This document shows, piece by piece, positions 1 to 64,000 of a DNA stretch of 64,000 bases. Location: NCBI RefSeq assembly GCF_000383915.1, contig NZ_KB912942.1:752506-816505 (forward strand). The letters run 5' to 3'. Below the pieces are notes generated by a model. It did no database searches. It was not told the origin of the DNA and saw nothing but the letters and a program-made list of their open reading frames with translations. The translations under genes and the position numbers were made by a program. The stretch's first letter is position 1; each line of letters opens with the position of its first letter. Source of the stretch: Amycolatopsis benzoatilytica AK 16/65. Its GTDB lineage: Bacteria > Actinomycetota > Actinomycetes > Mycobacteriales > Pseudonocardiaceae.

Positions 1-216
1 GTGCTGATCGTCCGGGCGGAGGAAGGCGGTTGCGGGCACGCGCTGGGGGATTCGGTCGAGCAGACCGCGCAGCGGGTGGTCGTGGACCTGAGCGAAACCA
101 AGGCGCAGACCGGGCAGATGTGCACGATGGATCTGCGGCATCCGGTGATCTCGGTGCCGTTGGCGGCGCCGCTGGGGGATCGGGTGGTGGTGCTGAAGCA
201 GTCTCCGCCTCGGTGA
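1..216 (+). CDS. 3' end of an unrecognised protein (cut by window edge)
   Basis: The frame is open from the first base, so the 71 residues visible are probably only the C-terminus of a longer protein. The segment has a short Cys/Met-bearing part (TGQMCTMDLRHP) and a C-terminus rich in Val and Leu (GDRVVVLKQ). I recognise no family. A GTG occupies the first codon and could by chance be a real start. The gene is followed at about 77 bp by the first copy of the hairpin repeat family described below. Confidence 0.4.
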   Translation: MLIVRAEEGGCGHALGDSVEQTAQRVVVDLSETKAQTGQMCTMDLRHPVISVPLAAPLGDRVVVLKQSPPR

Positions 217-292
217 CTGTTTCCGTGGACGGCGCCGCGGCCGTCGGGCGACTCGCCGGGGGGCTGGTCGGCGGTCGCGGCGGGCGAAAAGG

Positions 293-343
293 CCGTGAAG
301 GGCCCCTTGCGGGACTTGGATTCCGTCAAGGGGCCCTTCACGG
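293..343. repeat. Hairpin repeat copy R1
   Basis: First copy of the family with left-arm consensus CCGTGAAGGGCCCCTTGAGG, followed by a short central AATCCAAGT-like segment and the complementary right arm. This copy has the variant centre GCGGGACTTGGATTCCGTC, so the inner stem has mismatches while the outer 17 bp pair perfectly. It lies between two genes on the same strand, 3' of the partial gene and 46 bp before the SRPBCC gene. Confidence 0.9.
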
Positions 344-388
344 ACGTGTTGCGGTGCGCGCGGTCCGGGACCGGCCTACGCTGCGGCC

Positions 389-826
389 ATGGGAACCCGA
401 CAGGTTTCGCGCAGCGCCGTGATTGCCGCTGCGCCGGAGCAGATTTTCTCGTTGCTGGCCGACCCGGCGCAGCATCCGCTCATCGACGGGTCCGGCACGG
501 TGCGAGCCAGCCGCGGGTCGGCGCCCGCCCGGTTGTCGCTCGGGGCGGAGTTCGGCATGGAGATGCGGATGGGCGCGCCGTACAAGATCCAGAATACCGT
601 CGTCGAGTTCGAGGAGAACCGGCTGATCGCCTGGCGGCACTTCTCCGGGCATCGCTGGCGCTGGCGGCTCGAGCCTGCCGGTGACGGGCGCACCGAAGTC
701 ACCGAGACGTTCGACTGGTCCACGGCGCGGTCCCCGCTCGCGATTCAGCTGATGGGGTTTCCGAAGCGGAACGCGGACGCGATCGAGAAGACTCTCGCTC
801 GGCTCGACGGGATGTTTCCGGGCTAG
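389..826 (+). CDS. SRPBCC family protein (polyketide cyclase/dehydrase-like)
   Basis: 145 residues, the usual size for a single START/Bet v1-like SRPBCC domain. The N-terminal strand and helix 'AAPEQIFSLLADP' at about residues 13-25 is the classic opening of the family. The stretch from 'NTVVEFEENRLIAWRHFSGHRWRWRLEP' reads as the antiparallel sheet that closes the ligand cavity, and a C-terminal helix follows (about 120-140). Members bind hydrophobic ligands or act as cyclases or lipid transporters; nothing here shows the ligand. The ATG is the only well-placed start and the gene is monocistronic. Its stop overlaps by 4 bp the end of the convergent membrane-protein gene. Confidence 0.85.
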   Translation: MGTRQVSRSAVIAAAPEQIFSLLADPAQHPLIDGSGTVRASRGSAPARLSLGAEFGMEMRMGAPYKIQNTVVEFEENRLIAWRHFSGHRWRWRLEPAGDGRTEVTETFDWSTARSPLAIQLMGFPKRNADAIEKTLARLDGMFPG

Positions 827-1146
827 CCCATCGCGTCGAGGGCGGCGCGGAGCATCGCACCAGCCGCGAAGGTGCAGGCCAGTGTCACGCCGATGCTGAT
901 CAGGAGCGCTCGGCCGCCGTCGAGGCGTAGGCGGGCCAGGCCGTAGGCGGCCAGGCCCGCGAGTAGGCCCGGGACGACGACCCAGGCGGCGTAACACCAG
1001 CCGAGTGCCAGACCGGTGCCCGCGCTCAGCGCTGCCGCGGCGGCTGGCGCGGGGCGGAAGTGGCGGCGGGCCAGCGCGAATACCGCGCCGCTGGCGGCGA
1101 TGCCCCCGATCGTCGCGGGTACTGCCAAGAAGACCGCGATGTTCAT
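823..1146 (-). CDS. Small hypothetical membrane protein
   Basis: 107 residues with about four hydrophobic segments (roughly 3-26, 37-55, 57-72 and 83-102), separated by short Arg-rich turns such as ARRHFRP. It is probably an integral membrane protein with no sizeable soluble domain. I do not recognise a family. It starts with ATG, is not overlapped upstream by another gene, and ends in a 4-bp convergent overlap with the SRPBCC gene. The hydrophobic pattern and codon use support its being real, but no function can be given. Confidence 0.6.
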   Translation of the reverse strand: MNIAVFLAVPATIGGIAASGAVFALARRHFRPAPAAAAALSAGTGLALGWCYAAWVVVPGLLAGLAAYGLARLRLDGGRALLISIGVTLACTFAAGAMLRAALDAMG

Positions 1147-1251
1147 CCTGCCTCCCGGGATTGCTCAGCCGGAGGACGCGCGGACGCTTCGGAAGTTGCC
1201 GCGCGGTACGGGCGCGGTGCGCGCGGGCCGGGTCCGGCGGCCGGAAAGGCA

Positions 1252-1286
1252 AAACCCGGACTGTCCATTGCGGACAGTCCGGGTTT
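1252..1286 (-). terminator. Intrinsic terminator of the fumarase gene
   Basis: A perfect 15-bp stem (AAACCCGGACTGTCC pairing with GGACAGTCCGGGTTT) with a 5-nt loop starts 9 bp beyond the fumarase stop on the minus strand. In that direction the stem is followed by a short T run (TTTT), the standard form of a factor-independent terminator. Confidence 0.85.
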
Positions 1287-1294
1287 CTGGTAGC

Positions 1295-2956
1295 TCAGCG
1301 GAAGCTGATCTGCAGCACCGGTTCGCTGGTGGCGGCGAAGAAGTCGTTGCCCTTGTCGTCGATCACGATGAACGCCGGGAATTCTTCGACCTCGATCTTC
1401 CAGACCGCTTCCATCCCGAGCTCGGCGTACTCGAGAACCTCGACCTTCTTGATGCAGTCCTTCGCCAGCCGTGCGGCCGGACCGCCGATCGAGCCGAGGT
1501 AGAAGCCGCCGTGTTCCTGGCAGGCGGCGGTGACCTGCTTCGAGCGGTTACCCTTCGCCAGCATCACCAGCGAGCCGCCGGCGGCCTGGAACTGGGCGAC
1601 GTAGGAGTCCATCCGGCCGGCGGTCGTCGGTCCGAACGAGCCGGACGGGTAGCCGTCCGGGGTCTTCGCCGGGCCGGCGTAGTAGACCGGGTGGTCGCGC
1701 AGGTACTGCGGCATCTCCTCGCCGGCGTCGAGCCGCTCGGCGATCTTGGCGTGCGCGATGTCGCGCGCGACGACCAGCGGACCGGTCAGCGAAAGCCGCG
1801 TCTTCACCGGCAGCTGCGCCAGCTGCGCGCGGATCTCGTCCATCGGCTGGTTGAGGTCGACGGACACCACCTCGTCGGACAGGTCGTCCTCGGTGATCTC
1901 CGGCAGGAACCGCGCCGGGTCGCGTTCGAGCTGCTCGATGAACACGCCCTCTTCGGTGATCTTCGCCTTCGCCTGCCGGTCGGCCGAGCACGAGACGGCG
2001 ACGCCGACCGGGCAGCTCGCGCCGTGCCGGGGGAGCCGGATGACTCGGACGTCGTGGCAGAAGTACTTGCCGCCGAACTGCGCGCCGATGCCGAACTGGC
2101 GCGTCATCTCCAGCACCTGCTGTTCGAGATCGCGGTCGCGGAACGCGTGGCCCAGCTCGGACCCCTCGGTCGGCAGGTTGTCCAGGTAGCGCGCGGAGGC
2201 GAGCTTGGCGACCTTGAGGTTGAACTCGGCCGACATGCCGCCGACGACGATCGCCAGGTGGTACGGCGGGCACGCGGCGGTGCCGAGGCTGCGCAGCTTT
2301 TCGTCGAGGAACCGGGCGAGCCGCTTCGGGTTCAGGACCGCCTTGGTTTCCTGGTAGAGGAAGGTCTTGTTGGCGCTGCCGCCGCCCTTGGCCATGAACA
2401 GGAACTCATACGACGGATCCGCCGAGGCGGAGTCCTTGTGATACAGCTCGACCTGTGCCGGGAGGTTCGTACCGGTGTTGCGCTCTTCCCAGAAGTTCAG
2501 CGGAGCCATCTGCGAATAGCGCAGGTTCAGCTGCTGGTAAGCGTCGAAAATGCCCTGCGAGAGCGCCCGCTCGTCGTCGCCGCCGGTGAGCACGCCCTCG
2601 GTGCGCTTGCCGATCACGATCGCGGTGCCGGTGTCCTGGCACATCGGCAGCACGCCGCCGGCCGAGATGGCCGCGTTGCGCAGCAGGTCCATCGCGACGA
2701 ACCGGTCGTTGCCGCTGGCCTCGGGGTCGTCGACGATCGCGCGCAGCTGCTGCAGATGTGACGTGCGCAGCAGATGCTGGATGTCGGTGATCGCCGTGCG
2801 CGCCAGCGTGGTGAGCGCGTCCGGGTCGACCTTGAGGAACTTTCGCCCGGCGGCTTCGACGGCCTCGACGCCGTCGGCGGTGACCAGCCGGTACTCGGTG
2901 GTGGTGTCCTTGCCGAGCGGCAGGACTTCGGTGTGCTGGAACGTGGTGGGCGGCAC
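1295..2956 (-). CDS. Fumarate hydratase, class I (4Fe-4S)
   Basis: 553 residues, matching full-length FumA/FumB-type class I fumarases, which interconvert fumarate and malate in the citric acid cycle. The N-terminal half holds '[12 protein letters not shown]' around Cys106 and the C-terminal half 'GTAACPPYH' (Cys229) and '[16 protein letters not shown]' (Cys315, Cys323); three of these should ligate the oxygen-sensitive cluster. The single-chain form contains both the alpha and beta domains, which are split in archaeal enzymes. It starts with GTG, preceded at 8 nt by AAAGGAG. The gene stands alone with a strong terminator. Class I is the only fumarase seen in this window; a class II enzyme elsewhere cannot be excluded. 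Confidence 0.93.
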
Positions 2957-3635
2957 AGCGAGGCTCCTTTGCCCTGATTCGGGATTGGCCCACGGTACTC
3001 AGCGGGAACCGGAGCTCCGCACGGGTGCGGGGACGCTGTGGGGTACAGCACGCTGAAACGGGTGATCGCTGGGCGGGACGCGGGCACCGGGTTTTCGGCG
3101 CCCGCTTTGTCCGGGCATGGTCGGGAGGCCGGGCCCACCCCGACGGACCCGACCTCCCGGGGAAAGCGGGCCGGATGCGCACACACCCGCCCCGCGTGTC
3201 TAACGGGACCCCCGCCGGCGCGTTGACCGGACGCCGCACAGCGGGGGTCGCGGCCGTTTGCTACCCGCTGAACCGCTCCGCCAAACGCGGGCCGCTCGGA
3301 AAATCCACAATCGGGCGCGCAGCGCGGTGACGAGGTTGCGCTGAGTGGCAGGCAGGAAGGGATGAAAGGGATTTACCGGGACTGAGAGGGGCGAGCTGCG
3401 GTGCCGCTGGGGCTGGTGGTGTCAACGATGCTGAAGTGACTAATGAGTCTCTAGAGACTGAAGGGATTGATGTGGCGATTTGTCGGCAAATCTTCTGCAG
3501 TAGCACAGGGGATGGGTGCTGAGTCGCCTGAAACCGGTGGCGGGACAGACGCCCGCCTGCTGCCAGAGAGGACGGGCCGAAGACTGCCCGGACGGGCGAC
3601 CCCAGGTGGGCGAGGCGCCGACGGTCTCGGCGAGC

Positions 3636-3749
3636 GCGCCGGGCGATGGCGGAGTGTCCGAGGTGCTGAAGTCGCGCCCGGGCGATGGCGGAGTCCCGAG
3701 GAGCGGAAAGCGCGCCCGGGCGACGGCGGCGTGCCCGAAGCGCTGAATA
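3636..3749. repeat. Three tandem 38-bp repeats
   Basis: Three consecutive copies begin at 3636, 3674 and 3712, each opening GCGCC(C)GGGCGATGGCGG and ending with a GCTGAA-like motif. Copies 1 and 2 share the whole GGGCGATGGCGGAGT core; copy 3 has GACGGCGGCGT instead. The array is non-coding as far as I can see and lies directly next to a hairpin. Confidence 0.8.
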
Positions 3750-3751
3750 CG

Positions 3752-3790
3752 ACGGAACCCTGGCTCGGAAGTCCGAACCAAGGGTTCCGT
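3752..3790. repeat. Imperfect hairpin next to the 38-bp repeats
   Basis: The arms ACGGAACCC and GGGTTCCGT pair perfectly, and the inner TGGCTCGGA and TCCGAACCA segments pair with one mismatch and one bulge. It abuts the third 38-bp repeat and is not near a gene end, so a terminator role is not obvious. Confidence 0.6.
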
Positions 3791-4298
3791 GCGATGAATG
3801 ATCCAGTCGCGGTCGATGCCATTCCGCGGGTGATCCCGCCCCGGGAATGCCTGGCTTGCGCGACCGAGCGAACCCGCCGCGCATCCTGCGGCGGGGTCAC
3901 TCGAATGCGGACTCCGCCTTTGCCCCGATTCGTCTTCCCCCGCATTCGGATCCATTGGTTCCGAATGCCGATCTTCCGGCCGCCTTCCCGGGCCCTCGGC
4001 GCGAGGATTCGCCGGACAGAAGGGGTCGCCTCGCAATGACCGCCGTCCAACCAGTTGGCATCATGCGGCCGAAGCTGCCGAATCACATCCGATTGTCCGA
4101 ATCGGCCCCGATTGTCCTGTCTGCGCCGCGGTCCGGACCGGGTGCGCCGATCGGGCGTGGCAACCCCGAAGTGCCTGCTGCCCAGCCAGTGCGCCCGAAA
4201 AAACCGGACCACCCGGTCAAGTTCACTCGCCGAGCCAACCCGACCTCGTCAGCCGTGCTCGATCAAGCGGTCCGAGCCGGCCCCCTTCTGCCAAGTCG

Positions 4299-4338
4299 TC
4301 CCTCCGGAGGCCGGGCCCCGATGCCGGCCCCGGAGGGA
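4299..4338 (-). terminator. Probable terminator of sigB
   Basis: TCCCTCCGG (4299-4307) pairs with CCGGAGGGA (4330-4338), and further GC pairs lie inside. It starts 5 bp after the sigB stop. No T run follows, so it is a GC hairpin terminator of the kind common in actinobacteria rather than a textbook intrinsic terminator. Confidence 0.6.
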
Positions 4339-4343
4339 AAAAC

Positions 4344-5375
4344 TCAGCTCGCGTAAGCCCGCAGCCGGTCCGCTCGCTCGCCTTGGCGGAGCTTCGCCAT
4401 GACCTCGCGCTCGATCTGGCGGACGCGCTCGCGCGACAGGCCGAAGTGCTTGCCGATCTGGTCGAGCGTGCGCGGCTGGCCGTCGTCGAGGCCGTAGCGG
4501 AGGCGGATGACGTGCTGTTCGCGGTCGTCGAGCGTCGCCAGCACACGCCGCAGGTCGTCCTGCAGCAGGCCGGAGATCACGGCGCTCTCCGCGTCGGTCG
4601 CTTCGCTGTCCTCGATGAAGTCGCCCAGCGGGGCGTCTTCCTCGGCGCCCACCGGCATGTCGAGGCTCACCGGATCGCGGGACTGGTCGAGCAGGTCGGA
4701 GATCTTGTGCACCGGAATGCCCGATTCGGCGCTGAGCTCCTCGTGCGTCGCGTCGCGGCCGAGCTGCTGGTGCAGGTCGCGGCGGATCCGGGCGAGCTTG
4801 TTCACCTGCTCCACCAGGTGGACGGGCAGCCGGATGGTGCGGCCCTGGTCGGCCATGCCGCGGGTGATCGCCTGGCGGATCCACCACGTGGCGTAGGTGG
4901 AGAACTTGAACCCCTTGGAGTAATCGAACTTCTCCACCGCGCGGATCAGGCCCAGGTTTCCCTCCTGGATCAGGTCGAGCAGCGGCATGCCGCGCCCGGT
5001 GTAGCGCTTCGCGAGCGACACCACCAGGCGAAGGTTGGCCTCCAGCAGGTGGTTCTTCGCGGTGTGGCCGTCTCGCACCAGCGCACGCAGCTCCTTGCGG
5101 CGCAGCGGCGTGAGGCTGTCGGCGGTGTCCAGCATGTGCTGGGCGAACACCCCGGCTTCGATCCGCTTCGCCAGCTCGACCTCGTCGGCCGCGCTGAGCA
5201 GCGCGGTCTTGCCGATGCCGTTCAGGTACACCCGCACCAGGTCGGCGGCCGGGCTCTGCGCGTCGAGGTCGGCGTCGGTGAGCGCCCCCACGCTCGCCCG
5301 CTCCTCGGTCTGCTGTGCTGGAATCCCGCGCTCGCGAATCCCGCGCGCTTGGCGTTCGAGAGTCTGGACTGACAT
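4344..5375 (-). CDS. sigB: RNA polymerase sigma factor SigB (group 2, sigma-70 family)
   Basis: 343 residues, about the length of mycobacterial SigB and lacking the long N-terminal extension of the principal sigma factor. Region 1.2 lies at about 41-75 ([15 protein letters not shown]), region 2 at 104-180 with the near-invariant core '[16 protein letters not shown]' and -10-recognising '[14 protein letters not shown]'. Region 3 spans about 183-260, and region 4 about 270-335 with the -35-recognising helix '[19 protein letters not shown]'. It directs core polymerase to promoters like those of SigA, typically under stress or in stationary phase. Upstream is a promoter of the SigR/SigH/SigE type (5483-5509), consistent with the known stress-sigma control of sigB in relatives. 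It is encoded about 35 kb from sigA; the two are much closer in M. tuberculosis. Confidence 0.93.
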
Positions 5376-5482
5376 TCTGCCTCCCCGGTCACGGGCTGAA
5401 CGTGTCTCGCCGGCACCTGCGGGACGGGGCCTGTGGAATCCCGTGTCCGCGGGCCCAGCCGGCTTGGCTGGACATCGGGTCT

Positions 5483-5509
5483 AACGCTCCGGGCGGTTCA
5501 AACGTTCCC
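5483..5509 (-). promoter_or_regulatory. SigR/SigH/SigE-type promoter for sigB
   Basis: On the minus strand, GGGAAC is followed after an 18-nt spacer by GTT (CGTTAG). This fits the GGAAT/C-N18-GTT consensus of the SigR/SigH group of ECF sigma factors. The GTT is about 108 bp upstream of the sigB ATG, giving a leader of about 100 nt. The match was seen by eye; no transcription start is known. Confidence 0.65.
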
Positions 5510-5652
5510 GGCTCGCTGAAATGAGGACGGTCAGCCCCGCCCCGCGGTTGCTCCACCAATACTGAGGTTTTCCTGAGAACTGCGGGGCCGGCGGAATTGC
5601 TCGCGAATCGCATGTCCTGCAACGAATGCTACCCGCGGATTTGCGAGGTGGG

Positions 5653-6078
5653 CTAAACCTCCACAAGAACCGTGAACGGACCGTCGTTCACGCTTTCCAC
5701 CGCCATCTCCGCGCCGAACCGTCCGGTCGAGACCGTCGCGCCGCGGTCGCGCAGGCCGGCGACCACCGCGTCCACCAGGGGTTCGGCGGCTTCCGGCCGG
5801 GCCGCCGCCGTCCAGGACGGGCGGCGGCCTTTGCGAGTGTCGCCGTAGAGAGTGAACTGCGACACCACGAGCAGCGGGGCACCGGTCGTCGCGCAAGATT
5901 GTTCGTCGCGCAGCAGCCGGAGTTCGTGGAGTTTGCGCGCCATCGTCTCGGCTTTGCCGGCGTCGTCGTCGGCGTGCACGCCGAGAAGAACGAGCAGTCC
6001 CGCTCCGTTGATCTCTCCGACAATCTCCCCCGCTACCGTCACGCTCGCGCGGGTTACCCGCGCTGCGACCGCCCTCAC
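5653..6078 (-). CDS. dtd: D-aminoacyl-tRNA deacylase
   Basis: 141 residues, the family length. It hydrolyses D-amino acids (and glycine) mischarged on tRNA and acts as a homodimer in the cytosol. Both active-site signatures are present: '[15 protein letters not shown]' at 73-87 and the C-terminal 'NDGPFT' at 131-136, which carries the cross-subunit Gly-cisPro element. The GTG at 6078 gives the canonical N-terminus '[15 protein letters not shown]' and overlaps the upstream methyltransferase stop in a GTGA arrangement, so the two are probably translationally coupled. A longer frame upstream has no family resemblance and was rejected. Confidence 0.93.
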
Positions 6079-7580
6079 CGCGCGGAACCCGGCACGAGCA
6101 TTCCGTGCCGCACGAGTTCGCGGATGATCGGCAGCGCCGCAGCGGTCAGCTCGTCGGCGTCGAGGCCCTGCGCGGCCGACAGCAGCTCCAGCAGATCCGA
6201 CAGCGGCAGCGCGCCCCGGCACCCGGCCAGCAGCCGGGTGGTGAGCTCGTCGACCTCGTGCTGCCAACCCGGCCCGTCCGTACGGTGCAGCCGGCGCACG
6301 GTCGTCTCCCAGCCCTCGTCACCGGGGGAGTCGACACGTTCGAGCAGCACAGTGTCCGGGACGCGGAAGGCGACATCCAACACCGCGTCGCCGTGCGTGC
6401 GCAGCCACTCGACACGGTCGAGCCAGTTCGCCGCTTCGGGGCCCAGTGGGTCGTCGTAAGCCTGACGCAGGTCTTCGCAGACGACAGTCGGCGTCTGACC
6501 GTTCGCGCGACGCAACGTGACAAAGCCGAAGCCGATGCCCTGTACGTCGTTCGCGGTGAACCAGTCGAGCCACGCGGCGGCCTTCGCCTGTCCTTCGGGC
6601 GAGCGCGGGTCGATGCCCTCGTCGCGCAGCCAGGTGCCGACGTACAGACCCGGGTCGGCGACGTCGCGCTGTACGAACCACGCGTCTGTCTCAGCCGGCA
6701 GCCATCGCGCGACGCGGTCGCTCCAGTCTTCGCCGCGACGGTGCATCCAGGACGCAAGCAGCTGCCCGGTGCCACCGTCGTTGAGGAAGCTGGGCAGTTG
6801 GCGGATGACCAGCGCGCTCGCGTCGTCGCCGGCCAGCCCGGAGTCGCGGTAGGTGTAGTCGACGCGCGGCGGCCCGACCACGAACGGCGGATTGCACACG
6901 ATCTGGTCGAACCGGCGGCGCGCGACCGGCGCGAACCACTCGCCTTGCAGCAACTCCGCTTCCAGCTCGTTCAGCCGGAAGGTGCCCGCGGCGAGCGCGA
7001 GCGCACGGGCCGAGACGTCGGTCGCGGTGATCTTCTTGGCGTGCCGGGTCGCGTGCAGCGCCTGGACGCCGTTGCCGGTGCCGAGGTCCAGCAGGCTGCC
7101 GACCGGGCGGCGGCTGGTCGCGCGGATCAGGCTCAGCGACGCGTGCCCGACGCCCAGCACATGGTCCTCGGGCACGACGTGACCGAGGAGGTCGGCGTCG
7201 AGGTCGGAGACGACCCACCAGGAGCCTTCCTCGTCGCCGTGCGGCCGGATGTCGAGCGCGGCGCGGAACTCCTCGCCGACGGTCCGCAGGATGCCCGCTG
7301 CCACCGCGTCGGCGGCGCTGAGCGGCGCGAACGCGGAGGTGACCGTCTTCTCCGGCTCGGCGAGGCCAAGCAGGAACAGCCGGATGAAGACGCCGAGATC
7401 CCCGGCGTCGAGGCTGGCGCGGCGGGCTGGCTCCGGCTCGCCGCGGCCGAGCGCCGCGTGCGCTGCGCCGCCGAGCGCGTCGACGACGCCGTCAGCGTCG
7501 TAGCCGGTGCGGCGGAAGGCTTCGCGAAGCCGCGCGCAGACGTCGTCGGAAAGGTCAGGGAGAGGCGTGTTCGTGCTCAC
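6075..7580 (-). CDS. SAM-dependent methyltransferase with NPPF motif
   Basis: 501 residues. A helical N-terminal domain (about 1-150, probably DUF7059-type) precedes a Rossmann methyltransferase core with the SAM-binding loop '[15 protein letters not shown]' at about 163-177 and the catalytic 'NPPF' at 230-233. A long C-terminal domain follows. NPPF/Y enzymes methylate planar nitrogens, such as adenine N6 or glutamine N5 of release factors. The large flanking domains set it apart from PrmC and HemK, and the substrate is unknown. GTG at 7580 was chosen because the divergent amidohydrolase starts at 7600, leaving 19 bp between starts; an ATG at 7607 would overlap it. It is coupled to dtd downstream. 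Confidence 0.8.
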
Positions 7581-7599
7581 GGTGGGTAAGCCTGCCACG

Positions 7600-8904
7600 A
7601 TGGGCATCGTGACCACCGAGACCACCGGCCGTGTCCTCGCTCCACTCGAGGCGGCACTGCCTGAGCTTGAAGCGCTGTATGTCGATCTGCACCGCCATCC
7701 GGAGCTCGCGTTCGCCGAGACCCGCACAGGCGCGGAGCTGGCGCGACGGCTGACCGAAGACGGCTTCGAGGTGCACACCGGCGTCGGCCAGACCGGTGTC
7801 GTCGGCGTCCTGCGAAACGGTGACGGGCCGACGGTGCTGCTTCGCGCGGACATCGACGCGCTGCCAGTCGAAGAGCAGACGGGGCTCTCGTACGCGAGCA
7901 CGGCGCGCGGCGTCGACTCACAGGGCCGCGACGTGCCGGTCATGCACGCGTGCGGCCACGACATGCACGCGACGTGGCTCTCGGGTGCCGCGCACCTGCT
8001 GGCTGCTTCGCGCGACGAGTGGTCCGGCACGCTGCTCGTGGTTTTCCAGCCCGGTGAGGAAGTCGGAGACGGTGCCGCCGGGATGGTCCGCGACGGTCTG
8101 TTCGACCTGGCCGGCCGCCCGGACGTGGTCTTCGGCCAGCACCTCGTGCCTGGCCCGGCCGGGTGGGTGCTCACTCGCCCCGGGGTGATCATGGCGGCCA
8201 CCGACACGCTGCGCGTCACCCTGCACGGCCGCGGCGGCCACGGTTCGCGCCCGGAGACCACCGTCGACCCGGCCGTGCTGGCCGCGTCCGTGGTGCTCAA
8301 GCTGCAGACCATCGTGTCGCGGGAGACCGCGGCGACCGAGCCCGCGGTGGTCACTGTCGGGTCGATGCACGTCGGCACCGCGGCGAACGTGATCGCCGAT
8401 CACGCGGTGCTGGAGGTCAATACCCGCGCGTTCGACGACGCGGTGCTGCTGCGCCTGCGCAAGGCAGTCGAGCGGATTGCGAACGGCGAGGCGGCCGCCG
8501 CCGGAGCGCCGCAGCCGCCGACGGTCGAGGTGGTCGCGTCGTATCCGGTCACCGCGAACGACGACGCCGCTTCCGACGAGCTGACCGAGGTGTTCCGCGC
8601 GCACTTCGGGCCGGCCGCGACCATGCCCGCTCCGCTGGTCACCGGCAGCGAGGACTTCAGCGAGTTCGGCCGCGCGGCCGAGGTTCCGTCGGTGTTCTGG
8701 CTGGTCGGCGGCCTGGACCCGGAGCAGGTGATCACCGCGATGACCGAGGGGCGGTTCGAGACGGACATCCCGTCGAACCACTCGTCGAAGTTCGCGCCGG
8801 TGCTGCACCCGACCCTGCGGACCGGGGTCGAGACGCTGGTCGTCGCGGCTTTGTCCCGGTTCACCCGGCCGGGTGTCGCGGACGGGCGGCGAGTGGGAGA
8901 ATGA
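7600..8904 (+). CDS. M20 family amidohydrolase
   Basis: 434 residues of the M20D aminoacylase / N-acyl-amino-acid amidohydrolase type (relatives include hippurate and IAA-amino acid hydrolases). Metal-binding signatures are 'LRADIDALP' at 81-89 and 'HACGHDMHATWL' at 116-127, followed by 'FQPGEEVGDGAAGM' carrying the catalytic Glu. 'GRGGHGSRPE' belongs to the dimerisation lid domain, and 'TGSEDFSEFG' near the C-terminus supplies a distal ligand. It cleaves an acyl group from an amino acid or related amide in the cytosol; the natural substrate is not evident. Its stop overlaps the next start (ATGA). The start at 7600 gives a family-like N-terminus. Confidence 0.88.
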   Translation: MGIVTTETTGRVLAPLEAALPELEALYVDLHRHPELAFAETRTGAELARRLTEDGFEVHTGVGQTGVVGVLRNGDGPTVLLRADIDALPVEEQTGLSYASTARGVDSQGRDVPVMHACGHDMHATWLSGAAHLLAASRDEWSGTLLVVFQPGEEVGDGAAGMVRDGLFDLAGRPDVVFGQHLVPGPAGWVLTRPGVIMAATDTLRVTLHGRGGHGSRPETTVDPAVLAASVVLKLQTIVSRETAATEPAVVTVGSMHVGTAANVIADHAVLEVNTRAFDDAVLLRLRKAVERIANGEAAAAGAPQPPTVEVVASYPVTANDDAASDELTEVFRAHFGPAATMPAPLVTGSEDFSEFGRAAEVPSVFWLVGGLDPEQVITAMTEGRFETDIPSNHSSKFAPVLHPTLRTGVETLVVAALSRFTRPGVADGRRVGE

Positions 8905-9248
8905 GCGTCGGAGGTGGTGCTGTGACCGCACCTGCCCACGGGCCGGACCCTCGCCCGGACCCGGTGCTGATCACCGAGGCCGCGCCGTCGCTGGACGATC
9001 AGCTGGCGGCACGGAAGCGGAAGTACGTCATCATGATGGTCTGCCGGATCCCGTGCCTGGTCCTGGCCGGGCTGACTTATCACACGTGGTGGCTGGCGAT
9101 CATGTTCCTGGTGATCTCGGTGCCGCTGCCGTGGGTGGCGGTGCTGATCGCCAACGACCGGCCGCCGCGGAAAACGGAGAAGGTGAACCGGTTCTCCCCG
9201 GACGCTAAGAAGATCGAGCACAGCAAGCACCAGGTGATCGACGGCTGA
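8901..9248 (+). CDS. DUF3099 family membrane protein
   Basis: 115 residues. A polar N-terminus ('LITEAAPSLDDQLAARKRKYVIMM', about 23-46) leads into two membrane segments (about 43-62 and 65-88), and a charged C-terminal tail follows. The 'RKYVIMMVCRIPCLVLAG' and 'ISVPLPWVAVLIANDRPPR' blocks are the hallmark of DUF3099, a small actinobacterial membrane family of unknown function. ATG at 8901 overlaps the amidohydrolase stop, indicating a two-gene operon. An internal GTG at 8922 is the alternative start. Confidence 0.8.
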   Translation: MSVGGGAVTAPAHGPDPRPDPVLITEAAPSLDDQLAARKRKYVIMMVCRIPCLVLAGLTYHTWWLAIMFLVISVPLPWVAVLIANDRPPRKTEKVNRFSPDAKKIEHSKHQVIDG

Positions 9249-9283
9249 TCCCGGCGGGCGCTGTTCGTCGCCGGGCCGGAAGC

Positions 9284-9334
9284 CCGTGAAGGGCCCCTTC
9301 CCGGAATCTGGTTCCCGGAAGAGGCCGTTCACGG
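9284..9334. repeat. Hairpin repeat copy R2
   Basis: CCGTGAAGGGCCCCTTCCCGG pairs with a degraded right arm (CCGGGAAGAGGCCGTTCACGG on the plus strand), so this copy keeps its outer and inner stem with a few mismatches between. It sits between the convergent ends of the DUF3099 and psuK genes. Confidence 0.85.
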
Positions 9335-9355
9335 ACTGTCGCGTTCTGGCCGTGC

Positions 9356-10225
9356 TCAGGGCTGCGGGCCGACGCGGCTTACCGCCAGCGCGCCCAGCCG
9401 GGTGCCGGCTTCCAGAACGTCCACTGTGGACTTCTGGGCCAGCCAGGTGGTGAGGACGCCCGCGTCGAAGGCGTCGCCGGCGCCGGTGGAGTCCACGCAG
9501 TCCGCTTCCACCGCGGGCACGGAGACGACGCCGTCCGGGTCGATCCAGCTCGCGCCGCCCAGACCCGCGGTCACCACGACCGCGCCGACGGCGTTCAGGA
9601 GTTCGGCGGCGGAAGCCGGGTCCGCCGAACCGGTGAGGGCGAGAAGCTCCTCGGTGTTCGGCATCAGCAGGTCGGTTCCGCGGACGTCGTCCAGGAACGC
9701 TGCCGGGTCGTGGATGTGCGCTGCCGCCTGCGGGTCGACCGACGTGGTGAGGCCGGCTTCCTTGGCCGCGGCCAGCGCGGCCAGGCCGGCCGGTCGCGAC
9801 GACGGGTCCAGCAGGACGTAGCCGGACAGGTGCAGGTGGCCGGCGCCGGCCAAGGCGTCCGGGGTGACGTCTTCGGGAGCGAAGCGTTTGTTCGCGCCTC
9901 GGTCGGCGAGCATGCTGCGCTGGCCTTCGCCGTCCACGAGGACGACGACGCAGCAGGTCGGCGCCTCCGGGTCGGTCGCGAACGCGCAGCGCACTCCGGC
10001 CGCTTCGAGTTCGGCGCGGATCAAGCGGCCGCCGGAGTCGTCGCCGATACGGGCGACCAGGGTGGTGTCCGCGCCCAGCGAACGCAGCCAGAGCGCGGTG
10101 TTCGCGCCGGCTCCGCCGCCGGTGAAGCGGATGTTCGCGCGGGCGTCGCCGCCGTGCGGGAGGGGTTGGTCGTGTCGTGCGACGACGTCCAGGCCGGCGT
10201 CGCCGACCACCACGATGCCGGTCAC
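9356..10225 (-). CDS. psuK: PfkB-family kinase, probable pseudouridine kinase
   Basis: 289 residues of the ribokinase fold. The glycine-rich 'FTGGGAGANTALWLRSLGA' at 34-52 forms the first PfkB signature, and 'DSTGAGDAFDAG' at 245-256 the second, with Asp251 as catalytic base and the anion hole before it. PsuK phosphorylates pseudouridine to pseudouridine 5'-phosphate. The assignment rests mainly on context: it follows psuG with a 4-bp overlap, as in the known degradation pathway. The fold alone would also fit other nucleoside or sugar kinases. It is the last gene of the pair, and hairpin R2 follows it. Confidence 0.8.
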   Translation of the reverse strand: MTGIVVVGDAGLDVVARHDQPLPHGGDARANIRFTGGGAGANTALWLRSLGADTTLVARIGDDSGGRLIRAELEAAGVRCAFATDPEAPTCCVVVLVDGEGQRSMLADRGANKRFAPEDVTPDALAGAGHLHLSGYVLLDPSSRPAGLAALAAAKEAGLTTSVDPQAAAHIHDPAAFLDDVRGTDLLMPNTEELLALTGSADPASAAELLNAVGAVVVTAGLGGASWIDPDGVVSVPAVEADCVDSTGAGDAFDAGVLTTWLAQKSTVDVLEAGTRLGALAVSRVGPQP

Positions 10226-11136
10226 GACAGCGCCACCGCCACCTCGGTCGCGAGCTTCGCGTTGGACAGCACCAGCGCTTCGTTCGCGTCGATGCTCACG
10301 CCCTCGCTCGCGGTGTGGAAGTGCTCCAGCAGCACCGGTGTCACGTCCGCGCCGTGCACGTGGCCCGCTTCCAGCTTCGCGAGGCCCTCGCGCAGCAGCC
10401 GGTCGTGCAGCTCACGGTCCATTTCGGACTCTTCCGGGATCGGATTCGCCAGCAGCACCCCGGAATTCGCGTAGCTGCGGTGCGCCGCGATCACCGCGGC
10501 GGCCTGCTTCGCGTCGTCCACCCGCCAGCCGAGCCGGTGGCCCGACGAACGAAGGTAGAAGGCGGGGAAGTCGTCGGTGCGGTAGCCGAGCACCGGGACC
10601 GAGTTGGTCTCCAGCACCTCGAGCGTCGCGGCGATGTCGAGCACCGACTTCACGCCCGAGCAGACGACCACCGTCGGCACCTTGGCGAGCACGCCGAGGT
10701 CGGCCGAGACGTCCCAGCTCCGCTCCGCGCCCAGGTGCACGCCGCCGAGGCCGCCGGTGGCGAACACGCCGATCCCGGCCGCGGCGGCGAGCGCCGAGGT
10801 GCCGGCGACGGTCGTCGCGCCGGAGCGGCCGAGGCCGATCGCCGGGCCGAGGTCGCGCAGGGAAAGCTTGTCGAGACCGGCGTCCGGCGCGCAGACGCGC
10901 TCCAGTTCGGCGGGGGAGAGGCCGATCACGGCCCGTCCGTCGAGGACGGCGATGGTGGCCGGCACCGCGCCGCCGTCGCGGACGACCTGCTCGACGCGGC
11001 GGCCGACGTCGAGGTTGCGCGGGTAGGGCAAACCGTGCGAAAGGATGGTGCTCTCGAGGGCGACGACGGGGTGACCGTCACGCAACGCCGAAGCGACTTC
11101 CTCGTGGATGAAAAGCGGAGTGGTCTGGGTGGTCAC
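10222..11136 (-). CDS. psuG: Pseudouridine-5'-phosphate glycosidase
   Basis: 304 residues, the family length. PsuG cleaves the C-glycosidic bond of pseudouridine 5'-phosphate to uracil and ribose 5-phosphate, using a lysine Schiff base and a divalent metal. 'VVALESTILSHGLPYPRN' at 25-41 contains Glu28; Lys90 in 'DKLSLRDL' and Lys163 in 'CSGVKSVLD' correspond to active-site lysines; 'TGGLGGVHLGAERSWDVSADL' (128-147) holds the metal-binding Asp. It starts with ATG and is first in a two-gene operon with psuK, which salvages pseudouridine from RNA turnover. Confidence 0.95.
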   Translation of the reverse strand: MTTQTTPLFIHEEVASALRDGHPVVALESTILSHGLPYPRNLDVGRRVEQVVRDGGAVPATIAVLDGRAVIGLSPAELERVCAPDAGLDKLSLRDLGPAIGLGRSGATTVAGTSALAAAAGIGVFATGGLGGVHLGAERSWDVSADLGVLAKVPTVVVCSGVKSVLDIAATLEVLETNSVPVLGYRTDDFPAFYLRSSGHRLGWRVDDAKQAAAVIAAHRSYANSGVLLANPIPEESEMDRELHDRLLREGLAKLEAGHVHGADVTPVLLEHFHTASEGVSIDANEALVLSNAKLATEVAVALS

Positions 11137-11507
11137 AGAGGGACATCATCTTTGATCGCCGCGGGCGGCGCGGCATCGGGTCAGCTCTGCCCGCGGATGC
11201 CGTCGGGTCGCGGCTTCCCAGCGTGACCGGGCAGTCTCGGTGAGGTACAACGGCACGCGCGAGGGCAGCTTTCCAGCGCTGCGGCGGCGCGTCGTCTTCT
11301 GGCGCTTCGTTATTGGACCTGGCCGGGTACGGCGTCGTAACAACGTCGTCTCGCGGCTCGCTCGTCGGGCAGCGCTGCGGCGAGCTGCTCGGGCGTCGCG
11401 CGCGACGGCGGTGGCGTGCGACATCCCGGCTCTCGGCGGTCCAGCGGCAGGTCAGAAGACGGTATCCGGGGATTACCGGGGGCGCGTCGCTGAGGCATGA
11501 TGGTGGG
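11137..11507. other. Divergent intergenic region psuG / DUF3039
   Basis: About 370 bp between two divergent starts. It should hold both promoters, but I see no confident -35/-10 pair, no long palindrome and no plausible small gene. No copy of the hairpin family is present, in keeping with its absence from divergent regions. Confidence 0.5.
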
Positions 11508-11750
11508 GTGAGCACCGAGACGCTGACCAAGCCGGAGACCGACAGCACCGAGTCGACCGACGACGACTCCCCGAAGATGTTCCACTACGTGCGCAAGAAC
11601 AAGATCGCCGAAAGCGCGGTCATGGGCACGCACGTGGTGGCGCTCTGTGGCGAGGTCTTCCCGGTCACGAAGTCGCCCAAGCCCGGGTCGCCGGTGTGCC
11701 CGAAGTGCAAGAAGATCTACGAGGGCCTGCGCCCCGGCGGCGACGACTGA
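11508..11750 (+). CDS. DUF3039 small zinc-binding-type protein
   Basis: 80 residues. An acidic, Thr-rich N-terminus (1-22) precedes 'MFHYVRKNKIAESAVMGTHVVALCGEVF' and 'PVCPKCKKIYEGL'. His26, His42, Cys47, Cys64 and Cys67 could bind zinc, giving a small zinc-ribbon-like fold. This matches DUF3039, a short actinobacterial family without known function. The GTG at 11508 is preceded by a GGTGG stretch; longer frames upstream lack similarity. In related genomes the gene is found near a DEAD/DEAH helicase, and here such a helicase lies 2.6 kb downstream. Confidence 0.85.
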   Translation: MSTETLTKPETDSTESTDDDSPKMFHYVRKNKIAESAVMGTHVVALCGEVFPVTKSPKPGSPVCPKCKKIYEGLRPGGDD

Positions 11751-11797
11751 CCTGCGCGCCAACCGGCCTCGCCCGCCGGTGGCTGCTGCGCGAAACC

Positions 11798-11852
11798 GTC
11801 CGTGAAGGGCCCCTTGAGGGAATCCAAGTCCCTCAAGGGGCCCTTCACGGAC
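11798..11852. repeat. Hairpin repeat copy R3
   Basis: GTCCGTGAAGGGCCCCTTGA and its exact complement enclose the centre GGGAATCCAAGTCCC. This is effectively the family consensus. It lies 47 bp after the DUF3039 stop and before the secreted-protein gene on the same strand. Confidence 0.9.
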
Positions 11853-11991
11853 TGGGAGCGGGGAGCCGCGGGTTCCCCGGCGTCCCGTTCTCCGGGAACA
11901 AATGTGAAAATCCTTCACTCGGTGGCTGTGCACCCGGGGAGGAACTGGTAGATCTTCATCCGGCCAGTCGCCTCCCCGCAGGAGTCCTCCC

Positions 11992-12840
11992 ATGCGCAGA
12001 ACCGGCATCGTGTTGTCCCTCGTCGTCCTGCTCTCCGCGTTCAGCACCGTCGCGGCAGGCGCCGCCAGCGCGGTCACCGGCTGGACCACCGTCGGCTCGG
12101 ACCGGGCTCGGCCGCTCGACGAGAGCCAGGGGCTGGCCACCGTGGAACGGCCTTCGGGCACGAGCATCCGCTACACCGGCATCGGCACCATCGACCCCGG
12201 TCTCGCGGCCAAGGGCTGGAACCACATCGGCGACCCGGGGTCGGCGAAGGGCTGGTACGTCGAGCCGTACCAGCGCGACGACCGCGGGGCGAAGCTCTTC
12301 CGCGTCGAGGCGCCCGACGGCAGCCGCGCCGACTACCAGCACGCGCTGGAGTCCTGGGAGGCCAACAACAACTCCTTCGCCGCGGTATCGCCGGACGCGC
12401 GCTGGATGGTGTCCGGCGAGTGGGGCACGATGGACCGCCTGCTCGTCTACCCGATGCCGGGCGTAGCGGCCACCGATCCCGGGCAGAACCTGCCGTACGC
12501 GTCGGCGATCCGGCTGGACCACCCGGTGCGCGACGTCCAGGGCTGCGACTTCGTGTCCGCCACCCGGCTGATGTGCTCCTCCGACGACCCTGAGGGCAGC
12601 CTTTTCGGCACCACCAAACCGCTGCTGCAGGTCGACCTCGCCGCGCCGGTTTCCGGTTCGGACGTCACCGGGCACGTCACCTCGCTCGGCCAGCTTCCGC
12701 TGGAGAGCGGCTGCAGCGGCAACTTCGAGGTCGAGGGAATCGACTACGACGAGCGCGACGGCACCCTGCGCGTGGTCGTGATGTCGCCGAGCGTCTGCAT
12801 CGCGTTCGACAGCAAGACCTGGCGGTTCCGGCAGGGCTGA
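11992..12840 (+). CDS. Secreted hypothetical protein
   Basis: 282 residues with a clear Sec signal peptide: MRRTG, a hydrophobic core (about 6-22) and a likely AxA cleavage near residues 24-28 (AGAASA). No lipobox is seen. The mature part has blocks such as 'GWTTVGSDRARPLDESQGLATVERP', 'VSPDARWMVSGEWGTMDRLLVYPMPG' and 'LESGCSGNFEVEGIDYDERDGTLRVVV', which read like beta-propeller or repeated sheet strands. Four Cys (in GCDF, MCSS, GCSG and VCIAF) could form two disulfides outside the cell. I do not recognise a named family. The ATG follows a GGAG (AGGAGTCCTCCC). Confidence 0.75.
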   Translation: MRRTGIVLSLVVLLSAFSTVAAGAASAVTGWTTVGSDRARPLDESQGLATVERPSGTSIRYTGIGTIDPGLAAKGWNHIGDPGSAKGWYVEPYQRDDRGAKLFRVEAPDGSRADYQHALESWEANNNSFAAVSPDARWMVSGEWGTMDRLLVYPMPGVAATDPGQNLPYASAIRLDHPVRDVQGCDFVSATRLMCSSDDPEGSLFGTTKPLLQVDLAAPVSGSDVTGHVTSLGQLPLESGCSGNFEVEGIDYDERDGTLRVVVMSPSVCIAFDSKTWRFRQG

Positions 12841-12849
12841 GGCGGGCGG

Positions 12850-14121
12850 TCAGCGCTGTGAAGGACGGTTGCGCGGTTCCGGGCCGGACGACGGCCCGGA
12901 ACCGGCGGTGCGAGGCCGTTCGGCCGGGCGGGTCCGTTCCTGCGCCGGGGGACGCGGGCCGTCCGGTGCCGCGAACTGCGCGGTTTCCGAAGCGGTCTCC
13001 GGTTCGGCCTGGCCCAGCTCGGTGCCGTGCACGTCGCCCGGAGCGCCCTCCTCGTGCTCGTCGGGATGCCGTTTCGGCCTCCGCAGCGGCATTGTCGTGC
13101 GGTCCCACAGCCGGCGGCCCTCTTCGGCGCGCAGCCGTTCCGTCGCGCGTTCCATTTCCAGCCGTCGCCACTTGCGCCGCTGCCGGCGGGTCGCCTTGGC
13201 CGGCCACAGCTCCTGGATCGCGCTGTTGAAATATGCCCCGCCGACCACCGCGAGGCCGATGAAGAACATCAGCAGCAGGAACGCGATCGGCGCGGCCAGC
13301 GCGCCGTAGGTGTAGCCGGTCTTGGTGATCCAGTTGAGGTAGATCCGCAGCCCGATGCTCGACACCAGGAACACCACGCCGGCCAGGATTGCGCCGGGCA
13401 GGCCGCGGTGCCAGGGCAGCCGTCGCGGCAGGGCGAGCTTGTACAGGGTGGTCAGCGCCAGCACGATCATCACGCCCAGCACCGGGTAGTACAGCGCGCC
13501 GACCCAGGACGTGACGGTCGGGCGCCAGTCGAGCGGGAAGAACTCCGGCAGCAGGTCCGGGCCGATCGCCAGCAGCGGCAGCCCGATCACCAGCCCGATC
13601 AGCGCGCACAGGTACAGCAGCAGCGCGAAGATCCGCTGCCAGACCTCGTTGCGCACGCCGTACTGGTCGTGCGCGACGGTGATCGCGTCCACGAACGACG
13701 ACATCGCCGACGAACCCGCCCACAGCGAGATGACGAAGCCCACGGACACGATCTCGCCCTTGCCCACGGTGAGGATGCTGTTCACCGTCGGCTCGATGAT
13801 CTCCTGCACCACGTTCGCGCTGAACACGGTGTGGCAGAAGGTGATGATCCGGTCGTGCACGGCGGTGACCACGCCCTGGCCGAACCACTCGCCGATGAAC
13901 CCGACGCTGCCGAGCAGCCCGAGCAGCAGCGGCGGGAGCGACAACGTCTGCCAGAAGGCGGCCTCGGCCGCTTCGGAGAAGATATTGCCGTCCCACGCTT
14001 TCGCGAGCGTGCGGGTCAGGAGCCGCCACGGCCCCCTGCGCACGGTCTTCTCCGGCGCTCTCTTCTCCGGCACTGCCTCGCCGGCGTCCGGTCTCACCTC
14101 GCCCATGGTGTGTCCCAGCAT
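12850..14121 (-). CDS. YihY/BrkB family inner-membrane protein
   Basis: 423 residues. After a charged N-terminus (1-40) come about six membrane segments (roughly 60-80, 110-135, 165-195, 210-235, 255-280 and 290-315), with family features 'NIFSEAAEAAFWQTLSLPPL' and 'LALTTLYKLALPRRLPWHRGLPGA'. The last 110 residues are a soluble, charged, Pro/Glu-rich tail, longer than in E. coli YihY. It resembles the actinobacterial YhjD-like branch, where some members have been linked to lipid export in mycobacteria. Function here is unproven. It ends 9 bp from the stop of the secreted-protein gene. Confidence 0.85.
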   Translation of the reverse strand: MLGHTMGEVRPDAGEAVPEKRAPEKTVRRGPWRLLTRTLAKAWDGNIFSEAAEAAFWQTLSLPPLLLGLLGSVGFIGEWFGQGVVTAVHDRIITFCHTVFSANVVQEIIEPTVNSILTVGKGEIVSVGFVISLWAGSSAMSSFVDAITVAHDQYGVRNEVWQRIFALLLYLCALIGLVIGLPLLAIGPDLLPEFFPLDWRPTVTSWVGALYYPVLGVMIVLALTTLYKLALPRRLPWHRGLPGAILAGVVFLVSSIGLRIYLNWITKTGYTYGALAAPIAFLLLMFFIGLAVVGGAYFNSAIQELWPAKATRRQRRKWRRLEMERATERLRAEEGRRLWDRTTMPLRRPKRHPDEHEEGAPGDVHGTELGQAEPETASETAQFAAPDGPRPPAQERTRPAERPRTAGSGPSSGPEPRNRPSQR

Positions 14122-14333
14122 GGTCTATCCGCGCCGTTTTGGCTCGTCGCCCCCGCTGAGCGCGGGCGTGTCGGGGGACACCACCCGTGGCGGTGGCGGG
14201 CGCCGGCGGGGACGGAAGGTAAGCTGGCCGACGTGCCCTCATCGCGGCGCCCGGCGGCGAAGCCGGTGCCACCGTGGGGGTTTTCGCACGTCACGGCCGC
14301 GCGGAGCGGCCCGGGAAGGGGGTGAGCGCAGTC

Positions 14334-16079
14334 ATGTCCGAGACGAACCAGCAGGTGCTCGGGGCGCCGCCCGCCGAGAAGGACGCCACCGCGCGTCCGC
14401 TGCGCGCCTGGCAGCGGCGGGCGCTCACGAAATACCTGTCCGGCAAGCCGAAGGACTTCCTGGCGGTCGCGACGCCGGGCGCGGGCAAGACCGTCTTCGG
14501 TCTCCGGATCGCCGCCGAGCTGCTGTCCGACCGCACCGTCGAAGCGGTCACCATCGTCACGCCGACCGAGCACCTGAAGCACCAGTGGGCGTCCGCGGCC
14601 GCGGCGGCGGGCATCCCGATCGACTCGAACTTCCGCAACACCACCGGCGTCACGTCGTCGGACTACCGCGGCGTCGCGGTCACCTACGCGCAGGTCGCCG
14701 CGCACCCCACGCTGCACCGGGTGCGCACCGAGAACCGCAAGACGCTGGTGATCCTCGACGAGATCCACCACGCGGGCGACGCGAAGTCCTGGGGCGACGC
14801 GACCAGCGAGGCGTTCACCCCCGCGGTGCGCCGGCTCGCGCTCACCGGAACCCCGTTCCGCAGCGACGATTCGGCGATCCCGTTCGTCACCTACGAGCCG
14901 GACGCGGGCGGTTTCCAGCGCAGCAAGGCCGACCATTCCTACGGCTACTCCGACGCACTGGCCGACGGCGTGGTCCGGCCGGTCGTCTTCCTCGCCTACT
15001 CGGGCGAAGCGTCCTGGCGCACCAGCGCCGGCGAGGAGTTCACCGCTCGGCTGGGCGAACCGCTTACCGCCGAGCAGAACGCTCGTGCCTGGCGGACCGC
15101 GCTGGATCCGTCCGGCGAGTGGATCCCGGCGGTGCTGCAGGCCGCGGACACCCGGCTCAGCCAAGTCCGCCAGTCCATCCCGGACGCGGGCGGCCTGGTG
15201 ATCGCCACCGACCAGGAGACCGCGCGCGCCTACGCCAAGATCCTGGAGCGGATCTGCGGCCAGACGCCGACGCTGGTGCTGTCCGACGACCCGAAGGCGT
15301 CCGGGCGGATCAAGGAGTTCTCCGAGACCACCGAACGCTGGATCGTCGCGGTCCGGATGGTGTCCGAAGGCGTCGACGTGCCGCGGCTGGCCGTCGGGGT
15401 GTACGCGACCAGCGCGTCCACCCCGCTGTTTTTCGCACAGGCCATCGGCCGCTACGTGCGGGCGCGGAAAAAGGGCGAGACGGCGAGCATCTTCCTGCCG
15501 AGCGTGCCGGTGCTGCTGGAGCTGGCCAGCGAGCTGGAAGCGCAGCGCGACCACGTGCTCGGCAAGCCGCACCGGGAAAAGGAAGGCTGGGACGACGAGC
15601 TGCTCGCCCAGGCCAACCGCACCGAGGACGAGCCGGGCGAGGAGGAGAAGGCGTTCACCTCGCTGCACGCCTCCGCCGAGCTCGACCAGGTGATCTACGA
15701 CGGCAACTCGTTCGGCACCGCGGTGTTCTCCGGCTCCGACGAGGAACAGGAGTACCTCGGCCTGCCCGGGTTGCTGGAACCGGACCAGGTCCGCGCGCTG
15801 CTGCGCAAGCGGCAGGAAGAGCAGATCACCGACGAGAAGCGGCGCAAGCCGAAAGCCGAGGAGCCGGCGGCGCCGCCGGTCCGGTCCCAGTCGGTCGCCG
15901 AACGGCTGGGCTCGCTGCGCAAGGAACTCAACGCGCTGGTCGGCGTGTACCACCACCGCACGAAGAAGCCGCACGGCGCGATCCACAACGAGTTGCGCCG
16001 CCAGTGCGGCGGTCCGCCGACCGCGATGGCGACGGTGGAACAGCTCGAGGAACGGATCGTCACGCTTCGGTCTTGGTAG
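14334..16079 (+). CDS. DEAD/DEAH-box SF2 helicase
   Basis: 581 residues. The helicase core shows the Walker A 'ATPGAGKT' at 46-53, motif II 'DEIHH' at 142-146, motif III-like 'TGTPFR' at 171-176, and in the second RecA domain 'VSEGVDVPRL' and motif VI 'QAIGRYVRARKKGE' near 370. It should use ATP to remodel nucleic acid; the substrate is unknown. The C-terminal third (about 400-580) is Glu/Lys-rich and ends in a helical domain ('HGAIHNELRRQCGG'). ATG 14334 follows GGAAGGGGG by about 12 nt; a GTG 12 nt upstream is the alternative. This single-gene helicase is conserved near DUF3039 in actinobacteria. Confidence 0.88.
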   Translation: MSETNQQVLGAPPAEKDATARPLRAWQRRALTKYLSGKPKDFLAVATPGAGKTVFGLRIAAELLSDRTVEAVTIVTPTEHLKHQWASAAAAAGIPIDSNFRNTTGVTSSDYRGVAVTYAQVAAHPTLHRVRTENRKTLVILDEIHHAGDAKSWGDATSEAFTPAVRRLALTGTPFRSDDSAIPFVTYEPDAGGFQRSKADHSYGYSDALADGVVRPVVFLAYSGEASWRTSAGEEFTARLGEPLTAEQNARAWRTALDPSGEWIPAVLQAADTRLSQVRQSIPDAGGLVIATDQETARAYAKILERICGQTPTLVLSDDPKASGRIKEFSETTERWIVAVRMVSEGVDVPRLAVGVYATSASTPLFFAQAIGRYVRARKKGETASIFLPSVPVLLELASELEAQRDHVLGKPHREKEGWDDELLAQANRTEDEPGEEEKAFTSLHASAELDQVIYDGNSFGTAVFSGSDEEQEYLGLPGLLEPDQVRALLRKRQEEQITDEKRRKPKAEEPAAPPVRSQSVAERLGSLRKELNALVGVYHHRTKKPHGAIHNELRRQCGGPPTAMATVEQLEERIVTLRSW

Positions 16080-16192
16080 CGCGTGACCCAGTAGCCGGAC
16101 AAAACCGGACAACTTCCCGAACGGTACTTTCTGGTCGGGTGTGCCGGATCCGGTCAGCTCTCGAGGTTGACGCGATTCTCCGCAAGCTACGC

Positions 16193-16221
16193 AGCGTGCC
16201 CGTCATTCCGGCGGGCACGCT
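16193..16221 (+). terminator. Hairpin 3' of the helicase gene
   Basis: AGCGTGCCCG (16193-16202) pairs perfectly with CGGGCACGCT (16212-16221) across a 9-nt loop, 113 bp after the helicase stop. There is no T run. It could end helicase transcription before the xyl promoter. The rest of 16080-16477 shows nothing else I can support. Confidence 0.5.
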
Positions 16222-16477
16222 GACCGTGCCTGGTTGCCCGTCACCCGCGCTTGTCCGGTTTTTGTCCTGGTAGGACGCGTCGACAGTCCGTTCGCCTGCT
16301 CCCGCCTGGGCGGCTCGGTCGCGCGCACCGACGAAACCGGACGGCCGGTCGTCACGCAGCGTGCGTGGCGGCGGTCACTCCGTCGCCGTGCACCGCCATT
16401 CGGGCCCGTGTTGCCGAACCGTGTCCATTTGGTGTCAGTTAATCGATCAGACTGTCTTCCCTCGGGCCGTTCGGCGG

Positions 16478-16502
16478 CATATGTTGTCGGCCACAACATA
16501 TG
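16478..16502. promoter_or_regulatory. Perfect palindromic operator upstream of the sugar ABC operon
   Basis: CATATGTTGT and ACAACATATG form an exact 10-bp inverted repeat around a 5-bp CGGCC spacer, ending 63 bp before the xylF-like start. Its AT-rich arms stand out in this GC-rich DNA. The position and symmetry fit a repressor site, most likely for the ROK regulator encoded at the end of the same cluster. Confidence 0.75.
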
Positions 16503-16565
16503 TGCGACGGTGCACCGGGGCCTTCTCCGGATCACCCCGCGAGCATGATCGGAGAAGGAACGAGG

Positions 16566-17699
16566 ATGCGCACCAGAACCCTTACCCTCCTCGCCGCGAC
16601 GGTGAGCGCCGGCTTGGCGCTGACCGCGTGCGGCGCGAACAGCTCAGGTTCCGGGAACTCAGGGAACAACAGCTCCGCGTCGGCTCCGGCGGGCGGCGGC
16701 GCCAACGGCAAGGTCGGCGTGATCCTTCCGGAGACCGCCACCTCTGCTCGCTGGGAAGCCTTCGACAAGCCGATGCTGCAGGCTGCGCTCTCCGCGCAGG
16801 GCTTCAGCGCGGACATCGAGAACGCCCAGGGCGACAACCAGAAGTTCTCCACCCTCGCCGACGGCTTCATCAGCCAGGGCGTCAAGGTGCTGATCATCGC
16901 CCCGTCCGACCCGGCGGTCGGCGCGGCGATCGAGGCCAAGGCGAAGACCGCGGGCATCCCGGTCATCGACTACGACCGTCCGAGCCTCGGCGGTTCGGCC
17001 GACTACTACGTCTCGTTCGACAACGAGAAGGTCGGCGAACTTCAGGCGCAGGGCCTGGCGGACGCGCTGAAGAGCAAGCCGGGCGCGAACGTGGTGCAGA
17101 TCGAGGGCGCGCCGACGGACAACAACGCGACCCTGTTCGCCGCGGGCCACGACAAGATCCTGAAGCCGCTGTACGACTCGGGCGCGCTCAAGCTCGTGCA
17201 GAAGCAGGCCATCGACAACTGGGACGCCCAGGTCGGCGGCACCACCTTCGAGCAGATCTTCACCCGGGTCAACGGCAAGGTCGACGGCGTCCTCGCGGCG
17301 AACGACGAGCTGGCCGGTGCGGTGATCACCGTGCTGAAGAAGAACGGCCTCAACGGCAAGGTCCCGGTCACCGGCCAGGACTCGACCGCGGCCGGTCTGC
17401 AGGCGATCCTGCGCGGCGACCAGACGCTGACCATCTTCAAGCCGATCAAGGAAGAAGCGGACAACACCGCGAAGCTGGCCGCGGCGCTGGCCAAGGGCGA
17501 CAAGGCAGCGGCGGACGCGATCGCGACCGGCAAGCTGCACGACCCGAAGAACAACCGCGACCTGAAGTCGGTGCTGCTCACGCCGCAGCTGATCACCGTC
17601 AAGGACATCAAGACCGTGGTCTCCGCGGGCTACGTCAAGGCGTCCGCGATCTGCACCGGCGACCTCGCCGCCAAGTGCACCCAGTACGGCATCTCCTGA
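16566..17699 (+). CDS. xylF: Sugar ABC transporter substrate-binding lipoprotein (xylose type)
   Basis: 377 residues. A lipoprotein signal with lipobox 'LTAC' puts the lipidated Cys at residue 22, followed by a Ser/Gly/Asn-rich linker to about 48. The rest is a periplasmic-binding fold of the ribose/xylose class (cluster B), with 'KVGVILPETATSARWEAFD', 'IDYDRPSLGGSADYYVSFDN' and 'GVLAANDELAGAVITVLKKNG'. The protein sits on the outer face of the membrane and delivers the sugar to the permease. 'TATSARWEAFD' and 'DNEKVGE..QGLADAL' resemble D-xylose-binding XylF more than ribose-binding RbsB, but specificity is an inference. ATG 16566 has GGAACGAGG upstream. Confidence 0.85.
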   Translation: MRTRTLTLLAATVSAGLALTACGANSSGSGNSGNNSSASAPAGGGANGKVGVILPETATSARWEAFDKPMLQAALSAQGFSADIENAQGDNQKFSTLADGFISQGVKVLIIAPSDPAVGAAIEAKAKTAGIPVIDYDRPSLGGSADYYVSFDNEKVGELQAQGLADALKSKPGANVVQIEGAPTDNNATLFAAGHDKILKPLYDSGALKLVQKQAIDNWDAQVGGTTFEQIFTRVNGKVDGVLAANDELAGAVITVLKKNGLNGKVPVTGQDSTAAGLQAILRGDQTLTIFKPIKEEADNTAKLAAALAKGDKAAADAIATGKLHDPKNNRDLKSVLLTPQLITVKDIKTVVSAGYVKASAICTGDLAAKCTQYGIS

Positions 17700-17829
17700 C
17701 GCCTTACTGTGCTGAAAGTTGCTGGTCCGGCCACCGCCACGGCCGAACGACTCCGCCGCGACGGTTACCTGCCGCTTCGGAATCGGCCCGCGTTGGCCGG
17801 ATCAGCAACTCCCCGCCAGAGCAACCGGG

Positions 17830-17860
17830 CCGGGACGCGTTCCTCTGACACGCGTCCCGG
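17830..17860 (+). promoter_or_regulatory. Intercistronic hairpin between xylF and xylG
   Basis: CCGGGACGCGT (17830-17840) pairs with ACGCGTCCCGG (17850-17860), an 11-bp perfect stem with a 9-nt loop, in the 192-bp gap before the ATPase gene. It may protect the xylF mRNA end or partly terminate transcription, giving more binding protein than ATPase and permease. Confidence 0.6.
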
Positions 17861-17891
17861 CTCGGTCCCCACGCGAGAGACAAGCGAACCC

Positions 17892-18665
17892 ATGAGCGAG
17901 CCCATTCTCGACATCACCGGCCTGAACAAGAGTTTCGGCCCGGTCCACGTCCTGCACGACGTGGACTTCACCGTGCGGGCGGGCGAAGTGACCGCGCTCG
18001 TCGGCGACAACGGGGCCGGCAAGTCCACTTTGGTCAAATGCATCGCAGGCATCCACCCGTACGACACCGGTTCGGTCCGGTTCGACGGCGCGGAGGTGCA
18101 CATTCACGGTCCGAAGGACGCCGCCGAGCTCGGCATCGAGGTCGTCTACCAGGACCTCGCGCTGGCCGACAACCTCGACATCGTGCAGAACATGTTCCTC
18201 GGCCGCGAACGCGGCAACAGCTGGCTGCTCGACGAGGCCAGCATGGAGAAGGCTGCGCGCGAGACGCTGGCCTCGCTCGGCGTGCGCACGGTGAAGTCCG
18301 TCCGCAGCCTGGTTTCCGCGCTGTCCGGCGGGCAGCGGCAGACCGTCGCGATCGCGAAATCGGTGCTGTGGAACAGCAAAGTCGTCATCTTGGACGAGCC
18401 GACCGCCGCGCTCGGCGTGGCGCAGACCAAGCAGGTGCTCGACCTGGTGCGCCGGCTGGCCGAACAGGGCCTCGGCGTGGTGCTGATCAGCCACAACATG
18501 GCCGACGTGTTCGAGGTGGCCGACCGGATCAACGTGCTCTACCTCGGCCGGCTCGTCGCGGAGGTCCAGACCAGCGACGTCACGCACGGCCAGGTCGTCG
18601 AACTCATCACCGCCGGCCGGTCGGGCGACCTCGGCCTGGCCCGTCCCGAAGCTGTCGCGCTGTGA
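17892..18665 (+). CDS. xylG: Sugar ABC transporter ATP-binding protein
   Basis: 257 residues with one ABC domain: Walker A 'GDNGAGKST' at 38-46, Q-loop 'VVYQDLALADNLDIVQNMFLGRE', signature 'LSGGQRQ' at 144-150, Walker B 'VVILDEPTAALG' with Asp168-Glu169, and the switch His in 'LISHNMADV'. E. coli XylG and RbsA have two tandem ABC domains, so this short form must dimerise; single-domain versions are usual in actinobacteria. It powers import through the membrane protein encoded next, and starts 17 bp before it ends the gap (ATG 18683). Confidence 0.88.
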   Translation: MSEPILDITGLNKSFGPVHVLHDVDFTVRAGEVTALVGDNGAGKSTLVKCIAGIHPYDTGSVRFDGAEVHIHGPKDAAELGIEVVYQDLALADNLDIVQNMFLGRERGNSWLLDEASMEKAARETLASLGVRTVKSVRSLVSALSGGQRQTVAIAKSVLWNSKVVILDEPTAALGVAQTKQVLDLVRRLAEQGLGVVLISHNMADVFEVADRINVLYLGRLVAEVQTSDVTHGQVVELITAGRSGDLGLARPEAVAL

Positions 18666-18682
18666 CCGAGAAAGAACCTGCC

Positions 18683-20116
18683 ATGACCGAAACTTCCGAG
18701 AAGCCGCAGACGCCGGACGCGCCCTCCGGGGCGATCACCGACTTCGGCATCGACACCACTTCGATGTCCACCGGCGAGGCGATCCGGGACTACTTCGCGC
18801 GGATGAAGGCCGGGCAGCTCGGCTCGATTCCCGCCGTGCTCGGCGTGATCGTGCTCGCGATCCTGTTCAGCGCGTTGTCCGGTGACTTTTTCACGCTGCG
18901 CAACATCGCGAACCTGCTGGCGCAGGGCGCGGGCCAGACCATCATCGCGATGGGCATCGTGTTCGTGCTGCTGCTGGGCGAGATCGACCTGTCCGCGGGC
19001 ACCGCGTCCGGCGTGTGCGCGTCGCTGATGGCGCTGCATTACGTCCACAATGGAAACCTGCTGGGCTCCATGGGCACCGGCGTGTTCATCACGTTCCTCG
19101 CGGTGCTCGTGCTCGCCGTGGTGCTGGCGCTGCTGCAGAGGATCTGGGCCGGAGCGGCGATCGCCCTCGTCGGTATCGTGGTGATCCTGATCGGCGCGCC
19201 GGTGAACGCATGGGTCGAGATGGTCATCGCGATCTGCACCGGCACCGCGATCGGCTGCATCACCGGTTTCCTGGTGTCGAAGATCGGCATGCCGTCGTTC
19301 GTCGTCACGCTGGCGCTGTTCATCGTGTGGCAGGGCGTGATCCTGCAGTTCGTCGGAGAGGGCGGCACGCTGCCGATCAGCACGAACGACACGCTCAACG
19401 CGGTCGCCAACGGCAACCTTTCGGTGCTGGGCAGCTGGGTGATGTTCGTGGTCGCCGCCGGCGGTTACGCCCTGCTCGCGCTCGGACAGCACTTCTCGCG
19501 GCGGAAGCGCGGGCTCGTGGTGCAGCCGACGGCGATCGTGCTGGCGAAGGTCGGCGCTGTCGCGGTCATCGCGGCGGTGGCGACCTACTTGCTCACCGTC
19601 AACCGGGCGTCGAACAGCCTCGTGGTGATCCAAGGCGTGCCGTATGTGGTGCCGATCGTCCTGGTCCTGCTGGTCGCGGGCACCTACGTGCTCAACCGCA
19701 CGCGGTACGGACGTTACCTGTACGCGGTGGGCGGCAACAAGGAAGCGGCGCGCCGGGCCGGCATCAACGTGCCGAAGATGCGCACCAGCGTGTTCGTGAT
19801 CAGCTCGTCGTTCGCGGCGATCGGCGCGATCGTCTACTCGTCGAAGCTGGGCGCGGTGAACGCACAGGCCGGTGGCCTGAACACGCTGCTGTTCGCGGTC
19901 GGCGCCGCGGTGATCGGCGGAACGTCGCTGTTCGGCGGCAAGGGCCGGATCATCGACGCCGTCATCGGTGGCGCGGTGCTGGCGATCGTCAACAACGGAC
20001 TGGGTCTGCTCCAGCAGCCGCCCGCGGTGGTCAACATCGTCACCGGTCTGGTGCTGATGCTGGCCGCGACGGTGGACGCGTTGTCGCGTCGGCGGGCTGA
20101 GTCGTCCGCACGCTGA
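18683..20116 (+). CDS. xylH: Sugar ABC transporter permease
   Basis: 477 residues, at the long end for a BPD_transp_2 permease (XylH of E. coli is about 390). A soluble N-terminus of about 45 residues precedes 10-12 membrane segments. Family blocks are 'IVFVLLLGEIDLSAGT' near 93-108 and the C-terminal 'AVIGGTSLFGGKGRIIDAVIGG'; 'YAVGGNKEAARRAGINVPKMR' is the cytosolic loop that contacts the ATPase. The extra length comes from two additional hydrophobic insertions between about 130-180 and 240-320. It forms the membrane channel of the xylFGH importer. The ROK regulator gene follows after 22 bp. Confidence 0.85.
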   Translation: MTETSEKPQTPDAPSGAITDFGIDTTSMSTGEAIRDYFARMKAGQLGSIPAVLGVIVLAILFSALSGDFFTLRNIANLLAQGAGQTIIAMGIVFVLLLGEIDLSAGTASGVCASLMALHYVHNGNLLGSMGTGVFITFLAVLVLAVVLALLQRIWAGAAIALVGIVVILIGAPVNAWVEMVIAICTGTAIGCITGFLVSKIGMPSFVVTLALFIVWQGVILQFVGEGGTLPISTNDTLNAVANGNLSVLGSWVMFVVAAGGYALLALGQHFSRRKRGLVVQPTAIVLAKVGAVAVIAAVATYLLTVNRASNSLVVIQGVPYVVPIVLVLLVAGTYVLNRTRYGRYLYAVGGNKEAARRAGINVPKMRTSVFVISSSFAAIGAIVYSSKLGAVNAQAGGLNTLLFAVGAAVIGGTSLFGGKGRIIDAVIGGAVLAIVNNGLGLLQQPPAVVNIVTGLVLMLAATVDALSRRRAESSAR

Positions 20117-20138
20117 GGGCTGATGGGAAGATGATCCG

Positions 20139-21308
20139 GTGAGCAGCTCGCCCGTCGCCCGCCCGGACGAGGTGCGTCGGCACAACCGCACCACACTGTT
20201 GCGACTGCTGCACGTCGGCGGGCCCAGCACCCGGGCGGCGCTGGCCACCGAACTCGGGCTCAACCGGAGCACCATCAAGACGCTCGTCGACGGCCTGGCG
20301 GAAGCCGGGGTAGTCGAGGAGAGGGTGCCGAGGCCAGGGCGAGGGGCGGGCCGCCCCTCGCTCCTGGTCCTGCCCCAGCCGCACGCGGCGGTGGTGCTGG
20401 CGGTCGACGTGCAGGTAGAGCACGTGGCCATCGCACTGGTCGGGCTGGGCGGGCAGATCCTGGGCCGTAACAGCTGGAACCTGCATGCCCGCACCCGGAC
20501 CCCGGACGAGGTGATCACGCACGTGATCGAATCGGCCCGGGTCCTGGCCGCGGACCTGGACCTGGAACCGGCCGGGGTCGGAGTTTCGGTGCCCGGCGTG
20601 GTGCGCCGGGCCGACGGCCTGGTCCACGAGGCCCCCAACCTGCGCTGGACCAACGTGGCGCTGGGGGACCGGTTGTCCGCCGTCCTGCGCATCCCGGTGC
20701 TGGTGGCCAACGACGCGGAACTGGGCGCGGTGGCCGAACACCTGCGAGGAGCCGCCCGCGGCTCGTCGGACTCGGTCTACGTGTCCGCGGACGTGGGCGT
20801 GGGCGGCGGCGTGATCTCCCAGGGCTCGTCCCTGCGAGGTGGAGCCGGCTACGTGGGCGAGATCGGGCACATGGCCATCCGCCCCGGCGGCAGCCCCTGT
20901 TACTGCGGCAGCAGCGGCTGCTGGGAAACGGAAATCGGCGAGGCCGCCCTCTGCCGTGCGCTGGGCCTGCCGGCAGACACCACCCGGGGCGCAATCCTGG
21001 TGGAGCTGCGAGAGCTGGCGCAGGACCCGGTTGCCGCAGCGGAACGCCTGCACGAGTACGCAGAGTGGCTGACCCTCGGCCTGCTCAACGTGGTCAACCT
21101 GCTGGGCCCGGAACTGGTGGTGCTGGGCGACCTCCTGACCGTGCTGCCCGACTCGCTGATCCGCTCGATCACCGACGAGGTCAAGCGGCGAAGCCTGGTC
21201 TCCCGAGCCGCGGGCGGTACCCGGATCGTCAGCTCCGCCCTAGGCGCGGACGTCAAGCTGCTGGGCGCCGCCGAAGTTGCCTTCGAAATGGTGCTGGACA
21301 CCGTCTGA
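20139..21308 (+). CDS. ROK family transcriptional repressor (XylR type)
   Basis: 389 residues. A winged helix-turn-helix (about 10-75, 'RAALATELGLNRSTIKTLVDGL') is joined to a ROK sugar-kinase-like domain. The latter has 'DVGVGGGVI' and the zinc signature 'CYCGSSGCWE' near 253-262. Such regulators bind operators without sugar and release them with it. The gene lies 22 bp after the permease and probably senses the imported sugar. The perfect palindrome at 16478-16502 is the natural candidate target. The GTG start is favoured by 'SSSPVARPDEVRRHNR', the usual N-terminal helix of the family. Confidence 0.88.
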   Translation: MSSSPVARPDEVRRHNRTTLLRLLHVGGPSTRAALATELGLNRSTIKTLVDGLAEAGVVEERVPRPGRGAGRPSLLVLPQPHAAVVLAVDVQVEHVAIALVGLGGQILGRNSWNLHARTRTPDEVITHVIESARVLAADLDLEPAGVGVSVPGVVRRADGLVHEAPNLRWTNVALGDRLSAVLRIPVLVANDAELGAVAEHLRGAARGSSDSVYVSADVGVGGGVISQGSSLRGGAGYVGEIGHMAIRPGGSPCYCGSSGCWETEIGEAALCRALGLPADTTRGAILVELRELAQDPVAAAERLHEYAEWLTLGLLNVVNLLGPELVVLGDLLTVLPDSLIRSITDEVKRRSLVSRAAGGTRIVSSALGADVKLLGAAEVAFEMVLDTV

Positions 21309-21319
21309 CCGCCGCTTCG

Positions 21320-21380
21320 CCCGTCCGTGAAGGGCCCGTTGAGGGAATCCAATTCCCTCAACGGGCCCTTCACGGACGGG
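21320..21380. repeat. Hairpin repeat copy R4 (paired variant)
   Basis: A perfect 29-bp stem with a CCA loop. Relative to consensus, the block GGGCCCCTTGAG reads GGGCCCGTTGAG, and the opposite arm changes to match (CTCAACGGGCCC). It starts 11 bp after the ROK regulator stop, between convergent genes. Confidence 0.95.
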
Positions 21381-21405
21381 CACGGTGCCGGGACGGGCCC
21401 GGAAA

Positions 21406-21448
21406 GCCCGAGAGGCGGCAAGCGCAACGCGCTTGCCGCCTCTCGGGC
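21406..21448. terminator. 20-bp perfect hairpin between ROK and DUF7455 genes
   Basis: GCCCGAGAGGCGGCAAGCGC (21406-21425) pairs with its exact complement (21429-21448) across an AAC loop. Its sequence is unrelated to the repeat family. On the minus strand it lies 21 bp beyond the DUF7455 stop and is followed by TTT, so it probably ends that gene and, in the other direction, backs up R4. Confidence 0.8.
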
Positions 21449-21469
21449 GAAACGAATCGGACGGGTGGA

Positions 21470-21649
21470 CTACTTCTGGATCTCCGCGGCCAGTTCCTTC
21501 AACTTGGCCTCGTGCTCACGGGCGTGGTGCCCGCAGAAGAGCAGCTCGCCTCCTGAGCTAAGGACAGCGCGTACCTGTGCTGCTGCTCCGCACCGGTCGC
21601 ATCGGTCGAGGGCGGTCAATTCGGGGCGGGTGAGCGTCGGCGTTGTCAT
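21470..21649 (-). CDS. DUF7455 small zinc-ribbon-like protein
   Basis: 59 residues. Cys17 and Cys20 ('RCDRCGAAAQVRAVL') with Cys39 and His42 ('LFCGHHAREH') make a CxxC...CxxH zinc site, followed by a charged helix 'EAKLKELAAEIQK'. This is the pattern of DUF7455, a very short actinobacterial family of unknown role. I chose the internal ATG (21649), which gives the conserved N-terminus 'MTTPTLTRPELTALDRC' and follows GGGAGACCCCC; an upstream start would add eight residues. Confidence 0.85.
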   Translation of the reverse strand: MTTPTLTRPELTALDRCDRCGAAAQVRAVLSSGGELLFCGHHAREHEAKLKELAAEIQK

Positions 21650-21893
21650 GGGGGTCTCCCTCCGTCCCGGCACCGGTCGCCCGGTGCCTCGATCCAGCTA
21701 CGCCCACTTCGGTCCTGATGCCTTCGGCGGGATCGCGTCCGGCTCCGCGGTGTTCGTGCTTCTACTGTTGCAGACGTTTGGCGGCCCGCAAGTGTTCCCG
21801 CGCCGGTGGGAGGTGCGTCACCCCGAATTAGCCCGGTTGCCGCAGCGGAATCTCATCCTGTAGGAGCAAGCCGCCCGACTGTGTGCGTTTTCC

Positions 21894-22790
21894 GTGGTCA
21901 GGCACCATGCCGGAGTGGGCTTCGCACTCTCCGGGAAACGCCTTGGCAGGATTCCGGCTCCGGTCTTGTTCGTTCTCAGCGGAATTTCGATGTATGCCGG
22001 AGCGGCCGTCGCGGTCGGTCTTTTCGGGCACGCTTCTCCGTCCGGAGTCGCCTGGCTGCGCTGCCTCGGCGCGGCCATGGTGCTCCTGGTGTGGCGTAGA
22101 CCACCGAAGGAGGCATGGCGGGGCAGGAGACTGCTGCTCGCGGGCACTTTCGGCGTCGTCACCGCCGGGATGAACGTGGTCTTCTACGAGGCCATCGCGC
22201 GGTTGCCGCTGGGCACCGTCGTCGCGCTGGAGTTCGCCGGCCCGGTGGCCGTCGCCGCGATCGGGTCCCGAAACCGGCGCGATGCGATCGCACTCGGGCT
22301 GGTGGCCGCCGGGGTGGTCGCGATCGCCGACGTGCGGATCGCGGGCAGCCTGCTCGGCCTGGTGTTCGCGCTGGCCGCGGCGGCTGCCTGGGCGGCGTAC
22401 ATCGTGCTGGGGAAGCGGGTCGCGATCGGCGGGGACGGGATCGATTCGCTCGCGGTCGGGTTCGTGGTGGCGACGGTCCTGCTCTCCCCGCTCGCGCTCG
22501 GTGCCGCCCAGGTGTGGGGTTCGCCACGAATGCTGGTGCTCGGAATCGGGGTCGGCGTGCTGTCTACCGTCGTTCCCTATGGGCTGGACCAGGTCGTTCT
22601 GCGTCGGCTGGGCCGGGCGCGCTTCGCGGTGCTGCTGGCCTTGCTGCCGGTGACCGCGAGCGTGGTCGGGTTCGTGGTGCTCGCTCAAGTGCCTGGCGTC
22701 GTGGAGTCGCTCGGGACCGTCGCGGTGATAGCCGGGGTCGCGTTGCGCAGCCGGGAAGACACCGGTCCGATCACGGAACCTCCTGGCTGA
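21894..22790 (+). CDS. EamA/DMT family transporter (RhtA-like)
   Basis: 298 residues with ten membrane segments in two five-helix EamA halves. 'GVAWLRCLGAAMVLLVWRRPP' and 'FYEAIARLPLGTVVALEFAGPVAVA' are typical of the RhtA (threonine/homoserine exporter) branch, as is the second-half 'VVPYGLDQVVLRRLGRARFAVLLALLPVTA'. It probably exports amino acids or related metabolites across the cytoplasmic membrane; the substrate is not shown. The start is uncertain: GTG 21894 or GTG 21915. It lies 62 bp before the glutamine-synthetase-like gene on the same strand. Confidence 0.85.
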   Translation: MVRHHAGVGFALSGKRLGRIPAPVLFVLSGISMYAGAAVAVGLFGHASPSGVAWLRCLGAAMVLLVWRRPPKEAWRGRRLLLAGTFGVVTAGMNVVFYEAIARLPLGTVVALEFAGPVAVAAIGSRNRRDAIALGLVAAGVVAIADVRIAGSLLGLVFALAAAAAWAAYIVLGKRVAIGGDGIDSLAVGFVVATVLLSPLALGAAQVWGSPRMLVLGIGVGVLSTVVPYGLDQVVLRRLGRARFAVLLALLPVTASVVGFVVLAQVPGVVESLGTVAVIAGVALRSREDTGPITEPPG

Positions 22791-22852
22791 ACAGCCGCGG
22801 ATGGCTTGCCGGGCCGTCGGCCGCGATACTGGGGGGCGCGAGGAGGTTCGTC

Positions 22853-24205
22853 ATGACCAAGGCGGCGTCGGCGGCGGCGAAGGACCTGGCCGCGGCGGGG
22901 GTCAGCGGCGTCCACCTGTCGTGGGCGGACAACAACGGAATCCCGCGTTCGCGGATCGTCCCGATCGGCGGGCTGGCCGACGCTGCGGTCCGCGGGGTAG
23001 GCGCGACCTCGCTGTTCGCGGTGTTCGACAGCCACGACGCCATCACCTACGCCCACTCCGGCCTCGGCACGCCGTCCGGCGACATCCGGCTCGTCCCGGT
23101 GGTGGAGCGGCTGCGCAGGCTCGCCGGGCAGCCCGCGCTCGCTTGGGCGCCGGTGCGGCAGGTCGCCGCGGACGGGTCGCCCTGGCCCTACTGCCAGCGT
23201 TCGGTGCTGGAGCGGCAGGTCGCCGAGGCAGCGGCGCAGGGGCTCGAATTCCGCGCCGGGTACGAGCTGGAGTTCATGGTCACGCCAGCCGGCAGCGCGG
23301 ACGTGATGTCCGCCCCTGGGCATCCCGGACCGGCCTACAGCCCGCACGCGCTGGTCGGCCTCGACGAGTTCGTGGCCACGCTGCTGCACGATTTCGCCGC
23401 GAACGGCCTGCGGATCGGCCAGTTGCACGCGGAGTACGGCGTGGCGCAGCTGGAACTCTCGCTGGCCGCCACCGATCCGGTCGCCGCGGCCGACGATCAG
23501 CTGCTCGCCCGTCAGACCATCCACGCGGCCGCGCGCGCACACGGTCTCGCGGCCAGTTTCGCGCCGCTGGTCGGGCTCGCCACCGCGGGAAACGGCTGGC
23601 ACCTGCACACTTCCGTCTGGCGAAAAGACCGCAATCTCCTGACCGGTCCAGGTGTTCCGGAGGGCGAAGGCGCGGGTTACGTCGGCGGGCTGCTGCGGGA
23701 TCTGCCCGCGCTGACCGCGATCACCGCGCCGAGCGTCCCGTCGACGATGCGGCTGCGGCCGGGGTTCTTCGCCGGCGCCTATGCGTTCTGGGGCGTGGAG
23801 AACCGCGAGGCACCGCTGCGGTACGTCCCGGGGTCGGCGTTGCTGGGCGTCGATCACGCGAATATCGAGCTGAAGACGTCGGACGCGTCCGCCAATCCGT
23901 ATCTCGCGCTGGCCGTGGTCCTCGCTGCCGGGACGGCCGGTATCGCGGAGTCGGTGGTGCCGCCGGAACCGATCGCGGAGGACCCGGGAAGCTGGAGCGA
24001 AGGCGAGCGGGACACCCGGGGCGTGCTGCCGCTGCCCGCGCATACGTCCGAACAGGACAGTGCGCTGCTGGCGAATCCGCGGATAGCGGGGGTTTTGGGC
24101 AACGAACTGCTCGGCGCGTTCCGGGCGGTGCGTGCTTCGGACGCGGCCTGGGCCGCGCAGCGGGCACCCGAGGAGATCGTGGCGGCGCATCTGTGGCGGT
24201 ACTGA
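22853..24205 (+). CDS. Glutamine synthetase-like ligase
   Basis: 450 residues. The N-terminal beta-grasp part ends in 'SWADNNGIPRSRIVP' (the usual D-x-x-G-x-x-R motif). The catalytic domain has the metal-binding 'YELEFM' at about 137-142, 'LELSLAATDPVAAAD', and the ATP/ammonia-site block 'GNGWHLHTSVW' near 246. The C-terminal arginine region 'RLRPG...ENREAPLRY' is intact. It is shorter than GlnA and resembles the GlnA3/GlnA4/PuuA-type gamma-glutamylation enzymes of polyamine or amine catabolism, so an amine other than ammonia is the likely substrate. AGGAGG precedes the ATG. The next gene overlaps its end by 13 bp. Confidence 0.85.
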   Translation: MTKAASAAAKDLAAAGVSGVHLSWADNNGIPRSRIVPIGGLADAAVRGVGATSLFAVFDSHDAITYAHSGLGTPSGDIRLVPVVERLRRLAGQPALAWAPVRQVAADGSPWPYCQRSVLERQVAEAAAQGLEFRAGYELEFMVTPAGSADVMSAPGHPGPAYSPHALVGLDEFVATLLHDFAANGLRIGQLHAEYGVAQLELSLAATDPVAAADDQLLARQTIHAAARAHGLAASFAPLVGLATAGNGWHLHTSVWRKDRNLLTGPGVPEGEGAGYVGGLLRDLPALTAITAPSVPSTMRLRPGFFAGAYAFWGVENREAPLRYVPGSALLGVDHANIELKTSDASANPYLALAVVLAAGTAGIAESVVPPEPIAEDPGSWSEGERDTRGVLPLPAHTSEQDSALLANPRIAGVLGNELLGAFRAVRASDAAWAAQRAPEEIVAAHLWRY

Positions 24206-24933
24206 ATACGGGGCTTTCCGACGTCCATTGGCTGCCGGGCGGCGCACAACTGGTGGCCGAAGCGCGTGCCGAACTGCCGCAGAAGGACGGTCTCGCGGCG
24301 GCCTTCACGGCGCTGGTGGCGTTGCGCGCGGCGGGGATCCCGGTGCTCGACCAGGACGAAGTCGCGATCGCCGCCGGTACCGTGCGCGCGGCCATCGCGC
24401 CGCCAGAAGGAGCCTTGCCCCGCAACGACTTCCGGCTTGCGGTACCGCTCGGCGAAGCATCCGGCACTTCCGTGCGAGGCTTGGCCGCGGCGATCCGTCG
24501 GCTGTCCGGCGGCCGGCTGGCGGTGGTCCCGGCGGCGGGGGAGTGGCGCCCGGAGACGGTGTCGGATCTGCTGCTGGGTTTGTGGGAGCTGCCGCGGGTC
24601 GCCGTGCTGGCTCGGCTCGACCCGGCGGAACTGGGCTCGCCGGATACGCCCGAGCGCGCGCTGCTGGACTATCTCGACACCGGAGTTCCTCCACTGTGGA
24701 CGAACCGGTGGCGGCCGCCCGCGCCGCATCACGTCCTGATCGCCGGTGTGCGGCTGGGCGCGGAAGGCACCTTGCTGTCCCTTGTCGACACCTACCCCGA
24801 ACTCGGCGACAACGGCGTGCACGACCAGCCGGTGGAGTGGGTCGCGGCGGGGCTGGAGTCGGTGTTGCTGGTAGCCGATTCCGTTCACGAGGCCGTGTTG
24901 GCGCAGGCCGCGCGTTACGCAGGGCTGCGCTGA
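24193..24933 (+). CDS. Hypothetical protein coupled to the glutamine-synthetase-like gene
   Basis: 246 residues, starting at a GTG inside the last codons of the upstream ligase gene, so probably translationally coupled to it. The sequence alternates helices and short strands, for example 'LVAEARAELPQKDGLAAAFTALVALRAAG', 'GTSVRGLAAAIRRLSGGRLAVVPAAGEW' and 'HDQPVEWVAAGLESVLLVAD'. No signal peptide, membrane segment or nucleotide-binding loop is seen. It may belong to DUF6885, but I am not sure. The coupling suggests it works on the same amine or glutamyl compound. Its 3' end overlaps the convergent HxlR gene by 19 bp. Confidence 0.7.
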   Translation: MAVLNTGLSDVHWLPGGAQLVAEARAELPQKDGLAAAFTALVALRAAGIPVLDQDEVAIAAGTVRAAIAPPEGALPRNDFRLAVPLGEASGTSVRGLAAAIRRLSGGRLAVVPAAGEWRPETVSDLLLGLWELPRVAVLARLDPAELGSPDTPERALLDYLDTGVPPLWTNRWRPPAPHHVLIAGVRLGAEGTLLSLVDTYPELGDNGVHDQPVEWVAAGLESVLLVADSVHEAVLAQAARYAGLR

Positions 24934-25295
24934 TCGAAGCGCTCTTGCGCGTCGAGCAGCTCTTCCCAGTGCTCGGCGACCCAGTCGTACAACCCCTGCA
25001 GCGGCGCCATCATGCTGCGGCCCAGCGGAGTCATCGCGTACTCCACGCCGAGCGCCGGATCGGCGTGCACGGTACGGGAGACGAGACCCGCGCGTTCCAG
25101 GTTGCGCAGCGACTGGGTGAGCACCTTCGGCGTGACCCGTCGCAGCGGTACCCGCAACTCGGAAAACCGGCGCGGCCCGTCGTCAAGGCAGCGCAGGACG
25201 AGCGCCGCCCACTTGTCCGTGAACCGGAACGGCACCAGGGTCGACGGGCACAGCTCTTCGAACAGATCAGGCGGCAATGGCTGCCGAACCGGCAT
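24915..25295 (-). CDS. HxlR family transcriptional regulator
   Basis: 126 residues, one winged-helix domain. 'FTDKWAALVLRCLDDGPRRFSELRVPLRRVTPKVLTQSLRNLERAGLVSR' is the HxlR signature at 25-74. Cys16 lies at the N-terminal position used by redox- or quinone-sensing members such as YodB, QorR and HypR. It faces an NAD(P)-binding oxidoreductase gene 85 bp away on the other strand, a standard regulator/target pair. The ATG at 25295 gives the usual short N-terminus; longer frames were rejected. Confidence 0.9.
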   Translation of the reverse strand: MPVRQPLPPDLFEELCPSTLVPFRFTDKWAALVLRCLDDGPRRFSELRVPLRRVTPKVLTQSLRNLERAGLVSRTVHADPALGVEYAMTPLGRSMMAPLQGLYDWVAEHWEELLDAQERFDQRSPA

Positions 25296-25312
25296 GGCGG
25301 TCTCCTGTCGCA

Positions 25313-25343
25313 GTATCCCGGAGGGAACCGGCTCCCTGGATAC
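25313..25343. promoter_or_regulatory. Imperfect palindrome, candidate HxlR operator
   Basis: GTATCC (25313-25318) and GGATAC (25338-25343) are inverted around a centre in which GGAGGGA opposes TCCC. It lies in the 85-bp divergent gap between the HxlR and oxidoreductase starts, where autoregulation and target control would be combined. Confidence 0.5.
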
Positions 25344-25380
25344 CTTCCAGAGCACCGAGTCTCCAGGAGGTATTCCCACC

Positions 25381-25998
25381 ATGAGCAAGATCGTCATCTT
25401 CGGAGCAGGCGGCCGGGCCGGACGGCAGGCGGTCGCCGAGGCGCGCCGCCGCGGACACGACGTCACGGCGGTCGTCCGCGACCCCTCGCGCTACGCCGAT
25501 TTGGGCGCCGTCGCGGGCGACGTCACGAACGCGGCGGACGTCGCGGCCTTGGCGGCCGGCCACGACAGCGTCATCACCGCTGCGGCGGTGTATGGCGCAG
25601 GCACTGACCCGGACGCGTTCTTCACCGGCTCTGCCCGCGCTCTGATCAGGGGGCTGCGGGAGGCCGGCGTGGCGCGGCTGGTCACCGTCGGGCTTTCCGC
25701 GCTGCTGACCGGTGCCGACGGCGTCCCGTTGCTGGACGCGATTCCCGCCGAGTTCCGGCCGTTCTGCGAGGCGCACGCGGCCGGGCTGGCGGTGCTGGCG
25801 GCCGACGGCGGGGCGCTGGACTGGGTGTACGTGAGCCCGTCCGGCGACTTCGATCACGAGGGAGCACGGACCGGCCGATACGAAATCCGTGACCACGGCG
25901 ATCTCTCGGTTCGGATCTCCTACCCGGACTTCGCGGTGGCGCTGCTGGACGAGATCGAGAATCCGCAGCACCACCGCGTTCACCTGGCCGTGGCCTGA
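25381..25998 (+). CDS. NAD(P)-binding oxidoreductase (atypical SDR, NmrA-like)
   Basis: 205 residues. The N-terminus 'SKIVIFGAGGRAGRQAVAEARRRGHDVTAVVRDPSRY' is a Rossmann dinucleotide loop (GAGGRAG at 8-14) followed by the Arg that favours NADP(H). 'GDVTNAADVAALAAGHDSVITAAAVYG' and 'RLVTVGLSALLTGADGVPLL' match atypical short-chain dehydrogenases of the YwnB/NmrA group. The YxxxK triad is absent, as usual there. The substrate is unknown; control by the adjacent HxlR protein suggests a stress or quinone response. A GGAGG precedes the ATG. Confidence 0.85.
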   Translation: MSKIVIFGAGGRAGRQAVAEARRRGHDVTAVVRDPSRYADLGAVAGDVTNAADVAALAAGHDSVITAAAVYGAGTDPDAFFTGSARALIRGLREAGVARLVTVGLSALLTGADGVPLLDAIPAEFRPFCEAHAAGLAVLAADGGALDWVYVSPSGDFDHEGARTGRYEIRDHGDLSVRISYPDFAVALLDEIENPQHHRVHLAVA

Positions 25999-26017
25999 CG
26001 TGTTCCCGGTGCGCGGA

Positions 26018-27475
26018 CTACGACTTCTCCGACTCCGTTTTCTTCTCCGCATACCGGGAATGCTTGCGGCCGTAGAAGAAGTAGATCAGCAGCCCGAGCA
26101 CGAGCCAGGCGGCGAACCGGAGCCAGGTCAGCACGTCGAGGTTCAGCATCAGGTAGAAGCACGCCAGCGCGGCGATGATCGGCAGCACCGGCGAGAACGG
26201 CACGGTGAACGGCCGGTGCAGATCCGGACGGCGTTTGCGCAGCACCGGCACCGCCAGCGCGACGATGATCATCGCGGACAGCGCGCCGATGCTGACCATG
26301 TCGGCCAGTGCCGAGATCGGCACCAGCGCGGCCAGCACGGCGATCAGCGCCGCTCCGATGATCGTCATCCGGTGCGGAGTGCCCCAGCGGGGGTGTGCGG
26401 TGCCGATCGCTTTCGGCAGCAGTCCGTCGCGGCCCATCGCGAAGCCGATCCGGCCGATGGTGACCAGTTCGACCATCATCACCGAGGTCAGGCCGGTGAC
26501 CGCGCCGAGCGAGATGAGCGCGCCGATCCAGTGCTGGCCGACCCGGTCGAACGCGGCCGCGAGCGGCGCGCCGGTGTCGATCTCGGTGTAGGGGACCATG
26601 CCGGTGAGCACGACCGACACCCCGAGGTAGAGCACCGCGCACACCGCCAGCGCGCCGAGAATGCCGACGCGGAGGTCCTTGCGCGGGTTGAGGGTCTCTT
26701 CGCCGAGGTTCGCGAGCGCTTCGAACCCGGTGTAGGCGAAGAACACGACCGCGGCGGCGGTGACCATGCCGGCGATGCCGTATACCGACTGCTCGAGGCC
26801 GAGCGCGGCCTGGACCACCGGCTGATGCAGTGCGTTCGGGCTGCTCGACGGCGGCTGTGCGGGCGGAATGAACGGGCTGAGGTTCGCGCTTTTCACGAAG
26901 AAGACGCCGACCGCGAGGATCAGCACGCACACCGCGACCTTCACCAGCACCAGCAGGTTCGTGAGCCACGCGGACTCCTTGATGCCGACCACCGCGACCA
27001 CTGTCAGCACCGCGATGATCAGCACCGCGCCGATGTTGACGGTCGCTTCCTCGCCGAACCACTGCGGCGACAGCCCGAGCAGATTGGCCAGGTAGCTGGA
27101 CCAGCTGCGGGACACCACCGACGCACCGAGTGCGAACTCCAGCAGCAGGTCCCAGCCGATGATCCAGGCGAAGACCTCGCCGAGCGTCGCGAACGCATAG
27201 GTGTAGGCGCTGCCCGCGGTCGGCACGCTGGACGCCAGTTCGGCGTAGCAGAGCGCGGCGAGCCCGGCGACCACCGCACCGATCACGAACGACAGCGTGA
27301 CCGACGGCCCGGCGTGTGTCTTCGCTTCGACCCCGGCGAGGGTGAAGATGCCGGTGCCGATGATGATCCCGACACCGAACCCGACCAGGTCGCGTCCCCG
27401 CAGCCGCCGTTTCAGCTCGCCGGAGTCTTGGCGCTTCAGTACCTCGTCGACGTCGAGAGTTCTCCGCACACCCAT
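26018..27475 (-). CDS. APC family cationic amino acid permease
   Basis: 485 residues with about 12 membrane segments. The opening 'LKRRLRGRDLVGFGVGIIIGTGIFTLAG' (TM1 with its unwound GxG segment) and 'AYTGFEALANLGEETLNPRKDLRVGI' (TM6) mark the CAT/YfnA branch of the APC superfamily. It imports amino acids, probably cationic or neutral, with protons or by exchange. It is a single gene whose end is 19 bp from the oxidoreductase stop, and the two-component genes follow its start region divergently ordered on the same strand. Confidence 0.88.
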   Translation of the reverse strand: MGVRRTLDVDEVLKRQDSGELKRRLRGRDLVGFGVGIIIGTGIFTLAGVEAKTHAGPSVTLSFVIGAVVAGLAALCYAELASSVPTAGSAYTYAFATLGEVFAWIIGWDLLLEFALGASVVSRSWSSYLANLLGLSPQWFGEEATVNIGAVLIIAVLTVVAVVGIKESAWLTNLLVLVKVAVCVLILAVGVFFVKSANLSPFIPPAQPPSSSPNALHQPVVQAALGLEQSVYGIAGMVTAAAVVFFAYTGFEALANLGEETLNPRKDLRVGILGALAVCAVLYLGVSVVLTGMVPYTEIDTGAPLAAAFDRVGQHWIGALISLGAVTGLTSVMMVELVTIGRIGFAMGRDGLLPKAIGTAHPRWGTPHRMTIIGAALIAVLAALVPISALADMVSIGALSAMIIVALAVPVLRKRRPDLHRPFTVPFSPVLPIIAALACFYLMLNLDVLTWLRFAAWLVLGLLIYFFYGRKHSRYAEKKTESEKS

Positions 27476-27515
27476 GGGAGAACGTTAGAAGGTCACGGCG
27501 GTCCGCGCAGATCGG

Positions 27516-28169
27516 CTAACCGGGTGGCTCGATTCCGTGGTCCTGGGCGAGGATGGCTGCCTGGACCCGGGAGCGCAGGCCGAGTTTGGCCAGCACCCGC
27601 GACACATGCGTCTTCACCGTCGCTTCGCCGATGAACAGCCGCGTGCCGATCTCGGCGTTCGACGAGCCCGCGCCGAGACAGCCGAGGACTTCGCGCTCGC
27701 GTTCGGTCAGCTCGGCGAGGCCGGCCGGCAGCGCCGGGCGCGACGCCGGAGCACTGGCGAACGCGCTGATCAGCCGCTTCGTGACCTGCGGCGCGAGCAC
27801 CCCTTCGCCGGCCGCGACGAGCCGGACGGCCTCGATCAGCCGGGGTGCCTCGACCGATTTCAGCAGGAACCCGGCGGCCCCGGCGCGCAGCGCGGCGTGC
27901 ACGTATTCGTCGAGGTCGAAGGTGGTGAGCACGAGGACCTCGGCGAGGCCCTCGGCGATCAGCTGGCGGGTGGCGGTGATCCCGTCGGTGCCCGGCATCC
28001 GCACGTCCATCAGGACCACGTCCGGCCGCAGCGCGCGGGCCTGACGCAGCGCGACCTCTCCGTCGGAGGCTTCGCCGACCACTTCGATGCCGTCGGCGTT
28101 GCCGAGGATGAGGGCGAGCCCGGCGCGGATGGCCCCGTGGTCGTCCGCGACGAGGACTCGGATGGTCAT
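27516..28169 (-). CDS. LuxR-type response regulator (NarL/FixJ family)
   Basis: 217 residues. The receiver domain (1-120) carries Asp9-Asp10, phospho-acceptor Asp55 in 'VVLMDVRMPG', and Lys in 'FLLKSVEAPRL'. The C-terminal LuxR helix-turn-helix spans about 147-208 with 'LTEREREVLGCLGAGSSNAEIGTRLFIGEATVKTHVSRVLAKL'. It is phosphorylated by the histidine kinase encoded upstream with a 4-bp overlap. The targets are unknown; no transporter or other obvious target lies in the same operon. Confidence 0.93.
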   Translation of the reverse strand: MTIRVLVADDHGAIRAGLALILGNADGIEVVGEASDGEVALRQARALRPDVVLMDVRMPGTDGITATRQLIAEGLAEVLVLTTFDLDEYVHAALRAGAAGFLLKSVEAPRLIEAVRLVAAGEGVLAPQVTKRLISAFASAPASRPALPAGLAELTEREREVLGCLGAGSSNAEIGTRLFIGEATVKTHVSRVLAKLGLRSRVQAAILAQDHGIEPPG

Positions 28170-29350
28170 GGTCTTCCTTCGGCGAGCGGGAGCACGGCGT
28201 GGACCAGCCAGCCTGGCCCGGACGGACCTGCCTGCAGCGTGCCGCCGACGGCGTGCGCGCGCTCGCGCATGCTGGGCAACCCGTGCCCGGTGCCGTTCGA
28301 CCGCGGCGCTTCGCCGGGCAGTTCGTTGCTGATTTCGACAGTCAGTGCGCCTTCGGCTACCCGCAGCTTCACCGTCACCTGGCCGCCCGGCGCGTGTTTG
28401 ACCGCGTTGGTCAGCGCCTCCTGCGCGATCCGGTACGCGGTCAGATCCACCGCGGTCGGCAGCGCGACGCTGTCGTCCACAGCGGAATCGACCAGGACGG
28501 TCATGCCGGCCGCCCGGGCGGATTCGACCAGCCGGGTCAGTTCGGCGAGGCGGGCCGGCGCGGTCACTTCGTCGGTGGCGGACTCCGACCGCAGCAGGCC
28601 GATCATCGCGCGCATTTCCTCCAGCGCGCGCACGCTGTTCTCCCGCACCGCGACGAGCACGGCCTGCGCGGTTTTCGGATCGTCCGCCATGGACAGTGCG
28701 GCTTCGGACTGGATGGCGATGGCGGACAGGTGCCCGGCGATGACGTCGTGCAGGTCGCGGGCCATCCGCGAGCGTTCGGCCGCCACCGCCGCCTGCCGGT
28801 CCAGCACGGCGATGGTGGCGAGCTGCTCGGCGTTGGCGCGTTCGGTCGCCGCGATGTCGCTCTGCTGGCGCACGTTCGCGCCCCACCACACCGGGACCAG
28901 CAGGAAGGACAGCATGCTGAACGCGCCGAGCATCGCCGCGCGCCAGCCGGACCCGGCGAGGAATCCGAACAGCACGGTCAGCGCGGCCGCGGCGGTGATG
29001 CCGATCAGCACCCGGTTCGTCCGGCGGGAGCCGTAAAGCATCGCGGTGTAGAGGAAATCCGTGTACGCGACGACGATCGGCAGCGACGGGCCCAGGGTGA
29101 TGTCGACGGCCAGCACCGCGGTCGCGACCAGCAGCCCCCACGGCACTTTCCGGCGCAGGAACGAGGTCGCGCACATCGCGGCCAGCTCGGCGAAGCGGAC
29201 CCAGAGCGGGCACACGTCGCCGCCCGGCTGCAGCCGGTGGATGCCGGAGAGGTACACCAGCGTGCCGCCCGCGAACACGGCCAGCGCGATGAGAGCGTTC
29301 TGCTGCCACACCGGAAGGTCGCGCGGCCGGGGGACGTCTCGCAGTCGCAC
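28166..29350 (-). CDS. Sensor histidine kinase (HisKA_3 type)
   Basis: 394 residues from GTG 29350; a GTG 18 bp further upstream is the alternative. About five membrane segments in the first 150 residues form the sensor, with no large extracellular domain. A short coiled coil leads to the DHp motif 'ERSRMARDLHDVIAGHLSAIAIQ', with the phospho-accepting His near 201. The HATPase_c domain has 'QEALTNAVKHAPGG' (N box) and 'GTGHGLPSMRERAHAVGG' (G box). It probably senses a membrane or envelope signal and phosphorylates the LuxR-type regulator with which it overlaps. Confidence 0.9.
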   Translation of the reverse strand: MRLRDVPRPRDLPVWQQNALIALAVFAGGTLVYLSGIHRLQPGGDVCPLWVRFAELAAMCATSFLRRKVPWGLLVATAVLAVDITLGPSLPIVVAYTDFLYTAMLYGSRRTNRVLIGITAAAALTVLFGFLAGSGWRAAMLGAFSMLSFLLVPVWWGANVRQQSDIAATERANAEQLATIAVLDRQAAVAAERSRMARDLHDVIAGHLSAIAIQSEAALSMADDPKTAQAVLVAVRENSVRALEEMRAMIGLLRSESATDEVTAPARLAELTRLVESARAAGMTVLVDSAVDDSVALPTAVDLTAYRIAQEALTNAVKHAPGGQVTVKLRVAEGALTVEISNELPGEAPRSNGTGHGLPSMRERAHAVGGTLQAGPSGPGWLVHAVLPLAEGRP

Positions 29351-29459
29351 CCGACCATGACAGCACACTGCGCCGCGGTATGCGTCCTACGAAATGATGA
29401 CTCCCCGATCGTGCTGTCCGGTGACGCGCGCGCCCGTCCGCAGGCGCGAGAGTGGAAGC

Positions 29460-30050
29460 ATGGACGTGATTCTGGACAGCCCGCTGACCGTCGCGATCGT
29501 CGCGTGCGAGATCGGCTTCTGGCTTTTCATCGCGGCTGGTCTGGTGACCCGTTACGCGCTGCGGAAGCCGAAGGCCGGTGCGGTGCTGCTGACCCTGGTG
29601 CCGGTGGTGGACCTGGTGCTGCTGGTGGTCACCGTGCTCGACCTGCTCGATGGCGCGACGCCGAGCGCGATGCACGGCCTGGCCGCGGTCTACCTGGGTT
29701 TCTCGGTGGTGTTCGGTCCGTCGATGGTGCGCTGGGCCGACGTCCGGTTCGCGCACCGGTTCTCCGGCGGGCCGGCCCCGGTCAAGCCGGCCGGGGCGGC
29801 GAAGGCCCGCCACGAGTGGCGAGAATGGGCGAAATGCGTGCTGGCCTGCGCGATCAGCGCCGGGCTGCTGCTGCTCGCGATCCTGATCGTCGGCAATCCG
29901 GAGCAGGCCGCGCCGCTGTGGGGCTGGCTGCCGCAACTGGGCGCGGTCATCGCGGTCTGGTTCCTGGCCGGTCCGCTGTGGCAGCAGGTGTTCGGCTCGT
30001 CCAGGAAGAAAGCGGACGTCTCGGAGCGGAAAGAAGACGCGCGCCGATGA
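29460..30050 (+). CDS. Hypothetical multi-pass membrane protein
   Basis: 196 residues with about five or six hydrophobic segments (near 8-30, 42-62, 68-86, 125-146 and 155-178), a cytosolic-looking loop 'RFAHRFSGGPAPVKPAGAAKARHEWREWAK', and a charged C-terminal tail. I do not recognise the family with certainty. ATG 29460 is favoured by 'GAGAGTGGAAGC' upstream and because the residues before it look non-coding. It is divergent from the histidine kinase and overlaps the next small gene (ATGA), forming a pair. Confidence 0.65.
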   Translation: MDVILDSPLTVAIVACEIGFWLFIAAGLVTRYALRKPKAGAVLLTLVPVVDLVLLVVTVLDLLDGATPSAMHGLAAVYLGFSVVFGPSMVRWADVRFAHRFSGGPAPVKPAGAAKARHEWREWAKCVLACAISAGLLLLAILIVGNPEQAAPLWGWLPQLGAVIAVWFLAGPLWQQVFGSSRKKADVSERKEDARR

Positions 30051-30250
30051 TCGAGCTGATCGGCATCCTGCTGGTGGTGCAGGGCGGCGGCGGGCTGATC
30101 AACCGGCTCGCCGGGGCGGGCCACCCGAGCTGGTTCGTCCAGTTGCACGTCCTGCCCGCGCAGTTCCACGTCGTCGCGAGCCTCGTCCTGCTCGCCGCGG
30201 GCGTGGCGGTGCTGTTCGCGCACCAAGCCCGGAAACGCCGTCGCGGCTGA
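30047..30250 (+). CDS. Small membrane protein
   Basis: 67 residues with two membrane segments (about 3-19 and 38-60) and a basic C-terminus (HQARKRRRG). It overlaps the previous gene's stop by 4 bp (ATGA) and so is very likely translated with it. No family is recognised; the pair may form a small complex. Confidence 0.65.
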   Translation: MIELIGILLVVQGGGGLINRLAGAGHPSWFVQLHVLPAQFHVVASLVLLAAGVAVLFAHQARKRRRG

Positions 30251-30273
30251 GCGCCGGAGGTATCCTCGAAGAC

Positions 30274-30645
30274 ATGGCGACTGGGCCGGTCGTGCTGTTT
30301 GCCGTGGTCAGCGTGGCGCCTTCGGCGCTGTGCTGGGCGGTGCTGCGCCTGCCCGCGCTGTGCCGGCGGCTGCGCCGCGCCGCTCCGGTGCCGTCCGGTC
30401 CGCCGATCGAGCAGGTGGCCGCGGATCTGCGCCGGGTTCGCCGGACGCTGGCCGCGCTGCCGCCCGGAACGCCCGCGGCGCGCCGGATCGGCGCCCGGCA
30501 GGCGTACGACGAACTGCTGGTCACGGCCTGCCGGGAAATCGGCGTGGCGGACCGGTTCGCCGCGGTCCCGGAAGGGATCGAACGGGACCTGGAACGGCTG
30601 CGGCTGGAGGAATCGCTGAGCCGTAAAGGATTCGTGCTCTCCTGA
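30274..30645 (+). CDS. Small hypothetical protein with one membrane anchor
   Basis: 123 residues. A hydrophobic N-terminal segment (about 5-28) is followed by a cytosolic helical part with 'PIEQVAADLRRVRRTLAALPPGTPAARRIGARQAYDELLVTACREIGV'. Similar short proteins occur in other actinobacteria, but I know of no function. It starts 23 bp after the small membrane-protein gene and lies 21 bp before the phosphotransferase gene, so it may be part of one transcript. Confidence 0.65.
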   Translation: MATGPVVLFAVVSVAPSALCWAVLRLPALCRRLRRAAPVPSGPPIEQVAADLRRVRRTLAALPPGTPAARRIGARQAYDELLVTACREIGVADRFAAVPEGIERDLERLRLEESLSRKGFVLS

Positions 30646-30666
30646 GCGGGGTGGCAGGATGCCCGG

Positions 30667-31635
30667 GTGGACTTCCAGCCCAAAGACCGGCCTGCCGACG
30701 CGTTCCAGCGATCTCTCACCGCGGATCAGATCGAACTCGTGTGCCGCCGGATGCTGGGCAGCAGTGCCCGCTCCGCGGTCGAGCTCGGCTGGGGCGGGTA
30801 CAACACGACCTACCGGGTCGAGCTCGCCGACGGTCCGGTGATTCTGCGCGTCGCCCCGGAACCCGCACGGCAGACGCGGATCGAGCACGAATTCATGCGC
30901 AACGAGTACTTTGCCGCACCGTATTTCGCACCGATTGGCGCGTTGTTGCCGAGGACTCTCGCGGCCGATTTCACCCATCAGGCGATCGGCCGCGACTACG
31001 TTCTGCAGGAGGTGCTGCCGGGCCAGCCCGGGCCGGAAATGCTGTCCGCGCGGGAGCCGGCCGCGCGGGTGCCGTATTTCCACCGGCTCGGCGAGATCAC
31101 CCGGGCGATCCACGAGGTGCGCGGGCCGGGCTTCGGGTTGGTGGCGGGGCCGCACTTCGAGAGCTGGAGCGAGGCGCTGGTCTCGTACTTCCTGGACAAC
31201 GCCGAGGATGCCGAGGACGCCGGGCTCGACGGGGCCGATCTGCGGGAGGTCGCGGCGTGCGCTTCGCGGGATGCCGACCTGCTCGACGAGATCACCGAGC
31301 CGCGGCTGCTGCACGGAGATCTGTGGCATGTGAACGTGATGCTGACGCCGGAGCTGGACATCGTCGGGGTGTTCGACCACGACCGCAGCTGGTGGGGAGA
31401 TCCGGCGGCGGATTGGACTGTCCACATGGCGTCGGCGAAGCCGGGGACGGAGCGGGACGCGTTCTGGGACACCTACGGGCGGCCTTCGTCCTCGCCGGAG
31501 GCTCGGCGGCGGGGGTTGTACTACCGGGCCCGGCACATCGGTGCGGTGCGGCTGGAGCGGCAGCGGCTGGGCAAGGAAGGGCGGGTCGAGGAGTCCTATC
31601 CGGAGATGGCCGAGGTGCTGGCCGAGCTGGCTTGA
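30667..31635 (+). CDS. Aminoglycoside phosphotransferase-like kinase (APH family)
   Basis: 322 residues of the APH/protein-kinase-like fold. An N-lobe 'VELGWGGYNTTYRVELADGPVILRVAP' (nucleotide-binding) precedes the catalytic loop 'HGDLWHVNVML' at 216-226 (Brenner motif HGDxxxxN), and 'VFDHDRSWWGDPAAD' near 235-248 supplies the metal-binding Asp. Family members phosphorylate small molecules: antibiotics, homoserine, fructosamines and others. Nothing here points to resistance. It starts with GTG and ends 29 bp before hairpin R5. Confidence 0.85.
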   Translation: MDFQPKDRPADAFQRSLTADQIELVCRRMLGSSARSAVELGWGGYNTTYRVELADGPVILRVAPEPARQTRIEHEFMRNEYFAAPYFAPIGALLPRTLAADFTHQAIGRDYVLQEVLPGQPGPEMLSAREPAARVPYFHRLGEITRAIHEVRGPGFGLVAGPHFESWSEALVSYFLDNAEDAEDAGLDGADLREVAACASRDADLLDEITEPRLLHGDLWHVNVMLTPELDIVGVFDHDRSWWGDPAADWTVHMASAKPGTERDAFWDTYGRPSSSPEARRRGLYYRARHIGAVRLERQRLGKEGRVEESYPEMAEVLAELA

Positions 31636-31664
31636 CCGTCTCGGCAGCGGTCGGTGCCGGGAAG

Positions 31665-31715
31665 CCGTGAAGGGAACATTGAGGGACTCTGAGTCCCTCA
31701 ATGTTCCCTTCACGG
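31665..31715. repeat. Hairpin repeat copy R5 (paired variant)
   Basis: A perfect 24-bp stem with a CTG loop. The consensus GGGCCCCTTGAGG is replaced by GGGAACATTGAGG, and the other arm is changed to match (CCTCAATGTTCCC), four or more paired substitutions. It separates the convergent kinase and DUF3592 genes. Confidence 0.95.
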
Positions 31716-31728
31716 ACCAAACCGGGGA

Positions 31729-32673
31729 TCAGAGAGAAGGGTCTGAGCCGCGCAGAGCGGCCCACCAGAAGCCGAAGGCCGCGATCAGCACGGTGACGGT
31801 CAGCCAGCCGGCCAAGCCGCTTCCGTCCACGAAAGCCCAGAAGGCGCCTACGACCGGTGCTACGGCCAGGGCCGGCAGGTCTGCCCGGAACTGCCGCGGC
31901 AGCCCGACCGGGCTGGCAGCTGCGGCCGCCCGTGCCTCGTCCGGGGCGGACGGGTTGTCCGTTCGGCGGCCGCGCGGCTCGGTCGTGCGCACCGCACCTG
32001 CCGGGTACAGCACTTCGCCGTCGATGCGGACCGCGACGTGCCGGTCGGTACGGAGGTCGCCCAATACCTCGACTCGTGCCGGGGAGGGCAGGCCGATCAG
32101 AGCCGGCGAGAAGTACACCGGGATCCACTTCGGCGTCGCGGTGTCGGTCTCCAGCCACGAGCGGGTCAGCAAACCGCGCTGGACCTTCAGCCGCCGCATG
32201 GGCACCGAGGCACCCGGCTTCCGCCGCGACGGCTGCACGAAGCGCGTGAAAATCAGGAATCCGTCCACTGCCAGCATCGCCAGCGCCGACACGACAGTGA
32301 CCGTCGCGTAGGTGCTCGCCCGGTCGGCGGTGACCAGCGGGGTCGCGCCGGGGGCGACCGCGCGGGACGGCGCCGCCGGGTCGTAGCGGACCGGGACCTT
32401 GGCGCCGAGCGCCGGGGGAGTGGTGTCCAGCTCGACCGCTGCGCTCGCCTCCGGCTGGTCGGGTACCGGGAACCGCACGGTGATCGTGCTGTCGTCGACG
32501 CGGGCCACGACGCCGACCGCGTTCGCGCTCAACCCTTGCAGCCGGGCACGGGTGCCGTTGTACTCCAGCAGTTGCACCACGAACACCACCGCGCACGCGA
32601 GGAACACCAGCGCACTCGCCGCGAGGATGTGCCGTATCGGCCGCAGCTGCAGGAACTTCCGCACAGATCTCAC
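31729..32673 (-). CDS. DUF3592 family membrane protein
   Basis: 314 residues. An N-terminal membrane segment (about 13-37) is followed by an extracytoplasmic beta domain with 'GVVARVDDSTITVRFPVPDQPEASAAVELDTTPPALGAKVPVRYDPAAPSRA', the DUF3592 signature. A second membrane segment (about 125-148), a basic cytosolic linker and two C-terminal membrane segments (around 270-310) complete it. The function of DUF3592 is unknown. It is separated from the peptide-transporter operon by a strong terminator. Confidence 0.8.
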   Translation of the reverse strand: MRSVRKFLQLRPIRHILAASALVFLACAVVFVVQLLEYNGTRARLQGLSANAVGVVARVDDSTITVRFPVPDQPEASAAVELDTTPPALGAKVPVRYDPAAPSRAVAPGATPLVTADRASTYATVTVVSALAMLAVDGFLIFTRFVQPSRRKPGASVPMRRLKVQRGLLTRSWLETDTATPKWIPVYFSPALIGLPSPARVEVLGDLRTDRHVAVRIDGEVLYPAGAVRTTEPRGRRTDNPSAPDEARAAAAASPVGLPRQFRADLPALAVAPVVGAFWAFVDGSGLAGWLTVTVLIAAFGFWWAALRGSDPSL

Positions 32674-32690
32674 CTTAACTGTCTAAAAAG

Positions 32691-32725
32691 GAAGGAGCGG
32701 CGCGGGGAGTCCGCGCCGCTCCTTC
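32691..32725 (-). terminator. Intrinsic terminator of the peptide ABC operon
   Basis: GAAGGAGCGGCGCGG and CCGCGCCGCTCCTTC form a perfect 15-bp stem with a 5-nt loop. In the minus direction it starts 18 bp after the binding-protein stop and is followed at once by CTTTTTAG, a textbook factor-independent terminator. Confidence 0.95.
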
Positions 32726-32743
32726 GTTCCCGCTAGGGGAAGG

Positions 32744-34435
32744 TCACTTCATGAACCCGATCTTGGGGTAGTCGTACGGGTTGTTCGCGTAGCCCGGCGA
32801 ACCGAAGTTGGCCACCGTCTTGCGAACGGCGAAGGCACCGACCGACTGGAAGATCGGAAGCTGGTGGCCCAGCGCCCAGATCTCCTTGTCCGCGGCGTTG
32901 ATGTCCGCGGCGCGCTGCGTGTCGTCCAGTTCCTGGGCCGCCTTGTCGAGCAGCTGGTTCAGCTGGTCGTCGCCGATGCGGCCGTAGTTCTGGTTGATGT
33001 TCTTCGGGTCCAGGTAGTAGATGCCCTTGCTGCCGCCGATCGGGAACGAGTTCGAGATCCAGCGGAACAGCGTGAGGTCGAAGTTGCCGACGTTCACGTA
33101 GTTCTTGAAGAACTCGGTCGACGGGACCGCGACGATGTCGATGCCCACGCCGATCGCCTTCAGCTGCGACTGCAGGATCTGGGCGGTCTGCTGGCTGATC
33201 GGGGTGCCGGTCGGGATCACCAGGCGCAGCTTCAGCTGCTTGCCGTCCTTGGCGCGCAGGTCGCCGGACTGCTTCCAGCCCAGCTTGTCCAGCTCGGCCT
33301 TGGCCGCGTTCTGGTCGAACTTGTACGGGCCGCTGTTGTCCTCGTAGGTCTTCGAACCCTTGAGGTACAGGTGGTTGCCGATCGGCGTGGTGTCCTTCTG
33401 CATCTGGCCGAGGATCGACTTGGCGATGGTCACCGTGTCGACGCCGCGCATGACCGCCAGCCGCAGGTCCTTGTCCGCGAGGATCGAGGACGAGGCACCG
33501 TTGAGCGTCATGTGCGTGTAGTCGGGGTAGGCCGACTGGCGCACCACCGCGTTCGGGTCCGCCTGGGCCCGCTTGAACGCGTTGATGTCGTTGTTCAGCG
33601 GGTAGTAGTCAATCTGCCCGTTGGCGAACGCATCCGCCAGCGCGGGACGGTCCACGACCTTGTAGGTCACGGTGTCCAGCTTCGGCTTGTCACCCCACCA
33701 GTTCGGGTCGCGCTCGAAGACCGCGGTCTTCGCCGTCGGGTCGACGCTCTTGATCTTGAACGGGCCCGCGGTGATCAGCGCCTTCTGCGCCCAGCCCTTG
33801 TTGAAGGTGTTCGCGTCGCTGTTGAGCTCCTTCGGGTACAGCGGCGAGAACAGCGACTTCCACTCCGCGAAGTGCTTGCCGAAGGTCACCTTGACGTCAA
33901 GGTCGTCAGTGCCCTTTTCGACTTTGGTGATGTCCTCGTAGCCGGTGGTGCTGGAGACCTGGTAGGCGGTGTCCTTGCCGTTGAGCGCCTTGGCTTGCGC
34001 GGCGAAGTCCTCCCAGGAGAACTGGCGCCCGTTGCTCCACTTGGCCTTCGGGTTGATCTTGTACTCGATGACCTGCGGGTCCTTGCTGACGATCTCGGCC
34101 GAGGTCAGGTAGTTCTTGTCCAGGCCGACCGTCGAGTCCGCGTTCTGCGGGAACGGGTAGGGCAGGATCGCACCGAACATGCTGGCGCCGTCCAGGACCG
34201 TGCCGTCGACCTCGTTGTAGTTCCAGTTGTCCGGCAGCTGGTCGACCGGCCACTTGAAGTCGCCGCCGTCCTTCAGCTTGTCCAGCGGCTGCTCGTTGAT
34301 GTCCGCGGTCTTGACGCTCGACGTGCCGGTGTCCTGCAGCCCTTTGCCGTCGCTGCCGCTGCCGCCGCCGCAAGCGGCGAGCAGGAGCCCCAGAGCGGCA
34401 ACGGGGGCCACGAGTGCGGCCATTCTCCGTCGCAT
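32744..34435 (-). CDS. Peptide ABC transporter substrate-binding lipoprotein (family 5)
   Basis: 563 residues, typical of DppA/OppA-like proteins. The lipobox 'LLAAC' places the lipidated Cys at residue 22. The mature part has the SBP_bac_5 landmarks 'FAAQAKALNGKDTAY', 'AGPFKIKSVDPTAKTAVFERDPNWWGDKPKLDTVTYKVV' and 'LRLAVMRGVDTVTIAKSIL'. It captures oligopeptides or related solutes outside the membrane. The inner ATG (34435) was chosen because AAGAAGGAAGG precedes it and the upstream 16 residues have no signal character. It is the last gene of the operon, which is unusual; the binding protein is more often first. Confidence 0.9.
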   Translation of the reverse strand: MRRRMAALVAPVAALGLLLAACGGGSGSDGKGLQDTGTSSVKTADINEQPLDKLKDGGDFKWPVDQLPDNWNYNEVDGTVLDGASMFGAILPYPFPQNADSTVGLDKNYLTSAEIVSKDPQVIEYKINPKAKWSNGRQFSWEDFAAQAKALNGKDTAYQVSSTTGYEDITKVEKGTDDLDVKVTFGKHFAEWKSLFSPLYPKELNSDANTFNKGWAQKALITAGPFKIKSVDPTAKTAVFERDPNWWGDKPKLDTVTYKVVDRPALADAFANGQIDYYPLNNDINAFKRAQADPNAVVRQSAYPDYTHMTLNGASSSILADKDLRLAVMRGVDTVTIAKSILGQMQKDTTPIGNHLYLKGSKTYEDNSGPYKFDQNAAKAELDKLGWKQSGDLRAKDGKQLKLRLVIPTGTPISQQTAQILQSQLKAIGVGIDIVAVPSTEFFKNYVNVGNFDLTLFRWISNSFPIGGSKGIYYLDPKNINQNYGRIGDDQLNQLLDKAAQELDDTQRAADINAADKEIWALGHQLPIFQSVGAFAVRKTVANFGSPGYANNPYDYPKIGFMK

Positions 34436-34475
34436 GTGTCTACCTTCCTTCTTCTGGTGTGCCAACGGATTGTGG

Positions 34476-36608
34476 CTACACAACTTCGCGGGTTTTGGCG
34501 TAGTGGCACGCCACGTCGTGGTCCTGCGCGCGGGATTCGCGCGGGGGTTCGACGTCGACGCACTTCTTCTTGTCCTCTTCGGACAGTTGGGAGAAGACGA
34601 AGCACCGGGTGCGGAACCGGCAGCCAGACGGGGGATTCGCCGGGCTGGGCAGGTCGCCGGTGAGGATGATCCGGCCGCGCTCGCGCTCCTTGGCCGGGTC
34701 GGGGATCGGGATCGCGGACAGCAGCGCCTGCGTGTAGGGATGCTGCGGCGCCTCGAAAACCGTGCGGACGTCGCCGATCTCGACGATCTTGCCCAGGTAC
34801 ATCACCGCCACCCGGTCCGCGATGTGCCGGACCACCGACAGGTCGTGCGCCACGAACAGGTAGGACAGGCCCAGCTTGGCCTTCAGCTCGTCCAGCAGGT
34901 TGATCACGCCGGCCTGGATGGACACGTCGAGCGCGGACACCGGCTCGTCGAGCACGATCAGCTTCGGCTCCAGCGCGAGCGCCCGAGCGATGCCGATGCG
35001 CTGGCGCTGCCCGCCGGAGAACTCCGCCGGGTACCGGTCGGCGTGCTCGCCGCGCAGGCCGACCAGCTTCAGCAGCTCCGGAACCCGCTTGTCGATCGCC
35101 GCCTTGGCGATGCCGTGGGTGACCATCGGCTCGGCGATGATCTCGCCGATCGGCAGCCGCGGGTCGAGCGCGGCCATCGGGTCCTGGAACACCACCTGCA
35201 GGTCGCGGCGGATCGACTTGCGGTCCTTGCCCGCGAGCTTCGCGACGTCCTTGCCGAGCACCGCGACCGAACCGTGCGCGGGCGCGGCCAGCTCCAGGAT
35301 CTCCATCAGCGTGGTCGACTTGCCGCAGCCGGATTCGCCGACCAGGCCCAGGGTTTCGCCCTCGACGATGTCGAAGGTGATCCCGTCGACCGCGCGCACC
35401 GTGCCGACCTTGCGCTTGAACACGGTGCCCTTGGACACCGCGTAGTGCTTCTGCAGGTCCCGCACGTCCAGCACGGTCGAGCGCTGCGTCCGCGGCACCG
35501 AAGCGACCGCGGCCTCCTCGATCACCTCGGCCCCGTACACCTCGGCGGCGTCCGCGTCGGTGCGTTCGAGCTCTTCGGTACGGATGCAGGCGGCCCGGTG
35601 CGTCGTGTCGACCGGCGCGTTCGGGTTGCCCGGCGTGATCGTGAACAGCTCGGGCTCGGCCGTGCGGCAGGCGTCGATCGCCAGCGGGCAGCGCGGCGCG
35701 AACGGGCAGCCCCGCGGCAGGTCCACCAGCGACGGCGGCTGGCCCTCGATCGGGACCAGCGGCTGCTTCTCCCGCGCGTCCACGCGGGGGATCGAACCGA
35801 GCAGCCCCAGCGTGTACGGCATCCGCGGCTGGGCGTAGATCGTGTCGACCGGACCCTGCTCGACCGCGCGCCCGGCGTACATCACCATCAGCCGGTCGGC
35901 GAACCCGGCGACCACGCCGAGGTCGTGGGTGATGATCACGATGCCGGCTCCGGTGACCTCCTGCGCCGTCTTCATCACCTCCAGCACCTGAGCCTGCACC
36001 GTCACGTCGAGCGCGGTGGTCGGCTCGTCGGCGATGATCAGGTCCGGGTCGTTGGCGATCGCGATGGCGATCACCGCGCGCTGGCGCATGCCGCCGGAGA
36101 ACTCGTGCGGGAACGCCTTCGCTCGCGCCGCGGCGTTCGGGATGCCGACCAGGTCGAGCAGTTCGACCGCCCGGTTGTTGGCCTGCTGCTTGGTCATCGA
36201 GCCCTTGGCGTGCACCAGCAGCGCCTCGGCGATCTGCGCGCCCACGGTGTACACCGGGGTCAGCGCCGACAGCGGGTCCTGGAAGACCATCGAGATCTTC
36301 TTGCCGCGGATCTTCGACAGCGAGGTGTCGGACTTGCCGATCAGCTCTTCGCCCTGGAACCGGATCGAGCCGGAAACCCGGGCCTGCGGCGGCAGCAGCC
36401 CCATCACCGCGAGCGACGACACGGACTTGCCCGAGCCGGACTCGCCGACGATGCCGAGCACCTCGCCCGCCGCGACCTGGTAGTTCAGCCCGCGCACCGC
36501 GTGCACGCGGCCGGACTCGGACGGGAAGGACACTTCGAGGTCGGAGACCTCGAGCACGGTGCCGGTGGGCTTGCCCGTTTCCGCGCTCAGTTCGAGTGCG
36601 GTGCTCAT
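34476..36608 (-). CDS. Fused double ABC ATPase of the peptide transporter (DppD-DppF type)
   Basis: 710 residues with two complete ABC domains joined by a linker. Half 1 has Walker A 'GESGSGKS' at 55-62 and 'EFSGGMRQR' with '[10 protein letters not shown]'. Half 2 has 'GESGCGKST' near 423-431, 'EFSGGQRQR' and '[10 protein letters not shown]'. Each half ends with an OPP_C extension with four cysteines (half 1: [15 protein letters not shown] and AAC; half 2: CRFRTRC, KKC and VAC), like the cluster-binding tails reported for mycobacterial Dpp/Opp ATPases. The gene replaces the two separate ATPase genes of enteric systems. Its ATG overlaps the stop of a 13-codon mini-ORF. Confidence 0.92.
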
Positions 36609-36646
36609 TTCGCCTCCGCGGGAAAAAGTACGTCGGCGGTGCTCAT
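36605..36646 (-). CDS. 13-codon mini-ORF linking permease and ATPase genes
   Basis: It encodes [13 protein letters not shown]. Its ATG overlaps the upstream permease stop (ATGA) and its own TGA overlaps the ATPase ATG (ATGA), so it bridges the two genes exactly. Its N-terminus is nearly the same as that of the ATPase ([13 protein letters not shown]). The ATPase ribosome-binding site (GGAGG, 7 nt before ATG) lies within it. It may be a coupling peptide or a trace of duplication of the ATPase start. Whether the peptide is functional is unknown. Confidence 0.55.
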
Positions 36647-37653
36647 GCTTCTGCTCCCACGGTCTGCGCAGACGAAGAGGACGTCTTCGCGGTGTTTTCC
36701 TGGATCCGCTTGCGTTCCTTGCGCCGCGAACGGCTGGACGACGGGTCGAGCGCGTCGCGCAGTCCGTCGCCGACGAAGTTCACCGCGAGCACGGTGAACA
36801 CCAGGAAGCCGGCCGGGATGTAGAACAGCCAGGGGAACGTGCGAACCGCGTCCGAGCCGGTCGAGATCAGCGTGCCCAGCGAAACGTCCGGCGCCTGCAC
36901 GCCGAAACCGAAGAACGACAGCGACGTCTCGGTGATGATCGCGACGCCGACGTTGATCGTCGCGTCGATGATCAGCAGCGACGCCATGTTCGGCACGATG
37001 TGCTTGAAAATGATCCGCCACGGGGACTGGCCCATGAACTTCGCGGCCTTGACGAACTCGCGCTCGCGCAGGGTCAGCGTCATGCCGCGGACGATGCGGG
37101 CGGTGATCATCCACTGGAACAGCGCGATCAGCCCGACCAGGATCAGCCAGGTCTTGCCGCGGAAGGCGGGCGACAGGATCGAGATGATCAGGAACGGCGG
37201 CAGGATCAGCAGCAGGTCGACGACCCACATCGAGATCCGGTCGGTCCAGCCGCCGAAGTAGCCGGCGGCCGCGCCGACGATCGAGGCCACGCCGGTGGAG
37301 AACAGCGCGGCCAGCAGGCCGATGGTCAGCGACTTCTGCAGCCCGCGCATGGTCTGCGCGAACATGTCGCCGCCGATCTGGTTGGTGCCGAACCAATGCG
37401 AGCCGTCCGGCGGCATCAGGGTGGCCATCGAGTCGAGCTCGTCGTAGCCCCAGGGGGTGTACCAGGTGTAGGTGAAGGCCGCGACGTAGAACAGCAAGAT
37501 CACGACGAGCCCGGCGAGCGCGAGCTTGTTGCGGAAGAACCGGCGCGCGACGAGCTTGCCGCGGCTGGAGGACTTCGCGGTCTCCTCGTTCTCGGCCTGG
37601 GTGGCGGCGACGGCCGAATCGGCGAGGTCGGCCTCGTTCAATGGGGCGGCCAT
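36643..37653 (-). CDS. Peptide ABC transporter permease (DppC/OppC type)
   Basis: 336 residues. A polar N-terminus (1-35) leads to the OppC_N block '[27 protein letters not shown]', then '[35 protein letters not shown]', the canonical OppC extracytoplasmic motif. Five further membrane segments and the EAA-like ATPase-contacting loop '[19 protein letters not shown]' follow. The charged tail of about 35 residues is longer than usual. It pairs with the DppB-type permease encoded just before it (1-bp stop/start overlap, TGATG). Confidence 0.92.
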
Positions 37654-38630
37654 CAGATCCTCACCCTCGGGTCGAGCGCGGCGTAGAGCACGTCCGCGAG
37701 CCAGCCGGCGAGCAGCACGCAGAGCGCGATGAACAGGGTCACGGTCGTGACGATGTTGGTGTCCTGCTTCTGGATGCCGGTCACCAGCCAGTCGCCCATG
37801 CCGTACCAGCCGAAGATCTTCTCGGTGAAGACACCGCCGGTGATCAGCAGGCCGAAACCGAACGCGAACAGCGTCGCCATCGGGATCAGCGCGGTGCGCA
37901 GGCCGTGCTTGAACAGCGCGCGGCGGCGGGTGAGGCCCTTGGCCTGCGCGGTGCGCAGGAAGTCCGAGCCCAGCACGTCGAGCATCGCCGAACGCTGGTA
38001 GCGGCTGTAGTAGGCGACCTGGGTCAGCACGATCGCCAGCGTCGGCACGATGATGTGCTGCAGCCGGTCGAGCAGCACGTCGCCGAATCCGCCGTCGACG
38101 CTGCCGCCCTCGCCTTGCACGATGAAGAACTGGTACCCGTCGAGCAGGTTGTCGTTCACCGACTGGGCGCCCGCCTTGAGCACCGTGGCGATCACGAACA
38201 CCGGCGTGGACAGCACCACGAAGGAGAACGTGGTGGCGAGGTAGTCGCTGATCTTGTACTGGCGGATCGCGCTGACCACGCCGACCAGCACGCCGATGAT
38301 GATGCCGAGCGTGATGCCGAGCAGGAACAGCCGGAGGCTGACGCCGGCGCGGCGGAACAGTTCGTCGGTGATCGCCTGGTCGGCGACGGTGCGGCCGAAG
38401 TTGCCCTGGATCACGCCGCCCAGCCAGGTGATGAACCGGTGCGGGATCGCCTGGTCCAGGTGCAGCTCGGCGGCCTTCGCGTCGATGGTCGCCTGCGGGG
38501 CGGGCGGGTTGCGCAGCTTCAGCGCGTCCAGCGGGTTGAAGGACAGCGACGCCAGGGAGAACGCCGCGAAAGTCGCGACGAGACAAAGGGCGACGTAGTT
38601 GACGAGTCTGCGGAGGAGGAACCCGATCAC
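37653..38630 (-). CDS. Peptide ABC transporter permease (DppB/OppB type)
   Basis: 325 residues, six membrane segments. 'IGFLLRRLVNYVALCLVATFAAFSLASLSFNPLDAL' is the first membrane segment; 'DQAIPHRFITWLGGVIQGNFGRTV' is the conserved DppB periplasmic stretch. 'DFLRTAQAKGLTRRRALFKHGLRTALIP' is the EAA loop that docks on the ATPase. It is the first gene of the operon permease B-permease C-mini-ORF-ATPase-binding protein, all within one strand with overlaps or short gaps. Confidence 0.92.
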   Translation of the reverse strand: MIGFLLRRLVNYVALCLVATFAAFSLASLSFNPLDALKLRNPPAPQATIDAKAAELHLDQAIPHRFITWLGGVIQGNFGRTVADQAITDELFRRAGVSLRLFLLGITLGIIIGVLVGVVSAIRQYKISDYLATTFSFVVLSTPVFVIATVLKAGAQSVNDNLLDGYQFFIVQGEGGSVDGGFGDVLLDRLQHIIVPTLAIVLTQVAYYSRYQRSAMLDVLGSDFLRTAQAKGLTRRRALFKHGLRTALIPMATLFAFGFGLLITGGVFTEKIFGWYGMGDWLVTGIQKQDTNIVTTVTLFIALCVLLAGWLADVLYAALDPRVRI

Positions 38631-39174
38631 AGTTGCCTCGCTTCACCGGGGCCGGAGGATCCGCTCCGTGCCGCCGGGCATCCCTGACTCGCTCGCGATT
38701 GAGTTTTCATCGAAAACACTGGGCGCTGCTGCCTTCCAATACTGACGCTCGTTGTGAGCGCAGCATAATCTCGATCACTGGCCGCGATCTTCGTTTTCAG
38801 GCAACCAAACAATCACGATTTTCGCAGTCAGGCGGTGAACAACCGACTTTCGCATGTTGCGCAGGTCCCGGCGTCGCGGTGGGTGCCGGGTCGTGCACCG
38901 GCGATGAGCATTCCGGAACGGTTCCGGGGGTTCCGGGTGAACGGATGTGAACGGTAAACGGGCGGCGCTGCGAACAACCGGTCGGAAAACCGCCCTCGGG
39001 GCATCGGCGAGGAGTCCGTCCGGCAGCGACGATTTCGTTTGTGGTGCACGGGAATAAGCACGATCGCGTGCCCCGCTCGTCCTCCGGTCCACTGTGGCTG
39101 GACGGCGCACCGGGCCGGAATAACCGCCGGAGTGCGCTGGGAATTGCAGGGCGGCGCGCATTACCCGGAAACGG
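38631..39174. other. Intergenic region upstream of the peptide ABC operon
   Basis: About 540 bp between the operon start and the sigA terminator, with no plausible gene. Two short inverted repeats lie where an operator would be expected: GTTTTC-ATC-GAAAAC (38703-38717) and CGCTC-GTTGT-GAGCG (38746-38760), 73 and 116 bp before the first ATG. The promoter was not identified with confidence. Confidence 0.5.
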
Positions 39175-39176
39175 AA

Positions 39177-39209
39177 AAACCCCGCCTCCGCGAACGCGGG
39201 ACGGGGTTT
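39177..39209 (-). terminator. Intrinsic terminator of sigA
   Basis: AAACCCCG (39177-39184) and CGGGGTTT (39202-39209) pair outside an inner CCGCG/CGCGG stem. It starts 22 bp after the sigA stop and is followed in the minus direction by a T run (TTTTT overlapping the stem base). Confidence 0.8.
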
Positions 39210-39230
39210 CTCTCCGATGCCGGGACTGGT

Positions 39231-40673
39231 TCAGTCCAGGTAGTCGCGCAGCACCTGCGAACGCGACGGGTGACGCAGCTTCGACATCGTCTTCGACTCG
39301 ATCTGCCGGATCCGCTCGCGCGTGACGCCGTAGACCTGGCCGATCTCGTCGAGGGTGCGCGGCTGGCCGTCGGTGAGGCCGAAGCGCAGCCGGACCACGC
39401 CCGCCTCGCGCTCGGACAGCGTCTGCAGTACCGACTGGAGCTGGTCCTGCAGCAGCGTGAACGACACCGCGTCCACCGCGACGACCGCTTCGGAGTCTTC
39501 GATGAAGTCGCCGAGCTGCGAGTCGCCCTCGTCGCCGATGGTCTGGTCCAGCGAGATCGGCTCGCGCGCGTACTGCTGGATCTCCAGGACCTTCTCCGGC
39601 GAGATGTCCATCTCCTTGGCGAGCTCCTCGGGCGTCGGCTCGCGGCCGAGGTCCTGAAGGAGTTCGCGCTGTATGCGGCCGAGCTTGTTGATGACCTCGA
39701 CCATGTGCACCGGGATCCGGATGGTGCGGGCCTGGTCGGCCATCGCGCGGGTGATCGCCTGGCGGATCCACCACGTGGCGTACGTGGAGAACTTGTAGCC
39801 CTTGGTGTAGTCGAACTTCTCCACCGCGCGGATCAGGCCGAGGTTGCCCTCCTGGATCAGGTCCAGGAACGCCATGCCGCGGCCGGTGTAGCGCTTGGCC
39901 AGCGACACGACCAGCCGGAGGTTCGCCTCCAGCAGGTGGTTCTTGGCCCGCTCGCCGTCGCGCACGATCCACTTGAGGTCGCGGCGCATCTGGGTGACGA
40001 GCTTCTCGCCCTCCTCTTCGGCGGTGCGCACGCGCTCGGCGGCGTAGAGCCCGGCCTCGATCCGCTTGGCGAGCTCCACCTCCTCCTCGGCGTTGAGCAG
40101 CGCGACCTTGCCGATCTGCTTGAGGTAGGCGCGGACCGAGTCGGCCGACGCGGTGAGCTCGGCGTCCTTGCGCGCCTGGCGCAGCGCCTCGGACTCCTCC
40201 TCGTCCCACACGAAGTCCGGGTTGTCCGAGGACTTGCCGCCCTTTTCCGAGGCGGCGGCGCGGCGACGGGCAGCAGTGGTGGCGCCTGCCGCGTCGGTAC
40301 CCGCTTCCTTGCTGTCGGCCTCGTCCGCGTCGTCGGAGTCGTCGGAGTCGTCGTCATCGTCGTCGGTGCCGTCGTTGACCGACTCGTCGACCACGTCGAC
40401 CTCGACCTCTTCGAGATCGGACAGATCCGGGGTCTCCAGGTCGGCGTCGTCGAGATCGACGGGGCCGTCGGGATCGCCGTCGTCGGTCGAGCCCTTGGCG
40501 GCGGCCTTCTTCGCCGGTGCCTTCTTGGCCGGTGCCTTCTTGGCGCCAGCCGGCTTGGCGGCGGTCTTGCGCGCCGGGGCCTTCGCCGCTCCGGTGGCTG
40601 CCTCGTCGGCCGGCTCGCCGGCTGCGGTCGCTGTCTTCGTCCCGCTTCGGGTTGCGGTTCTTGCGGCTGCCAC
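39231..40673 (-). CDS. sigA: Principal RNA polymerase sigma factor SigA/HrdB
   Basis: 480 residues. The N-terminus is a Lys/Ala/Pro-rich segment (about 1-60, with '[16 protein letters not shown]') followed by an acidic stretch with a run of aspartates (about 62-125), typical of actinobacterial SigA region 1.1. Region 1.2 starts near 178 ('[13 protein letters not shown]'), region 2 has '[16 protein letters not shown]' and '[14 protein letters not shown]', and region 4 ends with '[22 protein letters not shown]'. It directs most housekeeping transcription. Gene order downstream (ppgK, suhB, cei, DUF4193) is the same as in mycobacteria. A strong terminator follows. Confidence 0.97.
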
Positions 40674-40885
40674 TTACGCCCTTTCGCAGCGGTCGATCAT
40701 GACGAGCCGAGATGATCCCACCTCAGCTGCCTCACATACGGGGAACACGCTCTGGGCCTGCGGTTTTCGGTCCGCAGCTCCTGCGCCGCGTTCCATTGTA
40801 ACGACGTCGGCCGAGTGCGGCGCGAAGCGATCACCCTCCGGCCTGCCGGACGGCGCCTTTCCGTGACCGTTCCGAGACGGCCGCG

Positions 40886-41647
<762 letters not shown>

Positions 41648-41711
41648 TGACGTGGTCCCTTCTCGCACGATTCAGAAGTCTGCTGCGGAGACTTTAACCG
41701 GATGTGGTGAC

Positions 41712-42539
41712 ATGGCGGGCGTGGGAGTTGACGAGGCGACGCTGAACGACCTGAAGAACACCGCTGAGCAGGTCGGAGTCGAGGCCGCGCACCTGGTGCG
41801 CTCGGCGTGGATGCGGATGCAGTCCGGCGGCTCGGTCGCGGTGGACACGAAGTCGGCGGAGACCGACGTCGTCACCGCGGTGGACCGCGAGTCCGAGGAG
41901 CTCGTGCGCACCCGTCTGGGGCGGCTGAGGCCCGGCGAACCGGTGCTGGGAGAGGAGGGCGGCGGCGAACTCGGCGGCGGCGTCACCTGGGTCGTCGACC
42001 CGATCGACGGCACGGTGAACTTCCTCTACGGGCTCCCGGACTTCGCCGTCTCGATCGCCGCGCAGATCGACGGGGTGTCGGTCGCCGGCGCGGTCGTGGA
42101 ACCGGTCAGCGGCCGCCGCTGGACCGCGGTCCGCGGCGGCGGCGCGTGGCTCGACGGGCGGCAGCTGACGGTGTCCGCACCGGAACGGCTGGAGCTGTCC
42201 CTGCTCGGCATCGGGTTCTCGTACTCGCAGGAGCGCCGGGTCCGGCAGGGCGCGCTGGCCGCGCGGATGGTGAGCCGGGTGCGCGACGTCCGGCGGCGCG
42301 GCTCGGCTTCGCTGGATCTGTGCGCGGTGGCGGCCGGCTGGCTGGACGGGTTCTTCGAGCACGGCCTGCACCGCTGGGACTGGGCGGCGGCCGCGCTGGT
42401 GGCGCAGGAGGCCGGCGCGACCGTGCTGCTGCCGGGTGACGCCGCGGACCTGGGGGAGGACGCGACGTTCGCCGCCGCGCCGTCCGTGGCCGCGGACCTG
42501 CGCGCGGCGCTGGCCGCCTCCGGTGCGGCAGAGGTCTGA
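41712..42539 (+). CDS. suhB: Inositol monophosphatase family protein
   Basis: 275 residues. Metal-binding and catalytic motifs of the Li-sensitive phosphatase family are present: 'GEEGG' (Glu81-Glu82) and '[15 protein letters not shown]' (Asp96, Ile98, Asp99) with '[36 protein letters not shown]' (last Asp) in the C-terminal part. It hydrolyses inositol phosphates or related sugar phosphates such as those for phosphatidylinositol and mycothiol. It matches SuhB of the mycobacterial sigA-ppgK-suhB block. Confidence 0.9.
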
Positions 42540-42588
42540 CGATCCCAGCCGTGTCCTGCCGCTCGCTCAGCGCTGCGGCAGGGCACGG

Positions 42589-42639
42589 CCGGGAAGGGCC
42601 CCTTGAGGGACTTGGATTCCCTCAAGGGGCCCTTCACGG
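42589..42639. repeat. Hairpin repeat copy R6
   Basis: The left arm reads CCGGGAAGGGCCCCTTGAGG (one T-to-G change from consensus, giving one mispair), and the right arm is intact. It lies between the convergent suhB and cei genes, 49 bp and 13 bp from their stops. Confidence 0.9.
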
Positions 42640-42652
42640 ACGCTGGTTCGGG

Positions 42653-43336
42653 TCAGCAGGTGACGTTGCGCGCCGATGCGAGCAGCGTCTGGTCGACCAC
42701 CGGCGCGCTCGCCCCGGCCGACTGCTCGCTGCTGCCGCCGCCCTGGTGCGACTGGGACCAGGCGGTGAGCTGCTTGAGCACCTTGACCGCCTCCGGCCGC
42801 GGCTGGATGTCGGTGAAGAGCTTGCCGGTGGTCAGGTCGACGCTGGCGTCCTTGCGGTTGTCGCGGACCAGTTCCGCGCACGGGACGACCAGGCTGACCG
42901 TGCGGGCGGCCGCGGCGCCGTTATCGCCGAAGCGGATCTGGCCGCGGCAGCGCGCGTCGCCCTTCGGGTACGCCGGGTCGTTGCCCGGGTCGCCGATCGC
43001 GGTGAAACCGAGTTCGCGCAGCGCGGTCGACGCGATGCCGCCCTGCCCGCGCGTGGTGCTCGCGTTGAGCACCTTCAGCGCGACCTTGTCCGGAGGAACG
43101 GGTGCGCGGTTGTCGAGGCCGTTGTGCGGCACCTGGGTGTACGTGACGCCGGGCGGGGCAGTGGGCTCCGGTGTGCAGCGCACTGCTTCGTCGATGTCGC
43201 CGCGGCCGACCACTGCGTGCACCCACACGAACACCGCGCCGAGCGCGAGCACGCCGATCACGATCAACGCGGGCAGCGGCCGGTGCTTGCGATAGGGCCG
43301 CAAATCACGACTTCCCGACCCGTTCCCCGACGCCAC
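42653..43336 (-). CDS. cei: Envelope integrity protein Cei (LytR C-terminal domain)
   Basis: 227 residues from GTG 43336, preceded by GAAGGGGACAGGG. A basic cytosolic N-terminus is followed by one membrane helix (about 22-43) and an extracytoplasmic LytR_C domain. This has 'VALKVLNASTTRGQGGIASTALRELGFTAIG' and cysteines that may form disulfides. The homologue in M. tuberculosis (Rv2700) keeps the cell envelope intact. A start 26 codons upstream is possible but lacks a good ribosome-binding site. Confidence 0.87.
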   Translation of the reverse strand: MASGNGSGSRDLRPYRKHRPLPALIVIGVLALGAVFVWVHAVVGRGDIDEAVRCTPEPTAPPGVTYTQVPHNGLDNRAPVPPDKVALKVLNASTTRGQGGIASTALRELGFTAIGDPGNDPAYPKGDARCRGQIRFGDNGAAAARTVSLVVPCAELVRDNRKDASVDLTTGKLFTDIQPRPEAVKVLKQLTAWSQSHQGGGSSEQSAGASAPVVDQTLLASARNVTC

Positions 43337-43844
43337 CCGCCCTGTCCCTTCCCCTCGCGGAAACCCGTCGCGGAATCCCCGTCCGCGCCGTGCCGTAACG
43401 ACCAGCGTACGCACCGGCGTCCGCAGGTGGTGAGCCTAAACACCGGCCGCGGCGGCCGGTGGCGCGGGTCACCCTCTCCTGGAGCGCGTATTTCCCCTGC
43501 GGCGATCGCACCACGGAGTCGTCCGCGGCGGCAAGCGGACGCGGCGCCCGGGTGACGTTCCCGACCCCGGGGCAACCCGATCGGAGGGACCCTTCTCACC
43601 TGCGCGTTCCCCCTCTCGGGTGACGATCGCGAGGCAATCTCCGACTCGGTGCGAGACGCGTTCGGCGGTGAGCTACCCTTCCCGGGCTCCGGCCGCCGGA
43701 CGAGCGCCCGAGGGGCTGAGACCTCGGTCACTCGCAGGCCGGGCACAAACAGGGGCGCTGGAACGTTGACCAGCGGCACGGCCGGTACCGGGCTTCCGGG
43801 ATCGGTGCAGGACGAGATGCTGATATCGCAGGGGTGAGGACACC
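43337..43844. other. Divergent intergenic region cei / DUF4193
   Basis: About 500 bp, with no credible gene. A perfect GC hairpin, CACCGGCCG-CGG-CGGCCGGTG, sits at 43441-43461. A CTGAGA-containing hairpin (GAGG..CCTC) near 43698-43718 recalls a TPP riboswitch core but lacks the rest. The DUF4193 promoter was not resolved. Confidence 0.45.
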
Positions 43845-44153
43845 ATGGCTACCGACTACGACGCTCCGCGCCGCAGCGAAGCCGACGAGCTGGCCGAAGA
43901 CTCGTTGGAGGAGCTGAAGGCCCGTCGCAACGAGAACCAGTCCGGCGTCGTCGACGTCGACGAGGATGCGACCGCGGAGAACTTCGAACTGCCCGGCGCG
44001 GACCTGTCCGGGCTTTCCGGGGAAGACATGACCGTGAAGGTCGTGCCGAAGCAAGCGGACGAGTTCACCTGTTCCGTCTGCTTCCTGGTACACCACCGCA
44101 GCAGGCTCGCCGAGGACAACGGCGGCCGGCTGATCTGCCGCGACTGCGCCTGA
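43845..44153 (+). CDS. DUF4193 zinc-ribbon protein
   Basis: 102 residues. An acidic N-terminal half ('ADELAEDSLEELKARR', 'VDVDEDATAENFELPGADL') precedes a treble-clef-like site: Cys76-x2-Cys79 ('TCSVCFLVHHRS') and Cys98-x2-Cys101 ('LICRDCA') at the extreme C-terminus. This matches DUF4193 (Rv2699 of M. tuberculosis), a family resembling small zinc ribbons that can contact RNA polymerase or DNA; the function is not established. It has its own terminator and a decayed hairpin repeat after it. Confidence 0.9.
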   Translation: MATDYDAPRRSEADELAEDSLEELKARRNENQSGVVDVDEDATAENFELPGADLSGLSGEDMTVKVVPKQADEFTCSVCFLVHHRSRLAEDNGGRLICRDCA

Positions 44154-44226
44154 CCTGGGGATTCGAGGGGAACCACGGGGAACACGGGGACGCACGGCCG
44201 CGGCGCGCACCAGAGCCGGGGAACAG

Positions 44227-44252
44227 AGGGGTCGGCCTTCGGGCCGGCCCCT
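44227..44252 (+). terminator. Terminator of the DUF4193 gene
   Basis: AGGGGTCGGCC pairs with GGCCGGCCCCT (one G-T pair) with a TTCG loop, followed by TTT. It begins 74 bp after the stop. The UUCG tetraloop gives a very stable RNA hairpin. Confidence 0.85.
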
Positions 44253-44281
44253 TTCCCGTGCGCTCGGAAACCGTACGTCCG

Positions 44282-44338
44282 GTCCGCCGCGAACGACGAC
44301 TTGACGGAATCCAAGTCCGTGCGCAGCTCTTCCCGGAC
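44282..44338. repeat. Decayed copy of the hairpin repeat (R10)
   Basis: The core TTGACGGAATCCAAGTCC on the plus strand, with the ends GTCCGCCGCGAA and TTCCCGGAC, keeps the family centre and length (57 bp), but the arms no longer pair. Read on the minus strand it aligns with consensus throughout. It lies between the DUF4193 terminator and the DUF3093 stop. Confidence 0.7.
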
Positions 44339-44361
44339 TTCCGGCAGGTCCGCGGTGGGAG

Positions 44362-44844
44362 TCAGGCGCCGCGCAGCAGTTCGGCGACCTTCTCCGGCTT
44401 GCGGGTGCTGAACAGCCAGTACGGCGTCGGGTCGGCCGGGTCGGTCAGGGTCAGCCGGATCGCCGGCCCCACCCAGCCGCGGTGCACCACGAACGCGGCC
44501 GGGTCGCCGTCGCGGCCCAGCGCGTGCCGCTTCGCGTCGCCCTGGACGATCTTGATCTCGCCGACGTAGCGCAACGGCAGGTGCGCGTCGCCGACCCACA
44601 GCTCCGGCTCGTCCCCGCCGGTGATCCGGACCCGGGCGCGGCCGAGCGACAGCAGCAAGGCGGCCATCACCGGCACCGCGATGCCCAGCGGGATCCACAT
44701 CGGGATCGACGGATAGCCGAGGTGGACCTCGACGCCGAGCAGAATGGCCCCGGCCATCGGCAGGATCCAGCCCCACCACGGCAGGTACAGCCGTTCGGAG
44801 TGTGCGACGACGCCCGTCGCGGCGGTGTTCACGCGGTCAGCCAC
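44362..44844 (-). CDS. DUF3093 membrane protein
   Basis: 160 residues. Two membrane segments (about 20-38 and 47-68) with the DUF3093 hallmark '[33 protein letters not shown]' are followed by a cytosolic beta domain with '[76 protein letters not shown]'. The function is unknown (Rv2698 homologue). It starts at GTG 44844, only 24 bp from the divergent dut start. Confidence 0.87.
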
Positions 44845-44868
44845 GGGACAAGGGTAGTCTCGCCGCCC

Positions 44869-45372
44869 GTGTCCAGCGTTCAGGTCCTCCTTCAGCGGCT
44901 CGACCCCGGCGTCCCGCCGCCCGCCTACGCCCGGCCCGGCGACGCCGGGGCCGATCTCGTCACCACCTCGGATATCGTGCTCGGACCCGGCGAACGCGGG
45001 GTCGTCGGCACCGGGGTCGCGATCGCGCTGCCGCCCGGGTACGCCGGGTTCGTGCACCCGCGCTCCGGGCTCGCGGCTCGCGTCGGCTTGTCGGTGGTGA
45101 ACACTCCCGGAACGATCGACTCGGGCTACCGCGGCGAGATCCGGGTGTGCCTGGTCAACCACGACCCGCGCGAGAAGATCGTGCTGTCCCGGGGCGACCG
45201 GATCGCGCAGCTCGTCGTGCAGCGCGTCGAGCACGCCGACTTCGTCGAGGTGGCCGAACTGGGCGAGACTGAACGCGGCGCCGGAGGTTACGGCTCGACC
45301 GGCGGGCACGCCACACTGGTACCCGGCGCCGGAGACACCGGCGCGGGCACCGGGGAAGGAACGGAACGATAG
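44869..45372 (+). CDS. dut: dUTP diphosphatase
   Basis: 167 residues with all five dUTPase motifs: 'PGDAGADL', 'PRSGLA', '[11 protein letters not shown]', '[10 protein letters not shown]' and C-terminal 'GAGGYGSTG'. The homotrimeric enzyme converts dUTP to dUMP, keeping uracil out of DNA and supplying thymidylate synthesis. It starts with GTG and its stop overlaps the next start (TAGTG). Confidence 0.95.
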
Positions 45373-46049
45373 TGGGGATTTTCGGACGCAAGCGCCGGTC
45401 CGGCGGGGACGAGACCGGGGGCGTCACCTCCGAGGACGCCGAGCGCGACGTCGACACCGCCGGCGAAGCCGACGACGTCCTCGACGACGCCTTCGACGAC
45501 CAGCTTTCGGCGACGCCGGACGGCCCCTTCGACGTCGCCGACGCCGAGGAGGACGGCATCCCTCGGATCGACCTCGGCTCGGTCAAGGTGCCGGTGCCCG
45601 ACGGGTCGCAGGTGCAGGTCGAGATGGACCCGGACGAGGGCGGCGTGCGCGCGGTGCACGTCGTGACCGAGATCGGGCAGATCACCGTGAGCGCGTACGC
45701 CGCGCCCAAGTCCGGCGGGCTGTGGCGCGAGGTCAGCGACGAGCTCGCCGACCAGCTGCGGACCGACGGGGCGAAGGTCAACGTCGGGCGCGGCGAATGG
45801 GGCATGGAGCTTTCCGCCATCGTCGGCGACGTGGCGCTGCGGTTCGTCGGGGTCGACGGGCCCCGGTGGATGCTGCGCGGGGTGATCGCCGGGCCGCAGT
45901 CGACGGCGGCACAGGCGCCGGAGGTGCTGCGGGCGATCGTGCGGGCGACGGTGGTGGACCGGGGGAATTCGCCGATGCCGGTGCGGACTCCGCTGCCGAT
46001 CACGTTGCCGGAAGCGGTCGCGCAGCACATCGCCGAACAGCAGGGCTGA
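45372..46049 (+). CDS. DUF3710 family protein
   Basis: 225 residues. An acidic, Asp/Glu-rich N-terminus (to about 60) precedes a compact alpha/beta domain with 'GSVKVPVPDGSQVQVEMDPDEGGVRAVHVVTEIGQITVSAYAAPKSGGLWREVSDEL' and 'VALRFVGVDGPRWMLRGVIAGPQ'. This is the DUF3710 signature (Rv2696 homologue), function unknown. The GTG start uses the last base of the dut stop, so the pair is translationally coupled. Hairpin R7 begins 28 bp after the stop. Confidence 0.9.
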   Translation: MGIFGRKRRSGGDETGGVTSEDAERDVDTAGEADDVLDDAFDDQLSATPDGPFDVADAEEDGIPRIDLGSVKVPVPDGSQVQVEMDPDEGGVRAVHVVTEIGQITVSAYAAPKSGGLWREVSDELADQLRTDGAKVNVGRGEWGMELSAIVGDVALRFVGVDGPRWMLRGVIAGPQSTAAQAPEVLRAIVRATVVDRGNSPMPVRTPLPITLPEAVAQHIAEQQG

Positions 46050-46077
46050 CCGCCGCTTCCCCCGTTCCCCGTACCCC

Positions 46078-46132
46078 GTCCGTGAAGGGCCCCTTGAGGG
46101 AATCAGATTCCCTCAAGGGGCCCTTCACGGAC
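46078..46132. repeat. Hairpin repeat copy R7 (overlaps a coding end)
   Basis: Perfect 26-bp stem with a CAG loop; consensus arms. Its right arm and loop (46103-46132) are also the last codons and stop of the convergent hydrolase gene, whose end reads VREGPLEGI. It begins 28 bp after the DUF3710 stop. Confidence 0.95.
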
Positions 46133-46849
46133 TGGCTCGGCGGTCAAAGCGCGCAGGTAGGCCAGCACAGTCGCCCGGCCGAGCGATTCCGGGTCCGTCC
46201 CCATCGCGGCGAGCGTCGTCTCGCCGTATTCGCCTCGGGGGAGTGCACCCGCCCAGGCCCGGGCCACCGCGGCCGGATGGATCGGGTCGTCGGTGCACGC
46301 ACCGATTCCGGCCGGGACATCCAGACCGCGCAGCAGCGCGAGCTCGGGGGCTGGTCGTCGTGCGGCGACGCGCAAGCCGGCGGCCAGTCCATCGCCGTGC
46401 CCGCGCCACGCGCGGCTCAGTTCCGCGGCGAGCCAGGGCGGGCTGCCCGCTTCGGCTTGCGCGATCGCCGCGTCGACGCCCTTCTCGGCCACCAGATCGG
46501 CGGTGAGCGTCGCGGCAAGCGCTGCGGGTGCTGGTCCGGGCTCGCCGTTCCAGGCGGGGAGGGCGGCCAGCAGACCGGCGCAACGGCCGGGATTCGCGAC
46601 CGCCCATTCGGCGGCCAGGTGCGCGCCGAAAGAGATCCCGCCCACGAGGAGGGTCCCGTATTGGTCCGCCAGACGGTCCAGTTCGGCGAGAAAGCCGTCC
46701 ACTACGGCGGCGCCGGGGAGCGGCTTTGGCGTGGTCAGAGGCAGGCCCAGGGCGGCGAGCGGACCGCCGAACACCGCCCGCACGAAGACCTCGTCGGAGC
46801 CCGTTCCGGGCAGCAGGACGGCGGCGGGAGGACGGATTGCGGACGTCAC
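46103..46849 (-). CDS. Alpha/beta hydrolase
   Basis: 248 residues from GTG 46849. The N-terminal 'AAVLLPGTGSDEVFVRAVF' is the oxyanion-hole strand, and 'GGISFGAHLAAEWAV' carries the nucleophile Ser73. 'TDDPIHPAAVARAW' contains the acidic residue region and a late 'YGETTLAAMGTDP' the C-terminal part; the usual catalytic His is not obvious. It is the Rv2695 homologue in the sigA block. Its last nine residues and stop come from hairpin R7, so the natural C-terminus was probably replaced. Confidence 0.8.
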   Translation of the reverse strand: MTSAIRPPAAVLLPGTGSDEVFVRAVFGGPLAALGLPLTTPKPLPGAAVVDGFLAELDRLADQYGTLLVGGISFGAHLAAEWAVANPGRCAGLLAALPAWNGEPGPAPAALAATLTADLVAEKGVDAAIAQAEAGSPPWLAAELSRAWRGHGDGLAAGLRVAARRPAPELALLRGLDVPAGIGACTDDPIHPAAVARAWAGALPRGEYGETTLAAMGTDPESLGRATVLAYLRALTAEPVREGPLEGI

Positions 46850-46952
46850 GTTGCGATCTTGCCGCAAACCCGTTTCCCTTGCTGAGACCACAGCTACGCT
46901 GGAAGAGCACGGGCCGAACGAAGTCGGGGGCCCCGGAGCACAGGAGCACGCC

Positions 46953-47333
46953 ATGTCCGCCAAAGACGGCGGCTACTTCAGCCGGTTGGTTCGCAAGCTG
47001 ACCAGCGACGTCGAGGATCTCGACGCCGACGAAATGTCCGAGCGGTCCGGTGCCGAAGGCGCGCAGCGTGCCTGCGATTGCCGGTCGGGCGAAGAGGTGA
47101 CCGTGCTCGGCAGACTGCGCAGCGTCGAGCTGTCCCCCACCGACGGACCCGCCTCGCTGCAGGCGGAGCTGTTCGACGGCACCCAGGGCGTGACGCTAAT
47201 CTGGCTGGGCAGGCGCCGGATCCCCGGCATCGAGCCAGGCCGCACTGTCAAGGTCCGCGGCCGGATGGCCGAACGGGACGGGCAGAAGGTGCTCTACAAC
47301 CCGTATTACGAACTCCAGAGCCCGGTAGGGTGA
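46953..47333 (+). CDS. OB-fold nucleic-acid-binding protein
   Basis: 126 residues. A helical N-terminus with 'FSRLVRKLTSDVEDLDADEMSERSGA' precedes an OB fold with 'GEEVTVLGRLRSVELSPTDGPASLQAELFDGTQGVTLIWLGRRRIPGIEPGRTVKVRGRMAERDGQKVLYNPYYEL'. A CDC motif ('ACDCRSG') begins it. The family (Rv2694 homologue) has the tRNA_anti-like OB fold of small nucleic-acid binders; the target is unknown. ATG 46953 is preceded by GGAGCA, and the DUF3159 gene follows 9 bp later. Confidence 0.87.
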   Translation: MSAKDGGYFSRLVRKLTSDVEDLDADEMSERSGAEGAQRACDCRSGEEVTVLGRLRSVELSPTDGPASLQAELFDGTQGVTLIWLGRRRIPGIEPGRTVKVRGRMAERDGQKVLYNPYYELQSPVG

Positions 47334-47342
47334 TCAACACTC

Positions 47343-48083
47343 GTGACTGAACCCGCTCCTCGCGACGAGAAGGCCGTGCCCGGAAGCGGGGACGACGACC
47401 GCCAGCCCACCCTGATGGAACAGATGGGCGGGGTATCCGGCCTGTTCTACTCGTCCGTGCCGGTGATCGTGTTCGTGCTGCTGAACGCGATCTTCGGGCT
47501 GACCGCGGCGATCTGGGGCTCGATCGGCAGCGCCGTCGCGATCACCGTGCTGCGCGTGGTCCGCAAGGAGCCGCTGCAGCCGGCCATCTCGGGTTTCTTC
47601 GGCGTCGCGGTCGCGGCGTTCATCGCGTTCCGCACCGGCTCGGCGAAGGGGTTCTTCCTCTTCGGCATCTGGGCCAGCCTGCTCTACTGCGGCGTGTTCG
47701 TGGTGTCGGTTCTGGTGCGCTGGCCGCTGGCCGGTGTCATCTGGAACGCCCTCAACGGCACCGGCACCGGGTGGCGCCAGGACAAGCCGTCCCGCTACGG
47801 CTACGACGTCGCGACGCTGGCCATGGCGGTCATCTTCGCCGCCCGGTTCGTGGTGCAGCGCTGGCTCTACGACGGCAACCAGACCGGCTGGCTGGCGTTC
47901 GCGAAGATCGCCATGGGCTATCCGCTGTACGCGATCGGCCTGCTGGTCGTCGTGTGGGCGGTGCGGCGGTCGGACAAGCGGCTGAAGGCGCTCGCCGAGA
48001 ACGAGCCGGAACCGGAGACCGACGCACAGGCGGAGGCCAGGCTGCGCGAGAAATACGCGCAGGCCCCCACCCCCGAATCCTGA
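47343..48083 (+). CDS. DUF3159 membrane protein
   Basis: 246 residues. A polar N-terminus with 'PTLMEQMGGVSGLFYSSVPVIVFVLLNAIFGLTAAIWGSIGSAVAITVLRVVRKEPLQPAISGFFGVAVAAFIAFRTG' contains the first of about six membrane segments; 'WPLAGVIWNALNGTGTGWRQDKPSRYGYDVATL' is the DUF3159 hallmark. It is followed by a charged C-terminal tail (Glu/Asp-rich). Function unknown (Rv2693 homologue). It starts with GTG, 9 bp after the OB-fold gene. Three CCCAATG palindromes follow its stop. Confidence 0.88.
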   Translation: MTEPAPRDEKAVPGSGDDDRQPTLMEQMGGVSGLFYSSVPVIVFVLLNAIFGLTAAIWGSIGSAVAITVLRVVRKEPLQPAISGFFGVAVAAFIAFRTGSAKGFFLFGIWASLLYCGVFVVSVLVRWPLAGVIWNALNGTGTGWRQDKPSRYGYDVATLAMAVIFAARFVVQRWLYDGNQTGWLAFAKIAMGYPLYAIGLLVVVWAVRRSDKRLKALAENEPEPETDAQAEARLREKYAQAPTPES

Positions 48084-48093
48084 CAGCCGCCGC

Positions 48094-48170
48094 CCCAATG
48101 TGGCATTGGGTGCATGCAACGCACCCAATGCCACATTGGGTGCGTCAGATGCACCCAATGTGGCATTGGG
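48094..48170. repeat. Triple alternating palindrome (CCCAATGTGGCATTGGG units)
   Basis: Three 17-bp units at 48094-48110, 48124-48140 and 48154-48170, period 30 bp. Units 1 and 3 read CCCAATGTGGCATTGGG; unit 2 is the exact inverted form CCCAATGCCACATTGGG. The 13-bp spacers, TGCATGCAACGCA and TGCGTCAGATGCA, begin and end TGC..GCA. It lies between the convergent DUF3159 and trkA-like stops (10 and 4 bp away). Confidence 0.92.
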
Positions 48171-48174
48171 GCGG

Positions 48175-48831
48175 TCAGTAGCCGAGCGCCGACCGGATTT
48201 CCGGCTCCACGTCCGAAGTCGCCACGAACAGCAGTTCGTCGCCGGCCTCCAGCGGGTCCTCCGGCTGCGGCACGATGACCCGGTCGCCGCGCAGGATGGT
48301 CACCAGCGCCGCGTCGCGCGGCAGCGCCAGTTCGCTCACCGGCTTGCCGGCCAGCGGCGTCTCCTCCGGCAGGGTGAGTTCCACCAGGTTCGCCTGCCCC
48401 TGACGGAAGGTCATCAGCCGCACCAGGTCGCCGACGCTCACCGCTTCCTCGACCATCGCGGCGAGCATCCGCGGCGTCGACACCGCGACGTCGACGCCCC
48501 ACGCGTCGGTGAACAGCCATTCGTTGGCCGGGTTGTTCACCCGCGCCACCACCCGGCGCACCGCGAACTCGGTCTTCGCCAGCAGCGACACCACCAGGTT
48601 GGCCTTGTCGTCACCGCTCGCCGCGATCACCACGTCGCAGCGTTCGATGCCGGCCTCCTCGAGGATCGACACCTCGCAGGCGTCGCCCAGCACCCAGTCG
48701 GCCTGCGGCACGGATTCCGGCTCGAACTCGTCGGCGTCCCGCTCGATCAGCATCACCTGGTGGTTTGCGTCGATGAGCTCGGCGGCGATGGACTGCCCGA
48801 CGGCGCCCGCGCCCGCGATCGCGACCCGCAT
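48175..48831 (-). CDS. Potassium-transport RCK protein TrkA (CeoC-like)
   Basis: 218 residues. An N-terminal TrkA-N domain with the NAD-binding 'AIAGAGAVGQSIAAELI' (7-12, GxGxxG) and 'ADWVLGDACEVSILEEAGIERCDVVIAASGDDKANLVVSLLAKTEF' is followed by a TrkA-C domain ('ANLVELTLPEETPLAGKPVSELALP'). RCK proteins regulate potassium transporters in response to nucleotides such as NAD(H), ATP or c-di-AMP. It shares the last base of the preceding start codon with the next TrkA gene (48831). No TrkH/TrkG-type channel gene is present here. Confidence 0.92.
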   Translation of the reverse strand: MRVAIAGAGAVGQSIAAELIDANHQVMLIERDADEFEPESVPQADWVLGDACEVSILEEAGIERCDVVIAASGDDKANLVVSLLAKTEFAVRRVVARVNNPANEWLFTDAWGVDVAVSTPRMLAAMVEEAVSVGDLVRLMTFRQGQANLVELTLPEETPLAGKPVSELALPRDAALVTILRGDRVIVPQPEDPLEAGDELLFVATSDVEPEIRSALGY

Positions 48832-49496
48832 CAGTTCTCCTCCTCGGGGGCGCGAGCGGCCACGCTCGTCACGTCTCCGACGGTGCCCGATCGCGCCGCC
48901 ACCCATACGTCGTCGTCGGCCTGCACGACGGTTTTCGCGTCCGGCAGCACCGGTGTGCCGAACCGCATCATGAACGCCACCCTGGCCCCGGTCGCTTCCT
49001 GCAGTTCGCGCACGCTGCGGCCGACCCAGCCCTCGTGCAGCGGAAGCTGCAGCAGTGCGACATTGCCGGACGGGTCGCGCCAGGCGGAGGCGACGCCGTC
49101 GGGCAGCAGGGTGCGCAGGAACCGGTCGGTCGTCCACGGCACGGTCGCGACGGTCGGAATGCCGAGCCGTTCGTATACCGCGGCGCGCTTGTGGTCGTAA
49201 ATGCGCGCGACCACATGTTCGATGCCGAAGTTCTCGCGCGCGACCCGAGCGGAAATAATGTTGGAATTGTCGCCGCTCGACACAGCCGCGAACGCGCCCG
49301 CGCGCTCGATTCCGGCTTCGATGAGCACTCGGCGGTCGAATCCGACCCCGACGACCTGCTGGCCCTGGAAGTCGCTGCCCAGCCGGCGGAACGCCTGCTG
49401 GTTCTTGTCGATGACGGCCACTTCGTGGCCGAGCCGCTCCAGCGCCGCGGCCAGGGACGCGCCGACCCGGCCGCATCCCATGATCACCACGTGCAC
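48831..49496 (-). CDS. Potassium-transport RCK protein TrkA (CeoB-like)
   Basis: 221 residues from GTG 49496. TrkA-N with 'VIMGCGRVGASLAAALE' (GxGxxG at 7-12) and 'VVGVGFDRRVLIEAGIERAGAFAAVSSGDNSNI', then TrkA-C (about 140-215). It is adjacent to the second RCK gene with a 1-bp overlap and 155 bp from the divergent permease. Two separate single-RCK subunits, rather than one fused double RCK as in E. coli TrkA, recall CeoB/CeoC of mycobacteria. A heteromeric complex is likely. Confidence 0.92.
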   Translation of the reverse strand: MHVVIMGCGRVGASLAAALERLGHEVAVIDKNQQAFRRLGSDFQGQQVVGVGFDRRVLIEAGIERAGAFAAVSSGDNSNIISARVARENFGIEHVVARIYDHKRAAVYERLGIPTVATVPWTTDRFLRTLLPDGVASAWRDPSGNVALLQLPLHEGWVGRSVRELQEATGARVAFMMRFGTPVLPDAKTVVQADDDVWVAARSGTVGDVTSVAARAPEEEN

Positions 49497-49651
49497 GCTT
49501 AGCCTCCTAGCAGGGGGTGGATGACCCGTTCGTGGGTACCCTCGGACACCAGCGCCGAACCTACCTTGCCTTGTCCCTGCCCGTTAGCTCTGCCTTCCTC
49601 CTCGGCCCCCGCGCCCAACGGAGAAGCCGCGCTTCGCTGTACATTCTGCAG

Positions 49652-51700
49652 GTGTCGAAGTTCCCGACCGTGCTGAAGCGGCTGGTCCTCGGACGTCCGT
49701 TCCGCAGTGACCGTCTCTCCCACACACTGTTGCCGAAGCGCATCGCGCTGCCGATTTTCGCCTCTGACGCGCTGTCCAGCGTGGCGTACGCGCCGGAGGA
49801 GATCTTCCTGACGCTGAGCGTCGCGGGCCTGTCCGCATACGCCTTCGCGCCGTGGATCGGCGTCGCGGTCGCGCTGGTCATGCTGGTCGTCGTCGCCTCG
49901 TATCGGCAGAACGTGCACGCCTACCCGAGCGGCGGCGGCGACTACGAAGTCGCGACCACCAACATGGGCGGCAAGTTCGGCCTCACGGTGGCGAGCGCGC
50001 TGCTGGTCGACTACGTGCTGACCGTCGCGGTGTCCACTTCGTCCGGTGTCGCGAACATCGGCTCCGCGGTGCCGTGGGTGGCCGATCACAAAGTGATCAC
50101 CGCGGTCGCGATCGTGGCGATTCTGACCGCGCTGAATCTTCGCGGAGTGCGCGAATCCGGCAAAGCGTTCGCCATCCCCACCTATGGATTCATCGCCGGG
50201 ATTCTGCTGATGGTCGCCTGGGGTCTGTTCCAGGCCGCGACCGGCACCGAGATGCGGGCCGAGAGCGCCGGGTTCACCCTGCACCAAGAGGGCAGCTGGG
50301 CCGGGTTCGCGTTCGTGTTCCTGATCCTGCGGTCGTTCTCCTCCGGTGCCGCGGCGCTGACCGGCGTCGAGGCGATCAGCAACGGCGTGCCCGCGTTCCG
50401 CAAGCCGAAGTCGAAGAACGCCGCCACCACGCTGCTGCTGATGGGCGTGCTCGCGGTGACCATGCTGGTCGGCATCATCACGCTCGCGGTCGTCACCAAG
50501 GTGAACTTCGCCGAGGATCCGGCGCGGCAGCTGGCCGGCGCGCCCGCGGGCTATGAGCAGAAGACGATCGTCGCGCAGATCGCGCATGCGGTGTTCGCCA
50601 GCTTCCCGCCGGCGTTCTACTACATCTCGTTCTCCACCGGCATCATCCTGCTGCTGGCCGCGAACACCGCGTTCAACGGATTCCCGGTGCTCGGCTCGAT
50701 CCTCGCCCAGGACCGCTACCTGCCGCGCCAGCTGCACACCCGCGGCGACCGGCTCGCGTTCTCCAACGGGATCCTGTTCCTCGCGGTCTTCGCGCTGGTG
50801 TTGATCATCGCGTTCGACGCGGAGGTCACCCGGCTGATCCAGCTGTACATCGTGGGCGTGTTCGTGTCGTTCACGGTGAGCCAGGCGGGCATGATCCGGC
50901 ACTGGAACCGGCTGCTGGCCAAGGAGACCGACCCGGGCGCGCGGCGGCGGATGCGCCGCTCTCAGACGGTGAACGCGATCGGCCTGACGATGACCGGCAC
51001 CGTGCTGGTCATCGTGTTGATCACGAAGTTCCTGCTCGGCGCGTGGATCGCGATCGCCGCGATGGTGGCGATCTTCGCGCTGATGACGGCGATCCGGAAG
51101 CACTACGACCGGGTGGCCGACGAACTGAAGGAGATGGGCGAGGCGTCGACCGTGCTGCCCTCGCGCAACCACGCCATCGTGCTGGTGTCGAAGCTGCACC
51201 GGCCGACGCTGCGTGCGCTGGCCTACGCGAAGGCGATGCGCCCGGACGTGCTCGAGGCGGTTACTGTCAACGTGGACGATGTAGACACCCGGCACCTCAC
51301 CCAGGAATGGGAAGAGCACAAGTTCAAGGTGCCGCTGAAGGTCGTCGAGTCGCCGTACCGGGAAATCACGAAGCCGGTCTTGGACTACGTGAAGCGCGTG
51401 CGCGGCGCCAATCCGCGCGACGTGGTCACGGTGTTCATTCCCGAGTACGTCGTCGGGCACTGGTGGGAGCAGGTGCTGCACAACCAGAGCGCGTTGCGGC
51501 TCAAGGGGCGGCTGTTGTTCCAACCGGGCGTGGTCGTGGCGAGCGTGCCGTGGCAGCTGGAGTCGTCGGCGAAAGCGGCCGCGCGGCTGCGCAAGACCCG
51601 TCCGTCCGCCGGTGACGTGCGACGCGGCTTCGCGACCGGTGCGCCGAGGCCCGCTGACGCGGCCAAGCCGGCCCCTGTAACCAAGGAGAATTCTGAATGA
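49652..51700 (+). CDS. APC-superfamily permease, KimA-like potassium importer candidate
   Basis: 682 residues from GTG 49652: about 12 membrane segments to about 480, then a cytosolic alpha/beta domain (about 510-650, 'ASTVLPSRNHAIVLVSKLHRPTLRALAYAKAMRPDVLEAVTVNVDD'). 'ASDALSSVAYAPEE' (Asp39, Tyr46) and 'VDYVLTVAVSTS' (Asp120, Tyr121, Thr124, Ser128) match in spacing the K+-site residues of Bacillus KimA as I recall them (D36, Y43, D117, Y118, T121, S125), and Thr237/Glu240 the later pair. The usual label is amino acid permease. Context with two TrkA RCK genes supports potassium. It overlaps trmA-like stop/start (ATGA). Confidence 0.78.
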   Translation: MSKFPTVLKRLVLGRPFRSDRLSHTLLPKRIALPIFASDALSSVAYAPEEIFLTLSVAGLSAYAFAPWIGVAVALVMLVVVASYRQNVHAYPSGGGDYEVATTNMGGKFGLTVASALLVDYVLTVAVSTSSGVANIGSAVPWVADHKVITAVAIVAILTALNLRGVRESGKAFAIPTYGFIAGILLMVAWGLFQAATGTEMRAESAGFTLHQEGSWAGFAFVFLILRSFSSGAAALTGVEAISNGVPAFRKPKSKNAATTLLLMGVLAVTMLVGIITLAVVTKVNFAEDPARQLAGAPAGYEQKTIVAQIAHAVFASFPPAFYYISFSTGIILLLAANTAFNGFPVLGSILAQDRYLPRQLHTRGDRLAFSNGILFLAVFALVLIIAFDAEVTRLIQLYIVGVFVSFTVSQAGMIRHWNRLLAKETDPGARRRMRRSQTVNAIGLTMTGTVLVIVLITKFLLGAWIAIAAMVAIFALMTAIRKHYDRVADELKEMGEASTVLPSRNHAIVLVSKLHRPTLRALAYAKAMRPDVLEAVTVNVDDVDTRHLTQEWEEHKFKVPLKVVESPYREITKPVLDYVKRVRGANPRDVVTVFIPEYVVGHWWEQVLHNQSALRLKGRLLFQPGVVVASVPWQLESSAKAAARLRKTRPSAGDVRRGFATGAPRPADAAKPAPVTKENSE

Positions 51701-52881
51701 GCTGGCTAGGGCGCACCCTGGAGCTGGAAGTCGGCCCGGTGGCGCACGGCGGACACTGTGTGTCGCGGGCAGACGGCCGGGTGGTGTTCGTCCGGCACGC
51801 GCTGCCCGGCGAACGCGTGCGCGTCGAGGTGACCGAGGACAAGGGCGGCTCGTTCTGCCGCGCGGACGCGGTGGAAGTCCTGGAGGCGTCCGCGCATCGC
51901 GTCACGCCGCCGTGTCCGCTCGCCGCTCCCGGCGGCTGTGGCGGCTGCGACTGGCAGCACGCGTCGCCGGAGTACCAGCGCTCGCTGAAGGCGGCCGTCG
52001 TGGCTGAGCAGCTGCAGCGGCTGGCCGGCGTCACGCGCGACGTGGTGGTCGAACCGCTGGACGAGAATCCGCTCGGCTGGCGCAGCCGCGTCCGCCTGGT
52101 CGCCGGCCGGGACGGTCGGGCCGGGTTGCGCGCGCACCACAGCCACCGCGTGATCCCGCTGGACGACTGTCCCATCGCCGTGCCCGGATCGCTGGACACC
52201 GCGTTGAGCAAGCGCTGGCGTCCCGGCACCGAACTGGAGGTGACCAGCGACGGCGAAGGCCACCTCCACCTTCGCGAACTCGCGACGGTGCGCGGGCGAA
52301 CCCAGGGCAAGCAGCTCTCCGGCGGGCTGGCGGTGCAGCACGCCGCCGGCCGCGAATGGCGGCTGGACGCACACGGCTTCTGGCAGGTCCATCCGCGCGC
52401 CGCGGACGTGCTCGCGCAGGTCGTCGGCGACTGGGCGGAAGCGCCGAACGGCGGGGTCGCCTGGGACCTCTACGCGGGCGTCGGCCTGTTCGCCGCGGTG
52501 CTGGCCGAGCAGGTCGGTCCGGACGGCCGGGTGCTGGCCATCGAATCCGGCCGCCGCGCGGTCGCCGACGGCGAGCGGAACCTGGCCGATCTGCCGCAGG
52601 TGAGCTGGCAGACCGGGCGGGTGGAGCACGTCATCGAAGACGCCCCGACGCCGGTCGACGTCGTGGTGCTGGACCCGCCGCGCAAGGGGGCCGGCCGTGC
52701 CGTGGTCGAGGCGATCGCGGCGGGGGAACCGGACCGGGTCGTGTACGTGGCGTGCGACCCGGCGGCGCTTGCGCGGGACGTGGCGTTCTTCGCCGAGCAC
52801 GGGTACTCGTTGACCGATTTGCGGGCGTTCGACGCGTTCCCGATGACGCATCACGTGGAGTGCGTCGCGCTGCTGCAGTGA
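51697..52881 (+). CDS. TrmA/RumA family 5-methyluridine RNA methyltransferase
   Basis: 394 residues. An N-terminal TRAM domain (to about 60) precedes an iron-sulfur site: Cys73, Cys81 and Cys84 ('CPLAAPGGCGGCDWQH') with Cys158 ('LDDCPIA'). The methyltransferase core has 'WDLYAGVGLFAAVLA' and 'VVVLDPPRKGAGRAV'. The catalytic Cys353 is in 'YVACDPAALARD', and the C-terminal 'HHVECVALL' has the general-base Glu. It methylates uridine C5 of rRNA or tRNA with SAM. It is the Rv2689 homologue and overlaps the permease stop. Confidence 0.9.
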   Translation: MSWLGRTLELEVGPVAHGGHCVSRADGRVVFVRHALPGERVRVEVTEDKGGSFCRADAVEVLEASAHRVTPPCPLAAPGGCGGCDWQHASPEYQRSLKAAVVAEQLQRLAGVTRDVVVEPLDENPLGWRSRVRLVAGRDGRAGLRAHHSHRVIPLDDCPIAVPGSLDTALSKRWRPGTELEVTSDGEGHLHLRELATVRGRTQGKQLSGGLAVQHAAGREWRLDAHGFWQVHPRAADVLAQVVGDWAEAPNGGVAWDLYAGVGLFAAVLAEQVGPDGRVLAIESGRRAVADGERNLADLPQVSWQTGRVEHVIEDAPTPVDVVVLDPPRKGAGRAVVEAIAAGEPDRVVYVACDPAALARDVAFFAEHGYSLTDLRAFDAFPMTHHVECVALLQ

Positions 52882-52903
52882 GTCTGGCGGCGGCGAGGTG
52901 CCG

Positions 52904-53323
52904 TCAGGTCGACCGCTGCACCGCGGCGGCCGCCGCGAGCCCCGTCGCGACCAGTACGAGCCCGGACACCAGCAGGACCCACGCCCCGACCGCAGGCGAC
53001 ACTCCTGCGGACGGGGCGAGGTCGTCGTCCTTGGGCAGCGTGACGATCAGGTAGCGCAGCAGAATGCCGGCTACCGCGATCCCGGCGAGAGTCGTGAAGG
53101 CGAGCGGCTCGTCCTGGCGCCGTCGCAGTGTGAGGACCGCCAGCCCGAACGCGAACGCGAGCGCACCCGCGCAGGCCAGCCGGAGCCCGAGGTCCAGGTC
53201 TGGCTCGGCAGCCCCCGGCGGAAAGTGCGCAGGCAGGTAGTGAGCGGTCGGCAACGCAAGCCCGACGCCGCCCCCGACCGCGGCGACCGTCCCGGCCCAC
53301 CCGAGCGCCCGATTGCCTGCCAT
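52904..53323 (-). CDS. Small hypothetical membrane protein
   Basis: 139 residues with four membrane segments (about 5-25, 40-60, 72-92 and 105-130). I do not recognise a family. The ATG at 53323 gives a plausible N-terminus ('MAGNRALGWAGTVAAVGGGVGLALPTAHYLP'); an upstream start would add a hydrophilic stretch of 20 residues. It converges on the methyltransferase gene with a 22-bp gap and without a hairpin. Confidence 0.6.
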   Translation of the reverse strand: MAGNRALGWAGTVAAVGGGVGLALPTAHYLPAHFPPGAAEPDLDLGLRLACAGALAFAFGLAVLTLRRRQDEPLAFTTLAGIAVAGILLRYLIVTLPKDDDLAPSAGVSPAVGAWVLLVSGLVLVATGLAAAAAVQRST

Positions 53324-53615
53324 GCAACGAAGTTTACGACTCGTGCCGGGCGGTTCCGGAGAATTTTCCGGGTCGACCGGCACGAGCCTGCAGTGTGACG
53401 GTGGTCACAATTTGGCCACTTGAGAACCTCTCCGCGCCGCTGGGCGACTGACCGGATGCGCATCACGGCAGGTGCGCCACCCGCCGGCTTCGGCCGGCCG
53501 GTCTCGAAGCGGAGGGGCAGGCATGTTTCGGCACAGGCTTACGCGGGCGGTCGCGGCAGGAGCGCGGGCCGCGCGAGGGCTCACCGGCTGGCCCGGGCGA
53601 GCGCCCGCGGGCCTC

Positions 53616-55169
53616 TCAGCCTCGGTCCTCCTTCAGCAGATCCGCGCACTTCTCGCCGATCGCCATCGTCGTGATGCACGGGTTCACGGTCACCAGGAAC
53701 GGCATCACCGAAGCGTCCGCCACCCGCAACCCCTCCACTCCGCGCACCCGCAGCCGCGCGTCCAGCACCGCGTCCGGGTCGCCGTCCGCGCCCATTCGGG
53801 CGGTGCACGCCGGGTGGTACACCGTGTTGTGCGTCTTGCGCAGGTAGTCGGCGATCTCGTCGTCGGTGGTGCAGTCGCGGCCGGGCGCGAGTTCCGTCCC
53901 GGCCCACTCGTCGAGGGCCGGCTGGGCGGCGATCTCCCGGGCCAGCTTCACGCCGTAGGTCATCACCCGCATGTCGTATTCGTCGGTGAAATACCGCGGG
54001 TCCACGCGCGGCTTGTCGCGGAAGTCGCGGGTGCGCAGCCGCACGGTGCCGCGGGAGCGGCTGCGGGTGACGTTCGGGGTGAGGCAGAAGCCGTTCTCCG
54101 TCGTCGGATAGCCGTGCCGGACGGTGTTCAGGTCGAACGGCACCGAGCCGTAGTGGAACATCAGGTCCGGGCGGTCCAGGCCGTGCTCGGTCGTGGTGAA
54201 GATGCCGATCTCCCACCACTGCGTGGATTCGGTGGCCATCGGCTGCAGCGCGTCCCACATCACCAGGCCCTCGGGGTGGTCCTCGAGGTTCGCGCCGACG
54301 CCGGGCGAGTCTACCAGCACGTCGATGCCGACCTCGCGCAGGTGTTCGGCAGGGCCGATGCCGGACAGCATCAGCAGTTTCGGCGTGTCGATCGCGCCGG
54401 AGCTCACGATCACCTCCCGGCGCGCGGTGATCGTGCTGTGGTGGATCAGGTCCGCGTCCAGGATTTCCACGCCAGTGCACCGGCGTCCGTCGAAGACCAG
54501 CCGCTTCGCCCGCGCGCCGGTCCGCACCTCCAGGTTCGGCCGCTTGCCCAGAACCGGGTGCAGGTACGACACCGACGCCGACGAGCGGGTGCCGTCCTCG
54601 CGGGCGTTGATCTGGAACCAGTTCGCGCCGTGCGTGACGGTCTTGCCGGAGTTGAACTCGGCGGTCGGGATGCCCGCCTGCGCGCAGGCGGCCAGCAGCG
54701 CGACGCCGGTCGGGTCGCGCGGCGGCACCGACCGGATGGTCACCGGGCCGGAACGGCCGTGGTGCCCGCCCGGGCCGTCGTTGGTCTCCAACCGGCGGTA
54801 CAACGGGAAAACGTCCGCCGCGGACCAGCCGGGCAGTCCCATCGCGGCCCACTCGTCCAGGTCCTCGGCCGGCGCCCAGAACGCGATGCACGAGTTGTGC
54901 GACGAGCACCCGCCGAGCACCCGGGCGCGGGCCTGGCGCAGGAAGGAGTTGCCCGCTTCCTGTGGCTCCACCAGGTAGTCCCAGTCGTACCCGGACTCCA
55001 GCAGGCCCATCCAGCGGGTGAGCTCGAGCACCTCCGGAACGTCCACATCGGACGGTCCGGCCTCGAGGACGCAGACCGTCGCGCCCGGGTCCTCCGACAG
55101 CCGGGCGGCCACCACCGATCCGGCCGTGCCGCCGCCGACCACCACGTAGTCGAATTCCGCACCGCTCAC
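53616..55169 (-). CDS. GMC oxidoreductase (choline dehydrogenase type)
   Basis: 517 residues. The FAD-binding 'VVVGGGTAGSVVAARLSEDP' (about 9-28), the GMC signature 'RARVLGGCSSHNSCIAFW' and 'SSGAIDTPKLLMLSGIGP' (second GMC signature), and the catalytic 'YHPACTARMG' (His453) with Asn499 in 'NPCITTMAIGEK' are all present. With an aldehyde dehydrogenase and permease beside it, choline to betaine aldehyde is the likely reaction, although many GMC enzymes oxidise other alcohols. The GTG start overlaps the upstream permease stop (GTGA). Confidence 0.85.
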   Translation of the reverse strand: MSGAEFDYVVVGGGTAGSVVAARLSEDPGATVCVLEAGPSDVDVPEVLELTRWMGLLESGYDWDYLVEPQEAGNSFLRQARARVLGGCSSHNSCIAFWAPAEDLDEWAAMGLPGWSAADVFPLYRRLETNDGPGGHHGRSGPVTIRSVPPRDPTGVALLAACAQAGIPTAEFNSGKTVTHGANWFQINAREDGTRSSASVSYLHPVLGKRPNLEVRTGARAKRLVFDGRRCTGVEILDADLIHHSTITARREVIVSSGAIDTPKLLMLSGIGPAEHLREVGIDVLVDSPGVGANLEDHPEGLVMWDALQPMATESTQWWEIGIFTTTEHGLDRPDLMFHYGSVPFDLNTVRHGYPTTENGFCLTPNVTRSRSRGTVRLRTRDFRDKPRVDPRYFTDEYDMRVMTYGVKLAREIAAQPALDEWAGTELAPGRDCTTDDEIADYLRKTHNTVYHPACTARMGADGDPDAVLDARLRVRGVEGLRVADASVMPFLVTVNPCITTMAIGEKCADLLKEDRG

Positions 55170-56698
55170 CGGGAAACCTCCTCGTCGGACGCGAGGGCGG
55201 CGGCGTGGTCCGCCAGCACCCCGACCTTGTGTCGTTGCACGAACCAGTAGTAAGCGAAGCCGCCGGCCGCGAAGACGCCGACGAACAACACCGAAATCCA
55301 TTTCAGGTACCAGTGGAACGGAGGGGACGCGTTGTAGATCTCGTTGCGCGGCCAGGCCAGGTTGATCGTCATCGCGCCGCCCCACAGCACCGCGAGCACG
55401 TTCACCGGCAGGCCCCAGCGGCCGAGGGAGAACCGGCCGGACGGGGCGTCGCTGCGCGGCCAGCCGCCGCGCAGCCGGCGGATCAGCATCGGGACGGTGA
55501 CCAGCAGGTAGGCCAGATAGATCAGGATGATCGCGAGGCTGGTGACCGCGGAGAAGATCTGCGTGGAGTTGATGTTCAGCACCAGCAGGGCCACCGCGAG
55601 TACGCCGATCACGATCGCGGGCAGCACCGGCGTGCCGGTCTTCTTGTTGACCCGCGCCAGTTTCCGGCCGCCGGGCAGGGCGTTGTCCCGGGCCATCGCG
55701 AACGCGATCCGGATCGCCGCGGTGTGCACGGCCAGCACGCACACCGTGATCGCGATGAACACCACGAACAGGAACACCCGGCCGATCGCCGGGCCGAGCG
55801 CGTCGGTCAGCACGTACTGCAGGCCGACCGTGCCCAGTTCCGGTGCGTGGATGCTGCCGACCGCCATCAGCGCGAACAGAATGATCAGTCCGCCCAGCAC
55901 GAACGACGCGATCAGCGCGCGCAGGATCGCCTTCGGCGCGTTTCGATGCGGGTTCAGCGACTCCTCGCCGAGCGAGGCGGCGGTGTCGAAGCCGTACATC
56001 ACATACGACGAGGCGATCCCGGCGATCAGGAACGCGCCAAGGTACCCGGACGAATGCCCGGCCTCGGTCCCGTTCGTCTGGGTCACCACCGACGGGCCGC
56101 GCACGAAATGGAACGCGAGGAACACCACCAGCAGCACCGCGAAAAGCAGCTCGACGAACACGCCCGCGCTGTTGATCCGGGCCATCAGTTTCACGCCGAA
56201 CGCGTTGACCAGCGTCGTGAACGCGATCAGCACGGTCGCCAGCAGCACGCCGTTGGCCGCGTCGCTGGTGCCGGTCCCGTCGCCGATGAACTGGAAGAAC
56301 TGGGTGATCTGCGGCAGCGTCCGCTGGTAGGCGAGCGCGGTCGCGGAAATCGAGACGATCGAGGCGAGCAGCATCATCCAGCCCGCCATCCAGGCGATGT
56401 GCGGATTGCTGAGCTTTTTCGTCCAGTTGTAGATCGAACCGGCGACCGGATACTGCGCGGCCAGTTCGGCGAAGCAGAGCGCCACCGTCAGCTGCCCGAG
56501 GAACACCGCCGGCCAGGACCACCAATACGCCGGCCCGCCTTCGGACAGCCCCAGGTAGGAAAGCTGGAACACCCCGGTCAGCACCGAGATGTAGCTGATC
56601 CCGGCAGCGAAGGTGTGAAAACTGCCGAGCGTTCTCTTGAGCTGGTTGGTGTAGCCGAATTCGCCGAGTTCCTGGTCGCCGGTGTCGGTCAAGGGCAC
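55166..56698 (-). CDS. APC family permease (choline/amine type)
   Basis: 510 residues with about 12 membrane segments. 'GYTNQLKRTLGSFHTFAAGISYISVLTGVFQL' and 'AELAAQYPVAGSIYNWTKKLSNPHIAWMAGWMML' put it in the amino acid/choline/polyamine branch of the superfamily. GTG 56698 has GAAAGGATC at good distance. It probably imports the substrate of the GMC enzyme and aldehyde dehydrogenase in the operon. Substrate specificity is inferred from the neighbours only. Confidence 0.83.
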   Translation of the reverse strand: MPLTDTGDQELGEFGYTNQLKRTLGSFHTFAAGISYISVLTGVFQLSYLGLSEGGPAYWWSWPAVFLGQLTVALCFAELAAQYPVAGSIYNWTKKLSNPHIAWMAGWMMLLASIVSISATALAYQRTLPQITQFFQFIGDGTGTSDAANGVLLATVLIAFTTLVNAFGVKLMARINSAGVFVELLFAVLLVVFLAFHFVRGPSVVTQTNGTEAGHSSGYLGAFLIAGIASSYVMYGFDTAASLGEESLNPHRNAPKAILRALIASFVLGGLIILFALMAVGSIHAPELGTVGLQYVLTDALGPAIGRVFLFVVFIAITVCVLAVHTAAIRIAFAMARDNALPGGRKLARVNKKTGTPVLPAIVIGVLAVALLVLNINSTQIFSAVTSLAIILIYLAYLLVTVPMLIRRLRGGWPRSDAPSGRFSLGRWGLPVNVLAVLWGGAMTINLAWPRNEIYNASPPFHWYLKWISVLFVGVFAAGGFAYYWFVQRHKVGVLADHAAALASDEEVSR

Positions 56699-56783
56699 GA
56701 GATCCTTTCGATGGGGTTCGCGTGCGCAGGGGCGGCCGGGCAACGCAGGCCCCGGTCCGGCACGCGCCCGCGCACCCGGGGGA

Positions 56784-58253
56784 TCAGCCGGAGAACCAGC
56801 GCTGGGGGCCCGGCCTCAGGTTCTGGTAGATGTGCTTGGCCTCGGTGTACTCCGCCAGCCCGGTCGGGCCGAGTTCGCGGCCGAAGCCGGACTGCTTGTA
56901 CCCGCCCCATTCGGCCTGCGGCAGGTACGGGTGGTAGTCGTTGATCCACACCGTGCCGTGCCGCAGCCGGTTCGCCACCCGCTGGGCGCGCGCGGCGTCC
57001 TGGGTGAAGACCCCGCCGGCCAGGCCGTAATGGGTGTCGTTGGCGATGCGGACCGCGTCGTCCTCGTCGGTGAACGTCTCCACGGTCAGCACCGGGCCGA
57101 ACGACTCCTCGACGACGGCGGTGCTGCCTTGCCGCACGTTGTCGAGAATCGTCGGCAAGTAGTAGAAGCCCTCCTGCAACGCCGGATCGTCCGGGCGCTT
57201 GCCGCCGGTGCGCAGCACCGCGCCTTCCTCGATCGCGGTGGCGACGTAGCGCTCCACCTTTTCCCGGTGCGCGGCCGAGATGAGCGGCCCGGTCTCGGCG
57301 TTCTCGTCGAACGGCCCGCCGAGGCGGATCCGCTCGGCGCGGCGCACCAGCTCGTCGACGAACTCGTCGTGCCATTCGCGCTGGACGATCAGCCGCGCGC
57401 CGGCCGAGCACACCTGGCCGGAATGCAGGAACACCGCGGTCAGCGCGTAGTCGACCGCGGTTTCGAAGTCCGCGTCGGCGAACACGACGTTCGGGTTCTT
57501 CCCGCCGAGTTCGAGCGCGACCTTCTTCACCGTCGCCGCCGCGTTCGCCGCGATCACCTTGCCGGTGGCCAGCCCGCCGGTGAACGAAACCAGGTCGACG
57601 TCCGGATGCGTGGAAAGGGGCGCGCCCGCCGTCGGGCCGGCGCCGAGCACGAGGTTCGCGACGCCGCCGGGGAGTCCGGCCTCGGAGAGCAGCTTCATGA
57701 AGAGGATCGACGTGTGCGGCGTCAGCTCGCTCGGCTTGAGCACGAACGTATTGCCCGCGGCCAGCGCCGGCGCGATCTTCCAGACGGTCTGCAGCAGCGG
57801 GTAGTTCCACGGCGTGATGAGGCCGCAGACGCCGACGGGTTCGTAGACGATCCGGCTGAACGAGTCGGCGCTGCCGGTGTCCACGACCCGGCCCGCCTCG
57901 TTGCCCGCGAGCTTGCCGAAGTAGCGCAGGCAGGCCGCGATGTCGCTCATGTCGTAGCGGCTCTCCACCAGGCGTTTGCCGGTGTCGAGCGATTCGGCGC
58001 GGGCGAACGCCTCGGCGTCCCGGTCGAGCAGGTCGGCCGCGTGCAGCAGCAGGTTCCCGCGCTCGGCGGCCGGGGTGCCCGGCCACGGACCGGTGTCGAA
58101 CGCCCGGCGGGCAGCGGCGATGGCGGCCTCGGTGTCCTCCGGCGCAGCCTCCGCGACCTCGGCGACCAGGCTGCCGTCCGCGGGGCACCGGATCTCGCGC
58201 CGGCCGCCCGCGCGCGCGTCCACCCATTCGCCGCCGATGTACAAGTCCGCCAT
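56784..58253 (-). CDS. Aldehyde dehydrogenase (betaine aldehyde type)
   Basis: 489 residues. The catalytic '[16 protein letters not shown]' (Glu248) and '[11 protein letters not shown]' (Cys282) motifs are intact, together with '[33 protein letters not shown]' and the NAD-binding 'FTGGLATGK'. The C-terminal '[32 protein letters not shown]' is typical of betaine- and aminoaldehyde dehydrogenases. It would oxidise betaine aldehyde to glycine betaine, an osmoprotectant. It is the first gene of the choline-type operon and diverges from dxs across a 214-bp gap. Confidence 0.88.
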
Positions 58254-58467
58254 GGGGTCCTCTCGGGCTCGGGGTCCGTCCGGGATTATCGCGAACACGC
58301 GGGGTGACCGCGAGTTGACCGACCGAGCAGGTGATCTTCCCCGCACGTGGAGTTGCGGACCGGCGGCGGCTGTGCTCCGGGCGGCGGGGGGCCGGACCGC
58401 GGTAGCGGCCGTCCGTAGACTGGCCGGACCGGCGGAGAGAAGACACGGGCGAGGTGGAGCGGTGACC

Positions 58468-60384
58468 ATGCTGGACTCGGTGCACGGACCGGCGGACCTG
58501 AAGCGCATGAGCGTCGAGGACCTCGGCGAGCTGGCGGCCGAGATCAGGGACTTCCTCGTCGACAAAGTCCGCCGCTCGGGCGGGCACCTCGGCCCCAACC
58601 TGGGCGTCGTGGAACTGACCCTCGCACTGCACCGGGTGTTCGACTCGCCGCGCGACGCGATCGTGTGGGACGTCGGGCACCAGGCGTACGTGCACAAGAT
58701 CGTCACCGGCAGGCACGACCAGTTCGACAAGCTGCGCCAGCAGGGTGGCCCCACCGGGTACCCGTGCCGCAGCGAGAGCGAGCACGACCTGGTGGAGAGC
58801 AGTCACGCGTCCGCCGCACTGTCCTATGTGGACGGAATGGCGAAGGCGTTCGAGCTGTCCGGCGGCCCGCGCCGGCACGCGATCGCGGTGGTCGGCGACG
58901 GCGCGCTGACCGGCGGCATGTGCTGGGAGGCGCTCAACAACATCGCCGCGCGCAAGGACCGACCGGTGGTGATCGTGGTCAACGACAACGGCCGGTCGTA
59001 CTCGCCGACCATCGGCGGGGTGGCCGACCATCTCGCGTCGTTGCGGCTGCAGCCGGGCTACGAGCGGCTGCTGGACGGCGGCCGCGAGCTGCTGCGCAGC
59101 ACCCCGGTGGTGGGCAAGCCGATCTACGCGGCGCTGCACGCGGCGAAGGCGGGCATCAAGGACGCGCTGAGCCCGCAGATGATGTTCTCCGACCTGGGCC
59201 TGAAGTACCTCGGACCGGTCGACGGGCACGACCTGGTGGCGCTGGAGAAGGCGTTCCAGAGCGCCCGGGTGTTCGGCGGCGCGGTGATCGTGCACGTGGT
59301 GACCGAGAAGGGCCACGGCTACGCGCCCGCGGTCAACAACCAGGCCGACCAGATGCACCAGACCGACCCGATCGACCCGGAGACCGGCCTGCCGCCGGTG
59401 AAGGGCCCGAGCTGGACCGGCGTGTTCGGCGACGAACTGGCGAAGATCGGGGCGGAGCGCGAGGACGTCGTGGCGATCACCGCCGCGATGCTGCGCTCGA
59501 CCGGCCTGGAGAAGTTCGCCGAGCGCTTCCCGGACCGCTGGTTCGACGTCGGCATCGCCGAACAGCACGCGGTGACGTCGGCGGCCGGGCTCGCGATGGG
59601 CGGCTGTCACCCGGTGGTGGCGCTGTACTCGACGTTCTTGAACCGCGCGTTCGACCAGGTGCTGATGGACGTGGCGCTGCACCGCCAGCCGGTCACGCTG
59701 GTGCTGGACCGGGCGGGCATCACCGGCCCGGACGGCCCGAGCCACCACGGCATGTGGGACCTCTCGCTGCTCGGCATGGTGCCTGGGATGCGGGTCGCCG
59801 CGCCTCGCGATCCGGGAACTCTGCGCGAGGAACTGCGCGAAGCGGTCGCGATCCAGGACGGCCCGACCGCGCTGCGGTTCTCGAAGGGCAGCGTCGGCCC
59901 GGACGTGCCCGCGGTGGAGCGGATCGGCACGGTCGACGTGCTGCGCCGTCCTTCGGCGTCCACGGACGTGCTGCTGGTCGCGGTGGGCCCGTTCGCGCAG
60001 CTGGCTCTGTCGGCCGCGGACCGGCTCGCGGACCAGGGCATCGGCGTGACGGTCGCGGACCCGCGCTGGGTGGTGCCGGTACCGGCCGAGCTGGTGGCGC
60101 TGGCCGAACAGCACAAGCTCGTGGTGACCGTGGAAGACAGCGGTCGGCACGGCGGATTCGGTTCCGCACTGGCCGCGGTGCTGCGGGATGCGGAGTGCGA
60201 CGTGCCGCTGCGCGACCTCGCGGTGCCGCAGGCGTTCCACGACCACGGCACCCGGGGCGAGGTACTGGACCGGATCGGCCTGACCGCCCAGGACGTGGCG
60301 CGCCGGATCACGGAGTGGGCCGCGGGACGGCTCGGATCGGACTCGGACGTCGAGGAGACGACCGGCGGGAAGCCCCGCGCCTGA
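58468..60384 (+). CDS. dxs: 1-deoxy-D-xylulose-5-phosphate synthase
   Basis: 638 residues, full length. '[19 protein letters not shown]' (His40), the ThDP/Mg motif '[17 protein letters not shown]' (near 143-159), the second-domain '[17 protein letters not shown]' (Glu364) and '[15 protein letters not shown]' are all intact. It condenses pyruvate and glyceraldehyde 3-phosphate in the first step of the MEP isoprenoid pathway, and also feeds ThDP and pyridoxal synthesis. ATG 58468 gives '[14 protein letters not shown]', which fits the family and follows GAGGTGGAGC. It is the Rv2682 homologue. Confidence 0.97.
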
Positions 60385-60406
60385 GTTGAGCCCGTGATGG
60401 CTTTCA

Positions 60407-60461
60407 GTCCGTGAAGGGCCCCTTGAGGGAATCCAAGTCCCGCAAGGGGTCCTTCACGGCC
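60407..60461. repeat. Hairpin repeat copy R8
   Basis: The left arm GTCCGTGAAGGGCCCCTTGA is intact; the right arm has two changes (CGCAAGGGGTCC), leaving a few weak pairs. It lies between the convergent dxs and ThDP enzyme genes. Confidence 0.9.
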
Positions 60462-60477
60462 CTGGCTGGTGGTGTGT

Positions 60478-60512
60478 GGGAATCCGAGTCCTGCGAGGGG
60501 CCCTTCACGTCC
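60478..60512. repeat. Truncated hairpin repeat (right half)
   Basis: GGGAATCCGAGTCCTGCGAGGGGCCC then TTCACG aligns with the centre and right arm of the consensus, but the left arm is missing. It starts 17 bp after R8, so this site held two tandem elements. Confidence 0.75.
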
Positions 60513-60579
60513 TTGTCGTGCAGCTCTGCCGCGGCCACGGGAAAAGAAAGAGCCCCACGTACCCGCGAGCGGAGCTGAA

Positions 60580-62223
60580 TCACGGATGCTCAAGGTGGGT
60601 CGGGGCGAACATCTTCAGCACCGCGGGAAGAACGACGACCGAAGGGCCGGGCATGCGCAGCGCCTCAGCGAGATCGGCGCGGACGGTGTCCGCGGTGGTG
60701 CGCCGGGCGGGGACGCCGAACGACTCGGCGAGCGCGACGAAATCCGGCCGGGGCAGCTCGGTCGCGGTGGTCTGGCCGAACGCGTCGGTGAGGTACTCGC
60801 GGAGGATGCCGTAGCCGCCGTCGTCGACGATCAGCCAGGTCACGTCGAGCTGGTGCTGCACGGCGGTGGCGAGCTCGGCCAGCCCGTACATCGCGCCTCC
60901 GTCGCCGGACACGGCCAGCGCGCGGATGCCAGCCGCGGCCGAGCCGAGCGCGCCGGGCAGGCCGTAGCCGAGGCCGCCGGCGCCCTGCGCGGTGTGGATC
61001 GGCGCGTGGTCGGGGTTCCAGGCCGACCACGCCCAGTACGCCGCGATGGTCATGTCCCAGAAGGTTTGGGTGCCTTCCGGAAGCGCCGCCTGGATGTCTT
61101 CGATCAGCTTCCGCTCCAGTTCGAGCGGCTGCTCGGACAGCCGGGCTTCGACGCGGGAGAGGAGATCCTTGACCGCCGCTTCGGCCCGGCCGTCCGCGGG
61201 GCGCGGCGTCAGCTGGTCCAGCAGCGCGCGGAGGGTGGGCCGGACGTCGGCGTGCAGCGCGAGCGCTGGGTAGTTCGACTCCAGCTTGCCGAGGTCCGCC
61301 TCCACCTGCACGAGCCGCCCGCGGGGCGCGAACTCGCGGTAATTGCTGGACAGCTCGCCCAAGCCGGAGCCGAGCACCAGCAGCACGTCGGCGGCGGACA
61401 GGAATTCCGTGGTGTGCCAGTCTTCCAGCCAGGATTGCGCGGAAAGCTCGTGGTCCCAGGCGAAGACACCCTTGCCGCCGAACGTCGACACCACTGGCGC
61501 GCGAAGGGTCTCGGCGAGCTGGCGAAGTTCGTCGTGCGCACCGGACCGGAGCGCGCCGCCGCCTGCGAGAATGACCGGATTCTCAGCGGTGGCAAGGAGT
61601 TTCGCCGCTTCCGCCACCAGCTCCGGCAGCGGTTCGAGCGGTGCCGGGACCGCGGTGACCGTGGTCAGCGGCGGCAGAGTCGCCGCGGCGAGCAGCACGT
61701 CTTGCGGGATCTCCACCCACACCGGTCCATACGGTGCGGTGGCGGCAGAGGCCCACGCCTCGCGCACCGCGGTCGGGATCTGGCTGATCGACCGGACCAC
61801 GTGCACCGACTTCACGACGCCCGAGAAGCTGGCCTGCTGATCGGGCAGCTCGTGCAGGTACCCGTGCCGTCCGCCGCCGAGGCCGGCCACCGGGACCTGG
61901 CTGGAGATCCCGAGCACCGGCACCGACGCGGCACGCGATTCCTGCAGTGACGCCAGGGTGAGCAGCGCGCCGGGGCCGGTCGACACGATCATCGGCGTGA
62001 CCGGCACCGGGCCGTGCGGATCGGCGGCCAGCCGGGCGCGCGCGTGTCCGTCCGCGGCGAAGGCGAGATTGTTCTCCACCCGCGCGCTGATCACGCGCAC
62101 GTCGTCGGCCCGGCGGAGCGCCTCGAACAGGCCGAGCGCGTGCTGGCCGGGCAGTCCGAACACGGTGTCCGCGCCGAGGGACCGCAGCGTTTCGACGACG
62201 ACGTCGCCACCGATCCGGGTCAT
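60580..62223 (-). CDS. ThDP-dependent enzyme (acetolactate synthase-like)
   Basis: 547 residues with the three-domain layout of the acetohydroxyacid synthase family. The N-terminal pyrimidine domain has Glu50 in '[13 protein letters not shown]'; the middle domain is short of an FAD motif I can identify. The C-terminal ThDP domain has '[35 protein letters not shown]' (the GDG...N-type motif with DD replacing the usual NN). It decarboxylates or condenses 2-oxo acids. It is neither clearly IlvB nor a known oxalyl-CoA-type member. Overlap with agmatinase (62220-62223) ties it to amine catabolism. Confidence 0.83.
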
Positions 62224-63173
62224 GCGTCGCGTCCGAGCGCCAGCAGGCTGACCAGGTCGTAGGCGACGTGCGAAGCGGCGATCGCGGTGATCTCGGCGTG
62301 GTCGTAGGCCGGAGCGAGCTCCACGACGTCCGCGCCGACCAGGTTGAGCCCGCGCAGTCCGCGGAGGATCTCCAGCAGCTCGCGGCTGGTCAAGCCGCCC
62401 GCTTCGGGGGTCCCGGTGCCGGGCGCGTGCGCTGGGTCGAGCACGTCGATGTCCACGGACACGTACAGCGGACGGTCCCCGATGCGCTGCCGCAGCGCGT
62501 CCACCGTCTCGTCGACGCCTCGCCGCAGCACGTCGCTGGAGGTGACGATGCCGAAGCCGAGCCGTCGGTCGTCTTCGAGGTCGCGCTTGCCGTACAGCGG
62601 ACCGCGCGTGCCGACGTGCGACAGCGCGCTGGTGTCGAGAATGCCTTCCTCGACAGCACGACGGAACGGCGTGCCGTGCGTGTACGGCTCGTTGAAGTAG
62701 GTGTCCCAGGTGTCGAGGTGTGCGTCGAAGTGCAGCAGCGCGACCGGACCGTGCTTCTTCGCCGCCGCGCGCAGCAGCGGCAACGCGATGGTGTGGTCGC
62801 CGCCGATGGTCACTAACTGGGTGTCGCCCGCGGTGAGCACTTCGGCTTCCTGCTGCAGCTTCTCGATCGCTTCGCCGATGTGGAACGGGTTCACGGCGAT
62901 GTCGCCCGCGTCCACCACCTGCTTCTCCGCGAACGGAGACACGTCCAGCACCGGGTGGTACGGCCGCAGCAGCCGGCTCGCCTCGCGGAGCGAAGCCGGA
63001 CCGAACCGTGCGCCGGGACGGTACGAGACGCCCGAGTCGAACGGCACGCCGACCACCGCCACGTCAGCGTTCGACACCTCGTCGATCCGCGGCAGCCGGG
63101 CGAAGGTAGCGAAACCGGCGAAGCGCGGGATCTGCGACGAGTCGACCGGGCCGACCGGACGCTGTTCACTCAC
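62220..63173 (-). CDS. speB: Agmatinase / ureohydrolase
   Basis: 317 residues. Metal-binding residues of the arginase family are all present: His127 ('GGDHT'), Asp150, His152 and Asp154 ('[12 protein letters not shown]'), and Asp241 and Asp243 ('[22 protein letters not shown]'). The binuclear manganese enzyme hydrolyses agmatine or another guanidino compound to an amine and urea. Guanidinobutyrase activity is an alternative; the substrate loop is not diagnostic. It overlaps both the ThDP enzyme and the sodium symporter gene by 4 bp. Confidence 0.9.
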
Positions 63174-64000
63174 TGGGCCAACTCCTGTCGTGTTCCGGAT
63201 GTGCTGAGATCTTCAGCGGCTGCGGGGTTTTCGGACCCGTGAAGACGTTGTGTCCACACGGAAAGAATGCTGTCCGGCGTGCGCGGCGTCACGAGACTGA
63301 CAGCGACGTACACGATCAGGCTGACTCCGAGACCCCAATAAATCGGGCTGTTGGCTGCGACGCCGTCGATGATCATGAAGGCGATGACGGACACCGTGCC
63401 GGTCACCATCGACGCGTACGCGCCTTCGCGAGTACCGCGCTTCCAGAAGAGCGCGCCGATGATCGTCACCAGCAAGCCGCCGACGAGGATGTCGTACGCG
63501 ATAGTGAGCGCGTTGACGACGTCGTCCACCAGCATCGCGATGCCGATCGCGACAATGCCGAGCACCAGCGTCGTGACGCGGTTGCGCAGCACCTCGCCGC
63601 TCTTAAGACCGACCTTGCGCAGCAGGTCCGACGTCGTCGTGGTGGCGCAAGCGATCAGCGCGCCGCTGGAGGTCGACATCAGCGCGGACAGCGCCGCGGC
63701 GAGCACGAGACCGCGTACGCCGGTGGGCAACAGCCGTTCCGCGATCGTGGCGAAGGCGTCCTGCGCGCTGCCGAGATCCGGGTACAGCACCTTCGCCGCG
63801 GTGCCGATCAGTGCGCCGGCGATGCCGTACACGAGGCAGTAGACGCCGGAAATGATGCCCCCACCGGTCGCGATCTTCGGCGTGCGCGCGGTGAACACCC
63901 GCTGCCAGATGTCCTGCCCGATCAGCAGGCCGAACGTGTAGATCAGGAAGTAAGTCAGGATCGTCTCGCCGCCGATCGAGGAGAACTCGAAGTACGACGC
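63170..64000 (-). CDS. Sodium:solute symporter (SSS family), 5' end outside the window
   Basis: The frame remains open through the window edge at 64000, so the visible 276 residues are the C-terminal part. '[36 protein letters not shown]' belongs to the LeuT-fold SSS family, with '[27 protein letters not shown]' (the Na+-site serine/threonine region) and about seven further membrane segments. It probably imports the guanidino compound or polyamine hydrolysed by the downstream agmatinase, with which its stop overlaps. Gene ends at 63170. Confidence 0.87.

What the first reader, a model, noticed from the sequence alone, without database searches (positions are those of the whole stretch)
48175..51700. 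KimA-like permease next to two TrkA (RCK) genes: candidate hybrid potassium uptake system
The permease is of the APC superfamily but its Asp39, Tyr46, Asp120, Tyr121, Thr124 and Ser128 have the spacing of the KimA K+ site (as I recall, D36, Y43, D117, Y118, T121, S125), followed by a matching Thr/Glu pair (237, 240). It is divergent from two single-RCK proteins (CeoB/CeoC type) that have no TrkH/TrkG partner here. KimA in Bacillus works without separate RCK proteins. A KimA-type importer regulated by a heteromeric RCK pair would be a new arrangement and would give the mycobacterial CeoB/CeoC proteins a partner.
Basis: partly seen in the sequence, partly recalled or inferred. Interest (0 to 1): 0.82.

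Follow-up and report, generated by a model that had tools for sequence, protein, structure and literature searches.

The report
KimA potassium importer with RCK partners
In actinobacteria a potassium importer of the KimA type is kept together with two TrkA-like sensor proteins and a small OB-fold protein, which points to a four-part potassium uptake system that would supply the missing membrane subunit of the mycobacterial 'Trk' system.

Summary
Confirmed and extended. The permease (49652-51700 +) is a full-length KimA homologue (6s3k/8b70, E 9e-112) with the K+ site intact. It is divergent from a CeoB/CeoC-type single-RCK pair. The genome has no TrkH or Kup match. Among 198 Actinomycetota genomes, 58 of the 71 in which I placed both genes have KimA within 5 kb of the best CeoB match, in 21 families; 51 of the 58 lack TrkH. 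Of the 80 best named loci fetched by KimA alone, 78 hold KimA+CeoB+CeoC. New: an OB-fold protein (46953-47333 +), present in 58 of 58 adjacent genomes, 6 of 32 other KimA genomes and 1 of 108 without KimA; 0 of 9 TrkH-linked and 0 of 31 ATPase-linked RCK loci; fused to the KimA C-terminus in one clade. Best reading: a KimA-type K+/H+ symporter controlled by an RCK pair plus an OB-fold subunit. Linkage, fusion and site conservation are shown; transport, binding and gating are inferred. Related RCK pairs sit beside Na,K-ATPase-like pumps elsewhere.

The parts
49652..51700 (+). KimA-type K+/H+ symporter (682 aa): LeuT-fold membrane domain plus C-terminal cytosolic domain; relatives are named APC family permease / amino acid transporter in databases
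   Evidence: phmmer to KimA 6s3k/8b70/8b71 E 9e-112, the only PDB hit; K+ site kept; Foldseek top three hits are KimA; database names
48831..49496 (-). CeoB-like single-RCK protein (TrkA_N + TrkA_C)
   Evidence: Pfam TrkA_N 3.8e-24, TrkA_C 8.3e-8; GxGxxG kept
48175..48831 (-). CeoC-like single-RCK protein (TrkA_N + TrkA_C), start overlapping the CeoB stop
   Evidence: Pfam TrkA_N 1.7e-27, TrkA_C 1.4e-17; GxGxxG kept
46953..47333 (+). small OB-fold protein (126 aa), fourth conserved member; fused to the C-terminus of KimA in one clade
   Evidence: predicted OB barrel, mean pLDDT 81.6, best PDB match RecG
49497..49651 (.). 155-bp divergent spacer between CeoB and KimA; no Rfam match in 44000-56000

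Best explanation
The locus encodes a potassium uptake system made of a KimA-type K+/H+ symporter, a hetero-RCK regulatory pair (CeoB + CeoC) and a small OB-fold protein. K+ enters through KimA (site D39, Y46, T237 and the tyrosine equivalent to Y377, proton coupling through E240). CeoB and CeoC, each with an intact nucleotide-binding Rossmann motif, would assemble as a heteromeric RCK ring on the cytosolic face and set KimA activity according to nucleotide state (ATP/ADP or NAD(H)), as TrkA does for TrkH. The OB-fold protein would dock on the KimA cytosolic domain, to which it is covalently fused in one lineage, as an adaptor between RCK and KimA or as a ligand or nucleic-acid sensor. Shown: homology, K+-site conservation, conserved linkage, co-occurrence, fusion. 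Inferred: K+ transport, physical complex, gating and its ligand.
For: KimA homology over its whole length and site conservation. No TrkH or Kup match in the genome. Best CeoB match within 5 kb of KimA in 58 of 71 genomes where both were placed (of the other 13, 12 have no listed KimA on that contig and one lies 81 kb away); 21 families, 51 of 58 without TrkH; over 198 genomes KimA and TrkH occur together in 22, KimA only 68, TrkH only 88, neither 20 (the 90 KimA genomes include about nine with weak matches, E 1e-19 or worse). 78 of the 80 best named loci hold the triplet. Orientation and order change while linkage stays, and the neighbours TrmA and DUF3159 are present in 7 of 7 same-class triplet loci but 0 of 31 others, so this is not just general synteny. 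KimA-linked CeoB proteins group together in a CeoB tree, apart from TrkH-linked ones. OB in 58 of 58 adjacent genomes and KimA-OB fusions. Shared transposon phenotype of ceoB and adjacent Rv2690c in M. tuberculosis (PMC12216072); variants in Rv2690c and ceoC at similar frequency in one late isolate (PMC11878324).
Against: No direct evidence of binding or transport. A KimA paralogue 61% identical to the window permease in the same genome, and a 36% one, have no RCK or OB neighbour in the 9.5-10.5 kb fetched. The RCK label needs 7 changes on the KimA tree. M. tuberculosis lacking ceoBC had no growth defect in low-K+ medium and was only slightly more sensitive by a kdpF reporter (PMC6375644 passages), though Kdp could mask a defect. 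Divergent co-regulation alone could explain clustering in many loci. The KimA model is of low confidence (pLDDT 65.8).
Confidence: 0.62

Rival explanations
1. KimA is a self-sufficient K+ importer; the RCK pair and OB protein are clustered only as co-regulated K+ homeostasis genes and act on another target such as a K+/H+ antiporter, Kdp or the one K+ channel.
For: Divergent promoters in most placed loci; paralogous KimAs without RCK neighbours; RCK domains are known on antiporters (KhtT/CpeA, PMC10117811 passages); two other TrkA_C genes and one channel gene lie elsewhere in the genome.
Against: Linkage survives changes of orientation and order over 21 families; OB is fused to KimA; CeoB proteins group by partner; ceoB and Rv2690c mutants share a phenotype.
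Confidence: 0.22
2. The RCK pair and OB protein control KimA, but through expression or membrane insertion rather than as a gating assembly (for example OB binding its mRNA).
For: The OB domain resembles nucleic-acid-binding OB folds in Pfam scans and by predicted fold.
Against: Fusion of the OB domain to the KimA C-terminus places it on the mature transporter; RCK proteins are typically post-translational regulators (recalled).
Confidence: 0.08
3. The permease transports amino acids and the resemblance to KimA is only one of fold, as database names suggest.
For: Pfam AA_permease_2 is the only domain hit; database names 'amino acid transporter'.
Against: Full-length match to KimA including the cytosolic domain, 37% identity in the structural alignment; K+ and proton residues kept in the covered rows and absent from 14 of 14 other APC permeases examined.
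Confidence: 0.04

Closest known systems
KimA of Bacillus subtilis (KUP family; PDB 6s3k, 8b70, 8b71)
   Same: Full-length homology, K+ site, proton-coupling glutamate, cytosolic domain, most c-di-AMP pocket residues (R337, H579, N580, Q581, S582 equivalents).
   Different: KimA of B. subtilis is a homodimer inhibited by c-di-AMP (PMC6994465 and PMC10284832 passages) and, as recalled, has no separate RCK subunit; here it is tied to two RCK proteins and an OB-fold protein, and no diadenylate cyclase domain was found in the genus.
Mycobacterial 'Trk' system CeoB/CeoC (Rv2691/Rv2692)
   Same: Same kind of single-RCK pair with overlapping genes (PMC8358298 passage), beside a permease gene (Rv2690c, PMC12216072 passage); the triplet is present in the named Mycobacterium loci.
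   Different: The papers seen describe Trk as two TrkA proteins without a membrane subunit (PMC13163235 abstract in the listing; PMC8358298 and PMC4553272 passages); here KimA is proposed as that subunit. The M. tuberculosis sequences themselves were not aligned.
Two-subunit TrkA ring TM1088A/B with TrkH TM1089 (Thermotoga maritima)
   Same: Two single-RCK proteins forming one octameric ring (PMC4380455 abstract and passages).
   Different: Partner there is a TrkH channel; here no TrkH was found and the neighbour is a LeuT-fold symporter.
Streptomyces venezuelae Vnz_27465 (KimA-like) and Vnz_27460 (RCK_C protein)
   Same: Neighbouring locus tags of a KimA-like protein and an RCK_C protein; the authors found no TrkH (PMC10117811 passages).
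   Different: The passages seen do not connect the two; by the same passages the RCK_C domain of Vnz_27460 is among those that did not bind c-di-AMP.

Membership tests
KimA (KUP family) | full-length sequence homology including the C-terminal cytosolic domain | tested here: met
   phmmer residues 53-681 to KimA 5-605, E 9e-112; Foldseek 8b70 E 5.9e-32, next non-KimA 6.6e-12
KimA (KUP family) | K+ site and proton residue (D36, Y43, T121, T230, Y377, E233) | tested here: met
   all present in the window protein; D36, Y43, E233 in 95 of 95 covered rows
KimA (KUP family) | c-di-AMP pocket residues and a c-di-AMP signal | tested here: inconclusive
   R337, V457, L461, V506, H579, N580, Q581, S582 kept, P479 replaced by L, but no DAC domain found in own genome and 11 congeners
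KimA (KUP family) | K+/H+ symport activity | not testable with these tools
   needs an uptake assay
Trk system (TrkH + TrkA) | TrkH/TrkG membrane subunit | tested here: not met
   no PF02386 match in the genome; 11 of 14 control genomes ring
TrkA / RCK regulator | RCK_N with Rossmann GxGxxG and RCK_C | tested here: met
   GxGxxG in 41 of 41 CeoB and 40 of 40 CeoC rows labelled KimA
c-di-AMP-binding RCK_C (KtrA/CpeA type) | (I/L)(I/L)x2DxRx5N(I/L)(I/L) motif | tested here: not met
   0 of 87 CeoB and 0 of 85 CeoC rows; motif from PMC10117811
OB-fold nucleic-acid-binding domain (tRNA_anti-codon, PF01336) | OB barrel | tested here: met
   Pfam match at E <= 0.1 in 20 of 21 members, best 1.1e-8; the window member 0.0034, under the curated cut-off; predicted barrel, RecG best PDB match at E 1.2e-4. 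A PDB sequence search with the profile ranked polyubiquitin chains first (E 2.2e-11, no single stretch passing), RecG at 1.9e-4; I take the ubiquitin hits for a repeat effect.
OB-fold nucleic-acid-binding domain (tRNA_anti-codon, PF01336) | nucleic acid binding | not testable with these tools
   needs a binding assay

The most novel reading that the evidence does not exclude
Actinobacterial RCK pairs are swappable regulators that serve three unrelated classes of K+ transporter: TrkH channels, KimA-type symporters and Na,K-ATPase-like pumps. The KimA version carries an OB-fold fourth subunit that couples K+ uptake to a nucleic-acid or nucleotide signal. The missing membrane subunit of the mycobacterial Trk system is KimA.
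Probability: 0.38. Interest if true: 0.92.

Novelty: new variant of a known kind. Interest (0 to 1): 0.82.

Why it matters
The papers seen treat CeoB and CeoC of mycobacteria as a K+ transporter although both are RCK proteins; a membrane subunit is missing. A conserved KimA partner fills the gap and makes a directly testable system. It would also be, as far as I recall, the first LeuT-fold symporter controlled by separate RCK proteins, would explain why ceoB and Rv2690c mutants share a phenotype, and gives a role to an uncharacterised OB-fold protein found with it in 21 families of the phylum sample.

Tried and rejected
KimA C-terminal tail as RCK docking site: the PGxxRRG-type tail is also present in the RCK-less paralogue L051, so it does not mark the linked form.

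c-di-AMP control through the RCK pair: motif absent. ydaO-type or other Rfam element near the genes: none at gathering scores.

KimA-to-ATPase partner swap in L070: its pump carries VAAIPEG, unlike the [VI]ANVPEG of 24 of the 32 long pump frames, so it is taken as a mere neighbour; L072 has a similar pump beside a complete triplet. In some searches L070 is still labelled ATPase.

KimA-RCK protein fusions: none seen in the mapped loci or among the 120 proteins listed of 8000. Only KimA-OB fusions were found; the five form one clade, so a single origin is not excluded.

Structure of the complex: not possible with the tool. The KimA model is weak (pLDDT 65.8); its alignment held rows 64-81% identical to the window protein.

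RCK-linked KimAs as one clade: not found; 7 label changes against 15.2 in shuffles (where any KimA in a locus with an RCK gene was labelled linked). This may be repeated pairing or loss.

Weak points of the counts. One search uses only rows that I transcribed from the cut tables; I dropped the short partial KimA rows (mainly matches to the cytosolic domain alone) at the foot of the table and the CeoB rows weaker than 3e-34, so 104 genomes of the 187 with any CeoB match are in it. The OB cut-off (strong hits to 2.3e-17, next 5.7e-15 in a 690-aa frame) was set by eye between short frames and RecG-length frames; a weaker second copy in a 139-aa frame (G032, 5.0e-13) falls below it. 3 of 40 KimA-linked loci and 13 of 80 named loci showed no OB gene within the fetched stretch. 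The 80 named loci are the best of at least 595 candidates, so they are near relatives (61-89% identity). The loci were mostly chosen for having the pair, so they say nothing about frequency.
Full report
1. What is there. The window lies in an 8.7 Mb single-contig actinomycete genome, closest to Amycolatopsis by protein matches. The permease at 49652-51700 + is divergent from two overlapping genes for single-RCK proteins at 48831-49496 - and 48175-48831 -. Its only PDB hit by sequence is KimA of B. subtilis, over the whole length. A predicted model of low confidence still finds KimA entries first, at E 5.9e-32 to 1.4e-26 against 6.6e-12 for the next protein. The residues that coordinate K+ and couple protons in KimA (PMC6994465 and PMC10284832, passages) are present; 14 of 14 other APC permeases of the same genome that I examined lack them.

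2. No other evident partner. TrkH and Kup gave no match in the genome; KdpA, two more TrkA_C genes and one small channel gene exist elsewhere. Two more KimA paralogues (61% and 36% identical to the window protein) have no RCK neighbour in the stretches fetched.

3. The linkage is conserved. Matches occur for KimA in 90, TrkH in 110 and CeoB in 187 of 198 Actinomycetota genomes (some KimA matches are weak). From the transcribed rows, 104 genomes have a best CeoB match and 71 of these also a KimA row; the two lie within 2 kb in 50 and within 5 kb in 58; of the other 13, 12 have no listed KimA on that contig and one lies 81 kb apart. The 58 span 21 families and 51 of them have no TrkH. Of the 80 best named loci fetched by KimA similarity, 78 hold KimA, CeoB and CeoC, and in all 80 KimA and CeoB lie on opposite strands; many are Mycobacterium and relatives. 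In deeper lineages the order and orientation differ, and the TrmA and DUF3159 flanks of the window were found in 7 of 7 same-class triplet loci but 0 of 31 others.

4. A fourth part. A 126-aa protein at 46953-47333 + is present in 37 of 40 KimA-linked RCK loci, 0 of 31 ATPase-linked, 0 of 9 TrkH-linked, 2 of 6 with no partner in the fetched stretch, and 0 of 14 KimA-only loci. Genome-wide, strong matches are found in 65 of 198 genomes: 58 of the 58 adjacent ones, 6 of the 32 other genomes with a KimA match, and one of the 108 without. Of those six, the OB gene shares its contig with CeoB in three (G028, G073, G146), with KimA in two (G102, G135), and with the CeoB pair and a weak KimA trace in G172. 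It lies within 3 kb of CeoB in 50 of the 55 genomes with both on one contig. In two loci (L083, L087) and three database proteins it is the C-terminal domain of KimA itself; these five form one clade nested among KimAs whose OB gene is separate or not seen. Pfam scans and the predicted fold point to an OB barrel of the RecG-wedge/RPA kind; a PDB sequence search put polyubiquitin chains first and RecG next, and I take the former for an artefact of repeats.

5. RCK pairs elsewhere. In 30 loci whose fetched stretch holds no KimA, and in L070 with a pump of another motif type, an RCK pair stands beside a P-type ATPase; some of these genomes have a KimA elsewhere. The three pumps scanned are best matched by the Na,K/H,K-ATPase model TIGR01106, all under its curated cut-off, and one was aligned with human Na,K-ATPase. 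Of 32 long pump frames 24 hold [VI]ANVPEG, 2 (both in family f42) VAAIPEG and 6 neither by the pattern used. A CeoB tree separates TrkH-linked, ATPase-linked and KimA-linked pairs: 10 label changes if rows without a partner count as a fourth label (38.0 in shuffles), 4 if they are left out (quick method, some long branches; the branch holding the KimA-linked rows has support 91). The KimA tree does not make RCK-linked KimAs one clade (7 changes), so different KimA types have joined, or lost, the same kind of RCK pair.

6. How it may work. CeoB and CeoC keep nucleotide-binding motifs and lack the c-di-AMP motif. KimA keeps most of the c-di-AMP pocket, yet a diadenylate cyclase domain was found in 0 of 12 genomes of the genus (own and 11 congeners) against 7 of 8 other genomes of the order. 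In this genus nucleotide control through the RCK pair, perhaps with the OB protein, is therefore the likely route; this is inference.

7. What is in print. Papers on M. tuberculosis describe Trk as two TrkA proteins (PMC13163235 abstract in the listing; PMC8358298 and PMC4553272 passages). One transposon screen reports ceoB and the adjacent Rv2690c together and counts both to the Trk K+ system (PMC12216072 abstract and passages). Rv2690c also appears in screens with pyrazinoic acid and rifampin (PMC8805019, PMC10534295 passages) and, with ceoC, in one clinical series (PMC11878324 passages). A Streptomyces review lists KimA-like proteins without linking them to RCK proteins in the passages seen (PMC10117811). 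I found no statement that Rv2690c is a KimA or that KimA works with RCK proteins in the searches (listings, and passages of 15 papers); PMC13118837 (search listing only) was not read and may touch OB-TrkA synteny. That the OB gene corresponds to Rv2694c is recalled synteny, not tested; Rv2694c is called conserved hypothetical in PMC2851646 and induced by thioridazine there (passages), and hypothetical in PMC6333855 (passages).

8. Verdict. A real and conserved four-gene association, a new variant of a known kind. Function as an RCK-controlled KimA is the best explanation but untested.

Noticed in passing
L053-L056, L067-L069, L196-L198, L200-L203, L205-L207, L209, L211, L212, L215, L216, L218, L219, L221-L223, L225, L227, L228: RCK pairs beside Na,K-ATPase-like P-type ATPases in other Actinomycetota families: a possible second unusual RCK partner.
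   Followed up: partly
window genome and 11 congeners: A diadenylate cyclase (DAC) domain was found in 0 of 12 genomes of the genus, against 7 of 8 other genomes of the order, although the KimA c-di-AMP pocket residues are kept in the window protein.
   Followed up: partly
L077, L082, L084-L086, L091-L101 among others: Many RCK-linked KimAs of the deeper lineages lie in frames of about 750-950 aa and give two phmmer domains, with further matches to the cytosolic domain downstream.
   Followed up: no
L051 and L052 (own genome C1:1798659-1800638 and C1:1500116-1501849): Two further KimA paralogues without RCK or OB neighbours in the stretches fetched; the 36% one has T121 to N and Y377 to F changes at the K+ site.
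   Followed up: partly
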